Below are positions 1-63,407 of a DNA stretch of 63,407 bases, piece after piece. Position numbers and translations under genes: made by a program. Below the pieces are notes generated by a model. It was not told where the DNA came from and did not search any database. It was given only the letters and a program-made list of their open reading frames with translations. Source of the DNA: Chloroflexota bacterium (GTDB lineage: Bacteria > Chloroflexota > Anaerolineae > Aggregatilineales > Phototrophicaceae); the NCBI GenBank assembly GCA_016223085.1, contig JACRPS010000019.1:1-63407 (forward strand), given 5' to 3'. Numbering within the stretch: the first letter of the stretch is position 1; every line of letters begins with the position of its first letter.

Positions 1-1
1 T

Positions 2-124
2 CTTGTCCGTCATCATTTATGGGCATTCTGGACTTTTCACCTGTCGGCTGATGAACCGGACATGGTAAAAGTCCCCCGTCCCTTACTCGAACGCTTCAAC
101 GACTTGTTGTGTTATGCTGCTTGA
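2..124 (+). CDS. Possible C-terminal end of an IS transposase, cut by the window edge
   Basis: An open frame enters from the left edge and stops at 122-124, leaving 40 codons that end ...FNDLLCYAA. The stop codon is followed at once by a 15-bp sequence that matches, with one difference, the terminal repeat of the mobile element near 56.2 kb. A stop abutting a terminal inverted repeat is typical of transposase genes. No catalytic motif is in view, and another frame is open over 3-68, so both the frame and the function are tentative. Confidence 0.35.
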   Translation, partial: LVRHHLWAFWTFHLSADEPDMVKVPRPLLERFNDLLCYAA

Positions 125-139
125 ATGTGCAAAGTCTAG
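125..139 (+). repeat. IS terminal-repeat-like sequence
   Basis: ATGTGCAAAGTCTAG differs at one base from the 15-bp terminal repeat (ATGTGCAAAGTCGAG) of the element at 56205-56454 and lies in the orientation of a right-hand end. Its partner would lie outside the window. Confidence 0.5.
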
Positions 140-151
140 CTAAACGTACTA

Positions 152-170
152 AACGCGCTGGCAGCGCGTT
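152..170. promoter_or_regulatory. Perfect 8-bp hairpin just upstream of the prenyltransferase
   Basis: AACGCGCT, loop GGC, AGCGCGTT. It lies between the putative IS end and the prenyltransferase start and has no T tract. It may be a leftover terminator or an element of the 5' leader; the sequence does not decide. Confidence 0.3.
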
Positions 171-188
171 CGACCACAAGGATAAACG

Positions 189-1244
189 ATGGCGACTCAA
201 GTGAGAGCGAGAGAGCATGATCTGCCGCTGCTGCGGCGCTGGGCGACGGCCTGGAATACCTGTAACTGCCCGGACGTGGAACAGGCCGATACCTTCACGC
301 GCTGGCTGGTGATTAGCCGCGCCTGCGTGTTTTCGATGACGTTCACCTCCGGCCTGATTGGCGTGCTGCTGGCGGCCTACACCGGCGCGTTTGTTGAAAA
401 CACGCTGTTTAAGCTGTGGCTGGCGTTCCTCAGCGTGGTCGGTATTGTCTTTGCCCACGCCAGCAATAACCTGATTAACGATTACACCGATACCAAACGC
501 GGCGTGGATACGGAAGATTATCCCCGTTCGCAGTACAGCAAACATCCTGTGCTCGGCGGCCTGACGACTCCTGCCCGTTTGTTGCAGGTAGCGCTGGCGC
601 TGACCTTCATTGACGGCCTGATTATGCTGTATCTGGCATCGGTCAGCGGCTGGCCGGTGATTGTGTTTGCCGTGCTGGGGCTGGTGATTAGCCTGGGTTA
701 CACTGGCTTCCTCAAACGGTACGCGCTGGGCGAAATCGCCTCGCTGATCGTGTGGGGGCCGCTGATGACCGGCGGCACGGTCTACGCCATCACCGGCGCG
801 CTGGACTGGAACACGCTGCTGCTGACGCTGCCTTACGGCCTGATCGTCGCCTCGGTGCTGATCGGCAAACACACCGACAAAATCGAGAATGACCGCCCGG
901 TGGGTGTACATTCCGTGCCGGTGCTGCTCGGTTTGCGGCGGTCGCTGCTGCTGAACAAAATCACGTTCATCCTGTTTTATGTGCTGGTCGTGGCGCTGGT
1001 CGTGACCGGCGTCGCCACGCCCTGGATTCTGCTGACGTTCCTGGCGCTGCCCCGTCTGGTCAGCGTGTGGAAAGCCTACTCGCAGCCAAAGCCCGCGACC
1101 AGGCCGGAGAACTGGCCGGTGTGGCCGCTGTGGTACGTGGCCTTTGCCATGCACCTGAACCGGGGTTACGGCGGCCTGTTTATGCTGGGGCTGATTCTGG
1201 GGCTGATCGCGCCGCACGTGGGGCGGCTGCTGGGCATCGGCTAA
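189..1244 (+). CDS. UbiA-family prenyltransferase (MenA-like)
   Basis: A 351-residue integral membrane protein of the UbiA superfamily, which attaches polyprenyl chains to aromatic acceptors. The first Asp-rich motif is NLINDYTD (about residues 94-101) and the second region is GKHTDKIENDRPVGVHS (about 226-242); these bind the Mg-diphosphate of the prenyl donor. Eight or so hydrophobic segments follow an N-terminal cytoplasmic stretch. The second motif resembles MenA more than UbiA, so menaquinone synthesis is the likeliest role, but no other menaquinone gene is near. An AAGGA-like ribosome site precedes the start. A palindromic repeat follows the stop. Confidence 0.75.
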   Translation: MATQVRAREHDLPLLRRWATAWNTCNCPDVEQADTFTRWLVISRACVFSMTFTSGLIGVLLAAYTGAFVENTLFKLWLAFLSVVGIVFAHASNNLINDYTDTKRGVDTEDYPRSQYSKHPVLGGLTTPARLLQVALALTFIDGLIMLYLASVSGWPVIVFAVLGLVISLGYTGFLKRYALGEIASLIVWGPLMTGGTVYAITGALDWNTLLLTLPYGLIVASVLIGKHTDKIENDRPVGVHSVPVLLGLRRSLLLNKITFILFYVLVVALVVTGVATPWILLTFLALPRLVSVWKAYSQPKPATRPENWPVWPLWYVAFAMHLNRGYGGLFMLGLILGLIAPHVGRLLGIG

Positions 1245-1248
1245 GTGT

Positions 1249-1293
1249 CTATCCATAAACCCTTCGTAGGGGCACGGCATGCCGTGCCCCTGC
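1249..1293. repeat. Palindromic element A (one arm plus core)
   Basis: The left arm CTATCCATAAACCC is followed by the core palindrome GTAGGGGCACGG-CATG-mirror. The right outer arm seen in other copies is absent. It lies a few bases after the prenyltransferase stop. Confidence 0.85.
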
Positions 1294-1404
1294 TTAACCT
1301 TGCCGCTTCCCTGTCGTGTTCATCACCATGACGTAACCTCATTTTTTATCCCTGCGCGGGCACGTTAGAATCGGCAGCCAACCACGATCACGGGAGGAAG
1401 CCGA

Positions 1405-1905
1405 ATGACTGATGTACCGCGCACCCGCACCATCACCTGGGACGATCCGATGACCGGCGCACTAGCCGCCCCGACCTTAAGCGGCCTGGACTATATGCAG
1501 GCCATGATCGCCGGCAAAGTTCCCCGCCCGCCGATAGCCGTGCTGCTGAACTTTCATCTGGTTGAAGTCGCTTATGGCCGGTCGGTGTTTGTTGGCGAGC
1601 CGGCGGAATACCACTACAACCCGATTGGCACGGTACACGGCGGATTGATCGCCACGCTGCTGGATTCGGCGCTGGGCTGCGCGGTGCATACCACGCTGCC
1701 GGTTGGCCTTGCCTATACCACGCTGGAACTGCACGTCAATTTCGTCCGCCCGCTGACGAAGGATACCGGCGCAATCCGCTGCGAGGGCGCGGTGCTGCAC
1801 CGGGGCAGCCGGCTGGCGACGGCGGAGGCGAAAGTGTTTGACCGGGCGGGCAAGCTGTACGGGCACGGCACAACCACCTGCATGATCTTCCCGGCGGGCG
1901 GCTAA
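1405..1905 (+). CDS. PaaI-type hotdog-fold thioesterase
   Basis: A 166-residue cytoplasmic protein with the hotdog-thioesterase signature NPIGTVHGGLIATLLDSA (about residues 72-89), where HGG and the downstream acidic residue belong to the acyl-CoA hydrolysis site of the PaaI/YbgC group. The C-terminal half shows the usual strands ending in GHGTTTCMIF. GGGAGGAAG precedes the start. The substrate cannot be told from sequence; PaaI-like members hydrolyse aryl- or acyl-CoA. It is monocistronic as far as can be seen. Confidence 0.8.
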   Translation: MTDVPRTRTITWDDPMTGALAAPTLSGLDYMQAMIAGKVPRPPIAVLLNFHLVEVAYGRSVFVGEPAEYHYNPIGTVHGGLIATLLDSALGCAVHTTLPVGLAYTTLELHVNFVRPLTKDTGAIRCEGAVLHRGSRLATAEAKVFDRAGKLYGHGTTTCMIFPAGG

Positions 1906-1970
1906 CGTCCTTTTTATGCACTCCCTGTTACGATACAGCTAACGGTTTATTGGTATAAGGAGACGCCGAG

Positions 1971-2378
1971 ATGATGACGGGAATGCATCGCAGCCCGGAG
2001 ATGCAGCAGTGTATTCAAAACTGCGAGGACTGCCACCGTATCTGTATGGAAACCGAGCAGCACTGCCTGCAAATGGGCGGCAAACACGCCGAACCAAGCC
2101 ACATTCGCCTGCTGCACGACTGCGCGCAGATTTGCCACACCAGCGCCGACTTTATGATTCGCGGGTCGGAGCTGCACGGGATGGTGTGCAACGTGTGTGC
2201 CGAAGTCTGCACGCGCTGCGCCGACGACTGCGACCGGGTGGACCCTGGCGATCCGATGATGAAGCAGTGCGCCGATATGTGCCGCCGCTGCGCCGACTCC
2301 TGCCGCCAGATGGCAAGCATGATGATGGGGCAGACGCAGAGCCAGCCACACGGCCAGTGGAAAATGGGCAGCAGCTAA
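1971..2378 (+). CDS. Four-helix-bundle copper-storage protein (Csp/DUF326 type)
   Basis: A 135-residue protein with 16 cysteines, at residues 14, 18, 21, 25, 32, 51, 55, 73, 76, 80, 83, 87, 100, 104, 107 and 111. They are spaced mostly i/i+3/i+4, so they would point into the core of a four-helix bundle, as in copper-storage proteins that load many Cu(I) ions. No signal peptide or Tat motif is present, so it resembles the cytosolic Csp3 type. The tail is rich in Met, Gln and Ser. AAGGAG precedes the start. There is no copper ATPase or CsoR gene nearby. Confidence 0.85.
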   Translation: MMTGMHRSPEMQQCIQNCEDCHRICMETEQHCLQMGGKHAEPSHIRLLHDCAQICHTSADFMIRGSELHGMVCNVCAEVCTRCADDCDRVDPGDPMMKQCADMCRRCADSCRQMASMMMGQTQSQPHGQWKMGSS

Positions 2379-2392
2379 CCACGTTTTAACCA

Positions 2393-2416
2393 GGGAGGCT
2401 ATCCTGTTGGCCTCCC
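2393..2416 (+). terminator. Hairpin after the copper-storage gene
   Basis: GGGAGGC and GCCTCCC pair across a 10-nt loop, 14 bases after the stop. No proper T run follows, so this is a weak terminator candidate. Confidence 0.35.
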
Positions 2417-2498
2417 ACCCTTGCTCTTTCGTGAATAAAAGCACAAGTTGCCCCCAGGTGCTTACGCTACCTTTACTGATTAATATATAAATTAGCAG

Positions 2499-2504
2499 TA
2501 TAAT
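2499..2504 (+). promoter_or_regulatory. Possible -10 box upstream of the caspase-like gene
   Basis: A perfect TATAAT sits in an AT-rich island (2471-2510) unlike its GC-rich surroundings. No good -35 at the right spacing is seen. It would give a leader of about 115 nt before the caspase-like gene. Confidence 0.3.
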
Positions 2505-2627
2505 ATAAACTGCCGTTGAAAGCATAACAGCGGCAGCCATCACCATTGTCCGAACGTAGCTGCCGAAGGCAGACCCCTAACCAGAGTCCGCTTTCGGTTT
2601 TTCTTTTTCTACAAGGAGAGTGTACCG

Positions 2628-3473
2628 ATGTTACGGAAAGCACTGCTGGTCGGTGTCAATGATTATGCACCGGTTGGGCCGGGCGGGCCTGATCTGCGCG
2701 GTTGTGTCAACGACGTGCGCGACATGGCCCACACCCTGAATACGCTCGGTATCGTTCCGCCGTCCCCCCGGACGATGCGGTTTCTGACCGATGCCCGCGC
2801 GACGCGAGCGAACATCCTCAACGGACTTCAATGGCTGGTCACTGGCGCGAAACGGGGCGATATTTTGATTTTCTATTATTCCGGGCACGGCTCGCAGATG
2901 GTTGACCTCGACTGCGACGAAGTTGACAAAAAGGATGAAACCATTTGCCCGCATGATTACGCGACCGCCGGCATGATTAAGGATGATGACCTGCGCAAGC
3001 TACTGGCCGGTCTGCCTGCCGGGGTGAATATGGATGTCATTTTCGACTCGTGTCATTCCGGCACGATAACCCGCCTGATGGAAGACGGCAACGGCAGTGA
3101 ACCGGAAGTGACCATCCGCTATGTTGAACCACCGCTGGAATACAGTTATTTCCTGGACGCGCATCCTGATGTCCCGCTGCAGGGGCTGCTGAAACCGGTG
3201 GCAGGGCAGCGCGAGGCGGTCGAAGCGCGGCTGAACCACGTCGTCTGGGCCGGCTGCCGCGATTACCAGACCTCGGCGGAAACCTGGATGGAAGGTGCCT
3301 ATCGGGGTATTTTCACTTACTGCCTGTGCAAGGTGCTGCGCCGCGCCGGCGCTGGCATCACCCGCCGCCGCGTCGATTCGCTGGTCAGTGCGGACGTCAG
3401 GCGGCTGGGCTTCAGCCAGGTACCGCAGTTGGAAGGCCTGAAGACAGCGCTGGATGAAAAGGTGTTTACGTAA
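2628..3473 (+). CDS. Caspase-family (C14, metacaspase-like) peptidase
   Basis: A 281-residue protein consisting of a single p20-like caspase domain. The catalytic pair is visible: His87 in YYSGHGSQ and Cys142 in IFDSCHSGT. It starts directly with the beta-1 strand (KALLVGVNDY) and has no signal peptide, membrane helix or extra effector domain, unlike many bacterial members that carry a C-terminal sensor domain. An acidic stretch rich in Asp (about 93-104) follows the His motif, at the place where metacaspases bind Ca2+. Expected to cleave after Arg/Lys. AAGGAG precedes the start. The role is unknown; no toxin partner is adjacent. Confidence 0.85.
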   Translation: MLRKALLVGVNDYAPVGPGGPDLRGCVNDVRDMAHTLNTLGIVPPSPRTMRFLTDARATRANILNGLQWLVTGAKRGDILIFYYSGHGSQMVDLDCDEVDKKDETICPHDYATAGMIKDDDLRKLLAGLPAGVNMDVIFDSCHSGTITRLMEDGNGSEPEVTIRYVEPPLEYSYFLDAHPDVPLQGLLKPVAGQREAVEARLNHVVWAGCRDYQTSAETWMEGAYRGIFTYCLCKVLRRAGAGITRRRVDSLVSADVRRLGFSQVPQLEGLKTALDEKVFT

Positions 3474-3481
3474 GTCGGCGC

Positions 3482-3511
3482 TTGACTCCGGTCGGTTGAT
3501 CTGGCTATACT
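3482..3511 (+). promoter_or_regulatory. Strong sigma-70-like promoter ahead of the metG leader
   Basis: TTGACT and TATACT are separated by 18 bp. The predicted start is near 3518, immediately before an ATG at 3519. It is about 300 bp upstream of metG and probably drives it. Confidence 0.6.
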
Positions 3512-3518
3512 GTGGCCT

Positions 3519-3608
3519 ATGAACACGAAACGGCTTTTCTTCACCCTGGGCATGATGTCCATGCGTGACCCGCGTCGGGACGGACGTAGGGCGCTGTGTC
3601 ATGCCTGA
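3519..3608 (+). CDS. Putative 29-codon leader peptide upstream of metG
   Basis: A short open frame whose ATG coincides with the predicted transcription start, so it would be leaderless. The peptide has a methionine cluster at positions 12-15 (MMSM) and a basic second half. Its stop lies 27 bases before a factor-independent terminator, and metG follows. The layout resembles a transcription-attenuation leader that senses charged tRNA-Met. This is an inference; the peptide may be fortuitous. Confidence 0.3.
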   Translation: MNTKRLFFTLGMMSMRDPRRDGRRALCHA

Positions 3609-3635
3609 TGAGTGAAGTCAGGCGCAGCCAACAGA

Positions 3636-3668
3636 CCGTCTGTCCCCAATGCGGGCAGGCGGTTTTTT
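3636..3668 (+). terminator. Rho-independent terminator in the metG leader
   Basis: A 10-bp stem (CCGTCTGTCC pairing with GGGCAGGCGG, two G-U pairs) with a short loop is followed by six Ts. It lies between the strong promoter at 3482 and metG, so it could be an attenuator, or it could end a small RNA. Confidence 0.65.
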
Positions 3669-3672
3669 ATTT

Positions 3673-3744
3673 AGTCCTGAGTACTGAGTTCAAAGTACTG
3701 AGTTTTGCCTTTTTCTCAGCACTCAGCACTCAGTACTCAGGACT
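3673..3744. repeat. Palindromic element C (CTGAGTACTGAGT type)
   Basis: Perfect 17-bp inverted arms AGTCCTGAGTACTGAGT (3673-3689 and 3728-3744) enclose further partial copies of AGTACTGAGT and CTCAGCACT. A related element forms the outer arms of the palindrome at 31643-31803. Confidence 0.8.
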
Positions 3745-3812
3745 TGGGAATTAAGGTAAAGTAGACGCGAGTAGACCGGCAACCGACCCGCTGATAAGGA
3801 GCGATCACGATT

Positions 3813-5627
3813 ATGCCCAAGCCCATTCACGTATCCGTCGCCTGGCCGTATGCCAACGGCGATTTACACGTCGGCCACCTGGCGGGCGCGTACCTGCCCG
3901 CCGATATTTTCGCGCGCTATCACCGGCTAAAGGGCAACCGCGTCCTGATGGTGTCGGGGTCGGATAGTCACGGCACGCCGATTTCGGTCGAGGCGGACAA
4001 ACGCGGCATCCCGGCGCGGCAGGTGTTTGAGCATTATCACCGGCGCTTTTTGCAGACGCAGCAGAAGATCGGCATCAGCTACGACCTGTTCACGCATACT
4101 GATACCGAAAATCACCATAAAGTCTCGCAGGATTTTTTCCTGAAGCTGCTGGAAAAAGGCCACCTGTACAAACAGCGGCAGAAGCTGCTGTACAGCGAAC
4201 TGGAAAAACGCTTCCTGCCGGACCGCTATGTTGAAGGCGAGTGTTACATCTGCCACTACCAGGGCGCGCGCGGCGACCAGTGTGACAACTGTGGCAACCT
4301 GCTGGACGCCACGCTGCTGATTAACCCGCACAACAAGGGCAACCCGTCCGACAGGCTGACGATCAGGGAGAGCGAACACTACTTCCTCGATCTGGCACAG
4401 TTCGAGCCGCAACTGCTGGATTACATCAGCCGGCACGAACACCACTGGCGGCCCAACGTGGTGCGCTTCAGCCGCAACTTCATCGCCGATGGCCTGCAGG
4501 GCCGCCCCATCACGCGTGATATTGACTGGGGCGTGAATGTGCCGCTGGAAGGCTGGGACGACAAAAAGCTGTACGTGTGGTTCGAGGCGGTTATCGGCTA
4601 CTTTTCGGCCAGCGTCGAATGGGCCAAAAACACGGGGCAGCCGGACACCTGGAAGGACTGGTGGTACAACCCCGACGCCGAAATCTACAACTTCATTGGC
4701 AAGGACAACATCCCGTTCCACACCATCATCTGGCCGGCGGAACTGATCGGCGTGGATGGGATTTATAACAATGCTGCCGTAGGGACACGGCATGCCGTGT
4801 CCCTACAGTTGCCTTATGACGTGCCCGCCAACGAGTTCATGAACATCGAAGGCGACAAGTTCTCCAAAAGCCGCAACTGGGCGATCTGGCTGCCGGACAT
4901 CCTCGAACGTTACCAGTCGGATGCCGTGCGCTATTACGTGGCGGCCACCTTCCCGGAAACGGCGGACTCCGACTTTTCCTGGGAGGGCTTTCTAAACCGC
5001 GTCAACGGCGAACTGCTGGCGGCCTGGGGCAATCTGGCGAACCGGATGCTGAGTTTCGCCTACAAACGCTTTGACGGCAAAGTGCCGGTCTACGATAAGC
5101 TGACTCCAGACGATGAAGCGATCATCGCCCAGAGCGAAGCCGCGTTTGGGCACATCGGCGGGCTGATCGAGGCGGTCAGGCTGCGCGACGCGCTGCAAGC
5201 GGCGATGGCGCTGGCGCGCGACGCCAACGGCTTCCTCGACCGGCGCGCCCCCTGGAAGACGATCAAGGACGACCCGGCGGACGCGGCGCGTTCGGTGTAC
5301 GCCGTGCTGCGCGTGATTGACAATCTGAAGGTGCTGCTGGCGCCGTTTATCCCGTTTACGTCGCAAAAGCTGCACCAATACCTCGGCTACGACGGGCACT
5401 TGTTTGGCGACCTGAACATTGTCGAATACGCCGAAGCCAGCCGCCGCCACGAGGCGCTGGTGTACGACGGTCGCGCGGCGATTGGTAAATGGGAGAAAAG
5501 CGCGCTCCAGCCCGGACAGGCGCTGCGCGAACCCGCGCCGCTGATCGTCAAGCTGGAGCCTGAGATCGTGGAGCGCGAGCGAGCGTTCCTCGGCGCGCCG
5601 CGTGAAGAACACGCGATTGAGGCGTAG
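3813..5627 (+). CDS. metG: Methionyl-tRNA synthetase
   Basis: A 604-residue class I aminoacyl-tRNA synthetase charging tRNA-Met. The HIGH motif is HVGH (19-22), the KMSKS motif is KFSKS (349-353), and a zinc-knuckle insertion with CYIC...CDNC lies near residues 147-167. The anticodon-binding helical domain follows; the C-terminal EMAP/Trbp111-like tRNA-binding domain found in many bacterial MetRS is absent. AAGGAG precedes the start. Residues 323-331 (VGTRHAVSL) are encoded entirely by a genomic palindromic repeat, just before the conserved LPYDVPANEF segment, so the enzyme carries a repeat-derived loop. Confidence 0.95.
   Translation: MPKPIHVSVAWPYANGDLHVGHLAGAYLPADIFARYHRLKGNRVLMVSGSDSHGTPISVEADKRGIPARQVFEHYHRRFLQTQQKIGISYDLFTHTDTENHHKVSQDFFLKLLEKGHLYKQRQKLLYSELEKRFLPDRYVEGECYICHYQGARGDQCDNCGNLLDATLLINPHNKGNPSDRLTIRESEHYFLDLAQFEPQLLDYISRHEHHWRPNVVRFSRNFIADGLQGRPITRDIDWGVNVPLEGWDDKKLYVWFEAVIGYFSASVEWAKNTGQPDTWKDWWYNPDAEIYNFIGKDNIPFHTIIWPAELIGVDGIYNNAAVGTRHAVSLQLPYDVPANEFMNIEGDKFSKSRNWAIWLPDILERYQSDAVRYYVAATFPETADSDFSWEGFLNRVNGELLAAWGNLANRMLSFAYKRFDGKVPVYDKLTPDDEAIIAQSEAAFGHIGGLIEAVRLRDALQAAMALARDANGFLDRRAPWKTIKDDPADAARSVYAVLRVIDNLKVLLAPFIPFTSQKLHQYLGYDGHLFGDLNIVEYAEASRRHEALVYDGRAAIGKWEKSALQPGQALREPAPLIVKLEPEIVERERAFLGAPREEHAIEA
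4779..4806. repeat. Palindromic element A inside metG
   Basis: A perfect 28-bp palindrome (GTAGGGACACGG-CATG-mirror) lies within the metG reading frame and is translated as VGTRHAVSL. The frame used is the same as in the two other coding copies (16841-16868 and 36165-36192). Confidence 0.9.
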
Positions 5628-5656
5628 GGGAAAGCGAAAAGCGTAACCCAATATCC

Positions 5657-5790
5657 GCCGCAGGCTGAAGCCGTGCGGCTGTCATAAAAGACAAGCCCAC
5701 TGAAGGGGCTGAAGGCGGTATGATTGAAGTTATATGAGCGCCTTTAGTGCGCTTGGTTTTTCCGGTAGCCAGATGGCTTTAGCCTCTGGC
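5657..5790 (+). repeat. Element B: left-end hairpins of the Y1 transposase unit
   Basis: Several short stem-loops in a row, including CCGC-AGGCTGAAGCC-GCGG (5657-5680) and GCCAGA-TGGCTTTAGCC-TCTGGC (about 5767-5789), precede the transposase start. The segment CTGAAGGGGCTG...AAGGCG plus the following GCGCCTT...GCGC motif recurs in reverse orientation at about 7505-7660. Hairpins with GCTGAAGC-type loops are typical substrates of IS200/REP-type Y1 transposases. Confidence 0.6.
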
Positions 5791-5814
5791 GGCGCAAGGG
5801 GGAGAAAACATCTC

Positions 5815-6228
5815 ATGTCATTCTGGAGATGTTATTTTCATGTGATCTGGACAACGTACCGGCGTGAACCTGTGATTACCTCCCAGATGGAAAAGGTGAT
5901 TTTCGAATCCGTCAGGCGGAAGTCCACTGATATGGCCTGTGATATTCTCGCCATGAATGGCGTTGCCGATCATATTCATGTAGCCGTCAGCATTCCACCA
6001 AAAGTTGCCGCTGCTGAATGGATTCGCAACGTTAAAGGATTATCCGCGCATGAGATAAACCAGATGTTCCCAAACCTGGATACGCATTCTCGCTGGCAAA
6101 ACAGCTATGGCGTTTTAACCTTCGGCGCGAAGAACCTGCCTTTCGTGATTGACTATATTGAGAATCAGAAGGCACACCACAACCATCATTCGATCGAACC
6201 CTATCTTGAGCGAGTGGACGATGATTAA
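5815..6228 (+). CDS. IS200/REP-associated Y1 tyrosine transposase
   Basis: A 137-residue Y1 transposase domain (HUH superfamily, single-strand DNA transposition). The HUH motif is HIHVAVS (about residues 55-61) and the catalytic tyrosine is in FVIDYIENQKAHH (about 105-117). The start at 5815 is chosen because GGGGGAGAAAACATCTC precedes it; an upstream ATG (5734) would add 27 residues unlike the family. There is no tnpB or iscB partner, so this is a stand-alone tnpA/RAYT-like gene. Hairpin-rich element B lies upstream, and palindromic element A begins 5 bp after the stop. It is likely a resident mobilising enzyme for one of these repeat families. Confidence 0.85.
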   Translation: MSFWRCYFHVIWTTYRREPVITSQMEKVIFESVRRKSTDMACDILAMNGVADHIHVAVSIPPKVAAAEWIRNVKGLSAHEINQMFPNLDTHSRWQNSYGVLTFGAKNLPFVIDYIENQKAHHNHHSIEPYLERVDDD

Positions 6229-6232
6229 ATAT

Positions 6233-6304
6233 CTATCCATAAACCCTTCGTAGGGGCACGGCATGCCGTGCCCCTACCGACAGATAAAAGAGGTTTACGG
6301 ATAG
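6233..6304. repeat. Palindromic element A, full-length copy between tnpA and URO-D gene
   Basis: Complete form of about 72 bp: outer arm CTATCCATAAACCCTT, core GTAGGGGCACGG-CATG-mirror (6250-6277), spacer, outer arm AGAGGTTTACGGATAG. It joins the Y1 transposase stop to the truncated 5' end of the URO-D gene. Confidence 0.9.
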
Positions 6305-6329
6305 GTCGCGCCAGCACCAGCCGGAGCGT

Positions 6330-7319
6330 GTGCCGCTGCTGGAACTCAAAGCCGACGACGAAGTGATCGCCCGCGTCATGGGCGTGACCTACACCCCGCC
6401 CCGCGACCGGAGTGAGAAAGACGCCTGGACGCGCGTTCAGGTGCAGTTCTGGCACAGCCTGGGTTACGACAGCGTGCGGCTGCGCTGCGGCCTGCGCCTG
6501 CCCATGCCGCGCGCGACGGTTGAAGACACGGCGGCGCTCAGCCGGGGCCAGCGCGAATGGCAGAGCGAGAGCGACGGCCCGATTGCCAACTGGGACGATT
6601 TTGAAAGATATCCCTGGCCAAAGGCCGCCGACGCCGATTTCTCGGAAATCGAACTGGCGAACCGCATCCTGCCGGAAGGCATGAAGCTGATCATCAGCCC
6701 CTACGGGATGCTCGAACCACTGATGTGGCTGATGGGTTATGCCCCGTTTGCGCTGGCGCTGTACGACGCGCCCGATTTGATCGAAGCGATGGTCGAGCGC
6801 ATCTGGAACATCTTTGTGCCAATTTCCGAAACTGTGTTACAGATGGACAGCGTGGGCGGCTTGATGACCGGCGACGACATGGGCTTCAAGACGGCGACGA
6901 TGGTCGCGCCGGAACACCTGCGGCGCTACGTGTTGCCCTATCATAAGAAGCTGGCGGAACTGGCCCACGCGCGCGGCAAGCTCTACATCCTGCACTCGTG
7001 CGGCAACCTGGAAGCGATCATGGACGATCTCATTGACGATGTTTGTATGGACGTGAAACACTCGTTTGAAGACGTGATTGTGCCGGTGGAGCAGTTTAAG
7101 GCGCGTTACGGGCAGCGGGTGGGTATCGCCGGTGGGATTGACGTGGATTTGCTGACACGCGGCACGGAAGCGCAGGTGCGGGCGCGCGTGCGGCAGGTGC
7201 TTGATGCCTGTATGCCGGGCGGCGGTTACGCGCTTGGAACGGGCAACAGCGTCGCCAATTACATCCCGGTGTCAAACTACCTGGCGATGGTGGACGAAGG
7301 CCACCGCTGGCGAGCGTAG
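6330..7319 (+). CDS. Uroporphyrinogen decarboxylase (URO-D) family protein, 5' end replaced by a repeat
   Basis: 329 residues of a URO-D/MtaA-type (beta/alpha)8 barrel; such proteins include haem-pathway decarboxylases and corrinoid-dependent methyltransferases. LHSCGN (about residues 220-225) matches the conserved segment of the methyltransferase-like branch, and GGIDVDLL and ALGTGNSV follow near the C-terminus. The reading frame stays open upstream to 6288 and encodes RQHQPERVPLLEL, the usual N-terminal HQxPDRVP motif, but it then runs into palindromic element A and meets a stop at 6285. The original start and about 10-20 codons are therefore missing. The only start left is GTG at 6330, with no clear ribosome site. 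Function may be impaired. Confidence 0.75.
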   Translation: MPLLELKADDEVIARVMGVTYTPPRDRSEKDAWTRVQVQFWHSLGYDSVRLRCGLRLPMPRATVEDTAALSRGQREWQSESDGPIANWDDFERYPWPKAADADFSEIELANRILPEGMKLIISPYGMLEPLMWLMGYAPFALALYDAPDLIEAMVERIWNIFVPISETVLQMDSVGGLMTGDDMGFKTATMVAPEHLRRYVLPYHKKLAELAHARGKLYILHSCGNLEAIMDDLIDDVCMDVKHSFEDVIVPVEQFKARYGQRVGIAGGIDVDLLTRGTEAQVRARVRQVLDACMPGGGYALGTGNSVANYIPVSNYLAMVDEGHRWRA

Positions 7320-7335
7320 AGGGAAAACTTAGAAC

Positions 7336-7406
7336 CTATCCGTAAACCTCTTTTATTTGTCGGTAGGGGCACGGCATGCCGTGCCCCTACGAAGGGTTTA
7401 TGGATA
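7336..7406. repeat. Palindromic element A, full-length copy
   Basis: Same structure as the 6233 copy but in the opposite orientation (CTATCCGTAAACCTC outer arm first). The core is at 7363-7390. It begins 17 bp after the URO-D stop, so that gene is bracketed by two inverted copies. Confidence 0.9.
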
Positions 7407-7409
7407 ACA

Positions 7410-7720
7410 CTTAACGCAAAGGCGCGAAGAAGCAAAGACGCAGAGAGAAGATTCAACGCAAAGGGGAAGGCTGTCGGGACACCGCGTCGGCGTGTCCCAT
7501 GGTTCGCGTCACCAGCGCCCTCAAGGCGCTATCGAAAACACACGTTCGCCTTGCAGCCCCTTCAGCGACCGGAGGAAGTCCCTTTAGGGATGGGCTTGGT
7601 GTTCCGACAGCCGGGAGGTTTTAACTCCCGGCGAAATGCAGCGCAGAAGGCTTATCCCGGCACACAATGGGATACCGCGCCGCCATGCCCCTGCTTTTGT
7701 GATGTTTTTCACTACCGGAT
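7410..7720 (-). repeat. Intergenic region with element B copy and AACGCAAAGGCGC repeat
   Basis: Positions 7410-7465 hold AACGCAAAGG-type direct repeats (AACGCAAAGGCGCGAAG, AAGACGCAGAG, AACGCAAAGG). About 7505-7660 is a reverse-orientation relative of the hairpin cluster upstream of the Y1 transposase: it shares CTGAAGGGGCTG and GCGCCTT...GCGC when read on the minus strand, and has hairpins AGTCCCTTTAGGGA and GCCGGGAGG-TTTTAA-CTCCCGGC. No convincing gene is present. Confidence 0.55.
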
Positions 7721-7786
7721 TTGTGCGGCTTCATTTATCATGGAATTAAACTTTTTTTGAAATGGAACCCCCTTGCGAGGCTTCTC

Positions 7787-9076
7787 ATGTCCGACCGCTT
7801 CTCCCTGCGCTGGCTGCGTTCCGCTTCGTCGGTCCGGTCCATTGTCCTCATCTGGCTGGCCTGGCTGGTGGTGCTGCTGGCGTTCCAGACGTTTGTCACC
7901 CGCCGCCTCCAACTGGCGCGCCCGGATTACGCCCTGCTGTGGACGCGCAGCGAAACGGACTTCGGCGCGCAGCGCGGTAAACCCTACCTGAACGACCCGT
8001 TTATGAACGGTCAGGTGTCGTGGGATTCCGAATTTTATCTCTCGATTGCGACGGTTGGTTATGATGATCCCGCCGTGCGGGCGATTCTGCCCGACGTGCC
8101 TGGCGCTGAACTGTCGAATCGGCGGGATGCCTCGGTGCTGCGCGAACCGCTGTCGCTGAATTACGCCTTCTTTCCGCTGTACCCTTACGTAACGCGTCTC
8201 GTCGCCGCGCCGCTGACGCTGCTCGGTCTGACGCCGGTCGCCACGTCCACGCTGGCGGGGGTGATCGTGTCGCTGCTGGGGACGCTGGCCGCCATGCTGG
8301 CGCTGTACGATCTCACCCGCGACCGGCTGGCGGACGCGGGCGGTTTGCGCGCCGCGTTTTATCTGGTGGTGTTCCCGTCCGGCTTTTTCCTGGCGCAGGT
8401 GTATAGCGAAGGGCTGTTTGTCGGGCTGGCGTTTACGTCACTGGCGCTCATCCGGCGCAATCATCTGCTGGCGGCGGGAATACTGGCGGCGCTGGCGGTG
8501 TGGACGCGGGCAGTTGGCGTGGCGCTGGTGCTGCCGCTGGCGCTGGCGTGGTCGCAGCCGGCGCGGGGTGCCGGTTGGTTGACGCTCAGCCGCGAACGGC
8601 TGGCTGGCGCGGTGGGGGTGCTGCTGCCGCTGGCGGCGTATCTCGTTTGGAACGCGACGCTAGGCGCGTCGTTCCATGCCGTCGAAGATGGGTACTTCGC
8701 GCGCGGGGCGCTGCTGGTGGAACAGTCGGTGCAGGCCTGGTCGGATGCGCTGAAGCTGGTTGGCGGCGCGAATCCGCAGACCGCCGCTTACTACACGCTT
8801 GAATTCGCCAGTATGGCGCTCGCGCTGGTGGCGTGCCTGTTCACGCTTCCCCGCTATCCGGGTGTGGCGTTGTTCGGGCTGGCTGTGCTGGCGATCTCCT
8901 TCACCAGCGGCGTCCCCCAGAGTATGATTCGGTATGTGGTGGCCGTGCCTTCGATTTATATCCTGCTGGCGTGGTTCGGTCGAAGCCCGGCCTTCGACCG
9001 TAGCTGGAGCCTGATAAGCATCCTGTTACTGGGCCTACTGGCGACCCTGTTCACCTTTGATATGTGGGTGGCCTGA
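7787..9076 (+). CDS. Multi-pass membrane mannosyltransferase-like protein (PIG-V/Gpi18-like)
   Basis: A 429-residue protein with about ten hydrophobic helices. After the first membrane segment, a large outside loop contains VSWDSEFYLSIA and then YAFFPLYPYVTR, matching the W-D-x-x-x-Y and FFPLYP pattern of PIG-V-type dolichyl-phosphate-mannose-dependent transferases (GT-C fold, catalytic Asp in the first loop). The start at 7787 follows a GCGAGG-like site; an upstream TTG would add 22 residues. The likely job is to add a sugar to an envelope lipid or protein on the outer face of the membrane. The acceptor is unknown. Confidence 0.7.
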   Translation: MSDRFSLRWLRSASSVRSIVLIWLAWLVVLLAFQTFVTRRLQLARPDYALLWTRSETDFGAQRGKPYLNDPFMNGQVSWDSEFYLSIATVGYDDPAVRAILPDVPGAELSNRRDASVLREPLSLNYAFFPLYPYVTRLVAAPLTLLGLTPVATSTLAGVIVSLLGTLAAMLALYDLTRDRLADAGGLRAAFYLVVFPSGFFLAQVYSEGLFVGLAFTSLALIRRNHLLAAGILAALAVWTRAVGVALVLPLALAWSQPARGAGWLTLSRERLAGAVGVLLPLAAYLVWNATLGASFHAVEDGYFARGALLVEQSVQAWSDALKLVGGANPQTAAYYTLEFASMALALVACLFTLPRYPGVALFGLAVLAISFTSGVPQSMIRYVVAVPSIYILLAWFGRSPAFDRSWSLISILLLGLLATLFTFDMWVA

Positions 9077-9095
9077 CCCCGCCGGGAAGCGCGGT

Positions 9096-9290
9096 TTAGT
9101 GGCTCTTAAACGCGCGTGTGCTGCCGCTGTCACCGGCGACGGGCACGACGGCGGAGTTGTACACCCGCGTGCCACAGTGAACGCAGATTTTTTCGTTACC
9201 GACGTAGTGCCACAGCGCCGGCGTTTTGTGGCAGTACTTGCAGGTGGACTTCAGCGTTTCAGCGTAATGTTTGGTAACGTGACGGTACAT
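9096..9290 (-). CDS. Small zinc-ribbon protein
   Basis: A 64-residue protein with two CxxC knuckles, CKYC (about 17-20) and CVHC (about 36-39), spaced as in a zinc ribbon. The tail is short and polar. AGGGAAG lies about ten bases before the start. It is transcribed away from prmC. No enzyme domain; the role is unknown. Confidence 0.6.
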   Translation of the reverse strand: MYRHVTKHYAETLKSTCKYCHKTPALWHYVGNEKICVHCGTRVYNSAVVPVAGDSGSTRAFKSH

Positions 9291-9434
9291 TGTTGTGTTT
9301 CTTCCCTATACTTCCGGTCATTCGACCTTACAATAACATCATTCGGCTTGCTTTTTCCTTAAGCAAAGCCCACAACAAAGATACGGCACGCCCTGTAAGA
9401 AAGTGCTAAGAACACGTTATAGCTGGATTAAAAG

Positions 9435-10265
9435 ATGACTGAACGGCTTACAATCGCCCAGTCCCTGCAACTGGCGCGAGGGCGGCTTGAAGCAACCGAC
9501 GCGCAGGCGCTGCTGGGCGCGGTGCTGGGGGTTGACCGTGCCTTCCTGCTGGCGCACCCGGAACAGCCGCTGACCGACACGCAGGCGGCGCAGTATGCCG
9601 CGTGGCTGGAACGCGCTGCCGCCGGCGAGCCACTGGCGTACCTGCTGGGGCGGCGCGCGTTTTACGACCGCGACTTCATCGTCACGCCGGACGTGCTGGT
9701 GCCGCGACCCGAAACCGAACTGCTGCTGGAAGCCGCGCTGGCCTTCGCCCGGCAGCGGCCAATGTTAACGGCGGTGGATGTTGGCACGGGCAGCGGCGCG
9801 CTGGCGGTCACGCTGGCGGCCAATGTGCCGTCAGCACGGGTTTACGCGACCGACATCAGCCCGGCGGCGCTGGACGTTGCCCGGCGCAATGCCGCCTTGC
9901 ACAGCGTCAGCATCACGTTTCTGCATGGTGATCTGCTGCAACCCCTGATCGCACACAACATTTACGTTGAACTGCTGCTGGCGAACCTGCCGTATATCGC
10001 CAGCGATGATCTGCCGCACCTCGCCGTAAGCCGCCATGAACCGCGTCTGGCGCTGGACGGCGGCGCGGACGGTCTCGATCTGGTGCAGCGGCTGCTGACG
10101 CAGGCCCCTTCCGTATGCCATCCCGGCGCGCTCCTGCTGCTGGAAATCGGCGCGGAGCAGGGCGCGGCGGCGCTGGCGCTGGCGCGGCAGGCCTTCCCGC
10201 AGGCCGACATTCAGCTTATCCGGGACTATGCCGGTCACGAGCGGATGGTGAGAATGGTGACGTAG
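9435..10265 (+). CDS. prmC: Release-factor glutamine N5-methyltransferase
   Basis: A 276-residue SAM-dependent methyltransferase that modifies the GGQ glutamine of RF1/RF2. It has an N-terminal helical substrate domain, then the SAM-binding DVGTGSGALAVTLA (about 114-127) and YATDIS. The catalytic motif, NPPY in most PrmC, reads NLPY here (184-187), a substitution tolerated in this family. The C-terminus has the usual HERMVRM. No prfA lies next to it. No clear Shine-Dalgarno is seen before the chosen ATG. Confidence 0.85.
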   Translation: MTERLTIAQSLQLARGRLEATDAQALLGAVLGVDRAFLLAHPEQPLTDTQAAQYAAWLERAAAGEPLAYLLGRRAFYDRDFIVTPDVLVPRPETELLLEAALAFARQRPMLTAVDVGTGSGALAVTLAANVPSARVYATDISPAALDVARRNAALHSVSITFLHGDLLQPLIAHNIYVELLLANLPYIASDDLPHLAVSRHEPRLALDGGADGLDLVQRLLTQAPSVCHPGALLLLEIGAEQGAAALALARQAFPQADIQLIRDYAGHERMVRMVT

Positions 10266-10289
10266 GGACAGGATATATCCCGTCCCTGC
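10262..10289. repeat. Palindrome of element A type, diverged
   Basis: GTAGGGACAGGATA and its near mirror overlap the prmC stop codon. It has the same outer sequence and 28-bp length as the core family with a different centre. Confidence 0.65.
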
Positions 10290-10319
10290 TTATCCCCCAA
10301 CCAACTTCTACCCAAACCC

Positions 10320-10334
10320 GAACGGTTTGCGTTC
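10320..10334. promoter_or_regulatory. Inverted repeat upstream of the LexA-type HTH gene
   Basis: GAAC-N7-GTTC lies about 70 bp before the HTH gene, with a further GTTC at 10345 and a TATAGT at 10362. It could be an operator for a LexA-like protein, possibly the gene's own product. This is an inference only. Confidence 0.3.
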
Positions 10335-10404
10335 TCGAAAAATTGTTCTAAACTGTGATAGTATAGTCATCCGTTTGATTCTTGTTACACCGTTCGGAGG
10401 TCTG

Positions 10405-10620
10405 GTGGACGAGCAAACTGTTTACGCCGTGTATGCGTTCATCCGGGTCTACATCCGCGAGTGGGGTTACGCGCCCAGCATCCGCGAAATCGCGCGCGCC
10501 TGTTATATTTCGCCCGGCAATGTTTACCGTTATCTGGATAAGCTGGAAGGCAAGGGATTGATCGAACGGCAGCCGGGGGTGGCGCGCAGTATCCGGCTGC
10601 TGGTAGATGAACAGGCGTAG
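10405..10620 (+). CDS. LexA-type winged-helix DNA-binding protein (no protease domain)
   Basis: 71 residues matching the LexA N-terminal DNA-binding domain: VYAFIRVYIREWGYAPSIRE, then ACYISPGNVYRYLDKLEGKGLIER as the recognition helix and wing. The C-terminal S24 autoprotease domain is absent, so it cannot be cleaved like LexA. The GTG at 10405 is taken as start because GGAGG ends four bases before it; the frame is open further upstream. Small LexA-DBD proteins of this kind act as stand-alone repressors. Its stop overlaps a palindromic repeat. Confidence 0.7.
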   Translation: MDEQTVYAVYAFIRVYIREWGYAPSIREIARACYISPGNVYRYLDKLEGKGLIERQPGVARSIRLLVDEQA

Positions 10621-10645
10621 GGGCGCACGGCTGTTGCGCCCCTGC
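10617..10645. repeat. Palindrome of element A type between convergent genes
   Basis: GTAGGGGCGCACGG and its mirror overlap the HTH gene's stop and end seven bases before the glycosyltransferase stop. It may act as a bidirectional terminator. Confidence 0.65.
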
Positions 10646-10651
10646 AGAGGA

Positions 10652-11914
10652 TTACGCCGTTTCAGCCTGAGCGACCCCCAGCCGCTGCCGGATGATGGCA
10701 ACAGCTCGCCCAACGCCATCCTCCGCGCGCAGTTTTTGCCCCAGTTCCGCCGCCCGCTGCTGCATGGCAGTATCGCTGGCTGCCGCCCTGATCGCTTCCG
10801 CCAGACGGTCGGCAGTAAGTTGCTTCTGCGGTATCGGCTGCGGCCCGACGCCCAGATCAGCGACCCGCTGCCCCCAGAAGAACTGGTCGCCCATAAACGG
10901 ACAGATGATGCTTGGTCTGCCTGCTCGCAGACCGGCTGCCGTTGTGCCTGCGCCGCCGTGATGCACGACCGCTGCCACGCGCGGGAACAGCCAGTCGTGC
11001 GGCGCTTCCTGCAGCGCGAACACGGTCGGCGGTAAATCCGCCGCTTTCAGTCCGCCCCAGCCGGTCGCCAGCAGACCGCGCTGCCCCGTCTGCGCCAGGG
11101 CTTCCAGCGCGATCCGCGCTTTTGCCTCCGGCTGCGTGCCGGTCATGCTGCCAAAGCCGATGTATACCGGCGGCGCGCCGGCATCGAGAAAACGTACCAG
11201 ATCGGCGGGTGGCTGCCAGTCGTCGCGCCGGTCGAGAAACCAGTAGCCGGTGGCGACTGCCGTTTCCGGCCAGTCCGGCGGCGTCGGCACGACGTAGGCG
11301 CTGTAGCTGTAAAGCGTTGGCATTGGCCTGCCATCCGGCGCGGTTGTTTCACCCGCAAGGCGCGAACGCGGCGGCAGCCCCAGCACTTCCTTGCGCCAGG
11401 CGTTGACTGTGCCCATGTACGGCGCGCTTAACAGCGGCAGCATGGCGTATGTCAGGCGGTTGAACCAGCCGCCCAGCCGCAGGTTAAAAACCGGGTTCGG
11501 GAAGGCGCTGGTCGGCGTATACATCGGCAGCGGCAGGCTGAGAAACACCGGCACGCCCAGCTTTTCCCCCAGGTGATAGCCCGCCAGCGTCTTGGGATGG
11601 TAGATGATCGCGTCCGCGCCCGGCGCCGCTGCCCAGGCGTCGTTGAGCATCCGGCGGATGATCGGCTGCACCTGCTTCATCAGTTCCAGCTTGCTGCCGC
11701 CTTCGACGGCGGCGCGCCCCATTTTGGTGTCCGCCAGCCGGATGAGGCCGTCGTCCATGTGGGCGTATTTGAGGCCGTAATCGGTGACAAACGATGCGTA
11801 GCTGCTGGCCGTACACAGCGTCACAGCAAAGCCGGCAGCTTGCAGGCCGCGTCCCAGCGCCACAAACGGCTGCACGTCCCCGCGTGACCCGATGGTGAGG
11901 ATGAGGATTTTCAT
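10652..11914 (-). CDS. UGT-like glycosyltransferase (GT1, sterol-glucosyltransferase type)
   Basis: A 420-residue GT-B fold enzyme. The N-terminus MKILILTIGSRGDVQPF is the acceptor-side signature of the MGT/UGT80 group, and the C-terminal half carries the nucleotide-sugar region PHDWLFPRVAAVVHHGGAGTT (about 322-342, the HHGGAGTT motif) with PFMGDQFFWGQRV. Such enzymes glycosylate lipids, sterols or hydrophobic small molecules. The start codon overlaps the stop of the upstream regulator (ATGA), so the two form an operon and the regulator probably controls this enzyme. Confidence 0.85.
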   Translation of the reverse strand: MKILILTIGSRGDVQPFVALGRGLQAAGFAVTLCTASSYASFVTDYGLKYAHMDDGLIRLADTKMGRAAVEGGSKLELMKQVQPIIRRMLNDAWAAAPGADAIIYHPKTLAGYHLGEKLGVPVFLSLPLPMYTPTSAFPNPVFNLRLGGWFNRLTYAMLPLLSAPYMGTVNAWRKEVLGLPPRSRLAGETTAPDGRPMPTLYSYSAYVVPTPPDWPETAVATGYWFLDRRDDWQPPADLVRFLDAGAPPVYIGFGSMTGTQPEAKARIALEALAQTGQRGLLATGWGGLKAADLPPTVFALQEAPHDWLFPRVAAVVHHGGAGTTAAGLRAGRPSIICPFMGDQFFWGQRVADLGVGPQPIPQKQLTADRLAEAIRAAASDTAMQQRAAELGQKLRAEDGVGRAVAIIRQRLGVAQAETA

Positions 11915-12381
11915 TCGCCGTATCCTTTCGCCTTCTTTTCCTGCTGCCAGCCATCCAGCAGCTTCGGGAATTCACGTTCCAGATAGCCGTTTACGTCGCG
12001 CATGAGTTCAAGGCGGCGGCGCTGGTCCGGCGGTTCGTCCGCCAGCAGCGTGAGGCCGTGTTCTGCCAGTTCGCGCAGTTCGGTGACGAGGTGCATCCGC
12101 GCTTTAAACGACCAGATCCACAGATCGGGCGCCAGCCGGTAATAATCGCGGCGCTCGCCAGGGCGGGTGAAACGCTGGATGAGGGACGCCTGTTCCAGCA
12201 TCCGCAGTGATGTGCTGATCGAACTTTTGCTGGCTTGCAGCGCGTCCACGATGTCGGTCATGGTTTGCTGCGGCGGGTCGCAAATCAGCAGCCAGCCGAT
12301 GATGCGTCCGGCCATTCGCGTCAGACCGATCTTCTCAAAGTACAGGCCGCAGTCTTCAACAAATTGCTGCTGGTTGTCCAT
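11911..12381 (-). CDS. GbsR/MarR-type transcriptional regulator
   Basis: 156 residues with a winged-helix domain of the GbsR/MarR group: GLTRMAGRIIGWLLICDPPQQT, then SKSSISTSLRMLEQASLIQRF as recognition helix and wing, followed by long C-terminal helices for dimerisation. It overlaps the glycosyltransferase gene by four bases and lies first in the operon. GbsR-like proteins sense osmolytes or envelope-active compounds, and control of the adjoining glycosyltransferase is inferred from gene order. Confidence 0.75.
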   Translation of the reverse strand: MDNQQQFVEDCGLYFEKIGLTRMAGRIIGWLLICDPPQQTMTDIVDALQASKSSISTSLRMLEQASLIQRFTRPGERRDYYRLAPDLWIWSFKARMHLVTELRELAEHGLTLLADEPPDQRRRLELMRDVNGYLEREFPKLLDGWQQEKKAKGYGE

Positions 12382-12442
12382 GTGGTTTTCCCGTATGGTC
12401 GGGCCGCACCGCCGTGCGCCCCATGCGTACCCGGTTAAGAAC

Positions 12443-12514
12443 CTGTCCGTAAACCGTTTTTATTTGCCAGTAGGGGCACGGCATGCCGTGCCCCTGCGAA
12501 GGGTTTATGGACAG
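12443..12514. repeat. Palindromic element A, full-length copy
   Basis: Outer arms CTGTCCGTAAACC and GGTTTATGGACAG with core at 12470-12497. It lies 62 bp upstream of the GbsR/MarR gene and is among the few copies at a 5' side. Confidence 0.9.
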
Positions 12515-12589
12515 ACACGAAGCGTGATGCGCCGCCAGGGCTTCACTCAGGGGACAGCCGTCCCCATTCAGAAGAAAGCCCTCTGGCCT

Positions 12590-12700
12590 CATGATCCCAG
12601 TAAGCCGGCTTCTAGCAGGCTGAAGCACATGGCTCACTCGTCCTGCCAGCCACCTTCCAGGTGGCTTTTGCCCTTCAGCCGTCCGGCTTTCAGCGTCCGG
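12590..12700 (-). repeat. Element B copy (GCCACCTGGAAGGTGGC hairpin type)
   Basis: On the minus strand, an AAAAGCCACCTGGAAGGTGGCT hairpin is followed by GTGAGC and CTTCAGCCTGCT...AAGC.GGCTTAC. The same order of motifs recurs on the plus strand at 56545-56625, so this is a dispersed repeat. Confidence 0.65.
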
Positions 12701-12998
12701 CGCGGCCAACCGAAAACTTATACCTCTACCATAACTCACCACCAGCATATCCGGTTCGGTTTGTTCTGTCAATACCGAACAGGCCGAAAATAACAAACAA
12801 AGGCAGACTGGTCTCCGAAAAGAAAAACAAATGTTTAAACAAAAGTTCACCCCCTTGTAGAACTTTTGTGCTAATCTATAAACAGTCACCGGCCACTGCG
12901 CTCGGCGGCGCGGGCGGCAACCAGAGGCACGGCGCCGCGTTCCGCCACTAGCCGGACGGCGAGTCCGCCAGCGCGGGCCGGTACAGTATTGTCCCATT
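12701..12998. other. Intergenic segment upstream of the terminase pair
   Basis: It holds a perfect 9-bp inverted repeat (CAAAAGTTC at 12840-12848, GAACTTTTG at 12860-12868), a possible promoter across its right arm (TTGTAG at 12855, TATAAA at 12877, 16-bp spacer), and then a very GC-rich stretch (12895-12985) that can fold into several stems. No gene or known RNA is recognised. The inverted repeat overlapping the promoter looks like an operator for the downstream genes. Confidence 0.4.
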
Positions 12999-13027
12999 GT
13001 AGGGGCTTATCGCCGATAAACCCCTAC
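12999..13027. repeat. Palindrome of element A type, diverged centre
   Basis: GTAGGGGCTTATCG and its mirror lie directly upstream of the ribosome site of the small HTH gene. The outer GTAGGGG/CCCCTAC is as in the core family. Confidence 0.6.
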
Positions 13028-13049
13028 ATTGTCTGTTTCAGGAGGCGCG

Positions 13050-13472
13050 ATGTCCCGACGGTACACCGACGACGACCGGCGTCAGGCGCTGGAGTGCCTG
13101 AAGGCCAACGGCGGCAACTGCTGCCAGACGAGCCAGGAAACCGGCATTCCGGTGCGAACACTGCGCACCTGGGCGCGGCAGGCACGGCAGGCCGAGGAAG
13201 CAGCCGATGTGGAACGGGCGCTGGCGCAGATGCGCCAGCGGTTGATAGACAATGTGCTGCGGCTGGCGAACTCGCTGGAAGCCAAGATTGACGACGCGCC
13301 GCTGAACCAGCACGCCAGCGCCCTGGCGCAGTTGGTAGACCGGCTGATTAAGCTGGCCGAAAAGCTGCCGCCGTCCAGTTCCGATGGTGAGATTAGACAG
13401 ATCGAGTATATCTACCCCGATGGCTCAACTCATCATACCCCACCCTGGGCAGACGACGATTCTGAAGTCTAA
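13050..13472 (+). CDS. HTH protein, terminase-small-subunit-like
   Basis: 140 residues. The N-terminal 40 carry a helix-turn-helix (CCQTSQETGIPVRTLRTWARQ) of the type seen in phage terminase small subunits and some transposases; the rest is helical and ends in an acidic tail. AGGAGG is well spaced before the ATG at 13050. The 3' end overlaps the large-subunit-like gene by 53 bp, so the two are translationally coupled, as small and large terminase genes are. No capsid, portal or tail gene is nearby. Confidence 0.65.
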   Translation: MSRRYTDDDRRQALECLKANGGNCCQTSQETGIPVRTLRTWARQARQAEEAADVERALAQMRQRLIDNVLRLANSLEAKIDDAPLNQHASALAQLVDRLIKLAEKLPPSSSDGEIRQIEYIYPDGSTHHTPPWADDDSEV

Positions 13473-14610
13473 GGCGCGCTTCCGTGTCGTTGCCTGTGGC
13501 AGGCGCTTCGGCAAAACGGCGCTCGGCCAGATTGCCATCGTGGAAGCGGCGTCGGAAGGGGCGCGCTGCTGGTGGCTGTCGCCTACTTACAAAATGGCAA
13601 GCCAGGTATGGCGTGACTTAAAGCGCGCCTGCCGGACGCGTGACGAAGTGGAAATCAACAACGACGAGCGCCGGATTGATTTTGTTAAAGGCGGCTGGCT
13701 GGCGATCCGCAGCACCCACAGCGCCGACAACCTGCGCGGCGCGGGTCTGGACCTGGCCGTGCTGGACGAAGCCGCCTTCATGGCGGCGGACGTCTGGCCG
13801 GAAGTGGTGCGCCCCATGCTGCTGGAACGGCAGGGCAAGGCGCTGTTCCTGTCGTCGCCGAACGGGCGCAACTGGTTCTGGGAACTGTTTCAACGGGGAC
13901 TGGACCCGCACGAACCGGAGTGGCAGTCGTTCCACTTCACGTCCTACGACAATCCGCTGATCGCGCCGGCGGAACTGGATGCGATTCGCCGCCAGACGCC
14001 GGAGCGAGTCTGGCAGCAGGAATACCTGGCGCAGTTCAGCGAGGACTCCGGACTGGTGTTTCGCGGCCTGCGCGACGCCGCCACCGCGCCGCCGGACGCC
14101 CAGCCACAGGCCGGAACGCGCTACGTCATCGGCTGCGACTGGGGGCGCAGCGGCGACTACACGGCGCTGGTGGTGCTGGACGCTGACCGCCGGCAGATGG
14201 TCGCCATGGACCGCTTCAATCAAATCAACTGGTCGCTCCAGCGTGGGCGGCTGCGGGCGCTGTACGACCACTGGCAGCCGGTGGTCATCTGGGCGGAGTC
14301 CAACAGCATCGGTTCGGTCAATATCGAGGCGTTGCAGGCGGAAGGGCTGCCGGTGCGCCCGTTTGCCACCACTGTCAAAAGCAAGGGGCCGCTGATCGAA
14401 GACCTGGCGCTGGCGCTGGAACGGCGCGACCTGGCGCTGCTGCCGGACGAAACGCTGCTGCACGAACTGGCGGCCTACAGCCTGGAACGGCTGCCGGGCG
14501 GCACGTACCGCTACAGTGCCCCGCTGGGACAGCACGACGACACCGTGATCGCGCTGGCGCTGGCGTGGCATGGCGTCCGTCATGGCGGTGCTGGTGTGGA
14601 GTTTGTCTAA
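13420..14610 (+). CDS. Terminase-large-subunit-like ATPase/nuclease
   Basis: 396 residues with both terminase activities: Walker A GRRFGKT (27-33), Walker B LAVLDEAAF with Asp116/Glu117, a coupling motif near LFLSSPNG, and an RNase-H-like nuclease domain opening with GCDWGRSGDYTAL (Asp240) and ending with QHDDTVIALALA. In phages this protein packages DNA into proheads. Here the pair stands alone between a glycosyltransferase operon and a stress-protein gene. The ATG at 13420 is preferred because homologues begin near a PHPGQ-like segment; an ATG at 13384 is also in frame. It is intact and has no frameshift, which suggests that it is maintained. Confidence 0.8.
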   Translation: MAQLIIPHPGQTTILKSKARFRVVACGRRFGKTALGQIAIVEAASEGARCWWLSPTYKMASQVWRDLKRACRTRDEVEINNDERRIDFVKGGWLAIRSTHSADNLRGAGLDLAVLDEAAFMAADVWPEVVRPMLLERQGKALFLSSPNGRNWFWELFQRGLDPHEPEWQSFHFTSYDNPLIAPAELDAIRRQTPERVWQQEYLAQFSEDSGLVFRGLRDAATAPPDAQPQAGTRYVIGCDWGRSGDYTALVVLDADRRQMVAMDRFNQINWSLQRGRLRALYDHWQPVVIWAESNSIGSVNIEALQAEGLPVRPFATTVKSKGPLIEDLALALERRDLALLPDETLLHELAAYSLERLPGGTYRYSAPLGQHDDTVIALALAWHGVRHGGAGVEFV

Positions 14611-14724
14611 GCCACCCGTCCTAAAGCGAAGGTATCCACCTGGACTAACGAAAAATCCCCACGCTTACTGTTGTGTCGGCTCGCAAACCGGTTTACCCTG
14701 AAAGCAAATGAGTAAGCCGAGGTT

Positions 14725-14753
14725 GCAGGGACGTGGCACCGCCATGTCCCTGC
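14725..14753. repeat. Palindrome of element A type, diverged
   Basis: GCAGGGACGTGGC and its near mirror lie 33 bp upstream of the stress-protein start. Confidence 0.6.
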
Positions 14754-14785
14754 CAGGTGAGAGGTGTAAAGGAAAGGGTAAAACC

Positions 14786-15589
14786 ATGCGGGAAACGGTT
14801 CTGGCGTTGTATGACGATCTGGAGACTGCCCAGGCTGCCGTGCGCGATCTGGTGGCGGCAGGTTACGAACGCAGCAATATCGGGTTGGCGGTAAATGATT
14901 CGGAAGGCCGCTTCAGCCGCTACGTCCATGCCGGCGATGAGGACGTGGCGGTTAGCCGCCTGGAAGAAGAAGACGTCAGCGGCAGTGAAGGCGCGGGTTT
15001 TGGCGCCATCATCGGCGGCCTGACCGGCATCGTCGCCGGCCTGACGGCGATCACCATCCCTGGCATCGGGCCGATTATCGCGGCAGGGCCGCTGGCGGCG
15101 GCGCTGGGCGGCGCGACCGGTGGTGTTATCGGCGCGGCGGCGGGCGCCGTAACCGGCGGCATCACAGCATCGCTGATCGAAATGGGCGTGCCGGACAACG
15201 AAGCCGATTATTATGCCGAGTCGCTGCGGCGCGGCAGCGCCCTGGTCACGGTGACGGCGGACGAGGACCGGGTGCAGGCCGCGATTGACATTCTGCGGAC
15301 TCACAACCCGTTTGACATCGAACAGCGGGTGACGCAGTGGCGGATGCGCGGCTGGCAGGGGTTTGACCCCAAGTCCGACCCGTACACGGCGGTTGATCTG
15401 GCCGAGGAACGCCAGCACCGCCAGACGTCCGTTACCGATGCGCCGCCGGCATGGAACAACAATGTTGACACGACCAGCCGCGCCTCCACCGACGTGGATC
15501 TGACCACGCGGGAGACGACCGACAGCACCAGCACGCCGCAGTCCTACGCGGTGCGGCGCTACCGCTATCGTGGCGACAGGAGCGAGTAA
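14786..15589 (+). CDS. General-stress-protein-17M-like protein with glycine-zipper segment
   Basis: 267 residues. The N-terminal TVLALYDDLETAQAAVRDLVAAGY fits the GSP17M (YflT-like) domain. A Gly/Ala-rich hydrophobic region (about residues 68-130, GAIIGGLTGIVAGL, AAALGGATGGVIGAAAGAVTGG) resembles a glycine zipper that inserts into or associates with membranes. A second ferredoxin-like half follows (SALVTVTADEDRVQAAIDIL), and a hydrophilic Thr/Ser-rich tail ends the protein. AAAGGAAAGGG precedes the ATG. Related proteins are induced by general stress in other bacteria; the molecular role is not known. Confidence 0.7.
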   Translation: MRETVLALYDDLETAQAAVRDLVAAGYERSNIGLAVNDSEGRFSRYVHAGDEDVAVSRLEEEDVSGSEGAGFGAIIGGLTGIVAGLTAITIPGIGPIIAAGPLAAALGGATGGVIGAAAGAVTGGITASLIEMGVPDNEADYYAESLRRGSALVTVTADEDRVQAAIDILRTHNPFDIEQRVTQWRMRGWQGFDPKSDPYTAVDLAEERQHRQTSVTDAPPAWNNNVDTTSRASTDVDLTTRETTDSTSTPQSYAVRRYRYRGDRSE

Positions 15590-15615
15590 ACTTCCAGCCA
15601 ACACCCCCTGTACAG

Positions 15616-15645
15616 CAGCGCCGGCAGCCCCGGCGCTGTTGTATT
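15616..15645. terminator. Terminator between convergent genes
   Basis: A 9-bp perfect stem CAGCGCCGG / CCGGCGCTG with a 5-nt loop is followed by TTGTATTT. It ends the stress-protein gene and lies in front of the 3' end of the GT4 gene on the other strand. Confidence 0.65.
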
Positions 15646-15666
15646 TCATGGATGGCGCGGCGGCCT

Positions 15667-16821
15667 CTACCCACCCAGCAGGCGTTGGTACAGCGCGATC
15701 AGCTTCTTTTCCTCATGCTCCCAGTTGAGTTCTTCGCGTGCCTTCTCCGCGTTGGTGCGGAAGCGTTTGTACTGCTCCGGCTGGAGGATCGTCCGAATCG
15801 CGGCGGCAATCGCGGCGGGGTCGGTCGGGTCGCAGGTCAGACCGAGGCCGTAGCGGTCTACCAGCGCCTTCACCTCCGGTATCGGGCTGGCGACGACCGG
15901 CAAACCGGCGGCGATGGCCTCAAACAGCTTGTTCGGCAGCGAGAAATGAAAACTGGTCGCCGCCGATGAGATCAGCACGGCGGCGACCTGTGCCTGTGCC
16001 AGCGTTGGCGCGACCGTCTTCACCGGCACGGTTGGCACTACCGCGACGCGGTCAGCAATCCCCAGTGATTGCGCCTGTTGCAGCAGGGAGTCCTTCAGAT
16101 AGCCGTCCCCCAGCAGCACCAGCCCGACCTCTGGCGGCAGATGTGCCAGCGCCGCCACCAGCTCCGGCAGATGCCGGCCATAGCTCATTCCGCCGGAATG
16201 AACCACCACTGACTTGCCATCCAGCGGAAATGTCGCAGCCGGCGGCTCGCTCCGGCGCAGATCAACGGTGTTCCATAGCACCAGCGGGCGCGGAATGTCG
16301 AGTTTTTGCGCCAGATGGTCGGCCAGCGAATCGTTCACGGTGATGACCGCCGCTGCCCGCCGCGCCAGCACCTTTTCCAGCGGGCGCAGCAGGCGCATCA
16401 GGTCATTCAGCCGGAACTGCCCGCCGATCTTCATGTCAAAAAACAGTTCGTGAGAATCATACACCACCGGGCGGCGGCGAATCCCCGCCAGCGCGATGGA
16501 CAGCAGGCCGGTGAAGTCGTGGCCGTGATAGACACGCGCGTTGATCTGCCGCAGCCGCCGCGCCACCAGCACCCAGGACGCCAGAATCCGCAGGCGCTTG
16601 CCGGTTTTGCCTGGCAGCCATCGCCGCAGCAGGCGCGGCGCGACGTAAACGACGGTATAGCCGTCCATAACTTCCGTTTCCGGCGGGATATCTCCGTCCA
16701 TAGCGACACCAACCACAACCACGTGCCAGCCCTGCGCCGCCAGCGCCGCCGCTTCCCGCTGCACGCGGCTGTCGTGGTCAACCCGGTTATGAACCACCAT
16801 GCAGATGTCTACCGGGGTCAC
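15667..16821 (-). CDS. GT4-family glycosyltransferase
   Basis: A 384-residue GT-B enzyme. The N-terminal domain (DICMVVHNRVDHDSRVQREA) holds the acceptor side, with YHGHDFTGL and VVYDSHELFFD typical of the family. The C-terminal domain carries LPNKLFEAIAAGLPVVASPIPEV (about 294-316), the E-x7-E-like donor-binding motif of GT4. It ends LIALYQRLLGG. The GTG start overlaps the TGA stop of the upstream paralogue (GTGA), so both are cotranscribed. Probably builds an envelope glycan; the sugar is unknown. Confidence 0.85.
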   Translation of the reverse strand: MTPVDICMVVHNRVDHDSRVQREAAALAAQGWHVVVVGVAMDGDIPPETEVMDGYTVVYVAPRLLRRWLPGKTGKRLRILASWVLVARRLRQINARVYHGHDFTGLLSIALAGIRRRPVVYDSHELFFDMKIGGQFRLNDLMRLLRPLEKVLARRAAAVITVNDSLADHLAQKLDIPRPLVLWNTVDLRRSEPPAATFPLDGKSVVVHSGGMSYGRHLPELVAALAHLPPEVGLVLLGDGYLKDSLLQQAQSLGIADRVAVVPTVPVKTVAPTLAQAQVAAVLISSAATSFHFSLPNKLFEAIAAGLPVVASPIPEVKALVDRYGLGLTCDPTDPAAIAAAIRTILQPEQYKRFRTNAEKAREELNWEHEEKKLIALYQRLLGG

Positions 16822-18092
16822 GGCTGCGTCCCGTTATCCGGTAGGGACACGGCACGCCGCGTCCCTACGGCACTTGTTCCCAGAATACGTTCATACAGCG
16901 CCACCAGTTTTTGCTCCTCGGCAACCCAGTTGAGCGCCTCGCGTGCTTTCTGCGCGTTGGCCCGGTAGCGGTCGTAGTGTTCCGGCTGCAGCACGGTTAA
17001 GACCGCCTCGGCAATCGAGGCCAGGTTGGTGGGGTCGCAGGTCACGCCCAGCTCGTACTGCTTTACCAGCGCCGTCACCGCCGGTATCGGGCTGGTCACG
17101 ATGGGCAGCCCGGCGGCGACCGCTTCAAAAAACTTGTTGGGCAGCGCGTAGTAGTTGTTGGTAATGTGGGGCGAGGTGAGCACGGCGGCCACGTCTGCCT
17201 GCCCCAGCGTGGACGCGATTGTGTTGGGGGGAACGGGCCGGATGATAAACAGGCGCTCCGCCACTCCCAGCGACTCGGCCTGCGCCACCAGTTGGCCGCG
17301 CAGCGGGCCATCGCCCATCAGCACCAGACCCACGTCTGGCGGCAGGTGCGCCAGCGACGCCACCAGTTCCGCCAGATGCCGGCCATCATCCAGATTGCCG
17401 GTATGCGCCAGCAGCCGCCGCCCGGCTGGGAAATCCGCCGCTGGCGGCTCAACCTGGCGCAAATCCACGGCGCTGCGGACCACCACCGGGCGCGGAATGC
17501 CGAACTTCGCCGCCAGGATGTCTGCGATCAGATCGTTAACGGTGACGACGGCGGCGGTTCGCCGCGCCAGCACTTTTTCGAGAGGCCGGAAGAAGCGGAT
17601 GAGATGTTTCAGGCTGTAGTTCACACCGCGCGGCCAGCGGTCGAAGAACAGTTCGCGCGCTTCGTAGACCACCGGGCGGCGTATGCCGGACAGCGCCATA
17701 ATCACCAGGCCGGGAAAATCGTTGATGTGGTAGACGCGCGCCTTTGCCTGTCGGAAAGCGCGGATGATGGCGGGAATCGCCAGCACCAGTCGCAGCAGCT
17801 TGCCCCACGACCCCGGCAGCGTTTTTCGCAGCGCCTGTGGCGTGATGCGTATCAGGGTAAAGCCGTTTATCACCTCGCGCGCTGGCAGGTCAAAGCCGCC
17901 GAGGACCATGGCGATGACCACCACCCGCCAGCCCTGCGCCGCCAGACTGGACGCTTCGCGGAGCGTGCGGCCATCATTGACCATGCCATGATGCAGGAAG
18001 ATGCAGACATCATAGCGGCTCTCAGCCGTCGCCTGCCTGTCCTTGTATGCTGAATGTCGTTCGGTTACAATCTCGCCCTGCAACTCTGACAT
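16818..18092 (-). CDS. GT4-family glycosyltransferase, paralogue with repeat-encoded C-terminus
   Basis: 424 residues, clearly paralogous to the downstream gene: VCIFLHHGMVNDGRTLREA, VVYEARELFFDRW, and LPNKFFEAVAAGLPIVTSPIPAV. Alignment with the paralogue shows that the natural end would be LVALYERILG; the remaining residues (VGTRRAVSL, 409-417, then a short tail) are encoded by palindromic element A and what follows it. The insertion removed the old stop and created the present overlap with the next gene. Divergent from the large membrane protein gene, with only 17 bp between the start codons. Confidence 0.85.
   Translation of the reverse strand: MSELQGEIVTERHSAYKDRQATAESRYDVCIFLHHGMVNDGRTLREASSLAAQGWRVVVIAMVLGGFDLPAREVINGFTLIRITPQALRKTLPGSWGKLLRLVLAIPAIIRAFRQAKARVYHINDFPGLVIMALSGIRRPVVYEARELFFDRWPRGVNYSLKHLIRFFRPLEKVLARRTAAVVTVNDLIADILAAKFGIPRPVVVRSAVDLRQVEPPAADFPAGRRLLAHTGNLDDGRHLAELVASLAHLPPDVGLVLMGDGPLRGQLVAQAESLGVAERLFIIRPVPPNTIASTLGQADVAAVLTSPHITNNYYALPNKFFEAVAAGLPIVTSPIPAVTALVKQYELGVTCDPTNLASIAEAVLTVLQPEHYDRYRANAQKAREALNWVAEEQKLVALYERILGTSAVGTRRAVSLPDNGTQP
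16841..16868. repeat. Palindromic element A inside a glycosyltransferase gene
   Basis: A 28-bp near-perfect palindrome (GTAGGGACACGG and mirror, two differences in the centre) sits at the 3' end of the GT4 gene and is translated on the minus strand as VGTRRAVSL, in the same frame as in metG. Confidence 0.9.
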
Positions 18093-18109
18093 ATGTTTTC
18101 TATTTCCCT

Positions 18110-21100
18110 ATGCGGTTTCAAACTCAACGTCTGGCTGGCCGTCGTCCTGAACTCGGCCTGATTATTGTATCGCTTCTGGTGGCGCTGCTCCATGCCGGGC
18201 CGCTGCACGGCAGCCGGTTGGCGCTGGTGCTGGTCGTGCTGGGGCAGCTTGTATTACCCGGCTGGCTGCTGGCGCGGGCGCTGGGGCGGGGCGCGCACCC
18301 GCACCCGATTGTGCGGCTGGCGTGGGTGCTGGCTGGCGGCCTGGGGCTGACGATCACGCTGGGCGGCCTCTGCCGCGTGCTGTGGATCACCGTTCTGGTC
18401 TACATCCTGCTGCTGCACGGCGTCATGCTGGCGCTGGCGCTGCTGCCCCCGCGCCCCCCCGCGCCCGAAGCGCCCTGGCGCCTCACCCGCCGCGCCGCGC
18501 CGCTGTACGCGCTGGTGGCGCTGGCCTGTGTCATCACGTTCGGCGTGGGCCTCAACGGGCGCTACCGCTTCTGGGGCTTTGAAGACCAGACCATTTTTAT
18601 CTCGCTGGCCGACTGGCTGGTAACGAACCCCAGCCAGTACCCGCGCGACGTGCCGCTGCGGTCGCGCCAGATCGGCCTGCTGAACGGTGACACCCGCATG
18701 GATACCGACGGCTGGACGTACAGCCATGCCGCCTGGTCGTGGAGCAGCGGTGTCAGCGCCAGTGACATCATCTGGTACGACCTCAACCCGCTGCTGGTCT
18801 GGATGGCGCCGCTGCTGGTCTTTGCGCTGGCCTACGAACTCACGCAGCGCGAGGCGGCAGCGGCGTGGAGCGCGGCGGCGCTTGTCCTGGCCGGGCTGCC
18901 GACGCTGGACAACATCGTCTATTACCCGGCCTATACCGCCTATGGCCGCTTTGCCGTCTTCCAGATCAATTCGCTGCGGCAGATGGCGATCACCATCATG
19001 CTGCCGCTGGCGTGGCTGGCGGCCTTTGCATATCTGCGGACGTGCCGCCGCCGTGATCTGGTGCTGGTGCTGCTGACCGGCACGGCGCTGGCGATGCTGC
19101 ATCCGGTTGTTATCATGCTGTTTCTGCTCAGCACCGGCGCGACGCTGGTCGTCCGCTGGCTGGCGCAGCCGGGCCGTGATCGCCTGCGGCGGCTGCTGCC
19201 GCTGGCGCTGGCGCTGGGGTTGCTGCTGGCGCTGCCGTTTTTACAGCGGCTCAACCGCGCCGGCCTCAGCGCCGCCGATAGTCTGGTGAACGAACGCGCG
19301 CTGCAGGCCGACACGCCCACCGTCAGCGGCTATTTCCAGGTGGTGCGCGGGCTGCCGCTGGTCGGCAATACCTTCGTGCGCGAACCGTCCGACTTCTTCT
19401 ACCATCCCCTCATTGCCCTGTCCATCGTGCTGGGGCTGGCGTTCATCCCGGTCTGGCGGCGCAGCCTGGCGGCGCAGTTTATCGTGCCGGTGACGCTGCT
19501 GGTGCTGCTGCTGTCGTTCACGCCGGGCCTGACCGCTTTCTACAACCGCTTCGCCTCGTCGGTAGGGCTGCTGCTGACCGTGTTTATCCTGCCGCTTCCG
19601 CTGATTCTCGGCCTGAGTCTGGACAATGCCCTGCGCTGGCTGGCCGAGCGCGCGCCCGCCGCGCGGAGCGCGTTGCAGCCTGTCGCGGCGGCAGTGGTTG
19701 GGGTAACGCTGCTGGTGCTCATTTTCGAGCCGTTCCCCCTGCCGGCCAGCGCCCGTGACCAGCTCGAAGCCTACAATCTGATGCAGGTTGAACGGCGGGT
19801 GCAGCCGTTCCAGGAGGCGCTGGTCGCCAGCCTGCGCCGGGTGCTGCCCGCCGACCGCGTCAGTGTGCTGGCTGTCCCTTACGAAGTCTCCAGCGTGGTG
19901 CTCGACAATGTATCCGGCACGCTCATCACCGGCGGGCGCGCCGCCAGCAACACCGCCCGCTTGGGCGATAACCGCTTCTTTGGCCGAAGCAGCCCGCCTG
20001 CGCCCTGGCTGGACGCGGCGGACCTGGCCTTCCTGCACCAGTTCGACGTGACGCACGTTGTGGTCACTGCCGACAGCCCGCGCCTGCCGCAGCTTGTGAT
20101 GCAGCCGGAACGCTTCACGCTGCTGGACACGCCTGCCGGTTATTTCGTGTTTGCCGTCACGCCGGACATCACGCCGGATGCGATTGACGCCCTGTATGAG
20201 CGTATGAATACGCTCTACGGCCAGAACCCACCTTCCCGGCAGGATGGCTTCATGCCGGCGTTTCCCGGCGCTGCGGCGGCGTGGCAGCCGGTCTTTGCCG
20301 AATGGCAGGCGCTGGCGGAGCAGCAGCCGGAAGATCATCGTATCCGGCTGGGGCTGGCGTTCAGCGCGCTGCTGGCGGGGGAGGTTGATACGGCGGTGAC
20401 AGCGTTGGATTCGCTGCGCCTGCTCTATCCCAACACGCCGGTGCTGGTGGATGCAATGGCCTATGCGCTGGCCGGTCGCGGCGACGCAACTGCCGCCCTG
20501 CCCATTCTGCTGGATACACTTGACAATGACAATCCTGCTTCCCGCGTGCTGGCGGCGCGGACGCTGCTCACGCCGGATTTTGCCTATCTGCTGAACAACG
20601 AACAGGTCAATCAGGTGCTGGTCGTGACCGAAACCGACCGGCTGGCGTGGCAGCACCTGGCCGTGTTTGACCAGCCGGACGCACACCGCCGCCGCGCCGC
20701 GCTGCTGATGATCGCTGGCCACTGGGCGACCGCCGAAAAATGGCTGGCGGAACTGCCGCCGGTGCGGCTGGGCGCGGCGGACGTGCTGGCGCAGGCGGCG
20801 CTGGCGCTGGCGCAGGGTGACATGCCCCGCGCGCTGGCTACGCTGCACCCGGCGACCGACGACGGCTGGCTGTACCCCCGCGTGAAACTGCACCCCGACC
20901 GTTGGGAGGACAACGTCGCGGCGCAGACCTATTACCTGCTGTCCGGCGATCTGGCGCTACGGGAAGGCCGCGCCAACGACGCCCAGGCCGCTTACCAGCG
21001 CGCGCTGGATGCCGGTTCAGCGGTCGCCGGGCGGGTGTTCCTGGCGCGGGCGCTGGAACAGGCCGGGCAGTCCGACCGCGCCGCCGCGCTGCTGGCCGAC

Positions 21101-21913
21101 GCCGAAGCCGCCTGGCGCGCAACCCATGACACGCCGCTGCCGGAACTGGCCTCGCTGCTGGCTGTCGCCGAGGGGCGCAGCCTGTACGCCTTGCAGCCGC
21201 AGGTCGAGCGCGCCGACGAACACCATTTAACCATAACCGCGCTGTACAGCGGCATCCTGCCGCGCAACACCTACCCGATTCAGACCGCGCGCGTGGCCGT
21301 CATCAGCCCCGACGCCGCCACGCAGTACGCCTCGGCAGAAGCGCCCGCCGTGTTCGTGGACGGCGCGCTGGTACGCCTGCCGGTTATGGTCGAACTGCCG
21401 CCGGACATCCCGCCGCTGACGCCGGCGCTGGTTTACCTTCAGCCGCGCCACAGCAACGCCATCACCGCCAGCTATGCCGGCGTACCCATCACGCTTAACC
21501 GACCGGACTCGGTGGAGATACCGCCGGGTGCGATCACAGTTGACCGCCGCTTTGGCGACGCGATCACCTTGCAGGCGTACACGCTGGACGATCGCCCCGA
21601 CCGCCTCACCCTGACGCTGTACTGGCAGACGGACGCGCCGCTGCCGGAGGATTACCAGGTGTTTGTTCACCTCGTTAACGCCGCCGGCGACATCGTGGCC
21701 CAGCGCGACACTGCGCCGGTGGATGGCCGCTATCCCACCTCGCAGTGGCGCGCCGGCGTAACGATTGCCGATACCCATACGCTGACGTTCGACGCGCTAC
21801 CCGGCGGCTACAGCGTGCGTGTCGGCCTGTACCGCCTGGGTGACTTCACGCGCCTGCCAATTACCCCCGCCGACGACCGCGTGCGGGATAACGCCCTGCT
21901 GCTGGAAAGATAA
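18110..21913 (+). CDS. Large membrane protein with GT-C-like N-terminus, TPR region and beta-rich C-terminus
   Basis: 1267 residues. The first 550 or so contain a dozen or more hydrophobic helices with large outside loops (FEDQTIFISLADWL, YYPAYTAYGRFAVFQINSLRQ), as in GT-C/PMT-like transferases. A soluble part with possible TPR-like repeats follows (about 730-1010). The last 130 residues (TLYWQTDAPLPEDYQVFVHL ... GGYSVRVGLYRLGDF) form a beta-sandwich-like module that often ends membrane glycosyltransferases of this bacterial group. The ATG at 18110 lacks a Shine-Dalgarno; an earlier start at 18047 would overlap the divergent gene. Next to two GT4 genes, so an envelope-glycan role is likely. 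Confidence 0.65.
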   Translation: MRFQTQRLAGRRPELGLIIVSLLVALLHAGPLHGSRLALVLVVLGQLVLPGWLLARALGRGAHPHPIVRLAWVLAGGLGLTITLGGLCRVLWITVLVYILLLHGVMLALALLPPRPPAPEAPWRLTRRAAPLYALVALACVITFGVGLNGRYRFWGFEDQTIFISLADWLVTNPSQYPRDVPLRSRQIGLLNGDTRMDTDGWTYSHAAWSWSSGVSASDIIWYDLNPLLVWMAPLLVFALAYELTQREAAAAWSAAALVLAGLPTLDNIVYYPAYTAYGRFAVFQINSLRQMAITIMLPLAWLAAFAYLRTCRRRDLVLVLLTGTALAMLHPVVIMLFLLSTGATLVVRWLAQPGRDRLRRLLPLALALGLLLALPFLQRLNRAGLSAADSLVNERALQADTPTVSGYFQVVRGLPLVGNTFVREPSDFFYHPLIALSIVLGLAFIPVWRRSLAAQFIVPVTLLVLLLSFTPGLTAFYNRFASSVGLLLTVFILPLPLILGLSLDNALRWLAERAPAARSALQPVAAAVVGVTLLVLIFEPFPLPASARDQLEAYNLMQVERRVQPFQEALVASLRRVLPADRVSVLAVPYEVSSVVLDNVSGTLITGGRAASNTARLGDNRFFGRSSPPAPWLDAADLAFLHQFDVTHVVVTADSPRLPQLVMQPERFTLLDTPAGYFVFAVTPDITPDAIDALYERMNTLYGQNPPSRQDGFMPAFPGAAAAWQPVFAEWQALAEQQPEDHRIRLGLAFSALLAGEVDTAVTALDSLRLLYPNTPVLVDAMAYALAGRGDATAALPILLDTLDNDNPASRVLAARTLLTPDFAYLLNNEQVNQVLVVTETDRLAWQHLAVFDQPDAHRRRAALLMIAGHWATAEKWLAELPPVRLGAADVLAQAALALAQGDMPRALATLHPATDDGWLYPRVKLHPDRWEDNVAAQTYYLLSGDLALREGRANDAQAAYQRALDAGSAVAGRVFLARALEQAGQSDRAAALLADAEAAWRATHDTPLPELASLLAVAEGRSLYALQPQVERADEHHLTITALYSGILPRNTYPIQTARVAVISPDAATQYASAEAPAVFVDGALVRLPVMVELPPDIPPLTPALVYLQPRHSNAITASYAGVPITLNRPDSVEIPPGAITVDRRFGDAITLQAYTLDDRPDRLTLTLYWQTDAPLPEDYQVFVHLVNAAGDIVAQRDTAPVDGRYPTSQWRAGVTIADTHTLTFDALPGGYSVRVGLYRLGDFTRLPITPADDRVRDNALLLER

Positions 21914-21928
21914 AAGCATCCTGTGTGG

Positions 21929-21985
21929 CAGAAGTTACCAGTTCCCAATTGTCAGTTTCCAGTTTTTTCTGGCAACGGGTAACTT
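21929..21985. repeat. Imperfect inverted repeat after the membrane-protein gene
   Basis: AAGTTACC at the left and GGTAACTT at the right enclose CAGTTCCC...TTTCCAG-type partial repeats. Possible terminator region or degenerate palindrome. Confidence 0.4.
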
Positions 21986-22052
21986 CTCTATGTCTTTGTG
22001 TCTCTGTGTTATGCTATTTAAGAATAACAGGTTGCTATCAGGAGGGAACAGT

Positions 22053-22346
22053 ATGTATGGCACAATAGCGCGGATGCGGGCCAAACCGGGGATGGAACAG
22101 CAGTTAATAACAGTCGCCAGCGAAACCGAATCCGTGCCCGTACCCGGCGTAATCGCCGTGTACGTCTACCAGATGGACAGTGACCCGCGCGAATTTATGC
22201 TGGCGGTGATTTTTGAGAGCAAAGAAGCCTATTTTGCCAACGCCGAAAGTCCCGACCAGCACCAGCGGTTCTTACAGCTCATGACCTGCCTGGAAGCCGA
22301 ACCGGAGTGGCACGACGGCCACATCGTCTTCGCCGGGCCGAGCTAG
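22053..22346 (+). CDS. Antibiotic-biosynthesis-monooxygenase (ABM) domain protein
   Basis: 97 residues forming one ferredoxin-like ABM domain: MYGTIARMRAKPGMEQQLI, VYQMDSDPREFMLAVIFESKEAYFANA, and HDGHIVF at the end. Members degrade haem, oxidise quinones or simply bind small ligands. GGAGGGAACAGT precedes the ATG; the longer open frame upstream overlaps a repeat and is not credible. No partner gene is evident. Confidence 0.75.
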   Translation: MYGTIARMRAKPGMEQQLITVASETESVPVPGVIAVYVYQMDSDPREFMLAVIFESKEAYFANAESPDQHQRFLQLMTCLEAEPEWHDGHIVFAGPS

Positions 22347-22430
22347 ACCAACTTAAGCCAGCTTAAGGCGAACCGAGCCACTCGGCTTATACTAAGAGTC
22401 AGCGTGGGATACGGAGAAGGGCTGGCTCAC

Positions 22431-23348
22431 ATGGTTACACCGGTGCAAACCAACGGTTCAGAAACGGCAGCGCGGGATGCTTTATCGGTGCCGGGTGTGC
22501 GGCCAACGCCGCGCCAGGCGTGGGAAACGATGTTACGCTTCAGCGGCCCAACCCCCGCCGAGCAGGCCGCCATGCGCCAGACGGTGGATGTGCTGTTCCA
22601 GCGGGGGTACGAGCTGGTGGTCAACACCTACGAGCATCTCCAGCGCACGCCGGAAACGGCGGAGGTGCTCGGCTGGCAGACCGGCGCGGAGTCGGCGCAT
22701 CTGGCGGAACGGCGGCGCTTTTTCACCATCTGGCTGGCGCGCACCATCAGCCTCGATCTGGGTGCGGACTTCGCCCAGTATTTGTTCCGCGCCGGCCAGA
22801 TTCACGGCGGGCACGGGCCGCGCCATATCGAAACGCCGGCGATGTGGGTGACCGGCAGCATCGGGCTGGTGCTGGGCGCGTTTGCCGGGTTTATCCAGTC
22901 CGCCCACGACGATGTGCGGGTGGTCGCGCCGGCGCTGTCCGGCTGGAATAAATACCTGCTGGCGCAGCTAAACCAGATGCATCTGGGCTATGCCACCGCC
23001 GCCGACCTCGACCGGGGCAGCCACCCGATTGTGATTCGCGCCTACGCGATGGTGCGCCACGAGTGGGGCCAGCCGGGGCTGACGGCGCGGTTCTCGCCGG
23101 GCGATCAGGTGGTGGATGTGCTGCGCAAGCTGCTGGATTATGCGCCGCGCCTGCGGGAGATCATGTTTGACGTGGGCTGGGAGAGCGAGGACAGCGACCG
23201 CGATCTGTGGCTGCGGGTGAAGCCGGTCTACCTGCTGCGTCCCGGCTGGCGCGTGCAGCTCAACGGCAAAAACCTGACGTTTCACGGCGGTTTCCGGCAG
23301 CCCTTGCGCGAAGGCGACACGCTCGACCTGTTCTCCCCCGGACGGTAA
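22431..23348 (+). CDS. Protoglobin-domain protein fused to a MoaD/ThiS-like beta-grasp domain
   Basis: 305 residues. Positions about 30-190 match the protoglobin/globin-coupled-sensor fold; the proximal haem ligand would be His125 in RAGQIHGGHGPRHIETPAMWVTGS, aligned with the IGxxH...GL.P.WY pattern of sensor globins. A second part (about 210-305) looks like a beta-grasp MoaD-like domain: LTARFSPGDQVVDVLRKLL, PRLREIM, VQLNGKNLTF, and LREGDTLDLFSPGR, where MoaD usually ends LFPPxxGG. The terminal Gly-Gly is missing, so sulphur-carrier activity is not expected. GGAGAAGGG precedes the ATG. No methyl-accepting or cyclase output domain is present. Confidence 0.65.
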   Translation: MVTPVQTNGSETAARDALSVPGVRPTPRQAWETMLRFSGPTPAEQAAMRQTVDVLFQRGYELVVNTYEHLQRTPETAEVLGWQTGAESAHLAERRRFFTIWLARTISLDLGADFAQYLFRAGQIHGGHGPRHIETPAMWVTGSIGLVLGAFAGFIQSAHDDVRVVAPALSGWNKYLLAQLNQMHLGYATAADLDRGSHPIVIRAYAMVRHEWGQPGLTARFSPGDQVVDVLRKLLDYAPRLREIMFDVGWESEDSDRDLWLRVKPVYLLRPGWRVQLNGKNLTFHGGFRQPLREGDTLDLFSPGR

Positions 23349-23354
23349 AAACAG

Positions 23355-23427
23355 AACACACAGGCTCAGAGGTTCCGAGTCACAGAGGATTCTTCTCTGT
23401 GGCTCTGTGTCTCCGAGTCTCTGTGTT
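23355..23427. terminator. Long imperfect hairpin between convergent genes
   Basis: AACACA...GAGTCACAGAG pairs with CTCTGTGGCTC...TGTGTT across a short loop, between the globin gene and the MocR gene. Probably a bidirectional terminator. Its CTCTGTG/CTGTGTT motif recurs near 21995-22012. Confidence 0.45.
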
Positions 23428-23437
23428 GATTTTTGTT

Positions 23438-24940
23438 TTACAGCAGTGGCGATTTTTCGATGTCGGCGTAGTCGCACGCCAGTTCGCGCCAGGCGCGCCC
23501 CAGCCGCTTGAACCCTTCTTCGATGTCCGCTGGTTTGTTCACGCCGTAGTTGATGCGGATGCGGTGGCCGCCGCAGCTATTGGTGTAAAACACGCTGCCG
23601 ATGGCATAGGCCACGCCGGCCTGCACGGCGGACACGTACAGTTCGGCAGCGGACGGGCCGGTTTTGGGAAGCTGCACCCACAGGTACAGCCCGCCCTGCG
23701 GCACGTTCCACTTTGACCCCGGCGGCAGATGCCGCGCGGCGGATGACAGCGCCACGTCGCGGCGGCGGAGCAGTTCGCGGTTGTTACGCTCCAGCTGCTG
23801 CGCCATCACACCGCGTTCCAGCATCAGGTGCATGGCGCGCTGGTTCAGCCCCGACGTGGCAATATCGGCGGCCTGCTTCACCCGCACCAGTCGTTCGTAG
23901 TGCGGCCCGTCGGTAATCAGGTAGCCGATGCGGATGCCCGGCAGCATCATCTTGGTGAAGCCGCTGGCGTGGATGACCATACCGTTGTCATCCAGCGCCT
24001 TCAGCGGCGGCAGCGATTCACCCTCGAAGCGCAGTTCATGGTACACCGCGTCTTCGAGGATGGGGATTTTGTACTCGTTAGCCAGGTTCAGCAGTTGGCG
24101 GCGGCGGTGCAGCGGCATGACCGTGCCGGTCGGGTTCTGAAAGGTCGGCATGACGTAAATCAGCTTGGGGTGGTGGTCGAGGATGAAGTTTTCCAGCATA
24201 TCCAGCCGGATGCCGTCTTCATCCAGGCTGATGCCATGAAGCTGCACCCGCCGCGTGCGGGCGATGTCAATCATGCCCAGATAGGTCGGGTTCTCCGTCA
24301 CCAGAATGTCGTTTTCCGACAGCAGCGCCTGCACCACCAGATCAAGCGCCTGCTGCGTGCCGCCGGTAATCAGCACCTGGTCGGCATTACAGCGTATCCC
24401 CAGCGCGCTGACATAATCGCGCACCGCCGCCCGCAGCGGCGCGTAGCCTTCCGCCACTTCGTAGCCGAGCGCGCGCGCGCCGTCGCGGTCGAGTACGGTG
24501 GTGATCGCGTCACGCAGGTGGCGTACCGGGAAAAAGTCAGTTGGCGGCGACCCCTGGCTGAAACTGATGACCCCCGGCTTGCGCGCCATCCGCATCATCT
24601 CGCGAATCGAGCGGTCAGGGGTGGTCGGCGTTTCCGGCGCGCTGGCATGATTATTGCCGTTGGAGGCGCCGTTGCCGTTATGGTTATCACCGGCGATGAA
24701 CGTGCCACGTCCGGCGTGGGCGCTCAGGAAGCCCTGCGCCCGCAGTTCGGCGTAAGCGTTCACTACGCTGATGCGGCTGATGTTCAACTGTTTGGCGAGA
24801 TCGCGGCTGGCGGGCAGGCGCGTCCCTGGCAGCAGTTCGCCGCTTTCAATCTGCGCCCGGATGTAGCGGATAAGCTGGCGGTAGATCGGTTCTTCGCCCT
24901 CTCGATCCAGCGAAATGGCGAGTTTGGATGGGTTGAACAT
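23438..24940 (-). CDS. MocR-type regulator (GntR HTH plus aminotransferase domain)
   Basis: 500 residues. Residues 1-80 are a GntR winged helix (PIYRQLIRYIRAQIESGELL, LPASRDLAKQLNISRISVVNAY). An Asn/Gly/His-rich linker of about 30 residues follows, then a fold-type-I aminotransferase domain with PLP-lysine Lys330 in HASGFTKMMLPGIRIGYL and the usual PTFQNPTG. MocR proteins either regulate genes of vitamin B6, GABA or amino-acid metabolism or act as 2-aminoadipate-type aminotransferases. The upstream region holds a promoter with an inverted repeat, which suggests autoregulation. Confidence 0.85.
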   Translation of the reverse strand: MFNPSKLAISLDREGEEPIYRQLIRYIRAQIESGELLPGTRLPASRDLAKQLNISRISVVNAYAELRAQGFLSAHAGRGTFIAGDNHNGNGASNGNNHASAPETPTTPDRSIREMMRMARKPGVISFSQGSPPTDFFPVRHLRDAITTVLDRDGARALGYEVAEGYAPLRAAVRDYVSALGIRCNADQVLITGGTQQALDLVVQALLSENDILVTENPTYLGMIDIARTRRVQLHGISLDEDGIRLDMLENFILDHHPKLIYVMPTFQNPTGTVMPLHRRRQLLNLANEYKIPILEDAVYHELRFEGESLPPLKALDDNGMVIHASGFTKMMLPGIRIGYLITDGPHYERLVRVKQAADIATSGLNQRAMHLMLERGVMAQQLERNNRELLRRRDVALSSAARHLPPGSKWNVPQGGLYLWVQLPKTGPSAAELYVSAVQAGVAYAIGSVFYTNSCGGHRIRINYGVNKPADIEEGFKRLGRAWRELACDYADIEKSPLL

Positions 24941-25015
24941 AGGCGCAATCCGTCAGGCTATCGTGGACTGGGATGGCATCAGGCGCTGTTTTTTACTGTA
25001 TCATGTCGCCTGTTC

Positions 25016-25045
25016 ACCAATGATACCATTATAGTCCAAATTGGT
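25016..25045 (-). promoter_or_regulatory. Promoter/operator region of the MocR gene
   Basis: Read on the minus strand, ACCAAT and ATTGGT form inverted 6-bp arms around a perfect TATAAT (25028-25033). The position, 90 bp before the MocR start, fits an autoregulated promoter. Confidence 0.45.
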
Positions 25046-25119
25046 CTGTGCTGCTACCGGTGTTCCGTTTGCTGGCGCGGCTTAACTTTCGCATTCCGCG
25101 CTCTTGCCGTATGATTGAT

Positions 25120-25147
25120 GTAGGGACGAGCCATGTTCCGTCCCTGC
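25120..25147. repeat. Palindrome of element A type, diverged
   Basis: GTAGGGACGAGCC...CCGTCCCTGC lies 35 bp upstream of the HEAT-repeat protein start. Confidence 0.55.
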
Positions 25148-25182
25148 CAACACGCTCGTTGCCATCCCGCCGGAGCCGTTCC

Positions 25183-26427
25183 ATGCCCGATTTGGAAGTT
25201 TTTGAAGCCGAAGTCAAAAAGAACATTAAACAACTTTCGTCCAAGGATGCCAAAGTTCGCCGCAAAGCCGCCGCCTGGCTGGGCGAGGCCGGCGACCCAA
25301 CCGCGATCACCGCGCTGGTGCAGGTGTACAAAAATGACCGTGACGCCCGCGTTCGGGAAGCGGCGCGGTATTCGCTGGGGATGTTCCGCGCCCTCCAGGA
25401 AGCCTGGGACGACGATCAGGAGCGGGTGGGCCAACTGCTGGAGGATGTCGCCCTGAACGGCAAAATGGGGCGGCGCGTGCCCGTCCGCGTCCGCACGCTG
25501 GTGAAAGTGGAACTGGCGCTGCTGCTGGCGGCGCTGCTGATCGTAGGGGCGGCGTTTGTCCTGCCGCTGCTGCTGCGCCCCGGTATTGTGCCCAATCCTC
25601 AGCCGTTGACGACAACTTCCAGCCGCGAAGCAGTTATGGCCGACCTGCGCGCCCAGTGGCAGCAGCTTACTAACGACACCGAAACGCTGCGCCAGGAATA
25701 CCAGAAGGCGCTGACCGGGCAACCGCCGGATTGCAACCGCAGTCTTACCCCGGTCGTGTCCCGGCTATCCGCTGCCGAACGCCGCGAATATCCTGAGGCA
25801 GCGCAGATCGCCGACCGGCTGGATGAAGCCGGACAGCGGTTTAGCGAGGCGAAAACCGCCTACGACCGCGCCTGCCAGCAGAGCGCGCCGCTGGCCGCGT
25901 CCGACGTTGGTCCACTGCTGGCGCAGCTTGGCGCGGTCAGCCAGTCGCTGGCGGAGATCGAGGCGCAGCTTTCTGGCACGCCCGCTACTGCCGCGCCCAC
26001 CGCTGCGCCTGCCAGCGCCGAACCCGCCGCCACGCCGGTGAACGTGCGCGACCATATTCAGGCGTTGCAGCAGATCATTGACACGATGAGCGGCTTCCGT
26101 GGGGCGAATACCCTGCTTATCCAGTATTGGACGGAAGTGCAGACCAGCGGTACGACCCAGGGCTGCCGCGAAACTGCGCCGGTGATTCCTGCCGATTACA
26201 CGCTGCCGTCCGACGTGGCGCAGGCATCGCCCAATCTGGCGCTGGCGGCCAGTCTGGTTAATACCGGCCTGCGTGGCGTCCGCGATGGCTGGCAGGTGTT
26301 TGCGGCGGCCTGCGCTGGTGGCTCACCGGGGCCGTCGGCGGCATCCGGCTTAACCCGCGCCAATGCCGCCAACGAGGCATTTGCCCAGGCGGCGAAGCTG
26401 CTCACCGCGCTGCGCGGCGGTTCGTAA
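25183..26427 (+). CDS. HEAT-repeat protein with a membrane anchor
   Basis: 414 residues. An N-terminal HEAT/PBS-lyase-type repeat region (KDAKVRRKAAAWLGEAGDPTAITALVQVY, then DARVREAARYSLGMF) faces the cytoplasm. One strong transmembrane helix follows near residues 112-132 (VELALLLAALLIVGAAFVL). The remaining 280 residues, rich in Ala, Gln and Thr with several cysteines, would lie outside. A Pro/Ala/Thr linker separates two extracytoplasmic parts. The ATG at 25183 (GGAG eight bases before) is preferred over an upstream start that would run through a palindromic repeat. Function unknown; a scaffold role is plausible. Confidence 0.6.
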   Translation: MPDLEVFEAEVKKNIKQLSSKDAKVRRKAAAWLGEAGDPTAITALVQVYKNDRDARVREAARYSLGMFRALQEAWDDDQERVGQLLEDVALNGKMGRRVPVRVRTLVKVELALLLAALLIVGAAFVLPLLLRPGIVPNPQPLTTTSSREAVMADLRAQWQQLTNDTETLRQEYQKALTGQPPDCNRSLTPVVSRLSAAERREYPEAAQIADRLDEAGQRFSEAKTAYDRACQQSAPLAASDVGPLLAQLGAVSQSLAEIEAQLSGTPATAAPTAAPASAEPAATPVNVRDHIQALQQIIDTMSGFRGANTLLIQYWTEVQTSGTTQGCRETAPVIPADYTLPSDVAQASPNLALAASLVNTGLRGVRDGWQVFAAACAGGSPGPSAASGLTRANAANEAFAQAAKLLTALRGGS

Positions 26428-26432
26428 CCTGC

Positions 26433-26487
26433 GTATCCACCCGTAAACCGCTTTTATCTGTCGGTAGGGGCACGGCGTGCCCCTGCC
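26433..26487. repeat. Palindromic element A, shortened copy
   Basis: Outer arm TATCCACCCGTAAACC and a core missing five central bases (GTAGGGGCACGGCGTGCCCC). It begins a few bases after the HEAT-protein stop. Confidence 0.75.
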
Positions 26488-26534
26488 AAAACATTTGCTA
26501 CATGCTTAAATATCATCAGAAAGAAGCACACCTT

Positions 26535-27776
26535 ATGTCCGAAACACGCACGTTTCCTCCATCCTTCTGGTGGGGCGTGGCCGGCGCGGCGCATCAGGTC
26601 GAAGGCGGCAACGTCAACAGCGACTCGTGGGTGCTGGAACACGTGCCCGACTCGCCGTTTGCGGAGCCATCCGGCGACGCCTGCGACCACTACCACCGCT
26701 ATCCGCAGGACATCGCCCTGATCGCCTCGCTCGGTTTTAACGCCTACCGTTTCTCAATTGAGTGGGCGCGCATCGAGCCGGAGGAGGGAGAGTTCTCGTA
26801 CGCGGCGCTGGAACACTACCGCCGGATGCTGGCAGCCTGCCACGAACATCACCTCACGCCGATTGTCACCTATCACCACTTCACCTCGCCGCGCTGGTTT
26901 GCCGCGAAGGGCGGCTGGGAAGTGCTGGACAACGCCGCCCGGTTCGCGCGCTACTGCGACCGGGCAACCGCCCATCTGGGCGACCTGATCGGCGCGGCCT
27001 GCACCCTGAACGAGCCGAACGTCGGCCTGCTGATTCAGCGGATGGGATACATGCCGCCGGACGATGTTCTGCTGAATGCACCCTATCGCCGCGCTGCGGC
27101 CAGAGCGGTTGGCAGCGACACGTTTGCCGCTTTCCCCAACTGCCGCCAGGCTCCGGCGCGGGATACCTTCCTCCAGGCGCACCGGCTGGCGGTTGAGGCG
27201 ATCAAAGCCGGGCCGGGGGATTTCCCGGTCGGTATGACACTGGCAATGGTAGATCATCAGGCTGTGCCGGGCGGCGAAGCGGCACGTGACAGTGCCCGCC
27301 GCGCCATTGACGACATATTCCTGGACGTGGCGCGCGCCGATGATTTTATCGGGGTGCAGACCTACAGCCGGATGCGGCACGGGCCAGACGGTCCGCTGCC
27401 ACCGGAAGACGGCGTTGAACTGACGCAGATGGGCTACGAATTCTGGCCGGAGGCGCTGGAAGCGACCATTCGCTACGCCGCCGGCTACACTGGCAGGCCG
27501 GTGCTGGTGACGGAGAACGGCATCGGCACGGAAGACGACACGCGCCGCATCGAATACGTGCGCCGCGCGCTGGCCGGGGTACACCGCTGTTTGCAGGACG
27601 GCATTGACGTGCGCGGCTACTGCTACTGGTCGGTGTTTGACAATTTTGAGTGGTCGCTGGGCTACCGGCCTAAGTTCGGCCTGATCGCCGTTGACCGCGT
27701 GACGCAGACACGCACGCTCAAACCCAGCGCGGAATGGCTGGGCAGCGTGGCGCGGCAGAATGCGCTGGTCGGGTAA
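26535..27776 (+). CDS. GH1 family glycosidase (beta-glucosidase/beta-galactosidase type)
   Basis: A 413-residue (beta/alpha)8 barrel of family GH1, which hydrolyses beta-linked gluco-, galacto- or fucosides with retention. The acid/base is Glu160 in TLNEP and the nucleophile Glu327 in LVTENG; FPPSFWWGVAGAAHQVEGG opens the domain, and YCYWSVFDNFEWSLGY closes it. No signal peptide, so it acts on imported disaccharides in the cytoplasm. It lies alone, with no transporter beside it. An in-frame ATG 33 bp upstream is less likely to be the start. Confidence 0.9.
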   Translation: MSETRTFPPSFWWGVAGAAHQVEGGNVNSDSWVLEHVPDSPFAEPSGDACDHYHRYPQDIALIASLGFNAYRFSIEWARIEPEEGEFSYAALEHYRRMLAACHEHHLTPIVTYHHFTSPRWFAAKGGWEVLDNAARFARYCDRATAHLGDLIGAACTLNEPNVGLLIQRMGYMPPDDVLLNAPYRRAAARAVGSDTFAAFPNCRQAPARDTFLQAHRLAVEAIKAGPGDFPVGMTLAMVDHQAVPGGEAARDSARRAIDDIFLDVARADDFIGVQTYSRMRHGPDGPLPPEDGVELTQMGYEFWPEALEATIRYAAGYTGRPVLVTENGIGTEDDTRRIEYVRRALAGVHRCLQDGIDVRGYCYWSVFDNFEWSLGYRPKFGLIAVDRVTQTRTLKPSAEWLGSVARQNALVG

Positions 27777-27863
27777 AGATCAAAATGCTGGTACGGGCGA
27801 CGCCGCCTCGGAAGGCAAAAACACGTGGGGCGCAGTACGCTGCGCCCCGACTGTTCCAGTTCG

Positions 27864-28118
27864 TTATTCTCCGGGCGGCGGTGGAACCGGCAAATCCTCC
27901 ACCGGCACGTCTTTCCACTTTTTGCCTTCGTCCACCAGCATCACCGGCAAACCCTCCCGAATTGGATATTTGTAACCGGAATCGGCGCTGACCAGCCAGC
28001 AGCCCTTCACCAGTTCCAGGCGACCGGGGTCATCCCCGCGATCCTTGTAGTGGACGGCTACCGGGCAGCGCAGGATTTCAAGCAACTGTGGGTCAATCGG
28101 CGAAACGGATTCAGACAT
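27864..28118 (-). CDS. Trm112-like protein
   Basis: 84 residues with the Trm112 pattern: IDPQLLEILRCPV, then LVSADSGYKYPIREGLPVML. The zinc-binding cysteines of the eukaryotic protein are reduced to one, as in many bacterial members. Such proteins activate or stabilise methyltransferases or glycosyltransferases; no partner is adjacent. The ATG at 28118 has CAGGAAG seven bases upstream. The C-terminus is Pro-rich. Divergent from the cytochrome gene. Confidence 0.75.
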   Translation of the reverse strand: MSESVSPIDPQLLEILRCPVAVHYKDRGDDPGRLELVKGCWLVSADSGYKYPIREGLPVMLVDEGKKWKDVPVEDLPVPPPPGE

Positions 28119-28269
28119 CGTCAACTTCCTGCTGGTTTACGGTTCAGGCAGCAGAGTATAGCCGCGCCGCTGGCGACCGTCAATAACGAGGCGCTTTGCC
28201 GATCAGCCATTGGCTGGCTACAATACCGCCAGCATCCGATTTTCGATTGACTTGAAGGACGCTGGAGAT

Positions 28270-29010
28270 ATGCGCGGCACTCAGGTGTTTTTTGTGGCCT
28301 GTCTGGCGATCAGCGCGGCGCTGCTGCTGGCGGTCGGGGTATCCACCATGCCGCCGCGTTCCATGCCGGCGGCAGCGGCTGCCGGCGCGGCGGTCTGGCG
28401 TGCCTATCGCTGCGAGGGCTGCCACACCCTGTTCGGCCAGGGCGGAGCTTACGCGCCCGACATCACGCGCAGCTACGGCCAGCGCGGCCCGGATTACCTG
28501 CGCGAATTCCTGGTGAATCCGTCCGCCTTCCATCCTGGCGCGCGGGTGATGCCCGCGCTCGGCCTCACCCGAACCGAAACCGACCATCTGCTGGCTTTCC
28601 TGCAGTGGGTGGATGGGCAAAATACCGGCTGGCCACCGCGCCCGCTTCGGGTCGCCGGCGGCGCTGACACGGAGGTGAGCGTCGCCAGCGCGGACACCAC
28701 CGCCAGCCTGCCCGCCGAGCCGGCTGCGCGGGGGGAATACTGGTTCAAGCGCCCGCCCGCCATCTGCGCGACCTGCCACGCGCTGACGCCGAATACGGTC
28801 ATCGTTGGGCCATCGCTGGCGGGAATTGCCAGCCGCGCCGCCGACCGTGTGCCGGGCATGGCTGCCGAAGCCTATCTGCGCGAGTCGATACTGAATCCCG
28901 GCGCGTTTGTTGTGCCCGGCTTCCCGGACGCGATGCAGAAGAATCTGGGCGAACACTTAAGCGCAGAACAGATTAACGACATCATCGCCTTTCTGCTGAC
29001 GCTGGAATAA
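28270..29010 (+). CDS. Membrane-anchored dihaem cytochrome c (NorC-like first half)
   Basis: 246 residues. An N-terminal signal anchor (residues 7-26) is followed by a first cytochrome c domain with CEGCH, whose surroundings (RCEGCHTLFGQGGAYAPDI) resemble NorC, the small subunit of nitric-oxide reductase. After a linker, a second domain has CATCH in a context typical of class I cytochromes c. Two c-type haems outside the membrane are thus expected, with Met ligands plausible in the segments VMPALGLT and PGFPDAM. No norB or oxidase gene is in view, so the redox partner is unknown. AAGGA precedes the ATG. Confidence 0.75.
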   Translation: MRGTQVFFVACLAISAALLLAVGVSTMPPRSMPAAAAAGAAVWRAYRCEGCHTLFGQGGAYAPDITRSYGQRGPDYLREFLVNPSAFHPGARVMPALGLTRTETDHLLAFLQWVDGQNTGWPPRPLRVAGGADTEVSVASADTTASLPAEPAARGEYWFKRPPAICATCHALTPNTVIVGPSLAGIASRAADRVPGMAAEAYLRESILNPGAFVVPGFPDAMQKNLGEHLSAEQINDIIAFLLTLE

Positions 29011-29122
29011 TCTGGCGCCGCTGCTGAACGATTGATGAGACTGGTTGCAGCAGGTAGCCAGTGAAACGGGGATGTGGTACTTTTGACGGGCATGTTTACT
29101 GGAAACGTGAGGAGGTTGGATC

Positions 29123-29551
29123 ATGCCGGTTCGTAAAGCAGAAGCCGTGTGGCGCGGGAATCTCAACGAGGGTGGCGGCACGGTTAAAGTGGGCAGTGGG
29201 CTGATGCAGGCGGATTATACCTGGAAAGCCCGCGCGGAAGAAGAAAGCGGGAAAACCAACCCCGAAGAACTGCTGGGCGCGGCGCTGGCAAGCTGCTACG
29301 CCATGTTCCTGTCGAATCAACTGGCGAAGGCGGGGCACACCGTCAACCGGGTGCAGGCGACCGCCAACGTGCATCTGGGGCGCGAAGGCGGCCTGAAGGT
29401 GACGGAGATCGCGCTTGACGTGGAAGGCCATGTCACCGGCATTGACGCCGCGACCTTCCAGGATTTTGCGGAAAAGGCCAAAGGCTGCCCAATTTCGGTG
29501 GCGCTTGGCAGCGTGCCGAGCATCACAGTCAACGCCCGGCTGGTGGGATAG
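29123..29551 (+). CDS. OsmC-family peroxiredoxin
   Basis: 142 residues of the OsmC/Ohr family, which reduces organic hydroperoxides. The first catalytic cysteine is in ALASCYAMFLS and the second in EKAKGCPISVALG; the active-site Arg/Glu-rich segment (TWKARAEEESGKTNPEELLGAALA) precedes the first. GAGGAGG lies before the ATG. It reads toward the sigma-factor gene, with palindromic element A between the two stops. Confidence 0.9.
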   Translation: MPVRKAEAVWRGNLNEGGGTVKVGSGLMQADYTWKARAEEESGKTNPEELLGAALASCYAMFLSNQLAKAGHTVNRVQATANVHLGREGGLKVTEIALDVEGHVTGIDAATFQDFAEKAKGCPISVALGSVPSITVNARLVG

Positions 29552-29563
29552 CGGTCGTGAATT

Positions 29564-29591
29564 GCAGGGGCACGGCATGCCGTGCCCCTGC
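29564..29591. repeat. Palindromic element A core between convergent genes
   Basis: A perfect 28-bp palindrome GCAGGGGCACGG-CATG-mirror, 12 bp after the osmC stop and 9 bp before the sigma-factor stop on the other strand. A natural place for a bidirectional terminator. Confidence 0.85.
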
Positions 29592-29600
29592 GGGTAATGA

Positions 29601-30167
29601 TTACACCCTGCACCCACCCTCCGAGCAGCAGGCGCAGTGGGGATAGTAGTCAATCACCTTGCCCAGCCGGTCAAATTCAAAGTGGCAGCAGGCCAGCAGC
29701 ATGTCGTGCAGCATCTTGCGCCCGCGCTGGACCCGCGATTTGGCGCCGGACAGCGAAATCCCCAGCCGTTGCGCCAGTTCTTTCTGCGTCAGCCCTTCGT
29801 ATTCGGTCAGCAGCAGTGCCTCGCGGTAACCTTCCGGCAGCAGTTCGATCATAGCGCGCACGCTGGCGGCCAGCCGTTCGGTGATATCGTCGGTCACGTC
29901 GAGGCTGTTGGGGTCAGGCAGGGTGTCGCTGATTTCATCCGCCGGACGCTGCGCCCGGTAATAATCGTACACGGCGTTGCGCGCGATCTGGTACACCCAT
30001 GCTTGCAGGCGGTCTTCATCCCGCAGCGTCTGCACGTGGGTGTGTATCTTCAGATACACCTCCTGCAGCACGTCATCGGCAGCCTGCGGGTCCGGCAGGC
30101 GCCTGCGGATAAAGCGTTCCAGCGGCGTGTTCAACTGCATCCAGATTGTTTCTACCGGCGTATCCAT
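29601..30167 (-). CDS. ECF sigma factor, SigZ-like
   Basis: 188 residues with sigma region 2 (FIRRRLPDPQAADDVLQEVYLKI, LQAWVYQIARNAVYDYYR) and region 4 (LPEGYREALLLTEYEGLTQKELAQRLGIS). It ends in a cysteine/histidine-rich tail (LLACCHFEFDR ... YYPHCACCSEGGC) that could bind metal or sense redox state and is typical of the SigZ group. No anti-sigma factor gene is adjacent, so the tail itself may be the sensor. The OsmC peroxiredoxin next door hints at a redox link, by position only. Confidence 0.8.
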   Translation of the reverse strand: MDTPVETIWMQLNTPLERFIRRRLPDPQAADDVLQEVYLKIHTHVQTLRDEDRLQAWVYQIARNAVYDYYRAQRPADEISDTLPDPNSLDVTDDITERLAASVRAMIELLPEGYREALLLTEYEGLTQKELAQRLGISLSGAKSRVQRGRKMLHDMLLACCHFEFDRLGKVIDYYPHCACCSEGGCRV

Positions 30168-30206
30168 GCCGTAAAATCCCTCACTATGTCGGAATAAATG
30201 TTTTTT

Positions 30207-30236
30207 GTAGGGGCGGGTTTGTAAACCCGTCCCTGC
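30207..30236. repeat. Palindrome of element A type, diverged centre
   Basis: GTAGGGGCGGGTTTG and its mirror lie upstream of the sigma-factor gene. Confidence 0.6.
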
Positions 30237-30287
30237 GTGGTCACTGCCTATACTATAGACGGAAACCGCGTTTAAAAGGACGCAAAC

Positions 30288-31634
30288 TCACCGCCGCAGC
30301 CGCCCGAAAAACGCGATGGCGGCGGGCACAGCCAGCGGCAGCAGCGACGCGCTCCCGCCCGCCGGCAGGCGCAGCGGGGCGGTGCGTTCCGCCGGCGACA
30401 GCGGCGCCGGCACGAAGATCGCCACAAACACCACCAGCGCCAGCACCGCGATGAACCGCCGCCGGTTGTCCAGCGGCGTGATCGAATCGAGCGGCGTCGC
30501 GTACATCCGCCCGAAGATCAGTAGCAGCAGCACCCAGAACAGCCACACGTCGGTCAGGAACACCAGACCGATCATGATCGCCAGCAGCGGAAAATACAGC
30601 TTGCGGGCGTGGTCGCCGATGAGGGAATACAGCACGTGGCCGCCATCAAGCTGGCCGATGGGAATCAGGTTGAGCGCCGTCACCAGCAGTCCGGTCCAGC
30701 CCGCCCAGGCCAGTTGGTTGCAGTTGATACACACATCCACCCGGCCATCCGGCACGAAGCGCCCGTAGACGATGGTCTTGGCCGCCGCGTACAGCAGCGA
30801 GTCGCCTTCGTACAGGCCGCCGGGGGTGATCGGTTGCAGCGGCGCCTGCGACAACCCAATAAACAGAATCGGGATGGCAAACAGCAGGCCCGTCAGCGGC
30901 CCGGCGGCGCCCACGTCCAGCAGCATCTTGCGGTTGCGCATCGGCTGGCGAAGCTGGATAAACGCGCCCATCGTGCCAAACAGGCTGATCAGCGGCAGCG
31001 GAATGAAATACGGCAGCGTCACCGCCAGCTTGTGCCGCCGCGCCGCGAAGTAGTGCCCCAGTTCGTGCGCGCCGAGGATGAGCAGAATCGCGCCGGCGTA
31101 GGGCAGGCCGCGCCACAGTTCCAGAAAGAAGTTGTTGGACAGCCGCAGCGCCAGCAGCGGACTGACGCGGGCCACTTCCTGTATCGCCAGATCGGTGCCG
31201 ACCATCAGCACGCTGACCAGTGTCGCCAGGAACAGCAGCAGGTTCGGCCACCAGGGGCGCGGCTGTGGGTTGATGCGTCCGCTGACAACCTGCACCACGT
31301 GCGGCCCGGCGGTTTCACCGCGCTGCGCCTCCGCCTTACGGAAAATGGGGAAATGGTTGGATGGCGTCAGCAGACCGTCCAGCCGGTCGTAGGCCGCTTC
31401 GGACTCCAGCAGCAGACGGCCTTCAAAGGTTGCCACCAGGCGGTTTTCCGCCAGCGTGGGCGGCAGGCCGTTGAGAGCTGGTTCGCGCTCCGGGAAGGTT
31501 TCCTTTTCGATTACCAGCACCTCGGCCACCTTCTGCCGGATGTCGTTGATGAGCAGTTCTTCCCTGGACATCGGCGGCAGATTCAGCCGCGCGATTGGCT
31601 GGTCATCGCGTGAGGTGGCAGGTTCGTTAAACAT
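30288..31634 (-). CDS. Site-2 protease family (M50) membrane metalloprotease
   Basis: 448 residues. A cytoplasmic N-terminal part of about 125 residues precedes six or more membrane helices. The zinc site is HELGH (190-194) in LILGAHELGHYFAARR, with the third ligand Asp330 in QLDGGHVLYSL. FIPLPLISLFGTMGAFIQL matches the EGY1/S2P group that lacks a PDZ domain. AGGAG is seven bases before the ATG at 31634. It would cut membrane-spanning substrates such as anti-sigma factors or leftover signal peptides; the nearby ECF sigma gene is in the same direction but has its own start region. Confidence 0.85.
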   Translation of the reverse strand: MFNEPATSRDDQPIARLNLPPMSREELLINDIRQKVAEVLVIEKETFPEREPALNGLPPTLAENRLVATFEGRLLLESEAAYDRLDGLLTPSNHFPIFRKAEAQRGETAGPHVVQVVSGRINPQPRPWWPNLLLFLATLVSVLMVGTDLAIQEVARVSPLLALRLSNNFFLELWRGLPYAGAILLILGAHELGHYFAARRHKLAVTLPYFIPLPLISLFGTMGAFIQLRQPMRNRKMLLDVGAAGPLTGLLFAIPILFIGLSQAPLQPITPGGLYEGDSLLYAAAKTIVYGRFVPDGRVDVCINCNQLAWAGWTGLLVTALNLIPIGQLDGGHVLYSLIGDHARKLYFPLLAIMIGLVFLTDVWLFWVLLLLIFGRMYATPLDSITPLDNRRRFIAVLALVVFVAIFVPAPLSPAERTAPLRLPAGGSASLLPLAVPAAIAFFGRLRR

Positions 31635-31642
31635 GGGCAACT

Positions 31643-31803
31643 CCTGAGGACTGAGGACAAAGTACTGAGTTCTGAAGTAGGTTCTCGAAACAAATCAACG
31701 AAAAAATGCGCGTCCGTAGGGACACGGCATGCCGTGTCCCTACAAAAACATTCGTTAACTTAATTGAGTAATCATGCTTTTACTCAGCACTCAGTCCTCA
31801 GCA
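31643..31803. repeat. Nested composite palindrome (element C arms around element A core)
   Basis: From outside in: CTGAGGACTGAG / CTCAGTCCTCAG, then AACGAAAAAATG / CATTCGTT, then the perfect element A core (31716-31743, GTAGGGACACGG-CATG-mirror). The whole 160 bp is symmetric and separates the protease gene from the lipoprotein gene. Confidence 0.8.
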
Positions 31804-31819
31804 CTATAGCGGATTGACA

Positions 31820-32839
31820 TTAAGGCGGCGTGATAATCTGCCACGATTGCCCGTTGGGCAGCAGTTGCAGCACCGTGCCGTCGGCGCTGTTGAGGTACAG
31901 GTTCTCGGCCTCCTCGTCCGCCCCTACCGTTTGCAGGAAGCCCTCATAGGCGGTTTCCTCGGCCACGCCCAGCCCCAGCCGGTTGCGGACAAGATCATTG
32001 CCGCGCCATACAAAGCCGAGGATGCGCTTCGGCTGTACCAGACCGGGCGGCAGCGACCGCTCGAAGGTTTCGTCCAGTTCGGGATGCACCGCCGGGTCGT
32101 AACGGTTGTCAAAGGCCACCCAGGCCGGTTCAAGGCCGTCGTTAAACAGGGCGTAAACGGTATCCTGCGCCTGCACGTACACCATGCGCCCGCGCTCAAA
32201 CGGCTGCTCCAGCAGCGTAGTCGGCTGTGCCGGGCCGCGCGGGCAGTTGTCCGGCGCGGGCTGGAAGAACCAGGCATCCGGGCAGGTGAGCGGCAGTGTC
32301 AGGGTTTGTTCGGTTTTTAATGCTCCGTCACCCACGCTCAGCACAAAACTGACCTGTCCCCGGTCGGCGCGGCGGGTAGGCACGCTCAGGTTGCCATCGG
32401 GCGCGACGTTCCATAGCTGGTTGCGGACGCCGTTCTGGTCGAGCCGGTAAATCACCGCGCCGTTCGCGCCGCGCGTGGACCAGAACAGCGTGACCGGGCT
32501 GCCCGGCGCGACCGCCAGCGTATCCGACGTAAAAAACTCGATACGTGGGGCGTTCGGGTTGGCTACCCGCGTCGGTGTGGACTGCTGCGCCGGCGTGCGC
32601 GTCGGCCCGAACAGCGCCGTTGGCGACGGCCCGAAGGTGGCGGTCAGCGCCGGCGGTGTCGGCGAAACCAGCCGCACGCTCGCTCCCGGTGTGCGGGTTG
32701 GCGTTTCGGTGTAAGTCGCCGTCACGGTTGGCCGCGCCGTGGGAATGACCAGAGGCGCGCCCGCGCCGCAGGCGGAAAGCAGGGCAGTGATGAGGAACGA
32801 AGTCAGCGGGATGAGTAAAAACCGGCGCATGTGTCTCAT
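31820..32839 (-). CDS. Secreted lipoprotein with Thr/Pro-rich linker
   Basis: 339 residues. A lipoprotein signal peptide (RRFLLIPLTSFLITALLSAC, lipobox LSAC) is followed by a Thr/Pro/Ala-rich linker of about 60 residues, then a beta-rich domain (PRIEFFTSDTLAVAPGSPVTLFWSTRGANG) and a C-terminal globular part with no known family. A TATACT lies seven bases before the ATG at 32839 and no Shine-Dalgarno is present, so translation may be leaderless; the ATG at 32830 is an alternative. The linker composition is shared with other exported proteins in the window. Confidence 0.7.
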   Translation of the reverse strand: MRHMRRFLLIPLTSFLITALLSACGAGAPLVIPTARPTVTATYTETPTRTPGASVRLVSPTPPALTATFGPSPTALFGPTRTPAQQSTPTRVANPNAPRIEFFTSDTLAVAPGSPVTLFWSTRGANGAVIYRLDQNGVRNQLWNVAPDGNLSVPTRRADRGQVSFVLSVGDGALKTEQTLTLPLTCPDAWFFQPAPDNCPRGPAQPTTLLEQPFERGRMVYVQAQDTVYALFNDGLEPAWVAFDNRYDPAVHPELDETFERSLPPGLVQPKRILGFVWRGNDLVRNRLGLGVAEETAYEGFLQTVGADEEAENLYLNSADGTVLQLLPNGQSWQIITPP

Positions 32840-32956
32840 GGGGGAAAGTATAGCCGTGAATGGTGATTTTTGCCTGTATTCCCTGGCCTGCCTGACGATT
32901 GGCCTACGCGGTTTAATCGTCAACCGTTCCAATTGATATTTCGAGTTATAATAAGG

Positions 32957-33151
32957 ATAAGAGATGAGCCATCGTTTGCTTCACCGTTGTGGGTTAGCGA
33001 GGTACTCAGCGGCACGTCACTAACTTACGCTGTCCCGGCAAATAAGGCGCTGGCAGATGGAGTGTATTACTGGCGCGTGCGGGCACAGAACGCAAACCGT
33101 GTCTGGGGGCCGTGGAGCGCTGCCGACAGCTTCGTGGTGGATATGCCATAG
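32957..33151 (+). pseudogene. Remnant of the C-terminal domain of a CSLREA-type exoprotein
   Basis: The frame encodes SGTSLTYAVPANKALADGVY and YWRVRA-N, WGPWSAADSFVVDMP, which aligns over its length with the C-terminus of the intact gene just downstream (SALELTIPADRALGDGVYFW, RVRAMN, RWSAAEQIIINAP). The signal peptide, beta-helix and most of the gene are absent. It looks like the surviving tail of a duplicated neighbour. The rest of this gap (32840-32956) is AT-rich and holds a TATAAT at 32947. Confidence 0.75.
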
Positions 33152-33283
33152 CCGGCGATCAGTTGAGCAGGTCGCCGGCTGCTGTTCCTGATCTGCGGCA
33201 CAACGCTAACGCATTATGCCCGTGCAAGGTTCACGCACTACGATTGGACTGTTGAAGCCTGCACTGCTGAAGGAAATCCCTGC

Positions 33284-34810
33284 ATGGGCTGGTTCGTTCG
33301 GTTGGCCGCGTTCTGCGCCTTCCTGTTTCTGTTCCCGCGATTGGCATATACTCAGGGGACAACCCTCATTGTCAATAGTATGGAAGACCCCGGCGATGGG
33401 GTCTGCACTTCGGTTCACTGCACCTTGCGTGAGGCGATCACCGCCGCGAACGCCAGCCCCGGCAGGGACACCATTACCTTTGCGCTCCCCGGCGCGGGGC
33501 CATACGTGATTCGGCCAACCTTCCCGCTGCCGGCGATCACCGATGCGGTCATCATTGACGGCACGACGCAGCCTGGTTATCCCGGCGCGCCGATTGTCGA
33601 ACTGGACGGCAGCCTGGCCGGGTATCCGGTCAACGGGCTGTGGCTTCTGGCGGGGAACAGCACCGTGCGCGGCCTGCTGGTACACAGCTTCACCGGCGCG
33701 GGCATGCTGCTGCAAGCGGGCAGCGGCAGCACCATCGCCGGCAACTACATCGGCACGGACGTGACCGGCTCGGTCCGGCTGGGCAACCGCGATGGCATCT
33801 ACCTGCTGAATTCGTCGAATAACGTGATTGGCGGAACAACCGCCGCCGACCGCAACCTGATCTCCGGCAACAACGACGACGGCGTGAACCCCAACGGCGC
33901 AACCGGCAACCGTATTCAGGGCAACATCATCGGCCTGTCGCTCACCGGGCAGCCGCTGGGCAACGCCGGCGACGGTATCAAGATTGGCGTCGCTTCCGGC
34001 AGCAGCACGATTGTGGCCAACACCATCGCGGCCAACGGCTGGCGCGGGGTGTTTGTCGAAAGCGGCGCAACTTCGCCGACCGGAGTCCACGTAACGCAGA
34101 ATCAGATTTACGGTAATGGCGCGTTGGGGATTGACCTGGGTGGCGACAACGTGACAGCCAACGATGCCGGCGACGCCGACAGCGGCCCAAATACGTACCA
34201 GAATTTCCCGCAGATTGTTATGGCCGAAACCAGCGGCGGTTCGCTGGTGCTTAACGGCATACTCGACTCCGAACCGGGAAGCCGCTACCGTATCGAATTT
34301 TTCCAGAACCCGGTTTGCGATTTGTCCGGTAATGGCGAAGGTCAATTTTATCTTGGCGCTACCGACGTGACCACCGCTGCTGAAGGCACTGTCACCTTCA
34401 GCGTGTGGCTGACGGGTGTGTTTCAGGGGGCGATGATTACGGCGACGGCCACCGATGCAAATGGCAACACGTCCGAATTTTCAGCCTGCGTGCCAGTGAA
34501 TAGTATCGCCCCGCCGCCAGCCGAACCCGGTTCTGCTCCGCTGCGGAACTTGGTCCGCACCGGAACGCCCACCCTGACCTGGAGCACCGTCACCTGGGCG
34601 ACAGCCTACCAGATTCAAGTGGATGATGATGCGCGTTTTGGTTCGCCCAACGTGGATATAACCGTGCCGGGGAGCGCGCTGGAACTAACCATTCCCGCCG
34701 ACAGGGCGCTGGGCGACGGCGTGTATTTCTGGCGCGTGCGGGCGATGAACGCCAGCAGCGCGGCGGGACGATGGAGCGCGGCGGAGCAAATCATCATTAA
34801 CGCGCCGTAG
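33284..34810 (+). CDS. Secreted CSLREA-domain beta-helix protein with Fn3-like C-terminus
   Basis: 508 residues. A signal peptide (FVRLAAFCAFLFLFPRLAYT) is followed by the CSLREA module (LIVNSMEDPGDGVCTSVHCTLREAI, residues about 28-54), then a right-handed parallel beta-helix (about 110-290, repeats such as NVIGG, NRIQGNIIG). A beta-sandwich with two cysteines follows, then a C-terminal Fn3-like domain (TLTWSTVTWATAYQIQVDDD ... FWRVRAMN). Such proteins are cell-surface or secreted and often large. Function is unknown; adhesion or polysaccharide binding is plausible. The tail of a second copy lies just upstream. Confidence 0.75.
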   Translation: MGWFVRLAAFCAFLFLFPRLAYTQGTTLIVNSMEDPGDGVCTSVHCTLREAITAANASPGRDTITFALPGAGPYVIRPTFPLPAITDAVIIDGTTQPGYPGAPIVELDGSLAGYPVNGLWLLAGNSTVRGLLVHSFTGAGMLLQAGSGSTIAGNYIGTDVTGSVRLGNRDGIYLLNSSNNVIGGTTAADRNLISGNNDDGVNPNGATGNRIQGNIIGLSLTGQPLGNAGDGIKIGVASGSSTIVANTIAANGWRGVFVESGATSPTGVHVTQNQIYGNGALGIDLGGDNVTANDAGDADSGPNTYQNFPQIVMAETSGGSLVLNGILDSEPGSRYRIEFFQNPVCDLSGNGEGQFYLGATDVTTAAEGTVTFSVWLTGVFQGAMITATATDANGNTSEFSACVPVNSIAPPPAEPGSAPLRNLVRTGTPTLTWSTVTWATAYQIQVDDDARFGSPNVDITVPGSALELTIPADRALGDGVYFWRVRAMNASSAAGRWSAAEQIIINAP

Positions 34811-34820
34811 GGGGAAGCAA

Positions 34821-34850
34821 ACAGGGCAGCCACACGCGGGCTGCCCTTGA
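34821..34850. terminator. Terminator between exoprotein and tRNA genes
   Basis: AGGGCAGCC / GGCTGCCCT, a 9-bp perfect stem with 7-nt loop, followed by TGAATTT on the plus strand. It lies between convergent transcripts. Confidence 0.65.
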
Positions 34851-34868
34851 ATTTGCTGATTTATTGCA

Positions 34869-34940
34869 TGGGCGTACCAGGGCTCGAACCTGGAACCAAC
34901 AGCTTATGAGGCCGGCGCTCTGCCATTGAGCTATACGCCC
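34869..34940 (-). tRNA. tRNA-Met (CAU)
   Basis: The minus strand folds as a cloverleaf: acceptor GGGCGTA/TACGCCC, D arm GCTC/GAGC, loop CTCATAA with anticodon CAU, T arm CCAGG-TTCGAGC-CCTGG, discriminator A, no encoded CCA. The anticodon stem is weak (C27-U43 mismatch, G29-U41 pair). CAU could also mean the lysidine-modified tRNA-Ile2. Confidence 0.85.
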
Positions 34941-34948
34941 GATAAAAA

Positions 34949-35020
34949 AGCGGGTAGTGGGAATCGAACCCACGACATTTTGCTTGGAAGGCAAACGTTC
35001 TACCTCTGAACTATACCCGC
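34949..35020 (-). tRNA. tRNA-Gly (UCC)
   Basis: Perfect cloverleaf on the minus strand: acceptor GCGGGTA/TACCCGC, anticodon stem TTTGC/GCAAA with loop CTTCCAA (anticodon UCC), T arm GTGGG-TTCGATT-CCCAC, discriminator U as usual for Gly. CCA is not encoded. Confidence 0.95.
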
Positions 35021-35047
35021 ATATAGAGTATAACCGAATTGTTAATG

Positions 35048-35121
35048 TCGGGGTGCCGGAATTCGAATCCGGGACCTCAGCACCCCAATTGCCGCGCGCT
35101 ACCAGGCTGCGCTACACCCCG
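35048..35121 (-). tRNA. tRNA-Pro (UGG)
   Basis: Cloverleaf on the minus strand: acceptor CGGGGTG/CACCCCG, D arm GCGC/GCGC, anticodon stem CGGCA/TGCTG with loop ATTGGGG (anticodon UGG), T arm CCGGA-TTCGAAT-TCCGG, discriminator A. It is first in the three-gene tRNA operon. CCA is not encoded. Confidence 0.93.
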
Positions 35122-35131
35122 ACTTGAGGTT

Positions 35132-35160
35132 ATTTTACCACTGAGCTTTTACATAATCAA
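35132..35160 (-). promoter_or_regulatory. Promoter of the tRNA operon
   Basis: On the minus strand, TTGATT and TAAAAT are separated by exactly 17 bp, with the -10 box ten bases before tRNA-Pro. The Pro, Gly and Met genes follow within 20-30 bp of each other. Confidence 0.75.
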
Positions 35161-35381
35161 TCCATGCTTGCAAACGTGAACGTAAATAGGTGCCGCCAGT
35201 CCTGACCGTCAGCAGCCCATGTTCTGATCGGAAGTTTCTTCTCCCTGACTGGCCGCTGTTTGATTTTCGCGTTTCTCGAATACACTCTCCCGGAATACCC
35301 GGTTGTCCCGCTTAAAACAACCTTAACTCGTCAACTGGTCGGCGTGATATTGTATAACTGCTGCGTGAGGGGACGTAAAAA

Positions 35382-35849
35382 TTATGGGTCGTTCCCGAAC
35401 AGGTTCAGCCACTCGTCCACTTCGTCCGGCGGGACGTAGACATCGGCGGCTTCCCCGGCGTCCACGATTGGCTTTGGCGGGCTTTTCATCAGGTCGGCAA
35501 ACTCGCTGGAGGTCAGCACGGTCATGCGCCGCCTGCGCGCCGTGTCGCGCACGTCCGCGTCAGAGGTGACAATTACCCAGTCTTTTGGGTCCGGGATTTT
35601 GCCGATGCGCTCGATCATCACCCGGTCGGCGGACGACCGCTGCGAGGCGAACACTACCTGTACCGCGCGGGTGGACATGCGCGACGTTCCCCCCGGCAGG
35701 CCATAGTCAAACACCACCACGCAGCGTTTGCCGGTGCGAGCAGCAAATCCGATCAGTTTTTGTACGAGCAGGGCTTCGTCGTTGGGGTCTTCCAGGGAGA
35801 TGTCCGGCAGTTGGCCGATGAGGTTGTGGCCGTCAATGAGATAGGGCAT
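35382..35849 (-). CDS. NYN-domain (YacP/Rae1-like) putative ribonuclease
   Basis: 155 residues. MPYLIDGHNLIG at the N-terminus supplies the first catalytic Asp of the PIN-like NYN fold; further acidic residues lie in VVVFDYG and IVTSDADVRD. Bacterial homologues (Rae1) cut mRNA on the ribosome. The C-terminal 40 residues are acidic and Pro-rich. The ATG at 35849 is preferred to a GTG four codons upstream because the domain begins there; neither has a strong ribosome site. Confidence 0.75.
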   Translation of the reverse strand: MPYLIDGHNLIGQLPDISLEDPNDEALLVQKLIGFAARTGKRCVVVFDYGLPGGTSRMSTRAVQVVFASQRSSADRVMIERIGKIPDPKDWVIVTSDADVRDTARRRRMTVLTSSEFADLMKSPPKPIVDAGEAADVYVPPDEVDEWLNLFGNDP

Positions 35850-35963
35850 GTTAACTGTCACCCAACCAGATAGCGACTACACTATAGCATAGACCGGGCG
35901 CGCCGCCCAACCCTTACCGTGCGCCGCGCCGGGTTTTATAGAATCCTCATCGGAGAGACATGT

Positions 35964-37988
35964 ATGCTGGAAAACCGGGGAACGCTGTGGCGGGCGACGG
36001 TGGTGCTGTCCGGCCTGCTGGCGCTGCTGGTCGGCTACTACTGGGTGCATAAGCCGCTGCACCTGGGTTTGCTGCTGGCGCTGGGCGGCGCGGCGCTGGA
36101 TGCGCTGACGGTGTTCCTGATCGTGCTGGTTGGCGGCGGGCTGGGACGGCGGTTATTCCTCTTTGTACGGACACACAATTGCATGTCCATACCTCCTCCG
36201 ATTTCCCGCGCGGAGCGGGCGGCGCTGGACGCGCTGCTCGGCCTGGGCGCGCTTGGCGGGCTGGCGCTGCTGCTCGGCCTGATCGGTCTGTACACCGGCG
36301 CGGCGCTGTGGCTGGCGCTGCTGGTCATGGCGCTGCTGGCGCGGCGCGCGCTGCTCGACTGGCTGCACGACATGGAGGCGCTGGCGCAGCGGGCGGCGCA
36401 GCCGGGCACGGCGTGGACGCGCCTGCTGGCGCTGCTCACCGGGCTGCTGCTGGTCATGGCGCTGCTGCGGGCATTGGCGCCGCCGCTGGCCTACGACGCG
36501 CTCAATTATCATCTGGTCGGGCCGGCGCGTTATCTGGCCGTTGGGCGCATCGCTGCCTATCCCGACCATTTTTTCCTGGGCTTTCCGCAGGGGGTGGAAA
36601 TCCTGTACGGCGTGGCGCTGAGCCTGTTCGGGCGCGATACCGCTGCCGCGCCGCTGCACTTCGCGTTTGGCCTGCTGGGGCTGCTGGCTGCCGGCGGGTT
36701 GGCGCGGCGCTATGCCGGTGAGGCTGCCGGCTGGCTGGCCGTGACGCTGCTGCTGAGCGCCTACAGCGTGTGGAAGCTGCTGGGCTGGCCGTATGTTGAT
36801 CTGGCAGTGCTGGCTTACGGCGCGGCGGCGCTGGTCGTGGCGGTTGCCTGGCGCGACAGTGGCAGTCCGCGCTGGCTGGTGGTGATGGGGGTAATCGGCG
36901 GGCTGGCGCTGGGCGTGAAGTATACGGCAGTCGGGCTGCTGCTGGCGCTGGCCGTGTTTGTCGCGCTGCGCCAGCCGCGCCGTATCGTTCGCAACGGGCT
37001 GCTGCTGGGTTTAAGCGCGGCGCTGGTCTTTCTGCCCTGGGCGCTCAAAGGCGCGCTGCTGTACCACAACCCGGTTTATCCGTTCCTGTTCGGCGGGCTG
37101 AACTGGGATGCCGTCAGGTCAACGACCTTCAGCACGCCGGGGACCGGCCTGCTTGGCACAGGCAAGGAATGGCAGCTTATCACGCTGCCGCTGGCGGCGA
37201 CGATCCTGGGTCGGGAGGAGGCGGAAGGCTTTGGCTTCACACTTGGCCCCTGGCTGCTGACCACGCCGCTGCTACTGCCGCTCGGCTGGCGCTGGCTGGA
37301 CGAACGCACCCGCCGCCTTGCCCGCGACTGTGCCCTGCTGGGCCTGCCGCTGCTGGGCTTCTGGCTGGTGATGGCGTCGCTCAGCAACATTGGCGCCCAA
37401 ACCCGGCTGATGGTGATGGCGCTGCCGGTTGCGGCGGTGGCCGGGGCCATCGGCATCGAGAGTCTGTCGCGCTGGCCGCGTAAGCCGCTGGACATCGGGT
37501 TTGTCGTCCGGGCGGCGCTGGTGCTGACGCTGGCGCTTGGAACGCTGGAAACGCTGCGGGAGACCGTTCAGGTGCGGGCGGTGCCGTATTTACTCGGCAT
37601 GGTCAGCCGTAACGATTTTCTAACGGCGAACCTCGGCGGTTACGCCTTGATTCGCCCCCGGCTGGCGGAACTGCCGGACGGCGCGCGGGTGCGCCAGTTG
37701 TGGGAGGCGCGCACCTATTTCTGCCCGCCGCGCATCGCCTGTGCCGGCGATCTGCTGTTTGACCACTGGGCGCGGTCGCTGCGCCAGCTAGGCACGCCGG
37801 AAGCCGTCTTTTCCGCTTGGAAACAGGCCGATGATTACCTGCTGTTCTATGATGTCGGCTTCAACTTCTGGAAAACCGACCCCCGTTTTGCCACCGAAAA
37901 CGCGCAGTTTTTGGACGCGCTGGCGGCGCAGGTGACGCCGGTCTGGAGCGAGGGCGGTTACACGCTCTACCGCTGGAAACAGCCCTGA
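35964..37988 (+). CDS. Multi-pass membrane glycosyltransferase-like protein (GT-C/PMT type)
   Basis: 674 residues with about a dozen hydrophobic helices and a soluble C-terminal 120 residues. The first large outside loop holds LAYDALNYHLVGPARYL, where the Asp of YD and the following His resemble the catalytic loop of GT39/GT83-like enzymes; WKLLGWPYVDLAVL follows. GGAGAG precedes the ATG. Residues 68-76 (VRTHNCMSI) are encoded by a diverged copy of palindromic element A in the loop between helices 2 and 3. It stands alone between the NYN gene and GH16. Confidence 0.65.
   Translation: MLENRGTLWRATVVLSGLLALLVGYYWVHKPLHLGLLLALGGAALDALTVFLIVLVGGGLGRRLFLFVRTHNCMSIPPPISRAERAALDALLGLGALGGLALLLGLIGLYTGAALWLALLVMALLARRALLDWLHDMEALAQRAAQPGTAWTRLLALLTGLLLVMALLRALAPPLAYDALNYHLVGPARYLAVGRIAAYPDHFFLGFPQGVEILYGVALSLFGRDTAAAPLHFAFGLLGLLAAGGLARRYAGEAAGWLAVTLLLSAYSVWKLLGWPYVDLAVLAYGAAALVVAVAWRDSGSPRWLVVMGVIGGLALGVKYTAVGLLLALAVFVALRQPRRIVRNGLLLGLSAALVFLPWALKGALLYHNPVYPFLFGGLNWDAVRSTTFSTPGTGLLGTGKEWQLITLPLAATILGREEAEGFGFTLGPWLLTTPLLLPLGWRWLDERTRRLARDCALLGLPLLGFWLVMASLSNIGAQTRLMVMALPVAAVAGAIGIESLSRWPRKPLDIGFVVRAALVLTLALGTLETLRETVQVRAVPYLLGMVSRNDFLTANLGGYALIRPRLAELPDGARVRQLWEARTYFCPPRIACAGDLLFDHWARSLRQLGTPEAVFSAWKQADDYLLFYDVGFNFWKTDPRFATENAQFLDALAAQVTPVWSEGGYTLYRWKQP
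36165..36192. repeat. Diverged palindromic element A inside a membrane-protein gene
   Basis: A 28-bp imperfect palindrome (GTACGGACACACAATTG and near mirror) of the same length and outer pattern as element A. It is translated as VRTHNCMSI, the same frame as in metG and the GT4 gene. Confidence 0.65.
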
Positions 37989-38116
37989 TCTTCGTGCCAC
38001 TTTTCACAATAAATCCAATATCAGTCATTAAAATTGCGCCAAACTGTCTTATAACCCGACCCAGTACATTGATACCAGAACGGTAAATCTTAATTTTTTA
38101 CGTTTTTCACAAGTGT

Positions 38117-38160
38117 TACCCTTGTAAAGGTGTGGCGCAAGACCGGGCTGCCACACGCAA
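38117..38160 (+). promoter_or_regulatory. Leader hairpin upstream of the GH16 gene
   Basis: GTGTGGC...GCCACAC (7-bp perfect arms) lies within the 200-bp AT-rich region before GH16, after an imperfect ACAAG/CTTGT repeat. The region shows no gene. The hairpin is not a riboswitch class that can be recognised by eye. Confidence 0.3.
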
Positions 38161-38188
38161 GTGTTCAGAAGCAAGGGAACAGTAGACA

Positions 38189-40159
38189 ATGACAGCAAAG
38201 TTACGGCTTTACCTTCTGCTTGCAGCGCTGCTGGGACTGATCGGCGGACTGGCCGCCGTCGTCAGCGCCGCTGCTAACGGAAACGCGGCCCAGGCGGTGA
38301 ACGCCTCGGTCGCGCAGCAGACATCCGGACCACCGGGAAGCGGCTGGTCACTGGTATTTGGCGATGAATTTAACGGCACGAGTCTGGATACGTCCAAGTG
38401 GCACACCTGCTACTGGTGGGCGACCGACTGGAACCAGACGGGTTGTTCCAACGAGGGCAACGGCGAACTGGAATGGTACCAGCCAGGGCAGGTGACGGTG
38501 AGCAACGGCCTGCTCAATCTGAAGGCGGAAAAGCGCAGTGTGAAGGCCGGCTTCCCCTATATTTCCGGCATGGTGTCGTCACACGACAAATTTGACTTCA
38601 CCTACGGCTATGCCGAAGCGCGGGTGAAAATCCCGAAGGGCAAGGGCATCTGGCCGGCCTTCTGGATGGAACCGATCCGCCACTGGCCGCCGGAAATTGA
38701 CATGATGGAAATCCTCGGCCATGACCCCAGCACCGTCTACATGACACTGCACTGGGGGTCGAGCGGCGCCATCCACAAATCGCAGACGGGAAGCTGGCGT
38801 GGGCCGGACTTCTCGGCGGACTTCCACACCTTCGCGGTGGACTGGCGTCCGGGGCTGGCAGTCTGGTACGTGGACGGCGTGGAACGTTTTCGCATGACCT
38901 CCAACGTCGCCGCCGAGCCAATGCACCTGATTCTAAATCTGGCCGTTGGCGGTTACTGGCCGGGCAACCCGGACAGCACCACCGTTTTCCCGGCAGTGTA
39001 TCAGATTGACTACGTGCGCGTCTGGAAGCAGACCGGCGCGACGCAGCCCACGCCTGTGCCGCCGACTCCGACCCGACAGGCGACGACCGTGCCGCCGACA
39101 CCTACCAATCCGCCGGCGCAGCCGACCGCCACGACGGTGAACACGGCGCTGGTGGTTCCCACCATGCGCGTGGACGTGGTGCCGACCTCGGCGGGTGTTG
39201 GTCAGAATGTGACCGCCAACCTGCAACTGTTTAACGCCGGCAATCTCTACGGCCTGCAAATTGCCTGCGCCGTTAACCCGGCGGTGATTACGGGCAAGAC
39301 CCGTTCCGACGGCGATGCGTTCAGCGCTGCCAACAGCACCTTCACCGATAGCGGCTTCGGCGGCGATGGCCGCTGGCTCATCACCGCCAGGCGCACCACG
39401 CCCTACACTGGCACGGGCCGCGCCTTCAGCCTGAATTATACGGTGCGCGCTGCCGGGCAGACCGGCATCCTGTGTAACGCCTATGCAGTGGATGCGGCGG
39501 GCAAAGCGGTCTGGATGAACGTGCAGCATGGCGCGTTTACCGGTACAACCGCCCCGCAGCCAACGGTGATCGCGCCGACCTCCACTGCGCCAACCAGCAT
39601 CGCGCCGACAGCGATTGCACCGACAGCGATTGCACCGACGACGGTTGCGCCAACGGCAGTGGTACCAACCACCATGCCCGCCACCCCCATTCCACCGACG
39701 CCCGTGCCGCCTACCCCGGTGCCGCCCACGGCTGTCCCGCCCACAACGGTCGCGCCGATGACGCCGCCGACAGGCCGGGTTGAACTGGTGCCTGCGACAG
39801 CGGGGGTGGGCCAGCCTGTCACGCTGAACCTTCAGCTTGCCAACGCCGGCAACATCTACGGCGTGCAGGTAGCGTGCGCGGTGAACAAGGTGGTGCTGGT
39901 CGGCGTCAGCCGCGCCGATGGTGATATCTTCAACGGCGGCAACAGCACCTTCACCGACAGCGGCTTTATGGGTGATGGCCGCTGGGAGATCACCGCCCGC
40001 AGCAACACGCCGTTCAGCGGCAGTGGCCGGGCCTTCAGCCTGAACTACACCGTGTCCGGCAAAGGCACCACCGCCGTTAACTGCAACATCCATGCGCTGA
40101 ACGCCAGCGGCCAGGCCGTCTGGGTTACGACTCAGAACGGCTCGTTCACCGGCCAGTAA
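38189..40159 (+). CDS. Secreted GH16 beta-glucanase with two cohesin-like modules
   Basis: 656 residues. The signal peptide ends near residue 35. The GH16 jelly-roll (about 50-280) has nucleophile Glu169 and acid/base Glu174 in EIDMMEIL; GYAEARVKIPKGKGIWPAFWM and YQIDYVRVWKQ are typical of laminarinase/lichenase-like members, which cut beta-1,3- or mixed beta-glucans. A Pro/Thr linker leads to two tandem repeats of about 125 residues (VELVPATAGVGQPVTLNLQL, NSTFTDSGF-GDGRW, AFSLNYTV), resembling cohesin or Ca-binding surface modules, separated by a second long Thr/Pro/Ala linker. The enzyme is thus exported and probably attached to a surface. Confidence 0.85.
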   Translation: MTAKLRLYLLLAALLGLIGGLAAVVSAAANGNAAQAVNASVAQQTSGPPGSGWSLVFGDEFNGTSLDTSKWHTCYWWATDWNQTGCSNEGNGELEWYQPGQVTVSNGLLNLKAEKRSVKAGFPYISGMVSSHDKFDFTYGYAEARVKIPKGKGIWPAFWMEPIRHWPPEIDMMEILGHDPSTVYMTLHWGSSGAIHKSQTGSWRGPDFSADFHTFAVDWRPGLAVWYVDGVERFRMTSNVAAEPMHLILNLAVGGYWPGNPDSTTVFPAVYQIDYVRVWKQTGATQPTPVPPTPTRQATTVPPTPTNPPAQPTATTVNTALVVPTMRVDVVPTSAGVGQNVTANLQLFNAGNLYGLQIACAVNPAVITGKTRSDGDAFSAANSTFTDSGFGGDGRWLITARRTTPYTGTGRAFSLNYTVRAAGQTGILCNAYAVDAAGKAVWMNVQHGAFTGTTAPQPTVIAPTSTAPTSIAPTAIAPTAIAPTTVAPTAVVPTTMPATPIPPTPVPPTPVPPTAVPPTTVAPMTPPTGRVELVPATAGVGQPVTLNLQLANAGNIYGVQVACAVNKVVLVGVSRADGDIFNGGNSTFTDSGFMGDGRWEITARSNTPFSGSGRAFSLNYTVSGKGTTAVNCNIHALNASGQAVWVTTQNGSFTGQ

Positions 40160-40171
40160 GAACAACCTGCT

Positions 40172-40199
40172 GTAGGGGCACGGCATGCCGTGCCCCTAC
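40172..40199. repeat. Palindromic element A core
   Basis: Perfect 28-bp palindrome 12 bp after the GH16 stop, followed within 20 bp by a second palindrome. Confidence 0.85.
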
Positions 40200-40219
40200 G
40201 TTTTTGGAATAGATTTTCT

Positions 40220-40248
40220 GTAGGGGCGAACCGGCGGTTCGCCCCCAC
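40220..40248. repeat. Palindrome of element A type, different centre
   Basis: GTAGGGGCGAACCGG and its mirror, the second of two palindromes in tandem after GH16. Confidence 0.65.
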
Positions 40249-40309
40249 CTGTTTAACGAATATTTCCGGCGCATCTTGGCGCTTTCTAACCAGAACCTTA
40301 CCGGCTGCG

Positions 40310-40338
40310 TTGCCCGTCCTCTGACGCTATGGTATAGT
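40310..40338 (+). promoter_or_regulatory. Promoter upstream of the LysM/lamin-tail gene
   Basis: TTGCCC and TATAGT with a 17-bp spacer, ending 43 bp before the ATG at 40382. Confidence 0.55.
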
Positions 40339-40381
40339 CTCCGGTGGGTGGGGGACTCCACTATTCACAAAAGAGGGACGT

Positions 40382-41365
40382 ATGCGGCGGCGCTCGCTGA
40401 TTATTTTTATCGTGCTGAATGTGCTGATTTCGCTGGGTGTGGCGTTTGGCGTGATCTCGCTGTGGAACGCGCAGAACCCGCCCGATGCCGGGGTGAGAGT
40501 GATTACGCTGGAAGTGCGCATCACCAACACGCCTGACCCCAACGCCACCGTGCCGGTTCGCATCATCACGGCCACGCCGCTGCCCGGTTCGATTGGCGTG
40601 CTGCCGACCGGCGTGATTGACACCACGCCCGGCTCGCCCGCCGCGCCGGAAGTGACCGCCGATGTGCAGGCGCTCAGCGGGGCGCTGGGCAGTGACACGG
40701 CGCTGCAAAACACGGCCACCGCCCTGCCGCCGAACTGCATCCTGCACGTGATCGAAGCCGGTGACGCGCCGTTTGCGGTCGCCGAAGAATACGGCGCGGA
40801 TTTCTTCGACCTGATGGAAGTGAACGGCCTGACCGACGAAACCGCCACGCAGCTCCAGATTGGTGACGTGCTGATCGTGCCGCTGCCGGGCTGCCCGCTG
40901 ACCGCCGCTGACGTGGCCGCTGCCAATGCCGCCTCGGAAGCAACCGAAGAAGCGACGGCGGAAGCCACCGCCGAGGGCACCGCCGAAGCGCGGCCAACGG
41001 CCCGCCCGACGCTGACGCTGCCGCCCACCGCGACCAACGCCCAGGTGGAGATTGTCGAAGTGGTTGGCGCGGGCGATGTGACCACCGAGGGGGTGGTCAT
41101 CCGCAACCGGGGCAGCACCGTCAATATCAACGGCTGGACGCTGACCGACGAAGCTGACCATACCTACACCTTCGCCGAACGGATTCTGTTCTCCAATGCG
41201 CAGGTGACGCTGTTCACCCGTGTCGGCCAGGATACGCCGGCGGCGCTGTTCTGGAACCAGAGCGAACCGCTGTTTGATGAACCCGGCGCGGTGCTGACGC
41301 TGCGCGACCGCAACGGCACAGTGCAGTCCACCTACCGCGTGCCCGCGCCGGTCAATCTGCCATAG
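40382..41365 (+). CDS. Exported LysM plus lamin-tail-domain protein
   Basis: 327 residues. An N-terminal signal anchor (SLIIFIVLNVLISLGVAFGV) is followed by a Thr/Pro-rich stretch, then a LysM domain (CILHVIEAGDAPFAVAEEYG ... LQIGDVLIVPLPGC, about 117-180) that binds peptidoglycan-like glycans, a Glu/Ala/Thr linker, and a C-terminal lamin-tail (LTD) beta-sandwich (VEIVEVVGAGDVTTEGVVIR, INGWTLTDEA, about 222-310). The combination suggests a cell-wall-bound surface protein. GAGGG precedes the ATG. Confidence 0.8.
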   Translation: MRRRSLIIFIVLNVLISLGVAFGVISLWNAQNPPDAGVRVITLEVRITNTPDPNATVPVRIITATPLPGSIGVLPTGVIDTTPGSPAAPEVTADVQALSGALGSDTALQNTATALPPNCILHVIEAGDAPFAVAEEYGADFFDLMEVNGLTDETATQLQIGDVLIVPLPGCPLTAADVAAANAASEATEEATAEATAEGTAEARPTARPTLTLPPTATNAQVEIVEVVGAGDVTTEGVVIRNRGSTVNINGWTLTDEADHTYTFAERILFSNAQVTLFTRVGQDTPAALFWNQSEPLFDEPGAVLTLRDRNGTVQSTYRVPAPVNLP

Positions 41366-41384
41366 TTCGATCTACCAAACCGCT

Positions 41385-41412
41385 GTAGGGACATGGCACG
41401 CTGTGTCCCTAC
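41385..41412. repeat. Palindromic element A core, slightly diverged
   Basis: GTAGGGACATGGCACG and mirror, 20 bp after the LysM gene stop. Confidence 0.8.
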
Positions 41413-41524
41413 AACTTTAAATTACCCCCTTTGGCCGATTTCCCGCATCCCCATTTCGTGATAAAATACACAATCATTAGCATAATTCCCGGATGGCAGC
41501 GTTGAGCGTAACAGGAGCGCGGGC

Positions 41525-41977
41525 ATGGATAAGTGGGATTCCCATATTGATAAGGCGATTCGGCAGGCCATCGAGGACGGACAGATGGATAATCTCCCCG
41601 GTGCAGGCAAGCCGCTCAGGCTGGACAACGACCCCCATACGCCGGATGATGTAAAAATGGCCTACAAAATCCTGAAGGATAACGACCTCGCGCCCGACTG
41701 GATGCTGACCGGGCGGGAACTCGCTGAGCGCGAGCAGAAGCTGCGCGATCAGGTCCAGCGCGCCGCCAGAGCCTATCAGGCCGGCCTCACGGATGCGGAC
41801 TCCGCAGCGCGTATCCGGGCCGAGCGCGCTTGGAATCGCGCGCAGCAAAAACTGGCGCTGGATATTGCCCGCTACAACCGCGATCTGGCGACCTATAATC
41901 TCAAGGCGCCGTCGGGTGTGGCCCGGCGTCCTCACTTCGACCTGCACGCGGAAATTCGCCGCGCGCTACTGGCTTAA
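41525..41977 (+). CDS. DUF1992 (DnaJ-homologue C28 conserved domain) protein
   Basis: 150 residues. The conserved DUF1992 core is seen at the start: IDKAIRQAIEDGQMDNLPGAGKPL, followed by MAYKILKDNDLAPDWML. The rest is a long charged helix region. Function is unknown in bacteria. AGGAG precedes the ATG. A full palindromic element A follows the stop. Confidence 0.8.
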   Translation: MDKWDSHIDKAIRQAIEDGQMDNLPGAGKPLRLDNDPHTPDDVKMAYKILKDNDLAPDWMLTGRELAEREQKLRDQVQRAARAYQAGLTDADSAARIRAERAWNRAQQKLALDIARYNRDLATYNLKAPSGVARRPHFDLHAEIRRALLA

Positions 41978-41981
41978 TGTT

Positions 41982-42052
41982 TATCCATAAACCCTTCGTA
42001 GGGGCACGGCATGCCGTGCCCCTAATGGCAAATAAAAGAGGTTTACGGATAG
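41982..42052. repeat. Palindromic element A, full-length copy
   Basis: Outer arms TATCCATAAACCCTT and AGAGGTTTACGGATAG with core at 41998-42024; the right half of the core is slightly broken (CCCCTAATGG). Confidence 0.88.
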
Positions 42053-42315
42053 GTTCTTAATCCGGTTTGCCGGGAAAAACACCGTCTTGCGTGCGGCTGT
42101 TCAGACGCATCAGTTTGCGCTTCGGACCGGTGGGGAGTTGGTGGACGAACTGCCGATGACCCATGAGCATTTTCACGGTCGCCGTTGGCAACGCAATACA
42201 AAATGACTCTGCCGGTTCAGCCGGTTCAGTTAAAAACAGATGTGGCCGAGGTCCTGTCTGATGCAGGTCAGGATGTCCGGTCGGAACAGCCGGGCATCCT
42301 GGCGATAGTGTCAGC

Positions 42316-42492
42316 TTAGGCTTTGGTTTCGTCTTCGGTCTTGTCTTTCTTCGCGCCTTCTTCCAGCCCTTTGCGGAAGTTGGCGACGGCGCTACCCAGT
42401 TCACCGCCGATCTTCGACACCCGTCCCACGCCGAAGAGCAGCACCACGATCACCAGGATAATCAGCAGTTCAGTTGGCCCAAGATGAGGCAT
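42316..42492 (-). CDS. tatA: Twin-arginine translocase subunit TatA
   Basis: 58 residues, a minimal TatA/E: MPHLGPTELLIILVIVVLLF is the membrane helix, followed by the FG hinge, the amphipathic helix (GRVSKIGGELGSAVANFRKG) and a short acidic tail. AAGGAG lies ten bases upstream. TatA forms the pore for folded proteins in the Tat pathway. tatC is not next to it. The region 42057-42315 between this gene and the palindrome holds no convincing gene. Confidence 0.92.
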   Translation of the reverse strand: MPHLGPTELLIILVIVVLLFGVGRVSKIGGELGSAVANFRKGLEEGAKKDKTEDETKA

Positions 42493-42711
42493 GATGGTCT
42501 CCTTCTAACCTCGTTCGCGTTTCATTATAGCACCGCTGCCGGTATTGGCGAGAGATGAATGTGATGAGATTCGGGTGAGGATGGGCGTACCAGGTCACGG
42601 TAGCGGCCAGCTCCCAGCGTAAGGAACATAGCACACCAGCCACTTCGGAACTAAATATCCCCCTCCGGCGTCCTTATCCATAGAAGTTCGATCAGGATGC
42701 CGGAGGTCCAT

Positions 42712-44952
42712 ATGAAACGCCTGCTGTACCTCGTCCCCCTGTTTCTCCTGCTGCTGGTAGTGCCCGCCGCCGCGCAGGAAATCTGCCCGATGCCGCCGGT
42801 CTGCGTGACCGAACCATGCCCGACACTGCCGCCGTGCGTGCCACCGCAGCCCCCTATTGGCGGCGTGTTCACCAACCCTGAGTGGTTAAAAATTAACTAT
42901 CACCGGGTCAACGTCACGATAGACAATCAGATTGCGACCACCGACGTGGACATGGAATTTGTGAACGAAGGCAACGGACTGGCGGAAGGCACGTTTATGT
43001 TTCCGCTGCCGCAAACCGCCAGCGTGGATAAGCTGGTGATGTATATCAACGGCCAGCCGATTGAGGCCAAAATCCTGCCCGCCGATGAGGCACGGAACAT
43101 TTATAACGAGATCGTGCGCCAGTACCGCGACCCGGCCCTGCTGGAATACATCGGCAGCAGCGCCATCCAGGCCAGCGTGTTCCCGATTCCGCCGGGCGAA
43201 TCGCGCCGGGTGCAGATTCGCTATTCGAATATTCTGGAAGTGGACAACGGTCTGGTGCATTACGTCTACCCGATGAAAGTCACCAACCTGCTGACCAAAC
43301 GACCGGTCGAGTCCATGAGCCTGTCGGTGAGTGTCAGGAGCAACGACCCGATCAGCAACATCTACTCGCCCAGCCACCCCATCGCCATCAGCCGCGACCG
43401 GGACGACCGGGGCTTCCGCGCCGGCTACGAGACGGCGGGCTTCATGCCGGAGGACGATTTCAGCCTGTACTACGGCATCGCCAGCGAGACGATTAATGTG
43501 AATCTGCTAACCTACCGCGACAGCGCCAACGAAGACGGCTTCTTCATGCTGCTGGTGCAGCCGCCCGTGACTCTGCCGGACACCCGGATCATCTCTAGGG
43601 ATGTGATCGTGGTGCTCGACCAGTCCGGCAGTATGCAGGGCGATAAATGGGACCAGGCCCGCAGTGCGGCGGAATACGTGCTGCGTCATCTCAACCCGGA
43701 AGACCGCTTTAACGTCGTGCTGTTCAGCACCGGCTGGCGTATCTTCAGCAACAGCATGGAAGCGCCGGCGCAGGCCGAAAGCGCGATTGACTGGGTGCGC
43801 GGCCAGGAAGCGATGGGCGGCACGGACATCAATGGCGCGCTGACGACCGCGCTCGATATGGTAAACGCCGAACGTCCGACCACCCTCATCTTCCTGACCG
43901 ACGGCCTCGCCACCGAGGGCGTGACCGACACGCAGCAGATTCTGGATAACCTGAAGGCGGCGGCCAGACCGAATGTGAGCATCTTCACCTTCGGCGTGGG
44001 CGATGACGTGGACACCTTCCTGCTGGACACGATTGTGCGCGATTTTCGCGGCGCGGGGTCATACGTGCGCCCATCGGAGCGCATTGACGAGGAGGTTGCC
44101 AGCCTGTACAGCAAAATCGGCGCGCCGGTGCTGACGGCTGTTTCACTCGACTTCGGCGGCCTGCTGGTGCAGGATGTGTACCCCAAACTGCCCCTGCCGG
44201 ACCTGTTCGCCGGCACGCAGTTGACCATCGTCGGGCGCTATCGCGGCGAAGCGGAGAACCTCAACGTGACGCTGCGTGGCGAAGTCAACGGGCAGCAGCA
44301 GGTCTTCACCTACAGCGGCCTCGATTTTCCGGGACGCGCCGGCGGCGAACCGTTCCTGGCGCGGCTGTGGGCGACGCGGCGCATTGGCGATCTGCTGAAC
44401 ACGATCCGCCTGAACGGTGAAAACCCGGAACTGGTGGACAGCATCATTCAGTTGAGCGTGCGCTACGGCATCATCACGCCCTACACCAGCTTCCTTATCG
44501 AAGAACAGGACATCCTCAGCGCGCAGGGGCAGGAACGCGCGGCGGCGCAGTTCGCCCAGGAAGCGGCAGACCTGTCCAGCGCAGCTTCCGGCGCGAAGGC
44601 CGTTGGCGCGGCGGACGCCTTCGGCGGCATGGCCAATGCCGAAGCGCCCATGCCCGCCGCCATGCCGACCATGACATCAGGGCTGCCCGGCCAGCCGTCT
44701 CTCGCTTATGATGAGCAGCAGTCGCCGAACCCGATTCAGACGGTTGAGGGTAAGACGTTTATTCTGCAAAACGGCGTCTGGACCGACACCACCTTCAAGG
44801 CTGACACCATGCAGACGCAGAAAGTGACGTTCCTCAGCGACGAATACTTCAGGCTGCTGGACGAGAAGCCGGAACTGGGCGCGTTCTTCGCCCTGGGCGA
44901 CCGCGTGATCGTTGTGCTGGACGGCGTGGCCTACGAGGTCGTGACGGAATAA
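42712..44952 (+). CDS. Exported VIT and vWA domain protein
   Basis: 746 residues. The signal peptide RLLYLVPLFLLLLVVPAAAQ leads to a short Cys/Pro-rich segment, then a VIT domain (about 60-200: NVTIDNQIATTDVDMEFVNE, ARNIYNEIVRQYRDPALLEY, FPIPPGESRRVQIRY). The vWA domain follows with MIDAS residues D303-x-S305-x-S307 in VVLDQSGSM and later GGTD and FLTDG. The C-terminal part contains a Met/Ala/Pro-rich linker and a small beta domain. This VIT-vWA order is that of inter-alpha-trypsin-inhibitor-heavy-chain-like bacterial proteins, thought to bind ligands on the surface in a metal-dependent way. GGAGG precedes the ATG. Confidence 0.85.
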   Translation: MKRLLYLVPLFLLLLVVPAAAQEICPMPPVCVTEPCPTLPPCVPPQPPIGGVFTNPEWLKINYHRVNVTIDNQIATTDVDMEFVNEGNGLAEGTFMFPLPQTASVDKLVMYINGQPIEAKILPADEARNIYNEIVRQYRDPALLEYIGSSAIQASVFPIPPGESRRVQIRYSNILEVDNGLVHYVYPMKVTNLLTKRPVESMSLSVSVRSNDPISNIYSPSHPIAISRDRDDRGFRAGYETAGFMPEDDFSLYYGIASETINVNLLTYRDSANEDGFFMLLVQPPVTLPDTRIISRDVIVVLDQSGSMQGDKWDQARSAAEYVLRHLNPEDRFNVVLFSTGWRIFSNSMEAPAQAESAIDWVRGQEAMGGTDINGALTTALDMVNAERPTTLIFLTDGLATEGVTDTQQILDNLKAAARPNVSIFTFGVGDDVDTFLLDTIVRDFRGAGSYVRPSERIDEEVASLYSKIGAPVLTAVSLDFGGLLVQDVYPKLPLPDLFAGTQLTIVGRYRGEAENLNVTLRGEVNGQQQVFTYSGLDFPGRAGGEPFLARLWATRRIGDLLNTIRLNGENPELVDSIIQLSVRYGIITPYTSFLIEEQDILSAQGQERAAAQFAQEAADLSSAASGAKAVGAADAFGGMANAEAPMPAAMPTMTSGLPGQPSLAYDEQQSPNPIQTVEGKTFILQNGVWTDTTFKADTMQTQKVTFLSDEYFRLLDEKPELGAFFALGDRVIVVLDGVAYEVVTE

Positions 44953-45081
44953 CACTCCCTCGCCTTCGGCGTTGGGGTACCGGTGTAAGGATTGGGGCGC
45001 GGTGTCGCGCCCCTTTCGCTGGCTGGTACTCAATGTCCCTGCCGCTTCACGCTTTCCCGGCCTTTTACTGACAACGGAGAA

Positions 45082-46137
45082 CTATCTCTTTTCCGGTACG
45101 GCGAAGAACATGCGCCCGGTGTCCTTGTTGATGAACTTCGTCACGCTCACGTTGATGGTGCGGTCCATATAGGCTTTGCCGCCTTCAACCACCACCATCG
45201 TGCCGTCTTCCAGGTAGCCGATGCCCTGGTCCGCCTCGCGCCCTTCCTGAATGATGCGAATCGGCAGGGTATCGCCGGGCAGGAAAATCGAGCGTACGGC
45301 GTTTGCCAGCGCGTTGACGTTCAGCACCTGCACGCCCTGCGCTTCGGCAATCCGGTTCAGGGGATAATCGTTGGTCAGCACGATGGCGTTCATCTGCACC
45401 GCCAGCGCCACCAGCTTGTCATCCACTTCCGCAATGTCCGGCGCGTCGTCCTCGGTAATTTTAAACGGCACGGTCGCGTCACGCTGGAGTTCGTTCAGTT
45501 TCGCCAGCCCATGCCGCCCGCGATTGCGCCGCAGCGGGTCAGACGAGTCCGCCACCTGATGCAGTTCGTTGATGACAAAGCGCGGCACGATCAGCGTGCC
45601 CCCCAGGAAGCCCGTTTTGGCGATGTCCACGATGCGCCCGTCAATCAGCACGCTGGTGTCCATCAGTATCTGGCGGTCGGCGCCGGACGCGCCCAGAAAC
45701 CGCCCGGCCTTGCCGCCGGTGCGCTCGTTCAGAAAATTCCAGATTTCGCGTGACCGCACGCTGAAAATGGTGAGTCCCAGATACCCCGCCAGAATGGAAA
45801 ACGCCGGCGGCAGCAGATTGCCCAGCGGCGGTTCGAGCAGCGACAGGGGATAGGCCACCAGCAGCGCCACGCCGGCGCCCACCAGCAGCCCGAAGATGCT
45901 CATAAACAGCACCTCAATCGGCATTTCATTGATCGTCTGGCGGATAAAACGCCAGGGGCGCACCGTCAGCCAGGGGGTAAGGATCAGCCCGACCAGCATC
46001 CCGACCAGCGCCAGAATCACCGCCGTCACATCGCTGGGGATGCCGGTGATCGAGGCGGGTACATCTGACCCCAGCCGCGCGCCAACCAGCGCAAACAGCA
46101 CGGTGCCGATCACCCGCGAGATAAAATCAGCAGACAT
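45082..46137 (-). CDS. PIN-TRAM membrane protein (YacL-like)
   Basis: 351 residues. Four membrane helices fill the first 150 residues. A PIN nuclease-like domain follows (QILMDTSVLIDGRIVDIAKTG, then ELHQVADSSDPLRRNRGRHGL, DDKLVALAVQMNAIVLTNDY), with the catalytic acidic residues present, and a C-terminal TRAM-like domain (VVEGGKAYMDRTINVSVTK). This is the YacL architecture. GGAG is before the ATG at 46137; the open frame extends to 46254 but that part is not family-like. A promoter at 46368-46396 implies a leader of about 225 nt. Confidence 0.85.
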   Translation of the reverse strand: MSADFISRVIGTVLFALVGARLGSDVPASITGIPSDVTAVILALVGMLVGLILTPWLTVRPWRFIRQTINEMPIEVLFMSIFGLLVGAGVALLVAYPLSLLEPPLGNLLPPAFSILAGYLGLTIFSVRSREIWNFLNERTGGKAGRFLGASGADRQILMDTSVLIDGRIVDIAKTGFLGGTLIVPRFVINELHQVADSSDPLRRNRGRHGLAKLNELQRDATVPFKITEDDAPDIAEVDDKLVALAVQMNAIVLTNDYPLNRIAEAQGVQVLNVNALANAVRSIFLPGDTLPIRIIQEGREADQGIGYLEDGTMVVVEGGKAYMDRTINVSVTKFINKDTGRMFFAVPEKR

Positions 46138-46367
46138 GGTTGGTGAACTCCCAGGGTTCAGGCGCGGCGGGACTCGCGGATAAGAGAGGGCGAGCCGGCG
46201 GCCAGTCAGGGGATGAAGTGGCTCTGGCCGAACGCCGCTGGGCTGAAACCCCAATAATCACGGACGAGCAACGGCCTTGGCAGCGGGCGCTGCTGGTTCC
46301 CCGGTAGGACGAATGATAAAAGGGTTGTCCCGCAGGGAATAGGATTCCCCTGTGTGCCACACTGTTG
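46138..46367 (-). other. Long leader region of the PIN-TRAM gene
   Basis: Between the predicted transcription start near 46361 and the ATG at 46137 lie about 225 nt with several possible stems on the minus strand (GGGAATCC...ATTCCC near 46340; CAGCAGCGCCCGCTG near 46285). No known riboswitch or T-box motif is recognised, and no small gene is convincing. Confidence 0.3.
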
Positions 46368-46396
46368 ACTCTAACATTTCCACTGCTGTAAGTCAA
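46368..46396 (-). promoter_or_regulatory. Predicted promoter of the PIN-TRAM gene
   Basis: TTGACT and TAGAGT on the minus strand with a 17-bp spacer. Confidence 0.5.
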
Positions 46397-46445
46397 CGTA
46401 ACAGTTGAGGAGGACAATAGGCTGGCGTGTCTGAAAAAACAGGAC

Positions 46446-46474
46446 TTGCATAAGAACACTTTTTCGCTTATTAT
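46446..46474 (+). promoter_or_regulatory. Promoter of the SRPBCC/ArsR unit
   Basis: TTGCAT and TATTAT separated by 17 bp; the operator starts one base after the -10 box. Confidence 0.7.
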
Positions 46475-46498
46475 ATGTGCAACCGTCTAGTTGCACAT
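46475..46498 (+). promoter_or_regulatory. Operator palindrome of the SRPBCC/ArsR unit
   Basis: ATGTGCAAC-N6-GTTGCACAT, perfect 9-bp arms covering the expected transcription start and ending 14 bp before the SRPBCC start. It is a good binding site for the ArsR protein encoded two genes down, giving autorepression. Confidence 0.75.
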
Positions 46499-46512
46499 GG
46501 AAGGTGAAGCGC

Positions 46513-46968
46513 ATGGAACCGATTGCCATCGAACGCAGCATCTGGATTGCCGCCCCCCGCGAACGGGTCTGGCAGGCGCTTACTGACCCCGACCAGGTGG
46601 AACAGTGGTTTGCGCCGGGGACAACCTTTAAGTCGTCCGGGTCGGAAGTCGGCGCAAAACTCTACGTCGAAAACCCGGAAACGGGTGAGGAAATGTACGT
46701 CCAGGTGCTGGAGGTGGTTGACCCACCGCACCGGCTGGTGCTGCGGTCGCAGTCTGCACCGCCCGACCCCACCTTCTACACCAGCTACCGCCTGGAGGCC
46801 GAAAACGGCGGCACGCGGCTGATCTTTACCTTTTCCGGCTACGAAGGGCTGCCGCAGGAGATTCGCCAGCAGATGATGAGCGAAAACGACGCGGGTTTCG
46901 AACTGATGCTCGGCAATATCAAGGCTTATATCGAAGGCACACCGCTGCCGAACCCGCAGGGGTTTTAG
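46513..46968 (+). CDS. SRPBCC (AHSA1-like) protein
   Basis: 151 residues with the START/SRPBCC helix-grip fold of the AHSA1 type: IERSIWIAAPRERVWQALTDPDQVEQWFAPG at the N-terminus, LEVVDPPHRLVLRSQ, and a long C-terminal helix (ENDAGFELMLGNIKAYIEG). These bind hydrophobic ligands in a deep cavity. GAAGGTGAAG precedes the ATG at 46513; an upstream in-frame ATG lies within the operator. Paired with an ArsR regulator, a very common partnership whose ligand is usually unknown. Confidence 0.85.
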   Translation: MEPIAIERSIWIAAPRERVWQALTDPDQVEQWFAPGTTFKSSGSEVGAKLYVENPETGEEMYVQVLEVVDPPHRLVLRSQSAPPDPTFYTSYRLEAENGGTRLIFTFSGYEGLPQEIRQQMMSENDAGFELMLGNIKAYIEGTPLPNPQGF

Positions 46969-47134
46969 GTTCCGGGTTAGCAACCAGCAACGGGAATCCC
47001 GTCCGGATTGCTCAACTGCTGATGCAGGCGCTGCTGCCGAAGCTACTGCCCGGTGCCGGGTGCAGAGGCGCAGTTTTAACCAGCGCCGGGTTCAGCTTCA
47101 GGCGCATGATCGGGAATGGTTTGAGGTGAACGAA

Positions 47135-47455
47135 ATGGACGCACGCGTTTTCGCTGCCTTGGCCGACCCGATGCGGCGGAAACTGCTGGCGAACCTGGCC
47201 GAAAATGGCCCTAAAACGGCGACTGAGCTTGCCAGAGAGTATCCCATCACCCGGCAGGGGATTCTTAAACATCTGGCGATTCTGGAGGAAGCGGGGCTGG
47301 TTACGGTGACGCAGCATGGGCGCGACAAACGGTATCACCTGACGCCCGAACCCCTTAGCGAAATCGAACAGTGGATTGCCGATCTCAACGCCAGATGGGA
47401 TGAGCGCCTGCTGCGGCTCAAAACGCTGCTCGAAAACGAAGACAAAGACCGGTAG
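47135..47455 (+). CDS. ArsR-family transcriptional repressor
   Basis: 106 residues, a compact winged helix: FAALADPMRRKLLANLAENG, TATELAREYPITRQGILKHLAILEEAGLV, and a wing VTQHGRDKRYHLTPEPL. No metal-binding CxC is present, so it belongs to the non-metal ArsR group that pairs with SRPBCC proteins. GAGGTGAAC is before the ATG. It lies 166 bp after the SRPBCC stop and probably acts on the palindrome upstream of that gene. Confidence 0.85.
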   Translation: MDARVFAALADPMRRKLLANLAENGPKTATELAREYPITRQGILKHLAILEEAGLVTVTQHGRDKRYHLTPEPLSEIEQWIADLNARWDERLLRLKTLLENEDKDR

Positions 47456-47481
47456 GGGCGGACCCGATGTGGCCGCCCCGC
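47453..47481. repeat. Imperfect palindrome after the ArsR gene
   Basis: TAGGGGCGGACCCG...GGCCGCCCC overlaps the ArsR stop. Weakly related to element A and may end transcription. Confidence 0.4.
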
Positions 47482-47525
47482 TTGCAAGGCGGACGTGGTT
47501 GTTTACGGCAGCGTGGAGCGTACTG

Positions 47526-48578
47526 TTACCGTGCTGCCAGCGTGTCGCAGCGCTCGTCACCCAGCACCGCGCCGACCTTGACCGTGAAGGTTTGCTCCGG
47601 CGCTGTGGCCTGCCACTCGTCGGCGGGAACGTCACACTCGAACGTGTCGCCGGTGTCGCTGCGCCGGAAGATCAACGTATAGCTTTCGTCGCGTCCAGCT
47701 TCGCGTTCGCAGCCCAGACACCTGCCCGTGCGCAGGTTGGTGTCCGGCCAGTACGGCCCGTCGCTGCGGTCGCCCTCGGCGCGGGCGGTGCGTTTATAAT
47801 CCCAGCGATTCACCGTGTAATAACACACATCGCCATACACCGGCTCCTCGCGGTACTTCGTTTCGCACACCTGCCGTTCACTGAAGGTGCCGTCGCCCCG
47901 GTCGGTCTGCACCGTATGACATTCCTGACCATCGGGAATACGGCGGGTATCCACCTGTTCGCGGCGGCGCTCGACGCTGTAGGCATCGCCGGGCATCGAG
48001 TCGCACTCGCTGGAGTCGTTCCGCGCCTGCAACGCCTCGATACGGATTTCCCGCACCCAGCGATAGTCGGCTACCACTGCTGTTGTTTCCTTTGTCCAGA
48101 AGGCGGCCAGCACCCCGCCGATTATCACCAGTGCCAGAATCATCCCAACTACAATCAGCCAGCGCGGCGTGCCTCTGGCCCGCGTGGCGCTTTGCGTTGG
48201 CACCAGACTGGCGGTCGCGCGCATTTCCCGTTCCTGGCGGGCGGCCAGGTCTTCCGTCTCAAACGCTTCGCCGGCGGCCTTGCGCCGTTCACCGACGGTT
48301 CTGGCGGCCTGCGCCCGGTCCAGCGGCGACCCGCACGCGCCGCAAAACTGCGCGCTGGCAGCGCTCAGGCTGCCGCACGCCGGGCAGATTTTATCCACGC
48401 CGACGAAGGTGTGATCCTGCACCGCCACTTTTTCGTCATCGGATGGGAAATAACGCCAGGCAGGGTCCTGCGCCCCGCCGCAGTTGGGGCAGAAGCGATG
48501 CGTCTTGCCCAGCAGCCTGGCCGTGCCGCAAAAGCGGCAGTCCCACAACATTTCGTAGACCCGTTCCTGGTCAGCCAT
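47526..48578 (-). CDS. Double zinc-ribbon membrane protein
   Basis: 350 residues. Two zinc ribbons at the N-terminus, the first with CRFCG and CPNCG, the second with CPACG and CGACG. A charged segment follows, then one membrane helix (WLIVVGMILALVIIGGVLAAFW, about residues 137-158). The C-terminal 190 residues lie outside and contain about ten Cys in RWDY/YREEPVYGDVCYY-rich repeats. No enzyme motif. GGGGAAC lies before the ATG at 48578. Function unknown. Confidence 0.65.
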   Translation of the reverse strand: MADQERVYEMLWDCRFCGTARLLGKTHRFCPNCGGAQDPAWRYFPSDDEKVAVQDHTFVGVDKICPACGSLSAASAQFCGACGSPLDRAQAARTVGERRKAAGEAFETEDLAARQEREMRATASLVPTQSATRARGTPRWLIVVGMILALVIIGGVLAAFWTKETTAVVADYRWVREIRIEALQARNDSSECDSMPGDAYSVERRREQVDTRRIPDGQECHTVQTDRGDGTFSERQVCETKYREEPVYGDVCYYTVNRWDYKRTARAEGDRSDGPYWPDTNLRTGRCLGCEREAGRDESYTLIFRRSDTGDTFECDVPADEWQATAPEQTFTVKVGAVLGDERCDTLAAR

Positions 48579-49083
48579 GATGTTCCCCCTTGCGTAGCTG
48601 CCCTTATTGTAACGGCGGAACGGCGCGCCGACAGTAAATATGGGGAGTAAAGTTGGAAGTTGTATTGCTGACGACACTCAGCTTGCGTCTGGACCGAGCT
48701 GACGATCACCCAATCAAATACGGGCGCATTAGCCAGCCGTATTTCAAATACCTGAGACCCGAATGGTTGTCGTCCGGAGTCTGGTTGTGCCGTACTGATC
48801 CACCTCCTGAGCTTATAGCGTCATGCCTGCGTAAAGGGAAAGGCTAATGAACTGGCTTGTGCCCCCGTTAACGGGGGCACATTCATTGACGTACAGTTAC
48901 TGGTCACTCAGACCTCTGTTATGCAATCCTGACACTGCCAGGAACAGTTCCCTGCCCTGTCATGGCGCAGCCATTCCCGCTCCTTGCCTGTCGTAGCTAT
49001 TCCTGGTTCCACCCCTGCCCAAACTCATGGTAAGCGATTGGTCTATAACAACTTGCGCAAAACAGTTTTTAGGAGTATTGTAA
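48579..49083. other. Intergenic region at the boundary of the catabolic locus
   Basis: 505 bp with no convincing gene. It holds the perfect palindrome at 48859-48880 and a lower GC content than the genes to the left. It separates the repeat-rich left part of the window from the right part, where no element A copy is found. Confidence 0.4.
48859..48880. terminator. Perfect 11-bp palindrome
   Basis: GTGCCCCCGTT followed directly by its reverse complement, with no loop. It could form a terminator hairpin or be a protein-binding site; no T run follows. Confidence 0.4.
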
Positions 49084-50280
49084 ATGTATATACAGGTGCG
49101 TACAGGTAGAACAACTGCTGCAATGAATAAAGTTAGTGATATAACGCTCCACCATGACAGCTTTATTTCGCTCCATGTCCAGCTTCACAACCAGCTCAGG
49201 CAGTTGATTCTGTCAGGCCGCTGGCCTGCCGGCAGCCGCATCCCCTCCGAAAGTCAGCTAACCAGCCACCTCAATATCAGCCGCAGCACGGTTCGGCTGG
49301 CGCTCCAGCAGGCCGAACTGGAAAGTTTAATCGAACGCCATCCGGGGAAGGGGACGTTCGTTGCCAATCATCGTACCCATGAACGTCACAATCGGTTGAT
49401 CGCCTATATGACCTGCGGCTTTGATTCGGAAACGCACACACTGATGTTAAACGGCGCGGACGATGAAGTGAAAGCGTACGGCTATCGCATCATTTTCCGC
49501 AACGTGCAGAACCGGGACGAAGAAATAGAGGTCCTCAAACGTTTGAAGGCGGACGGTGTGGCCGGCGTCCTGCTGTGGCCGACGGCCAACGGGTCGGCAT
49601 CATGGCAGCAAAACCAGGTGAATTACCAGCAGGTTAACCTGCCGGTGGTGGTGATGGATCGGCAAATTTACGGGGTTGAGTGTGATTGTGTCACCAGCGA
49701 CAATTACGGCGGCGCTCGCGCCCTGATGCAGCATCTGGTGGAACTGGGCCATCAGCAGATTGTCTTTTTAACCCATCATGAAACCGAACTGCTGACGGTC
49801 ATGGAACGTTACCGGGCGTACTGTGACGTCCTGCAGGAGGCTGGATTAACGCCGGCAGCCCCCTGGCTGGTCGGCCAACCGGGACACGAAACAGGCGCCA
49901 GCCAGATTTTGCGGGCTTCGGTGGACGGCAAAAGTCCGGTGTTTCAGCAGATTAGAGACTATTTGCTTAACGCCCAACCGTGGCCGACGGCCATTTTTGC
50001 GCTGAATGATTACCTCGCCGTCCTGGTGATGCGGGTTGTGAAATCGCTGGGTATCAAAATCCCTGACGATATTTCGATTGTTGGCTTTGACGACATTGAT
50101 CTGTCCGTCCATCTGGATGTGCCGCTGACGACCGTTGCTCAGGACAGTTTTGCGATTGGCAAGCGGGCTGCGCGTCTGTTGATTGACCGTCTTGAAGAGT
50201 ACACCGGCCCAGCCCGCTTTGAAACCATCCCGACGCAGCTCCGCATCCGAAGTTCCACGTCGGTCCCGATACGAGTCTAA
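49084..50280 (+). CDS. GntR-type HTH with LacI-type sugar-sensing domain (AraR-like regulator)
   Basis: 398 residues. The N-terminus (about 28-95) is a GntR winged helix: HVQLHNQLRQLILSGRWPAG, IPSESQLTSHLNISRSTVRLAL, ERHPGKGTFVA. The rest is a LacI/periplasmic-binding-protein-like domain: GVAGVLLWP, VVVMDRQIYG, DNYGGARALMQHLVELGH, PTAIFALNDYLAVLVMR, ISIVGFDDIDLS. This chimera is the AraR type, which senses a sugar. AGGAG is eight bases before the ATG. It precedes the ABC-transporter operon and is its likely repressor. Confidence 0.85.
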   Translation: MYIQVRTGRTTAAMNKVSDITLHHDSFISLHVQLHNQLRQLILSGRWPAGSRIPSESQLTSHLNISRSTVRLALQQAELESLIERHPGKGTFVANHRTHERHNRLIAYMTCGFDSETHTLMLNGADDEVKAYGYRIIFRNVQNRDEEIEVLKRLKADGVAGVLLWPTANGSASWQQNQVNYQQVNLPVVVMDRQIYGVECDCVTSDNYGGARALMQHLVELGHQQIVFLTHHETELLTVMERYRAYCDVLQEAGLTPAAPWLVGQPGHETGASQILRASVDGKSPVFQQIRDYLLNAQPWPTAIFALNDYLAVLVMRVVKSLGIKIPDDISIVGFDDIDLSVHLDVPLTTVAQDSFAIGKRAARLLIDRLEEYTGPARFETIPTQLRIRSSTSVPIRV

Positions 50281-50370
50281 AATGGGAAAGGAGGGGTGAG
50301 TTATCGCCAAACCAAAGGAGGACTAACGGAATTTTCGTCTGGTTTTAAAAGTATTTAGGAGCAAACGATA

Positions 50371-52131
50371 ATGACACTGCCAATTAAGCGTATCAGCCTC
50401 ACCTTGATGCTGATCCTTCTTTTTATCTCCACCGCCATCGTCGTTACCGCCCAGGATGAAGTTGCCCGCGCAGATACGGTGATCTTCGACATTGATGATT
50501 CTGCCATTCCCAACCCCACCAACTTCAACTGGATGGTGCCGGGCACCCGGCGCAATACCGGAGCGCATCAGGCGTTGTGGGAACCCCTGTTCATTCTGAA
50601 CTATGAAACCGGCCAGATTGACCCCTGGTTAGGCGTTAGTTTCACCCCGAATGAGGCACAGGATGTCTGGACGCTGAAACTGCGTGAAGGCATCAAGTGG
50701 TCGGATGGTGAGGCTTTCAACGCTGATGACGTGGTGTTCACCATTAACCTGCTGCTGGGTGACGAAACCGCTACGCTGGCGGAAGCGGCCAACATGCAGC
50801 AGTGGATTGAAAGCGTCGAGAAAATTGACGATCTGACGGTGCAGTTCAACCTGAAAGCCCCCAATCCCCGCTTCCAACTGGACTATTTCTCGGTGCGCAT
50901 CTGGGGCGGCGTGGTTATCCTCCCGGAACACATCTGGGCCGGCCAGGACCCCTTCACCTTCACCTTCTTTGATCTTGAAAAAGGATGGCCGGTTGGCACT
51001 GGCCCCTATCGTCTGGTCAGTTCAACCACGACCGAGACAATCTGGGACCGGCGCGATGATTGGTGGGGTGCCGAAACCGGCTGGATGCCGCTGCCGGAAC
51101 CGCTGCGGCTGATCTGGGTCATCACCGGCGCGGAGGAGAACAAGGCCCTGCTGATGTCCGACGGCCAGCTTGACAGCGCGATGGACATGACGCTGGGGGC
51201 CTTTGAAGCTGTCCAGGCACAGAATCCGAACGTCATCGCCTGGTACGATGACCTGCCTTACGCCTGGCCGGATCCCTGCGCCCGGCAGCTTTCGCTCAAC
51301 AATGCCGTTCCGCCCTGGGACAACAAGGATTTACGCAAGGCGGTCAGCCTGATTATTGACCGCAATCAGATCGTTGAAGTCGCCTACGAAGGCACGTCCG
51401 TGCCCTCCAAGACCATGTTTGTGCAGTACGGCGCGATGAGTCCCTACATTGATGCCATTGTTGGAGCCGGTATGGGGATTAATCCCGAAGCCGATGTAGC
51501 TGCCGGTCAGGCGCTGATCGAAGGCGCTGGTTATACCAGGAACGCCGACGGCTTCTACGAGAAGGATGGCGAGGTGCTGGCAGTGGACATCATCTCCGAC
51601 GAAACCGGCATCGAATACACCCGTATCGTCAACGTCGTGGTTGAGCAGCTTCGCGCTGCCGGCATCGAAGCGACCGCCCGCCCGGTGGCATCGGCGACCT
51701 GGATTGACGCCCGCACAACCGGCAACTTCTCCGGGGTGTTTGACTGGGAAGCCTGCGGTTCGATCAACGAGCCGTGGAACTCGATGAACCGCTACACCAA
51801 CCATTGGGTGAGGCCACTGGGCGAACGCACGCCAGGCGATAACAACTTCGTGCGGTGGAACACGGAGAACACGGCCAAGTACACGGAAATCGTTGACCAG
51901 ATCGGCGTGCTGCCGCTAGGCGACCCGCAGATTGTTGACATGGTCGTGGAAGCGTATCGCTACATGTACGAAGAAACGCCCATCATCCCGCTGACCCAGG
52001 CGAAGAAGCTGGTCCCGTTTGACACCACCTACTGGACCGGCTGGCCGTCTGCCGAGAACAACTATAACCACCCGGCGACCTGGTGGCAGAGCACGCACCA
52101 GATCATCCACAACTTGCGACACGCGCAGTAA
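50371..52131 (+). CDS. ABC transporter substrate-binding protein (SBP family 5)
   Basis: 586 residues, exported: signal peptide ISLTLMLILLFISTAIVVTA. Family-5 signatures follow: EPLFILNYETGQIDPWLGVS, LREGIKWSDGEAFNADDVVFT, VGTGPYRLVS, and NNAVPPWDNKDLRKAVSLIIDR. Family 5 includes oligopeptide binders and also oligosaccharide binders. Since GH38 mannosidase and a sugar-type regulator are in the same locus, an oligosaccharide is a fair guess. It lacks a lipobox, unlike many Gram-positive binding proteins. AGGAG precedes the ATG. Confidence 0.88.
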   Translation: MTLPIKRISLTLMLILLFISTAIVVTAQDEVARADTVIFDIDDSAIPNPTNFNWMVPGTRRNTGAHQALWEPLFILNYETGQIDPWLGVSFTPNEAQDVWTLKLREGIKWSDGEAFNADDVVFTINLLLGDETATLAEAANMQQWIESVEKIDDLTVQFNLKAPNPRFQLDYFSVRIWGGVVILPEHIWAGQDPFTFTFFDLEKGWPVGTGPYRLVSSTTTETIWDRRDDWWGAETGWMPLPEPLRLIWVITGAEENKALLMSDGQLDSAMDMTLGAFEAVQAQNPNVIAWYDDLPYAWPDPCARQLSLNNAVPPWDNKDLRKAVSLIIDRNQIVEVAYEGTSVPSKTMFVQYGAMSPYIDAIVGAGMGINPEADVAAGQALIEGAGYTRNADGFYEKDGEVLAVDIISDETGIEYTRIVNVVVEQLRAAGIEATARPVASATWIDARTTGNFSGVFDWEACGSINEPWNSMNRYTNHWVRPLGERTPGDNNFVRWNTENTAKYTEIVDQIGVLPLGDPQIVDMVVEAYRYMYEETPIIPLTQAKKLVPFDTTYWTGWPSAENNYNHPATWWQSTHQIIHNLRHAQ

Positions 52132-52141
52132 CCATACGGCG

Positions 52142-52174
52142 AACGGGGTGGGGATGTTTCTCCACCCCGTTTTC
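52142..52174 (+). terminator. Intra-operon hairpin between binding-protein and permease genes
   Basis: AACGGGGTGG / CCACCCCGTT, 10-bp perfect stem with 10-nt loop followed by TTT. It would protect the 3' end of the binding-protein mRNA and cut down transcription into the permease genes, matching the usual excess of binding protein. Confidence 0.65.
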
Positions 52175-52199
52175 ACAGCCAAGTTGAAAAGGTGAAACG

Positions 52200-53210
52200 A
52201 TGGGTGGCATTACGTTTGGCTATCTGGCACGACGGTTAACCGTCTTTTTTTTAACCATCTGGATTAGCGCGACCCTCATCTGGCTGATCCCGCGTGTGGC
52301 TCCCGGTGACCCGATTTCAGCAATGGTCGCCCGCATGACCCGGCAGGCCGGTTATGTTGAAAACTCGGATGTCATCATCGAAGGCTGGAAAGCGCGCTTC
52401 GGTCTGAATGACCCGCTGCCGGTGCAGTATCTGCGTTACCTGGGTAACATTATCCGCCTCGATTTTGGCTATTCCCTGGCATTTTTCCCAACGCCCGTTA
52501 ATGAAATTATCGGTCGCGCGCTCCCCTGGACGGTGGGGCTGCTGCTGGTCGCCATTACCATCACGTTTCTGCTGGGCAATTTCCTGGGCGCGCTGCTGGC
52601 GTGGCGGCAAACGCCCCGCCTCATTAAGTACATCATTCCACTGGGCATGATCTTCACGTCCATTCCGTCCATTCTCGCCGCCCTGTTTTTGATCTATGTC
52701 TTCGCCTATATGCTGGACTGGTTCCCGATGATCGGCTCTTACGCGCGCGGGATGCAGCCCGCTTTCAACATGGAATTCATCGCCAGCGTCATCAAACATG
52801 GCACACTGCCGGCGCTCTCGATTGTTCTGGTCAGCTTCGGTTACTGGACGCTGGGGATGCGCGGCATGATGGTCACGGTTGAAGGGGAAGACTACATGCA
52901 TTTAGCCCGCGCCAAAGGGCTGAATCCGTTCTACGTGCTTTACCGCTACATGGTTCGCAACGCGATTCTGCCGCAGGTCACGGCACTGGCAATCACGCTG
53001 GGGACGCTGGTCAGTGGTCAGGTGTTGGTGGAATACATCTTCTCATATCAGGGCATGGGGACGGTCATCTTTACGGCCATCCGTAATCAGGACTATACCG
53101 TTATCCAGGGGGCTTCGTTCTTCGTGATCGTGTTGACGGCGTTGTCGGTGCTGATTATAGACCTGATCTACCCGATGATAGACCCCCGTATCACGTATGA
53201 AAGAAAATAA
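52200..53210 (+). CDS. ABC transporter permease, DppB/OppB type
   Basis: 336 residues with six membrane helices. The N-terminus (YLARRLTVFFLTIWISATLIWL) and the EAA-like cytoplasmic loop (EGEDYMHLARAKGLNPFYVLYRYMVRNAILP) are those of the Dpp/Opp B permease that docks the ATPases. GTGAAACG lies before the start. It ends two bases before the next permease gene. Confidence 0.9.
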   Translation: MGGITFGYLARRLTVFFLTIWISATLIWLIPRVAPGDPISAMVARMTRQAGYVENSDVIIEGWKARFGLNDPLPVQYLRYLGNIIRLDFGYSLAFFPTPVNEIIGRALPWTVGLLLVAITITFLLGNFLGALLAWRQTPRLIKYIIPLGMIFTSIPSILAALFLIYVFAYMLDWFPMIGSYARGMQPAFNMEFIASVIKHGTLPALSIVLVSFGYWTLGMRGMMVTVEGEDYMHLARAKGLNPFYVLYRYMVRNAILPQVTALAITLGTLVSGQVLVEYIFSYQGMGTVIFTAIRNQDYTVIQGASFFVIVLTALSVLIIDLIYPMIDPRITYERK

Positions 53211-53212
53211 CG

Positions 53213-54181
53213 ATGGCGTCTACAAATACCGATCACCCAATCGAAACCCCGTTCGAACTGGCGCGGGCTGAAACAGCGCGTAAACCCAAGCGGATGGGAC
53301 GGTTGAATCGCTGGGACACCCCCTGGTTCAACTCCAAGTTGATTACCGGCGTGGTAATCATCGGCCTCATTCTCTTAATCGGTATCCTGGGGCGGCTGTT
53401 CTGGAACGCCGATCTGGCCTACACCGCCAGTTCGCCGCTTAATCTGCCGCCGGTTGGGTTCGTCAATACCCGGGGACAGGCCGGCACGTGGGAGCACCCG
53501 CTTGGAACGGAAAACAGCGGGCGCGATATGCTGGCGCTGATGATCGTCGGCGCGCCCAATTCATTTATGGTGGGTGTGATCGCCGCCACCGTCGGGATGT
53601 CGGTGGGCATCATCCTGGGCTTTTCCGCCGGGTTCCTCGGCGGTCGCGTGGACGACGTTATCCGGCTGCTGTCGGATGTATCCATCACCATACCGGCGCT
53701 GATGGTGCTGATCGTCATTCAGGCGCTTTTGAAGCAGATTGAACTGACGACAATGGCGCTGTTAATTGCCCTGTTTGCCTGGCCCTCGCCCACACGCCTG
53801 ATTCGCGGTCAGGTGCTCAGTATGCGCGAAAGCGGCTACGTCCTGATGGCAAAATTATCGGGGGCGTCTTCCTTTGACATCATGTTTAAGGAAATCCTGC
53901 CGAACCTGCTGCCCTATCTGGCCGCCAGTTTCATCGGCAACACAACCGGCGCCATTCTGGCCGCCATCGGCCTGGAAGTACTCGGTCTGGGGCCGCAGCG
54001 GGTTCCCACATTAGGCGGAACGATTTATTTCGCCATCGAGGGGGCGGCGCTGCTGCGGAATATGTGGTGGTGGTGGGGACTGCCCACGCTCACGCTGGCA
54101 ATCATGTTCATCGGTCTGCTGCTGATTAACCTCGGCCTCGATGAAATCGCCAACCCGCGCCTGCGCCAGGCATCGCAGTAA
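53213..54181 (+). CDS. ABC transporter permease, DppC/OppC type
   Basis: 322 residues with six helices. The N-terminal cytoplasmic stretch and first helix are followed by the periplasmic segment HPLGTENSGRDMLALMIVGA, a hallmark of the C-type permease; the ATPase-docking loop is MRESGYVLMAKLSGASSFDIMFKEILPNLLP. Heterodimer partner of the preceding permease. Confidence 0.9.
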   Translation: MASTNTDHPIETPFELARAETARKPKRMGRLNRWDTPWFNSKLITGVVIIGLILLIGILGRLFWNADLAYTASSPLNLPPVGFVNTRGQAGTWEHPLGTENSGRDMLALMIVGAPNSFMVGVIAATVGMSVGIILGFSAGFLGGRVDDVIRLLSDVSITIPALMVLIVIQALLKQIELTTMALLIALFAWPSPTRLIRGQVLSMRESGYVLMAKLSGASSFDIMFKEILPNLLPYLAASFIGNTTGAILAAIGLEVLGLGPQRVPTLGGTIYFAIEGAALLRNMWWWWGLPTLTLAIMFIGLLLINLGLDEIANPRLRQASQ

Positions 54182-54195
54182 GGAGAGGTTACGAA

Positions 54196-55224
54196 ATGAC
54201 CGAAAGCAAAGAGGCGCGCCATCCGGTTCTGAAAGTGCGTGACCTGAAAGTGTACTACGAAACGCCCAAAGGCGATGTGCTGGCGGTTGATGGCATTAAC
54301 TTCGACCTGTACGAGGGCGAAACGCTGGGGCTGGTGGGGGAGTCCGGCTGCGGCAAATCAACGGCGGCGATGGGCATCCTGCAACTGGTTGTGCCGCCGG
54401 GGCGCATTGCCGGCGGCGAGGTGCTGCTGGAAGGCCATTCGCTGCTGGGGCTGCCTGAAAACATGCTGCGCAGTATTCGCTGGATAAAGCTGGCGTTGAT
54501 CCCCCAGGGCGCGATGAACTCGCTCAACCCAACCATGAAAGTTTGCGATCAGATCAAGGACGTGATTATCGCCCACGAAGGGAAACGAGCCAGAAAGGAC
54601 ATCAGGCAACGCATCCTGAAACTGCTGGCAACCGTCGGGCTGCCGGGGCGTGTCTATGATATGTATCCGCACGAACTCAGCGGTGGCATGAAACAGCGCG
54701 TGTGTATTGCAATGGCAATCGCGCTCAACCCAACCATCATCATCGCCGATGAAGCCACCAGCGCGCTGGACGTGGTGGTGCAGCGTATCGTCGCACAGAC
54801 CCTGTTGAAGGTGAAGCAGGCGCTTGGCGTTTCCATGATTATGATCGGCCACGACATGGGGTTGATGGCACAGATGGTTGACCGCATCGCGGTCATGTAC
54901 GCCGGAAAGATCGTCGAAATCGCGCCGGTGGCTGATCTGTTTGCGAATCCCAGGCATCCCTATTCCCAGCTTCTCATCGAGTCCATTCCGTCGTTAAAAG
55001 AACGCAAGCCGCTGAAAATCACCGAAGGTATTACGCACGACCCGCGTAATCCGCCGCCCGGCTGTATCTTCCAACTGCGCTGCCCCTTCGTCATGGACAA
55101 GTGCCGCGTGGTTGCGCCGCCGGGTCTGGAAGTGAAGCCAGGGCAAATCGTCGCCTGCCATCTGTATCAAGAGAACAAAGACGGGAGCATGGTGAATGTC
55201 GCAAATGCTGCTGGAAATACGTAA
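54196..55224 (+). CDS. ABC transporter ATPase, DppD/OppD type
   Basis: 342 residues. Walker A GESGCGKST (about 54-62), signature motif ELSGGMKQR, Walker B TIIIADEATSALD, and the switch His in IGHDMGLM. The C-terminal oligopeptide-transporter domain has cysteines at CIFQLRCPFVMDKC ... VACHLY, which ligate a 4Fe-4S cluster in family members. AGGAGAGG precedes the ATG. It overlaps the next ATPase gene by 29 bp. Confidence 0.92.
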   Translation: MTESKEARHPVLKVRDLKVYYETPKGDVLAVDGINFDLYEGETLGLVGESGCGKSTAAMGILQLVVPPGRIAGGEVLLEGHSLLGLPENMLRSIRWIKLALIPQGAMNSLNPTMKVCDQIKDVIIAHEGKRARKDIRQRILKLLATVGLPGRVYDMYPHELSGGMKQRVCIAMAIALNPTIIIADEATSALDVVVQRIVAQTLLKVKQALGVSMIMIGHDMGLMAQMVDRIAVMYAGKIVEIAPVADLFANPRHPYSQLLIESIPSLKERKPLKITEGITHDPRNPPPGCIFQLRCPFVMDKCRVVAPPGLEVKPGQIVACHLYQENKDGSMVNVANAAGNT

Positions 55225-56203
55225 CGCTACCAAAATCTATACGCAGCGAGCGCTCGGCGGCGGCAAAAGAGAGGTCGTTGCCCTGCAAGATTTTAACCTC
55301 AGCATCCCCAGGCAGCCGGCCTCGATCATCACCATTGCCGGGGAAAGCGGCAGCGGCAAAACGACGTTAGCCCAGGTGGTACTGGGCTTCACTCACCTGA
55401 CTTCCGGCCAGATCATCTTTGATGGGCAGGATATGTCAACCGCCGATGCCCGCCAGATGAAAGCGTACCGCCGCCAGGTGCAGGCCGTGTTCCAGGACCC
55501 GTTTGGCGTTTACAACCCGTTCTACCGGGTTGAGCACGTGTTTAACATCGTCATCAACAATTTTGGCCTCAGCAGCGGCAAAAGCGCCCGGCGGGAGATG
55601 ATCGAACAGGCGTTGAACATCGTCGGCCTGCGCGGGGAAGATGTGCTGCGAAAATATCCGCACCAGCTAAGCGGCGGCCAGCGCCAGCGCATCATGATGG
55701 CGCGCGCCTATATGATTAATCCCAGGCTGATCGTCGCCGACGAGCCGGTTTCGATGGTGGACGCATCGCTGCGCGCGTCGATTCTGGATGTGATGATTCG
55801 GTTAAAGGAGGAGATTGGGATTTCCTTTCTGTACATCACCCACGATCTGAGCACGGCGTATCAGATTGGCGACCAGATTTATATCCTGTATCAGGGAACA
55901 ATTGCCGAAAAGGGGAACACGGTTAACGTGATTGACCGCCCGCACCATCCTTATGTGCAGCTTCTGGTGGACTCGGTGCCAGTGCCTGACCCCAACGTGA
56001 AGTGGAAAGGCGAGATTTTCCTGCCAGCGGAGGAGGAGATGCGTAGTTCCGTCCATAGCGGCTGCCGTTTTTACCCGCGCTGCCCGCAGCGCATGGATCG
56101 CTGCCTGCAAGCGCAGCCGCCGCTGTATCCGGTGGATACCCGCGATCACCAGGTATCCTGTTATCTCTACGCGTCGGAGGTGGCCGCCGAAGCCAAGATG
56201 TAA
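55196..56203 (+). CDS. ABC transporter ATPase, DppF/OppF type
   Basis: 335 residues. Walker A GESGSGKTT, signature QLSGGQRQR, Walker B LIVADEPVSMVD and switch His in ITHDLSTA. The C-terminal domain repeats the Cys motif (GCRFYPRCPQRMDRC ... QVSCYLY). The ATG lies inside the previous gene; an ATG three codons later is an alternative start. The stop codon is part of the 5-bp target duplication of the adjacent mobile element, so the insertion landed exactly at the end of the gene and preserved its TAA. Confidence 0.92.
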   Translation: MSQMLLEIRNATKIYTQRALGGGKREVVALQDFNLSIPRQPASIITIAGESGSGKTTLAQVVLGFTHLTSGQIIFDGQDMSTADARQMKAYRRQVQAVFQDPFGVYNPFYRVEHVFNIVINNFGLSSGKSARREMIEQALNIVGLRGEDVLRKYPHQLSGGQRQRIMMARAYMINPRLIVADEPVSMVDASLRASILDVMIRLKEEIGISFLYITHDLSTAYQIGDQIYILYQGTIAEKGNTVNVIDRPHHPYVQLLVDSVPVPDPNVKWKGEIFLPAEEEMRSSVHSGCRFYPRCPQRMDRCLQAQPPLYPVDTRDHQVSCYLYASEVAAEAKM

Positions 56204-56204
56204 T

Positions 56205-56454
56205 CTCGACTTTGCACATGACAATGGTTAACGAATACTCTCTGCTCAAGGAGTGCTATCAAATGCTGTCAGACTTTTCGAACATCGCTGTTTCACAATG
56301 ATATGCAGAAAATATCTGATTGGTTCTCCCTGAGCGCAAATCTCAGAATAAAGATGTGCAAAGTCGAGCATCGCTGTTTCACAATGATATGCAGAAAATA
56401 TCTGATTGGTTCTCCCTGAGCGCAAATCTCAGAATAAAGATGTGCAAAGTCGAG
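56205..56454. mobile_element. MITE-like element with 15-bp terminal repeats and 5-bp target duplication
   Basis: CTCGACTTTGCACAT at the left end (56205-56219) is the exact reverse complement of ATGTGCAAAGTCGAG at the right end (56440-56454). Both sides are flanked by GTAAT (56200-56204 and 56455-56459), a target-site duplication. The element is 250 bp, too small for a transposase, and contains an exact 86-bp tandem duplication that also repeats the right end. A near-identical terminal sequence is at 125-139. Confidence 0.85.
56283..56454. repeat. Exact 86-bp tandem duplication
   Basis: Positions 56283-56368 and 56369-56454 are identical. Each copy ends with the terminal repeat ATGTGCAAAGTCGAG, so the ancestral element was probably 56205-56368 (164 bp). 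Confidence 0.95.
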
Positions 56455-56544
56455 GTAATAAGACAGGAGAAAAATGTTCTTCCCATATCTGCACCAGGAT
56501 AACACTTCGGTCTGCGTCGCCGTGTGCTAAAAGTCGTCTGGCTG

Positions 56545-56625
56545 TGGAAAAAAGCCACCTGAAGGTGGCTGAGAAAAAGCCTGTGAGCATTCTTCAGCCT
56601 GCTGAAAGCAGGCTTACCACTTCAT
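56545..56625 (+). repeat. Element B copy upstream of the mannosidase gene
   Basis: AGCCACCTGAAGGTGGCT hairpin, AAGCCTGTGAGC, then CAGCCTGCTGAAAGCAGGCTT hairpin. The same motif order occurs on the minus strand at 12590-12700. Confidence 0.65.
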
Positions 56626-56639
56626 AAGGAGCAACTATC

Positions 56640-59600
56640 GTGCAGCACAAAGTCCGCTGGACACCGCAGAAAATCGTCCAACGTATCCGGCTGATCGAAC
56701 CCCTGGTTTACCGGCAGCGGAACCCATTGCCTGCTTTTCGATACAAAACGCTGGCTGACCCGCTGGAAGCGCCGCCCATTGGCGCGGAGGTAGACGACAG
56801 CGCGTGGGAGGTTATCCCGCCGAAAAGCTACTGGGGAACGTGGATGACCGATTTCATCCTGCGCGCCCCATTTCAAGTGCCTGCCGAATGGGGCAACGGC
56901 GCGCCGGTGGCGCTGTATTTGCCGTTGGGCGAATCCGGTGATTTCAGCCACCCGGAAGCCTTAGCGTATATTGACGGCAAGCCGTATGCCTCGGCAGACC
57001 GCCATCATCACGAAATCCTGCTGCCCGACAGTGTACAGGACGGCCAACCACACCGGCTTGCCCTGCATGGCTGGACGGGGCTGGGTGGCTTTGAAACCGG
57101 CGACCCGGACACCAAACTCTACATGCGCGAGTGCGCGGTGGTACAGCTGGATATGCCGACGCGCCAGTTTGTGGCAGCCGCCCGCGTCGCGCTGGATGTC
57201 GCCAACCAGCTTGACGACAACGACCCGGTTAAAGGCCGGCTGTACAACGCCCTGGACGAAGCCTTTAAGGTGCTGGACACCCGCGACCCGCTGGGCACGC
57301 CTTCCTTTTACGACTGCGTGCCGGGGGCGCTGGCGGCGTTACAACAGGGTATCCAGGCAGCCGGAGCACCGATGGACGTGGATATTATCGGCGTGGGTCA
57401 CGCTCACATTGATGTCGCCTGGCTGTGGACACTGGGGCAGACGGTGCGGAAATCAGGGCGCACCTTCAGCAACGTCCTTCGCCTGATGGAGCAGTTCCCC
57501 GACTACAAATTCTCGCAGAGCCAGGCGCAGCTTTACCAGTATACCGAGCAGCATTATCCCGAAATATTCAGCGGGATTAAACAGCGCGTGCAGGAAGGCC
57601 GCTGGGAGGCGATGGGCGGCACGTGGGTTGAGCCGGACTGCAACGCCATTGGCGCGGAGTCGCTGGCCCGACAGTTTTTGTTGGGGCGTGGCTATTTTCG
57701 CAAGCATTTTGGTGATGTGGATACGCCCGTATTGTGGCTGCCGGACACCTTTGGTTACAGTTGGGCGCTGCCGCAGCTCATCAAACAGGCGGGGATGAAG
57801 TATTTTATCACCCACAAGATGAGCTGGAATCAATATAACCAGATGCCTAACCAGATTTTATGGTGGCAAGGGCTGGACGGCACGCGGGTTCTGACCCACT
57901 TCTTAACCACCCCTTCCAACTGGGACTATTTGCCGCACTCCACCACCTACAACGGTTTGATCTCCGCAGCGGAAATCTTTGGCACGTGGAACAATTTCCG
58001 CCAGAAGGAAACGCACAACGAACTGATTACGGCTTACGGCTTTGGCGACGGCGGCGGCGGTCCGACGCGGGAGATGCTCGAAAACATTGAGCAGCTATCC
58101 GACCACCCCGGCGCGCCGCGCGTTCGTCCCGGCACGGTCCGCGAATTCATGGAACGGATTGAGGCGGAAATTGCCAATGGGCTGCCGGTGTGGAACGGTG
58201 AGTTTTATCTGGAATACCATCGCGGCACGTATACCAGCCAGGGCAAAAACAAACGCAACAACCGCAAGAGCGAATTCCTGCTGCACGACGCCGAATTTCT
58301 GGCGGCCTGGGCAACGCTGATCGCTAATCATCCCTATCCACAGGACGCGATTGCCAAAGCCTGGGAACTGATCTGCCTCAACCAGTTCCACGATATTTTG
58401 CCGGGGTCGTCCATCGGGCCGGTGTATGTGGATAGCGACCGGGACTACCGCACGATTCGAGAACTGGGCGAGACAGTCCGCGACGAAGCGATTGCGGCGC
58501 TGGCAAAGACGCTGCCCGCTGATACGGCTGTGGTCGCCATCAACCCAACTTCCTTCGCCGGGCGGCGGATTGGCTTGCTCGACGGGCAGTTGAGCGCCGG
58601 AACGCATCTGGAAGATACAGACGGCACGGCATTGGTTACGCAGGCCGTCAGCGGCGGGACGCTGGTCGAAGTCCCCGATCTGCAACCCTACAGTCTGGCC
58701 GCTCTGCGAGAGGCCGGCGGTCAATCACCCGCAATCGAAGGACTGCTGTCGGCGACACAGACACACAGCGGGATTGTGCTGGAAAACTTGCTGCTGCGAG
58801 TTGAAATCAACACGGCGGGCGACATCATCCGCATCTACGACAAACAGGTGGAGCGTGAAGTACTGCCGCCGGATACACAGGCTAACGCGCTGCTGGCGTT
58901 TGAAGATCGCCCGATGAATTTCGACGCCTGGGACATTGACATCTTTTATGAAGACCGAACCGAAAAGGTGGAAGGCGTCGAAAGCATCACCATCACCGAA
59001 CACGGGCCACTGCGCGTCGCCGTTGAGATCAAACGTAACTATCGCCGGAGCCAGATTCGGCAGACGATCTATCTGTACCGCGACAGCCGCCGCCTTGACT
59101 TTGATACCTGGCTGGGCTGGCATGAACAGCACATCCTGCTGAAAGCGGCGTTTCCGGTTAATGTCCTCAGCCCCGCCGCGACCTTTGACGTGCAGTGGGG
59201 CAACGTGCAGCGTCCTACCCACCGGAATACGTCCTGGGATATGGCGCGTTTTGAAACCTGCGCTCACAAATGGGCGGACCTGAGCGAAGGCAACTACGGC
59301 GTTGCCCTGCTTAACGACTGCAAATACGGGTACGATATTCACAACAACGTGATCCGGCTGTCGCTGGTCAAAAGCGCCACCATGCCGGATGCCAACGCCG
59401 ACCAGGGCGAACACGTCATGATTTACAGCCTGCTGCCCCATCCGGGTGACTGGCGCGAAGGCGTCGTTCCGGCGGCTTATGATCTCAACGACCCACTGAT
59501 TTTTCGGCGTGTGGCCGAAGGCGGGTCCGGCACGAGCCTAGCAGCGGGTTCGCTCGTTTCGGTTTCGTCGTCAAGTGTGGTGATTGAAACGATCAAACGG

Positions 59601-59813
59601 GCAGAGGACGGCAACGGCCTGATCGTTCGCCTGTACGAAAACGAACGCACCAGGCGCAAAATCGCCGTCAGTGCCGGTTTTGCCCTGGCAGAGGTCTACC
59701 ACTGTAACCTGCTCGAAGAAAATGAGGCGGCACTGGCCGTTCAAGACAATCAGGTTCAGATGGACATATCACCCTATCAGATTATCACCTTGCGTCTGAT
59801 TCCTCAGGCGTAG
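56640..59813 (+). CDS. GH38 alpha-mannosidase
   Basis: 1057 residues, the usual length for a bacterial/lysosomal-type GH38. After an N-terminal beta domain of about 240 residues, the catalytic barrel opens with GVGHAHIDVAWLWT (zinc ligands His and Asp, from residue 252) and has nucleophile Asp369 in WLPDTFGYSWALPQL. The mid-domain and C-terminal beta-sandwiches follow (NLLLRVEINTAGDIIRIYDK, INPTSFAGRR). No signal peptide, so it acts in the cytoplasm on imported alpha-mannosides. GTG start with AAGGAG nine bases before. A MITE and an element B copy now separate it from the transporter genes. Confidence 0.93.
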   Translation: MQHKVRWTPQKIVQRIRLIEPLVYRQRNPLPAFRYKTLADPLEAPPIGAEVDDSAWEVIPPKSYWGTWMTDFILRAPFQVPAEWGNGAPVALYLPLGESGDFSHPEALAYIDGKPYASADRHHHEILLPDSVQDGQPHRLALHGWTGLGGFETGDPDTKLYMRECAVVQLDMPTRQFVAAARVALDVANQLDDNDPVKGRLYNALDEAFKVLDTRDPLGTPSFYDCVPGALAALQQGIQAAGAPMDVDIIGVGHAHIDVAWLWTLGQTVRKSGRTFSNVLRLMEQFPDYKFSQSQAQLYQYTEQHYPEIFSGIKQRVQEGRWEAMGGTWVEPDCNAIGAESLARQFLLGRGYFRKHFGDVDTPVLWLPDTFGYSWALPQLIKQAGMKYFITHKMSWNQYNQMPNQILWWQGLDGTRVLTHFLTTPSNWDYLPHSTTYNGLISAAEIFGTWNNFRQKETHNELITAYGFGDGGGGPTREMLENIEQLSDHPGAPRVRPGTVREFMERIEAEIANGLPVWNGEFYLEYHRGTYTSQGKNKRNNRKSEFLLHDAEFLAAWATLIANHPYPQDAIAKAWELICLNQFHDILPGSSIGPVYVDSDRDYRTIRELGETVRDEAIAALAKTLPADTAVVAINPTSFAGRRIGLLDGQLSAGTHLEDTDGTALVTQAVSGGTLVEVPDLQPYSLAALREAGGQSPAIEGLLSATQTHSGIVLENLLLRVEINTAGDIIRIYDKQVEREVLPPDTQANALLAFEDRPMNFDAWDIDIFYEDRTEKVEGVESITITEHGPLRVAVEIKRNYRRSQIRQTIYLYRDSRRLDFDTWLGWHEQHILLKAAFPVNVLSPAATFDVQWGNVQRPTHRNTSWDMARFETCAHKWADLSEGNYGVALLNDCKYGYDIHNNVIRLSLVKSATMPDANADQGEHVMIYSLLPHPGDWREGVVPAAYDLNDPLIFRRVAEGGSGTSLAAGSLVSVSSSSVVIETIKRAEDGNGLIVRLYENERTRRKIAVSAGFALAEVYHCNLLEENEAALAVQDNQVQMDISPYQIITLRLIPQA

Positions 59814-59816
59814 ACT

Positions 59817-59845
59817 GTCAGGGCGACCTGTTGCGTCGCCCCGAC
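59817..59845 (+). terminator. Hairpin after the mannosidase gene
   Basis: TGTCAGGGCGAC and GTCGCCCCGACA pair with one bulge each across a 7-nt loop; AAAAC follows rather than Ts. Partial terminator or mRNA-stabilising stem before the amidase gene. Confidence 0.45.
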
Positions 59846-59906
59846 AAAACCTGTTCATTTGCGCTCGTTTTGACAGAGGCTAACAGCGAAGGGAAAGGGG
59901 GTCATC

Positions 59907-60809
59907 ATGCAGGAGATTCACCAACCCGGTTCCTATCATTATGCCTTCAGCCGCTACGTTGAACCCATCGCCCGCGTGAAACCCGGTGAGGTAGTCGCCA
60001 TTTACACGCAGGACGCTTTCGAGAGCCAGCTCACGCGGGAATCCGACCGGCCATCAGCCATCCTTGGGCCATACCTTAATCCACAAACCGGGCCGATATA
60101 TGTCGAAGGGGCTGAGCCGGGCGACACGCTGGTTGTCCATATCCTCGACATTGAACCAACGCGCGACTGGGCGGTGAGCGCCTTCATTCCATTTTTCGGA
60201 GGCTTGACCTCGACCCGGTTCACGCGAACGCTGCAAGACTCGCTGCCGGAGCGTGTCTGGATTTACAAACTGAAGGACGGAATGCTCACGCATAGTGATC
60301 GCCTCAGTTTCCCCTGGCGGCCATTCCTGGGGACGATGGCGACCGCGCCGGACCTGGAGGCGATCTCTGCCCTCACCCCATACGATCAGGGTGGCAACAT
60401 GGACGTGCCGGATACCAAACCCGGCAATATCCTGTATTTGCCGGTGCGCGTACCGGGCGCTTATTTTTTCACCGGCGACTGCCATGCGGGACAGGGTGAT
60501 GGCGAACTATGCGGGGTCGCGCTGGAAATTACGGCCAAAGCCACACTGAAGTTTGACCTCATCAAACACCAACGGCTGGACTGGCCGCGCATCGAGAGCC
60601 AGGATGCGTATATGGCGGTCGGCAGCGCCCGGCCCATGGAAGATGCCGCCCGCATTGCCTACGGCGAACTCATTACCTGGATGATGGAAATGGGCTGGGA
60701 TCGCTGGGAAGCCTACCAGGCGCTGACGCAAATCGGCGGCCTGTACGTGGGCAATATGGTGGATACGACCTACTCCCTGGTCGCCAGGATTGCCAAACAG
60801 TACGTTTAG
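59907..60809 (+). CDS. Acetamidase/formamidase family protein
   Basis: 300 residues of the FmdA_AmdA family, which hydrolyses short amides. VEGAEPGDTLVVHILDIEP, FTGDCHAGQGDGELCGVALE (the conserved metal-site region), and a C-terminal helical segment are all present. AAGGGGG precedes the ATG. In a glycan locus it might instead release an acyl or amide group from an amino sugar, but this is only inferred from position. Confidence 0.85.
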   Translation: MQEIHQPGSYHYAFSRYVEPIARVKPGEVVAIYTQDAFESQLTRESDRPSAILGPYLNPQTGPIYVEGAEPGDTLVVHILDIEPTRDWAVSAFIPFFGGLTSTRFTRTLQDSLPERVWIYKLKDGMLTHSDRLSFPWRPFLGTMATAPDLEAISALTPYDQGGNMDVPDTKPGNILYLPVRVPGAYFFTGDCHAGQGDGELCGVALEITAKATLKFDLIKHQRLDWPRIESQDAYMAVGSARPMEDAARIAYGELITWMMEMGWDRWEAYQALTQIGGLYVGNMVDTTYSLVARIAKQYV

Positions 60810-60907
60810 CGTCACAACAGCAATCTATAGCGATTACAGTGGCTATTGGGGTTTCGAGGCTGCTTGGTACGGGTTAGCAGTTGTTTGCATGACCGAACGC
60901 TGCCTGA

Positions 60908-61594
60908 TTAAAACTTTCGGTAGCGTTTGAACACTTCCACCACGTCATCCCCGGCGGCCAGCTCCGACATCGCATTGTGTTCGATACCGAGGTGTTCCTC
61001 ACACGCTTCCAGTATTGTCAGCGTGAGGTGCTGCGGTATCACTACCACGCCGTCTACGTCGCCGAAGATGAAGTCACCGGGGTAGACCGGTACCTCCGGC
61101 AGGATACAGCCGGGCAGCTTGATCGGCGTCTGGTATTCCACCACTTTCCAGCGCCCGGTGGCGGCAACCGGATTTCGGTAGCGGCAGAACACAGGATAGT
61201 TCAGGCTGAACAACTGGGCGGTATCCCGCGTGCCGCCGTCCGTCACCGTGCCCGTGACGTTCCGCGCGATGCAGGCGGTCGCATTCAGCCCGCCAAAATG
61301 CGCGCTGGACTGGTCGCCGCCAGTTTCAATCACTTCAATCGAATACGGCTCGAACCTCGCAAACATCTCCAACTGCACCTGATTATGTCCTGGCCCGCTG
61401 TCAGTGCTGGGGTGGCCTTTGACGGTAAAGGCTGGGCCGGCAATTTTCATCTCCGGTTTCAGGGGTTTGATGTCGTTCGCCAGAACCAGATGGCCGAAGC
61501 CGCGTTCGTCAAGCTGGTCAAAGACAAGGCCGCTGAACAGGCGCAGGTAACGCTGAACAATCGCTTGAGTCGAAGGCATGGGCGAATCGGTCAT
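60908..61594 (-). CDS. RraA-family protein (HMG/CHA-aldolase-like)
   Basis: 228 residues. The RraA/dimethylmenaquinone-methyltransferase-like fold shows GTVTDGGTRDTAQL (the Arg-Asp pair of the aldolase active site) and YPGDFIFGDVDGVVVIPQHL. Family members are aldolases for 4-hydroxy-4-methyl-2-oxoglutarate or decarboxylases for oxaloacetate; some have unknown sugar-acid roles. It is divergent from the FadR-type regulator gene and shares its intergenic operator, so the regulator may control both. Confidence 0.85.
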   Translation of the reverse strand: MTDSPMPSTQAIVQRYLRLFSGLVFDQLDERGFGHLVLANDIKPLKPEMKIAGPAFTVKGHPSTDSGPGHNQVQLEMFARFEPYSIEVIETGGDQSSAHFGGLNATACIARNVTGTVTDGGTRDTAQLFSLNYPVFCRYRNPVAATGRWKVVEYQTPIKLPGCILPEVPVYPGDFIFGDVDGVVVIPQHLTLTILEACEEHLGIEHNAMSELAAGDDVVEVFKRYRKF

Positions 61595-61656
61595 TAAGGG
61601 AACTCCTGGCCGCAGATGAAAGCGCAGACAAAGTATATCGAAGCTGCGAACCGGGT

Positions 61657-61703
61657 GTCAACCTATCAGACAGGTTGACGGCGCTGGAGCGGTGTGCTAC
61701 TAT
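61657..61703 (+). promoter_or_regulatory. Operator and promoter of the FadR-type regulator
   Basis: A perfect inverted repeat GTCAACCT-N7-AGGTTGAC (61657-61679) overlaps the -35 box TTGACG (61675-61680), with TACTAT (61698-61703) 17 bp downstream. The site lies between the divergent RraA-like and regulator genes, so the regulator probably represses its own gene and perhaps both. Confidence 0.7.
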
Positions 61704-61741
61704 GCCCCTGACGTTTATCCTATGGGTACAGGTTCAAGCTG

Positions 61742-62467
61742 ATGGCGCTGCAACGTTTATCCCGTCAAACGCTGGCCGATCAGGCCGCCGACAGTCTAGA
61801 GAAATATATTGAAGAAAGCCAGCTTTCGCCGGGGGATGTGCTCCCGTCCGAGGCCGTGCTGACCAGCATGTTGGGTGTCAGCCGTCCGGTCGTGCGCGAG
61901 GCGCTTAAGGCGCTGGTGGGCCGCAGCATCATCCAGATTGTTAACGGTAAGGGTGCCATTGTTAAGCCGCTGGACAGCGACGATCTGAGCACCTTTTTTA
62001 AGCGGGCGGTCGGATTTGACAAAAACGCTGTTCGGGAACTGCTGGAAGTGCGGCGCGGGCTGGAGGTCGAAATGGCGCGACTGGCGGCGCAGCGGCGTAC
62101 GGACGAGGACGCAGCCCAACTGTTGCATCTTGTCGCCATCATGCGCCGGCAGCTTGACCAGATCGAGCCAGACTACGTGGACACCGATTTACGTTTCCAC
62201 CTGTGTATTGCTTCCGCCACACACAACACCATGATGTACTATCTGGTGGAGTCCATCCGCGATGCCATGCGCGATTCAATTTTGCAGTGGCATTTGCGTG
62301 AGCACCCGGTCAAGGCCTATCAACAGGTGCAACAAATTCACGAGCAGATTGCGGATGCCATCCGGCGGCAGGATGCGGACGCCGCCGCTGAAGCGATGAT
62401 AATTCATTTTGATAACGCCATTGCCTACTTGACCGATTCCCCAATGGACACACCGTCCTCGTCCTAA
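61742..62467 (+). CDS. FadR-subfamily GntR regulator (FCD domain)
   Basis: 241 residues. The winged helix is ADSLEKYIEESQLSPGDVLP, AVLTSMLGVSRPVVREALKAL. The FCD ligand domain follows (VRELLEVRRGLEVEMARLAAQR; metal-site Asp/His in DTDLRFHLCIASATHN and the later HEQ and HFDNA). Such proteins sense organic acids, for instance sugar acids or their breakdown products. It is divergent from the RraA-like gene and followed by a sugar-type ABC binding protein. Confidence 0.88.
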   Translation: MALQRLSRQTLADQAADSLEKYIEESQLSPGDVLPSEAVLTSMLGVSRPVVREALKALVGRSIIQIVNGKGAIVKPLDSDDLSTFFKRAVGFDKNAVRELLEVRRGLEVEMARLAAQRRTDEDAAQLLHLVAIMRRQLDQIEPDYVDTDLRFHLCIASATHNTMMYYLVESIRDAMRDSILQWHLREHPVKAYQQVQQIHEQIADAIRRQDADAAAEAMIIHFDNAIAYLTDSPMDTPSSS

Positions 62468-62481
62468 TGCTGCAACCAGTT

Positions 62482-62547
62482 ACACTTATAAGAGGTTTGC
62501 TCTTGCCTGTCATACAGCTTGACAGTCTATAAGTGTTTCGTTACACT
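62482..62547 (+). promoter_or_regulatory. Promoter with nested inverted repeats before the sugar-binding-protein gene
   Basis: TTGACA (62519-62524) and TACACT (62542-62547) with a 17-bp spacer. An outer repeat ACACTTATA / TATAAGTGT (62482-62490, 62528-62536) and an inner repeat CTGTCA / TGACAG (62507-62525) overlap it. These may be operators for the adjacent regulator, or ends of a hairpin that terminates the regulator's transcript. Confidence 0.6.
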
Positions 62548-62612
62548 CACCGGCAAAGGGTGCAGGGCGACCCCGCCATAAAATAAGCTGTTTTTGCAAA
62601 CAAGGAGATGTT

Positions 62613-63407
62613 ATGAAGACCGGAACTTGGCGAATGTTGTTCGTTATTTTGTGTCTGGCGCTGCTGGTTGGGCTGGGCAGCACAGGTCTCCTGGTCGCAC
62701 AGGATGACTCGATCACCATTGGGGCGATCTTATTCAGCCGGGACAGTTTCTTCCAGTCCATCCAGACGGGAATGGAAGCGGCAGCAGCGGAGGCGGGGGT
62801 GGAGTTGCTGGTGAACATCCACGAGCACGACATCAACGAGGAGACGCGGCTGATCGAGGACTACGTGGCGCGTGGGGTGGACGCGATTCTCATCACGCCG
62901 GAGTCACTGGACGCCTCGGTGCCGGCGCTGCGGGCGGCGGCGGAGGCAGGGGTGGTGATCGTGTGTTACCGTGGCGGCGTTCTACGAGACCGATCAGGCG
63001 TCGTTGGGGTATCAGACCGGGGAATACCTGGCGGAATGGGTGGCGGAGCAGGGACTTAAAGAAGTCAACGTGGGCATCGCCCAGTGCGACTTCGTGGAGG
63101 CGTGCCAGCGGCGGGGTGCGGGCTTCCGGCAGGCGTTGGCGGACGCGGGCGTGGCGTGGACGGAAGTGGCGAACCAGGAGGGGTACTTGCCGGACGTGGC
63201 GGCGAGCGTGGGTGAGACGATGCTGCAAGCCAACCCGGAGATCAACGTGCTATGGGCGGAGAACGAAGGCGGCACGGTCGGGCTGACGCTGGCGGTGGAG
63301 TCCATGGGCGCGGTTGGTGAGGTGTTTGTGTTTGGCACCGACATCAGCCCGCAGTTGGCGGAGATGCTGCTGAGCCAGGACAACATCCTGCAGGCGGTAA
63401 CGGGGCA
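62613..63407 (+). pseudogene. Sugar-type ABC substrate-binding protein, frameshifted and cut by the window edge
   Basis: A signal peptide (RMLFVILCLALLVGLGSTGL) leads to a periplasmic-binding-protein type-1 domain: ITIGAILFSRDSFFQSIQTG, DYVARGVDAILITPESLDA, AAAEAGVVIVCY. Near 62967 the frame must shift by one base to continue as TVAAFYETDQASLGYQTGEY ... VFVFGTDISPQLAEML, which is the rest of the same domain and stays open to the window end. In the original frame a stop comes at 63057-63059. The break may be a mutation or a sequence error. AAGGAG precedes the start. From about 62760 the codons shift to GAG and GTG, unlike genes to the left. Confidence 0.7.

Follow-up and report, generated by a model that had tools for sequence, protein, structure and literature searches.

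The window under study, that is the whole stretch of 63,407 nucleotides that was analysed, is the entire contig C10 of a 6.0 Mb, 37-contig Chloroflexota assembly, and it carries a terminase gene pair with the following features:

10327-10620, forward strand: LexA-type DNA-binding-domain protein of 97 aa (PF01726, 2e-12), a candidate regulator
12825-12848, forward strand: tandem operator AAACAAATGTTT-AAACAAAAGTTC, two RAAC-N4-GTTY boxes
12840-12868, no strand: inverted repeat with arms CAAAAGTTC (12840-12848) and GAACTTTTG (12860-12868), read directly, overlapping operator and promoter
12860-12877, forward strand: promoter-like GAAC-N4-GTGCTA with a -10-like TAATCT
13029-13472, forward strand: HTH open reading frame, likely start ATG 13050, preceded by an AGGAGG-like site
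13050-13472, forward strand: TerS, an HTH small-terminase-like protein of 140 aa with a conserved ...PPW tail
13384-14610, forward strand: TerL open reading frame, in which homology begins at ATG 13420
13420-14610, forward strand: TerL, ATPase plus RNase H-like nuclease of 396 aa, from profile matches and alignment

The terminase pair reported in the preliminary description of this DNA is real, as the open reading frames and profile matches bear out, and its two genes overlap by 53 bp (13420-13472). TerL matches Terminase_6N (3e-10), Terminase_6C (1e-7) and phrog_2 (1.5e-50), has the solved phage TerLs 4zni and 5tge as structural matches, and combines the Walker A/B ATPase with the RNase H-like nuclease triad that characterise a large terminase. 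Its motifs are indeed intact, as had been claimed: Walker A, Walker B and the nuclease D/E/HDD residues are constant in every row that covers them, 44-46 of 46 rows. Fold and motifs are alike in the TerLs of Halorubrum phage Hardycor1 and Thermus phages P74-26/P23-45, and identity to annotated phage TerLs is 31-36% among the best 8 of 1277 matched. The HTH protein, for its part, matches HTH_Tnp_1 (2e-5), a transposase and a sigma factor score best among the PHROGs (4e-4), with small terminases at no better than 0.02-0.05; we name it TerS because of its position, its overlap with TerL and its conservation upstream of TerL. An HTH TerS is present in this genome; across the 41 TerL loci it is found at 18, a count in which 13 rows of the HTH profile are themselves among the loci, whilst a TerS core without HTH occurs in G017, G031, G023 and family f4. 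A lone second TerS-like gene lies on contig C37 of the same genome (L323:6484-7041, reverse strand), with an HTH and the same PPW tail; it is preceded by an imperfect operator and the promoter element, and no TerL adjoins it.

Around the pair, the neighbours in the window are cellular in type (PrmC, MarR and YflT by profile matches, glycosyltransferases by eye). Searching all six frames of the window with 12 HMMs of the system's genes gave matches at TerS and TerL only, and 7 of the neighbouring proteins, compared with phage structural families, matched none. The edge of a prophage was considered as a setting for the pair and rejected, as the window holds no particle genes besides TerS and TerL; the terminase does adjoin other particle genes in G008, G031 and families f3 and f4. 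Elsewhere in the window, tRNA genes for Met, Gly and Pro lie consecutively at 34869-35121 on the reverse strand. The pair had been called an orphan, and this description holds for the window, which has no phage structural gene, but not for the genome, where portal, capsid and tail genes are found at other places. A look for capsid-like genes elsewhere in the genome had been advised, and they were found, with the portal and connector, on contig C18:

161856-163364, reverse strand: HK97 portal, from a whole-genome search
181032-182810, forward strand: protein of 592 aa, matched as a capsid over its C-terminal part
202573-203364, forward strand: head-tail connector, from a whole-genome search

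The portal neighbouring or near TerL in f3 and f4 relatives is likewise an HK97 portal. In the capsid homologue of G051, the N-terminal part matches a head-maturation-protease PHROG (3e-4); this match is absent from the capsid protein on C18, whose N-terminal part is, judging from sequence, probably protease-like. After the connector come a tail-terminator-like protein, one of 505 aa, a tail fibre, a putative fibre-assembly protein and a small membrane protein. The predicted structure of the 505-aa protein resembles baseplate hubs, both that of phage phi812 (Z 24.4, rmsd 3.6 over 339, VIA-align) and chain 6tba_8A of RcGTA (Z 13.0, rmsd 3.3 over 221), whilst that of the 152-aa terminator is similar to gpU, the tail terminator of lambda (Z 11.8, rmsd 3.2 over 128), and RcGTA 6tba_4A (Z 9.0, rmsd 3.5 over 123). 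The fibre matches phrog_24210 (3e-33), a phrog_8746 match (0.0017) makes its neighbour a possible fibre-assembly protein, and the small membrane protein, which is without any match, is 'holin-like' by eye. The Caudoviricete-derived parts that define a gene transfer agent (GTA) are hence at hand: portal, capsid, TerL, connector and fibre by HMM, hub and terminator by predicted fold. An endolysin was not found among the system's genes. As for the tail itself, phrog_9522, the only tail-tube family usefully tested (22 genomes), gave no match in this genome; it matched G174 (the control), G015 and G044, and missed G102. The tape-measure family PF10145 gave weak matches in G015, G026 and G039 only and also missed G174 and G102, which carry tape-measure genes, making this search uninformative. 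With neither a tail-tube nor a tape-measure gene found in the interval from terminator to hub, the particle encoded here may have a very short tail.

These genes form four separate units with mostly cellular-looking flanks, TerS-TerL on C10 and the other parts across 40 kb of C18, as would be expected of a GTA endogenised across multiple loci; the contiguous cluster of head and tail genes that marks an active siphophage or prophage is absent from this genome. What, then, ties the units together? A tandem RAACNNNNGTTY operator stands in front of three of them in this genome, those of TerS, portal and capsid, reading AAACAAATGTTTAAACAAAAGTTC at 12825-12848 and lying upstream of the portal at C18:163445 and of the capsid at C18:180711; as the pattern was defined from these three sites, the matches there are exact by construction. 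The inverted repeat that had been noted over a possible promoter was confirmed by direct reading, and it overlaps the operator, forming part of a shared operator and promoter. In 1.43 Mb of fetched sequence the exact operator pattern has a single further occurrence, before the TerS of G016. Allowing up to 3 mismatches, the pattern occurs at 7 places in the genome studied here, namely before TerS, portal, capsid, the second TerS-like gene on C37, a Uma2/endonuclease V pair and two others (names by eye), against 0 for the reversed-pattern control there and 1 in G005. Any match to the pattern was found in 5 of 19 genomes searched, and the connector/tail unit of this genome has no operator within ~400 bp.

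The promoter-like element GAAC-N4-GTGCTA is found, in the same genome, before TerS, capsid and the second TerS, and is absent before the portal. Over 1.55 Mb it gave 30 matches. A script placed 25 of them upstream of genes of the system; of the other five, four are upstream by reading (L323, L326, L305, L306) and one is not (L162). Outside this genome, 23 of 24 matches are upstream, all before TerS/TerL or capsid, whilst the mean for 200 letter-permuted motifs was 0.07 upstream matches (max 2). The element was read in the promoters of this genome and its form fixed after a first look at relatives, and the sequence searched was chosen around these genes; the permuted-motif control meets both biases in part. 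It is kept in three families, preceding TerS/TerL in 16 of 38 genomes and the capsid in 9 of 19, under half of the units, and stands before no portal or connector among the relatives examined. In G014, TerS/TerL, portal, capsid and connector are preceded by a variant form, GAAC-ATAT/ATTT-GTTC. Between promoter and TerS lies a GC-rich leader (12888-12985), and similar stretches are seen 3' of the promoter in several relatives.

Single RAAC-N4-GTTY boxes are ~7-fold denser upstream of the system's genes than elsewhere (0.36 vs 0.05 per kb). The LexA box of Gram-positive bacteria is GAAC-N4-GTTC, which the RAAC-N4-GTTY box resembles, and a LexA-type protein may bind it. The LexA-type protein at 10327-10620, in which no peptidase domain was matched, has relatives near TerS/TerL in five other genomes (G017, G024, G026, G034, G036). 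Operator-like sites also occur near the Uma2/endonuclease V pair (L320 ~7402, G000:C12:191401) and near a DinB-like gene (L324 ~6589, G005:C93), all named by eye, and such sites hint at a damage-response regulon.

We consider next how widely these genes are shared, in a set of 61 genomes (this one and 60 relatives) made up of assemblies, many of them MAGs, that may miss or mix genes. TerL, present once in the genome studied here, is found in 45 of 61 genomes, with one match in 38 of the 45; on this ground the TerS-TerL pair is not a chance find. Nor is it confined to one strain, as the preliminary description had allowed for, since these 45 genomes cover several families. The portal occurs in 46 genomes (one match in 40), the capsid in 47 (one match in 41) and the connector in 49, some of its matches being weak. 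With one match per genome as the rule, a stand-alone mobile element was rejected. Importantly, amongst the 35 good genomes (at least 90% complete, at most 5% contaminated), TerL, portal and capsid are all present in 28, all absent in 7 and partially present in 0, a count that uses per-gene search thresholds, does not separate ordinary prophage capsids and includes fragments (G020). Indeed, 4 of the 28 complete genomes (G019, G020, G037, G044) have a capsid of more ordinary phage type. In a class-wide sample of 298 genomes, the capsid was matched in 25 (E up to 1e-15) and TerL in 26 (E up to 1e-30), matches outside the order being of lower identity. A TerL relative with 82% identity belongs to an Aggregatilineales bacterium; a search for TerL relatives gave 15 loci, 6 of them from other phyla or unclassified (L039-L044, of which L039 and L040 alone are in the TerL tree), and the best identity among the 80 viral relatives kept of 133, of which 8 were placed in the tree, is 48%.

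The genes flanking TerL are cellular-looking and differ between most genomes. The distance separating the parts varies too: where TerL, portal, capsid and connector share one contig, the stretch that contains them measures ~9 kb in G038 and in G051 but 224 kb in G024 and as much as 307 kb in G014. For the GTA trait that the element's own genes are too many or too far apart to be packaged whole, the long and the compact stretches point in different directions. Gene order in the f3 clusters is conserved. Between portal and capsid in these clusters lie a TIR-domain/HEAT-repeat protein and a second HEAT protein (L232:2842-4317 and 4504-4863 in G051; also in G038); an immune system controlling GTA release is described in Caulobacter in the part of PMC13236601 consulted. 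The hub directly follows the terminator in G027, in G014 and in the compact cluster of the f2 genome G044. In this last genome, portal, capsid, connector, terminator, hub and fibre are clustered between cellular-looking flanks (L299:15295-20000 and L300:1-3440); the cluster has no tail tube, and TerL lies on a different contig. Perhaps this is a sister or intermediate form. By comparison, in the prophage-like L303 (G174), a single cluster, terminator and hub are separated by major tail and tape-measure proteins, and L297 (G102), also a single cluster, has minor-tail and tape-measure proteins after the terminator. The IMG/VR contigs L327, L328 and L330 carry portal, capsid (56% identical) and connector consecutively, and the fetched 10 kb of each lacks GAAC-N4-GTGCTA. 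These compact phage relatives share with the system homologous portal, capsid and connector genes in the same order, and differ from it in forming one contiguous cluster where here the units are scattered.

The selection analysis that had been proposed for the terminase gave dN/dS of 0.06-0.17 for TerL (here and below, the five closest pairs listed per gene unless stated). Together with the portal (0.05-0.31) and capsid (0.17-0.34), TerL is under purifying selection. The fibre (0.16-0.42, three pairs), hub (0.22-0.59), TerS (0.24-0.53, three pairs from three genomes), connector (0.30-0.47) and terminator (0.45-0.66) are under weaker constraint.

Inheritance appears to be mostly vertical, as it is for GTAs, given family-level clades and a correlation with RpoB, although the latter is of moderate strength and there is a second terminase clade. 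The TerL tree, from which 6 of 61 rows were removed as duplicates, has clades for f3 (100/99) and f4 (100/100) and a 28-row f1 group (98/96) that contains one long-branch viral contig; 7 other f1 rows fall outside this main clade, 5 of them forming the second terminase clade. The capsid tree groups f3 (81/100), f4 (100/99) and f1 (93/97), and the portal tree has f3 and f4 clades with f1 not one clade; in both trees, phage rows sit on very long branches. Distances correlate moderately among the genes and with RpoB (Spearman 0.32-0.67, permutation p 0.002-0.032), the correlations with RpoB itself being 0.43-0.64 (p <=0.032, 15 genomes each), in Mantel tests on 15-30 genomes from a chosen list. 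Since f7 and f8, whose genomes are without the three genes, nest in the RpoB tree among families having them, losses are likelier than late gains. The second terminase clade (L158, L161, L162, L163 and L165, from G011, G008, G004, G014 and G009 of the same genus) is ~44-50% identical and has another small protein upstream in 4 of 5; its member in G008 adjoins hub and fibre genes and the G009 copy has the same promoter element, as if the original terminase had been replaced.

Taking these observations together, we consider it likely, from what the genes encode and how they are kept, that TerS-TerL drives DNA packaging in a particle of domesticated tailed-phage origin, one that functions in the manner of a gene transfer agent. 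The system would be dispersed, vertically inherited and GTA-like, and we assign it to the GTAs provisionally; three of the six GTA features in the consulted part of PMC9662315 are found. The preliminary description had suggested a domesticated device for packaging or cutting DNA, serving for instance gene transfer or defence. DNA packaging, with gene transfer as an example, is supported (mostly one match per genome, purifying selection, several families), and a stand-alone cutting or defence role is not. We posit that a DNA-damage- or LexA-like signal could lead a few cells to co-express the scattered units, whereupon TerS-TerL would package random chromosomal fragments via the portal into HK97-type heads, connector and terminator would close the head, and hub and fibre would attach the particle to a cell. 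Particles would exit by lysis and deliver their DNA to kin, so that both the packaging of host DNA and its transfer are part of what we infer. A bolder formulation, of an order-wide Chloroflexota GTA that predates the split of the host families, with a LexA-box-like promoter tying small units together and a head-neck-hub-fibre particle without tail tube, is one that we hold tentatively and with rather more doubt than belief, a doubt increased by the lack of the promoter element in front of most units.

Could the same genes serve a particle that transfers nothing? A domesticated, host-controlled particle without gene transfer, be it a PBSX-like particle filled with DNA that kills or serves as a decoy, or a head put to some other cellular use, is the most serious competitor, albeit an unlikely one: the same sequence evidence fits it, delivery being the inferred step, hub and fibre are retained with no tube found, and the part of PMC12946183 drawn on here voices the same doubt about the FpGTA of Faecalibacterium. 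However, both TerL active sites, portal and connector are conserved, which argues that DNA packaging itself is selected, and fibre and hub speak for binding to cells. It is far less probable that a single ancient prophage has been broken up by rearrangement and is now decaying. In its favour, the genes lie at several loci, with the full phage gene set seen at none, dN/dS of some parts rises to ~0.6, and there are in-frame stops in the G031 portal and in a capsid piece of G025; yet frames are intact in nearly all other matches, the three main genes are under purifying selection, 0 of the 35 good genomes has a partial set, the promoter element is retained in three families and the f3 gene order is conserved. 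Slimmer still are the chances of a phage satellite or helper-dependent element with its own terminase, for although the lone unit in the window resembles satellite packaging modules as generally known, the genome holds a head set, the unit sits among cellular genes that vary between genomes, and TerL is mostly single-copy and family-wide. Just as improbable is a stand-alone DNA-cutting or defence device, which would suit the intact nuclease and the lack of any other phage gene in the window, but sits poorly with an operator common to TerS-TerL, portal and capsid and with the finding, by ORF and profile inspection of the window, of no recognised defence gene beside the pair.

Returning to the GTA-like reading, the closest analogue is FpGTA, which, in the consulted part of PMC12946183, is likewise GTA-like, lies outside the Proteobacteria, has TerS, TerL, portal, capsid, baseplate and fibre, is split into two loci ~125 kb apart and is thought to be short-tailed. 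The present system differs, on the same partial source, in belonging to another phylum, in its at least four separate units, in an operator common to three of them and in a TerS that, in this genome, has an HTH; FpGTA particles have been observed, whereas those of the Chloroflexota system are predicted from its genes. RcGTA and CcGTA are similarly domesticated, vertically inherited and spread over several loci, and in CcGTA the activators are under a LexA-like repressor and no tail is visible, whilst RcGTA differs in its core cluster of structural genes and its 49 nm tail (PMC9662315, PMC9632790 and PMC6854486, in the parts consulted). The predicted hub and terminator folds match RcGTA chains of 6tba. 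On the other hand, the TerS of RcGTA is without HTH, a loss proposed, in the part of PMC6854486 used here, as a change for non-specific packaging; the TerS studied here keeps its HTH and is in this respect not of GTA type, although the HTH-less cores of G017, G031, G023 and f4 do show that change. A word search of titles and abstracts in the open-access literature returned no GTA of Chloroflexota. Three things look new: the phylum, main head genes that are themselves scattered with an operator in common, and the missing tail tube.

GTAs with known genes are few and mostly alphaproteobacterial, according to the consulted part of PMC12946183. Here, by contrast, would be an independent GTA in a large and mostly uncultured phylum, found via co-occurrence and a shared promoter and not as a cluster. 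This suggests that prophage finders can miss such scattered systems, and offers a route to finding more of them. Its compact, split and scattered stages would make the domestication and maintenance of GTAs directly testable. From their genes, these uncultured Chloroflexota probably produce virus-like particles by which their own DNA passes from one to another; if the bolder formulation holds as well, their relatives show the intermediates, from a 9-kb cluster to a 300-kb dispersal, and the break-up of a domesticated virus can be watched.
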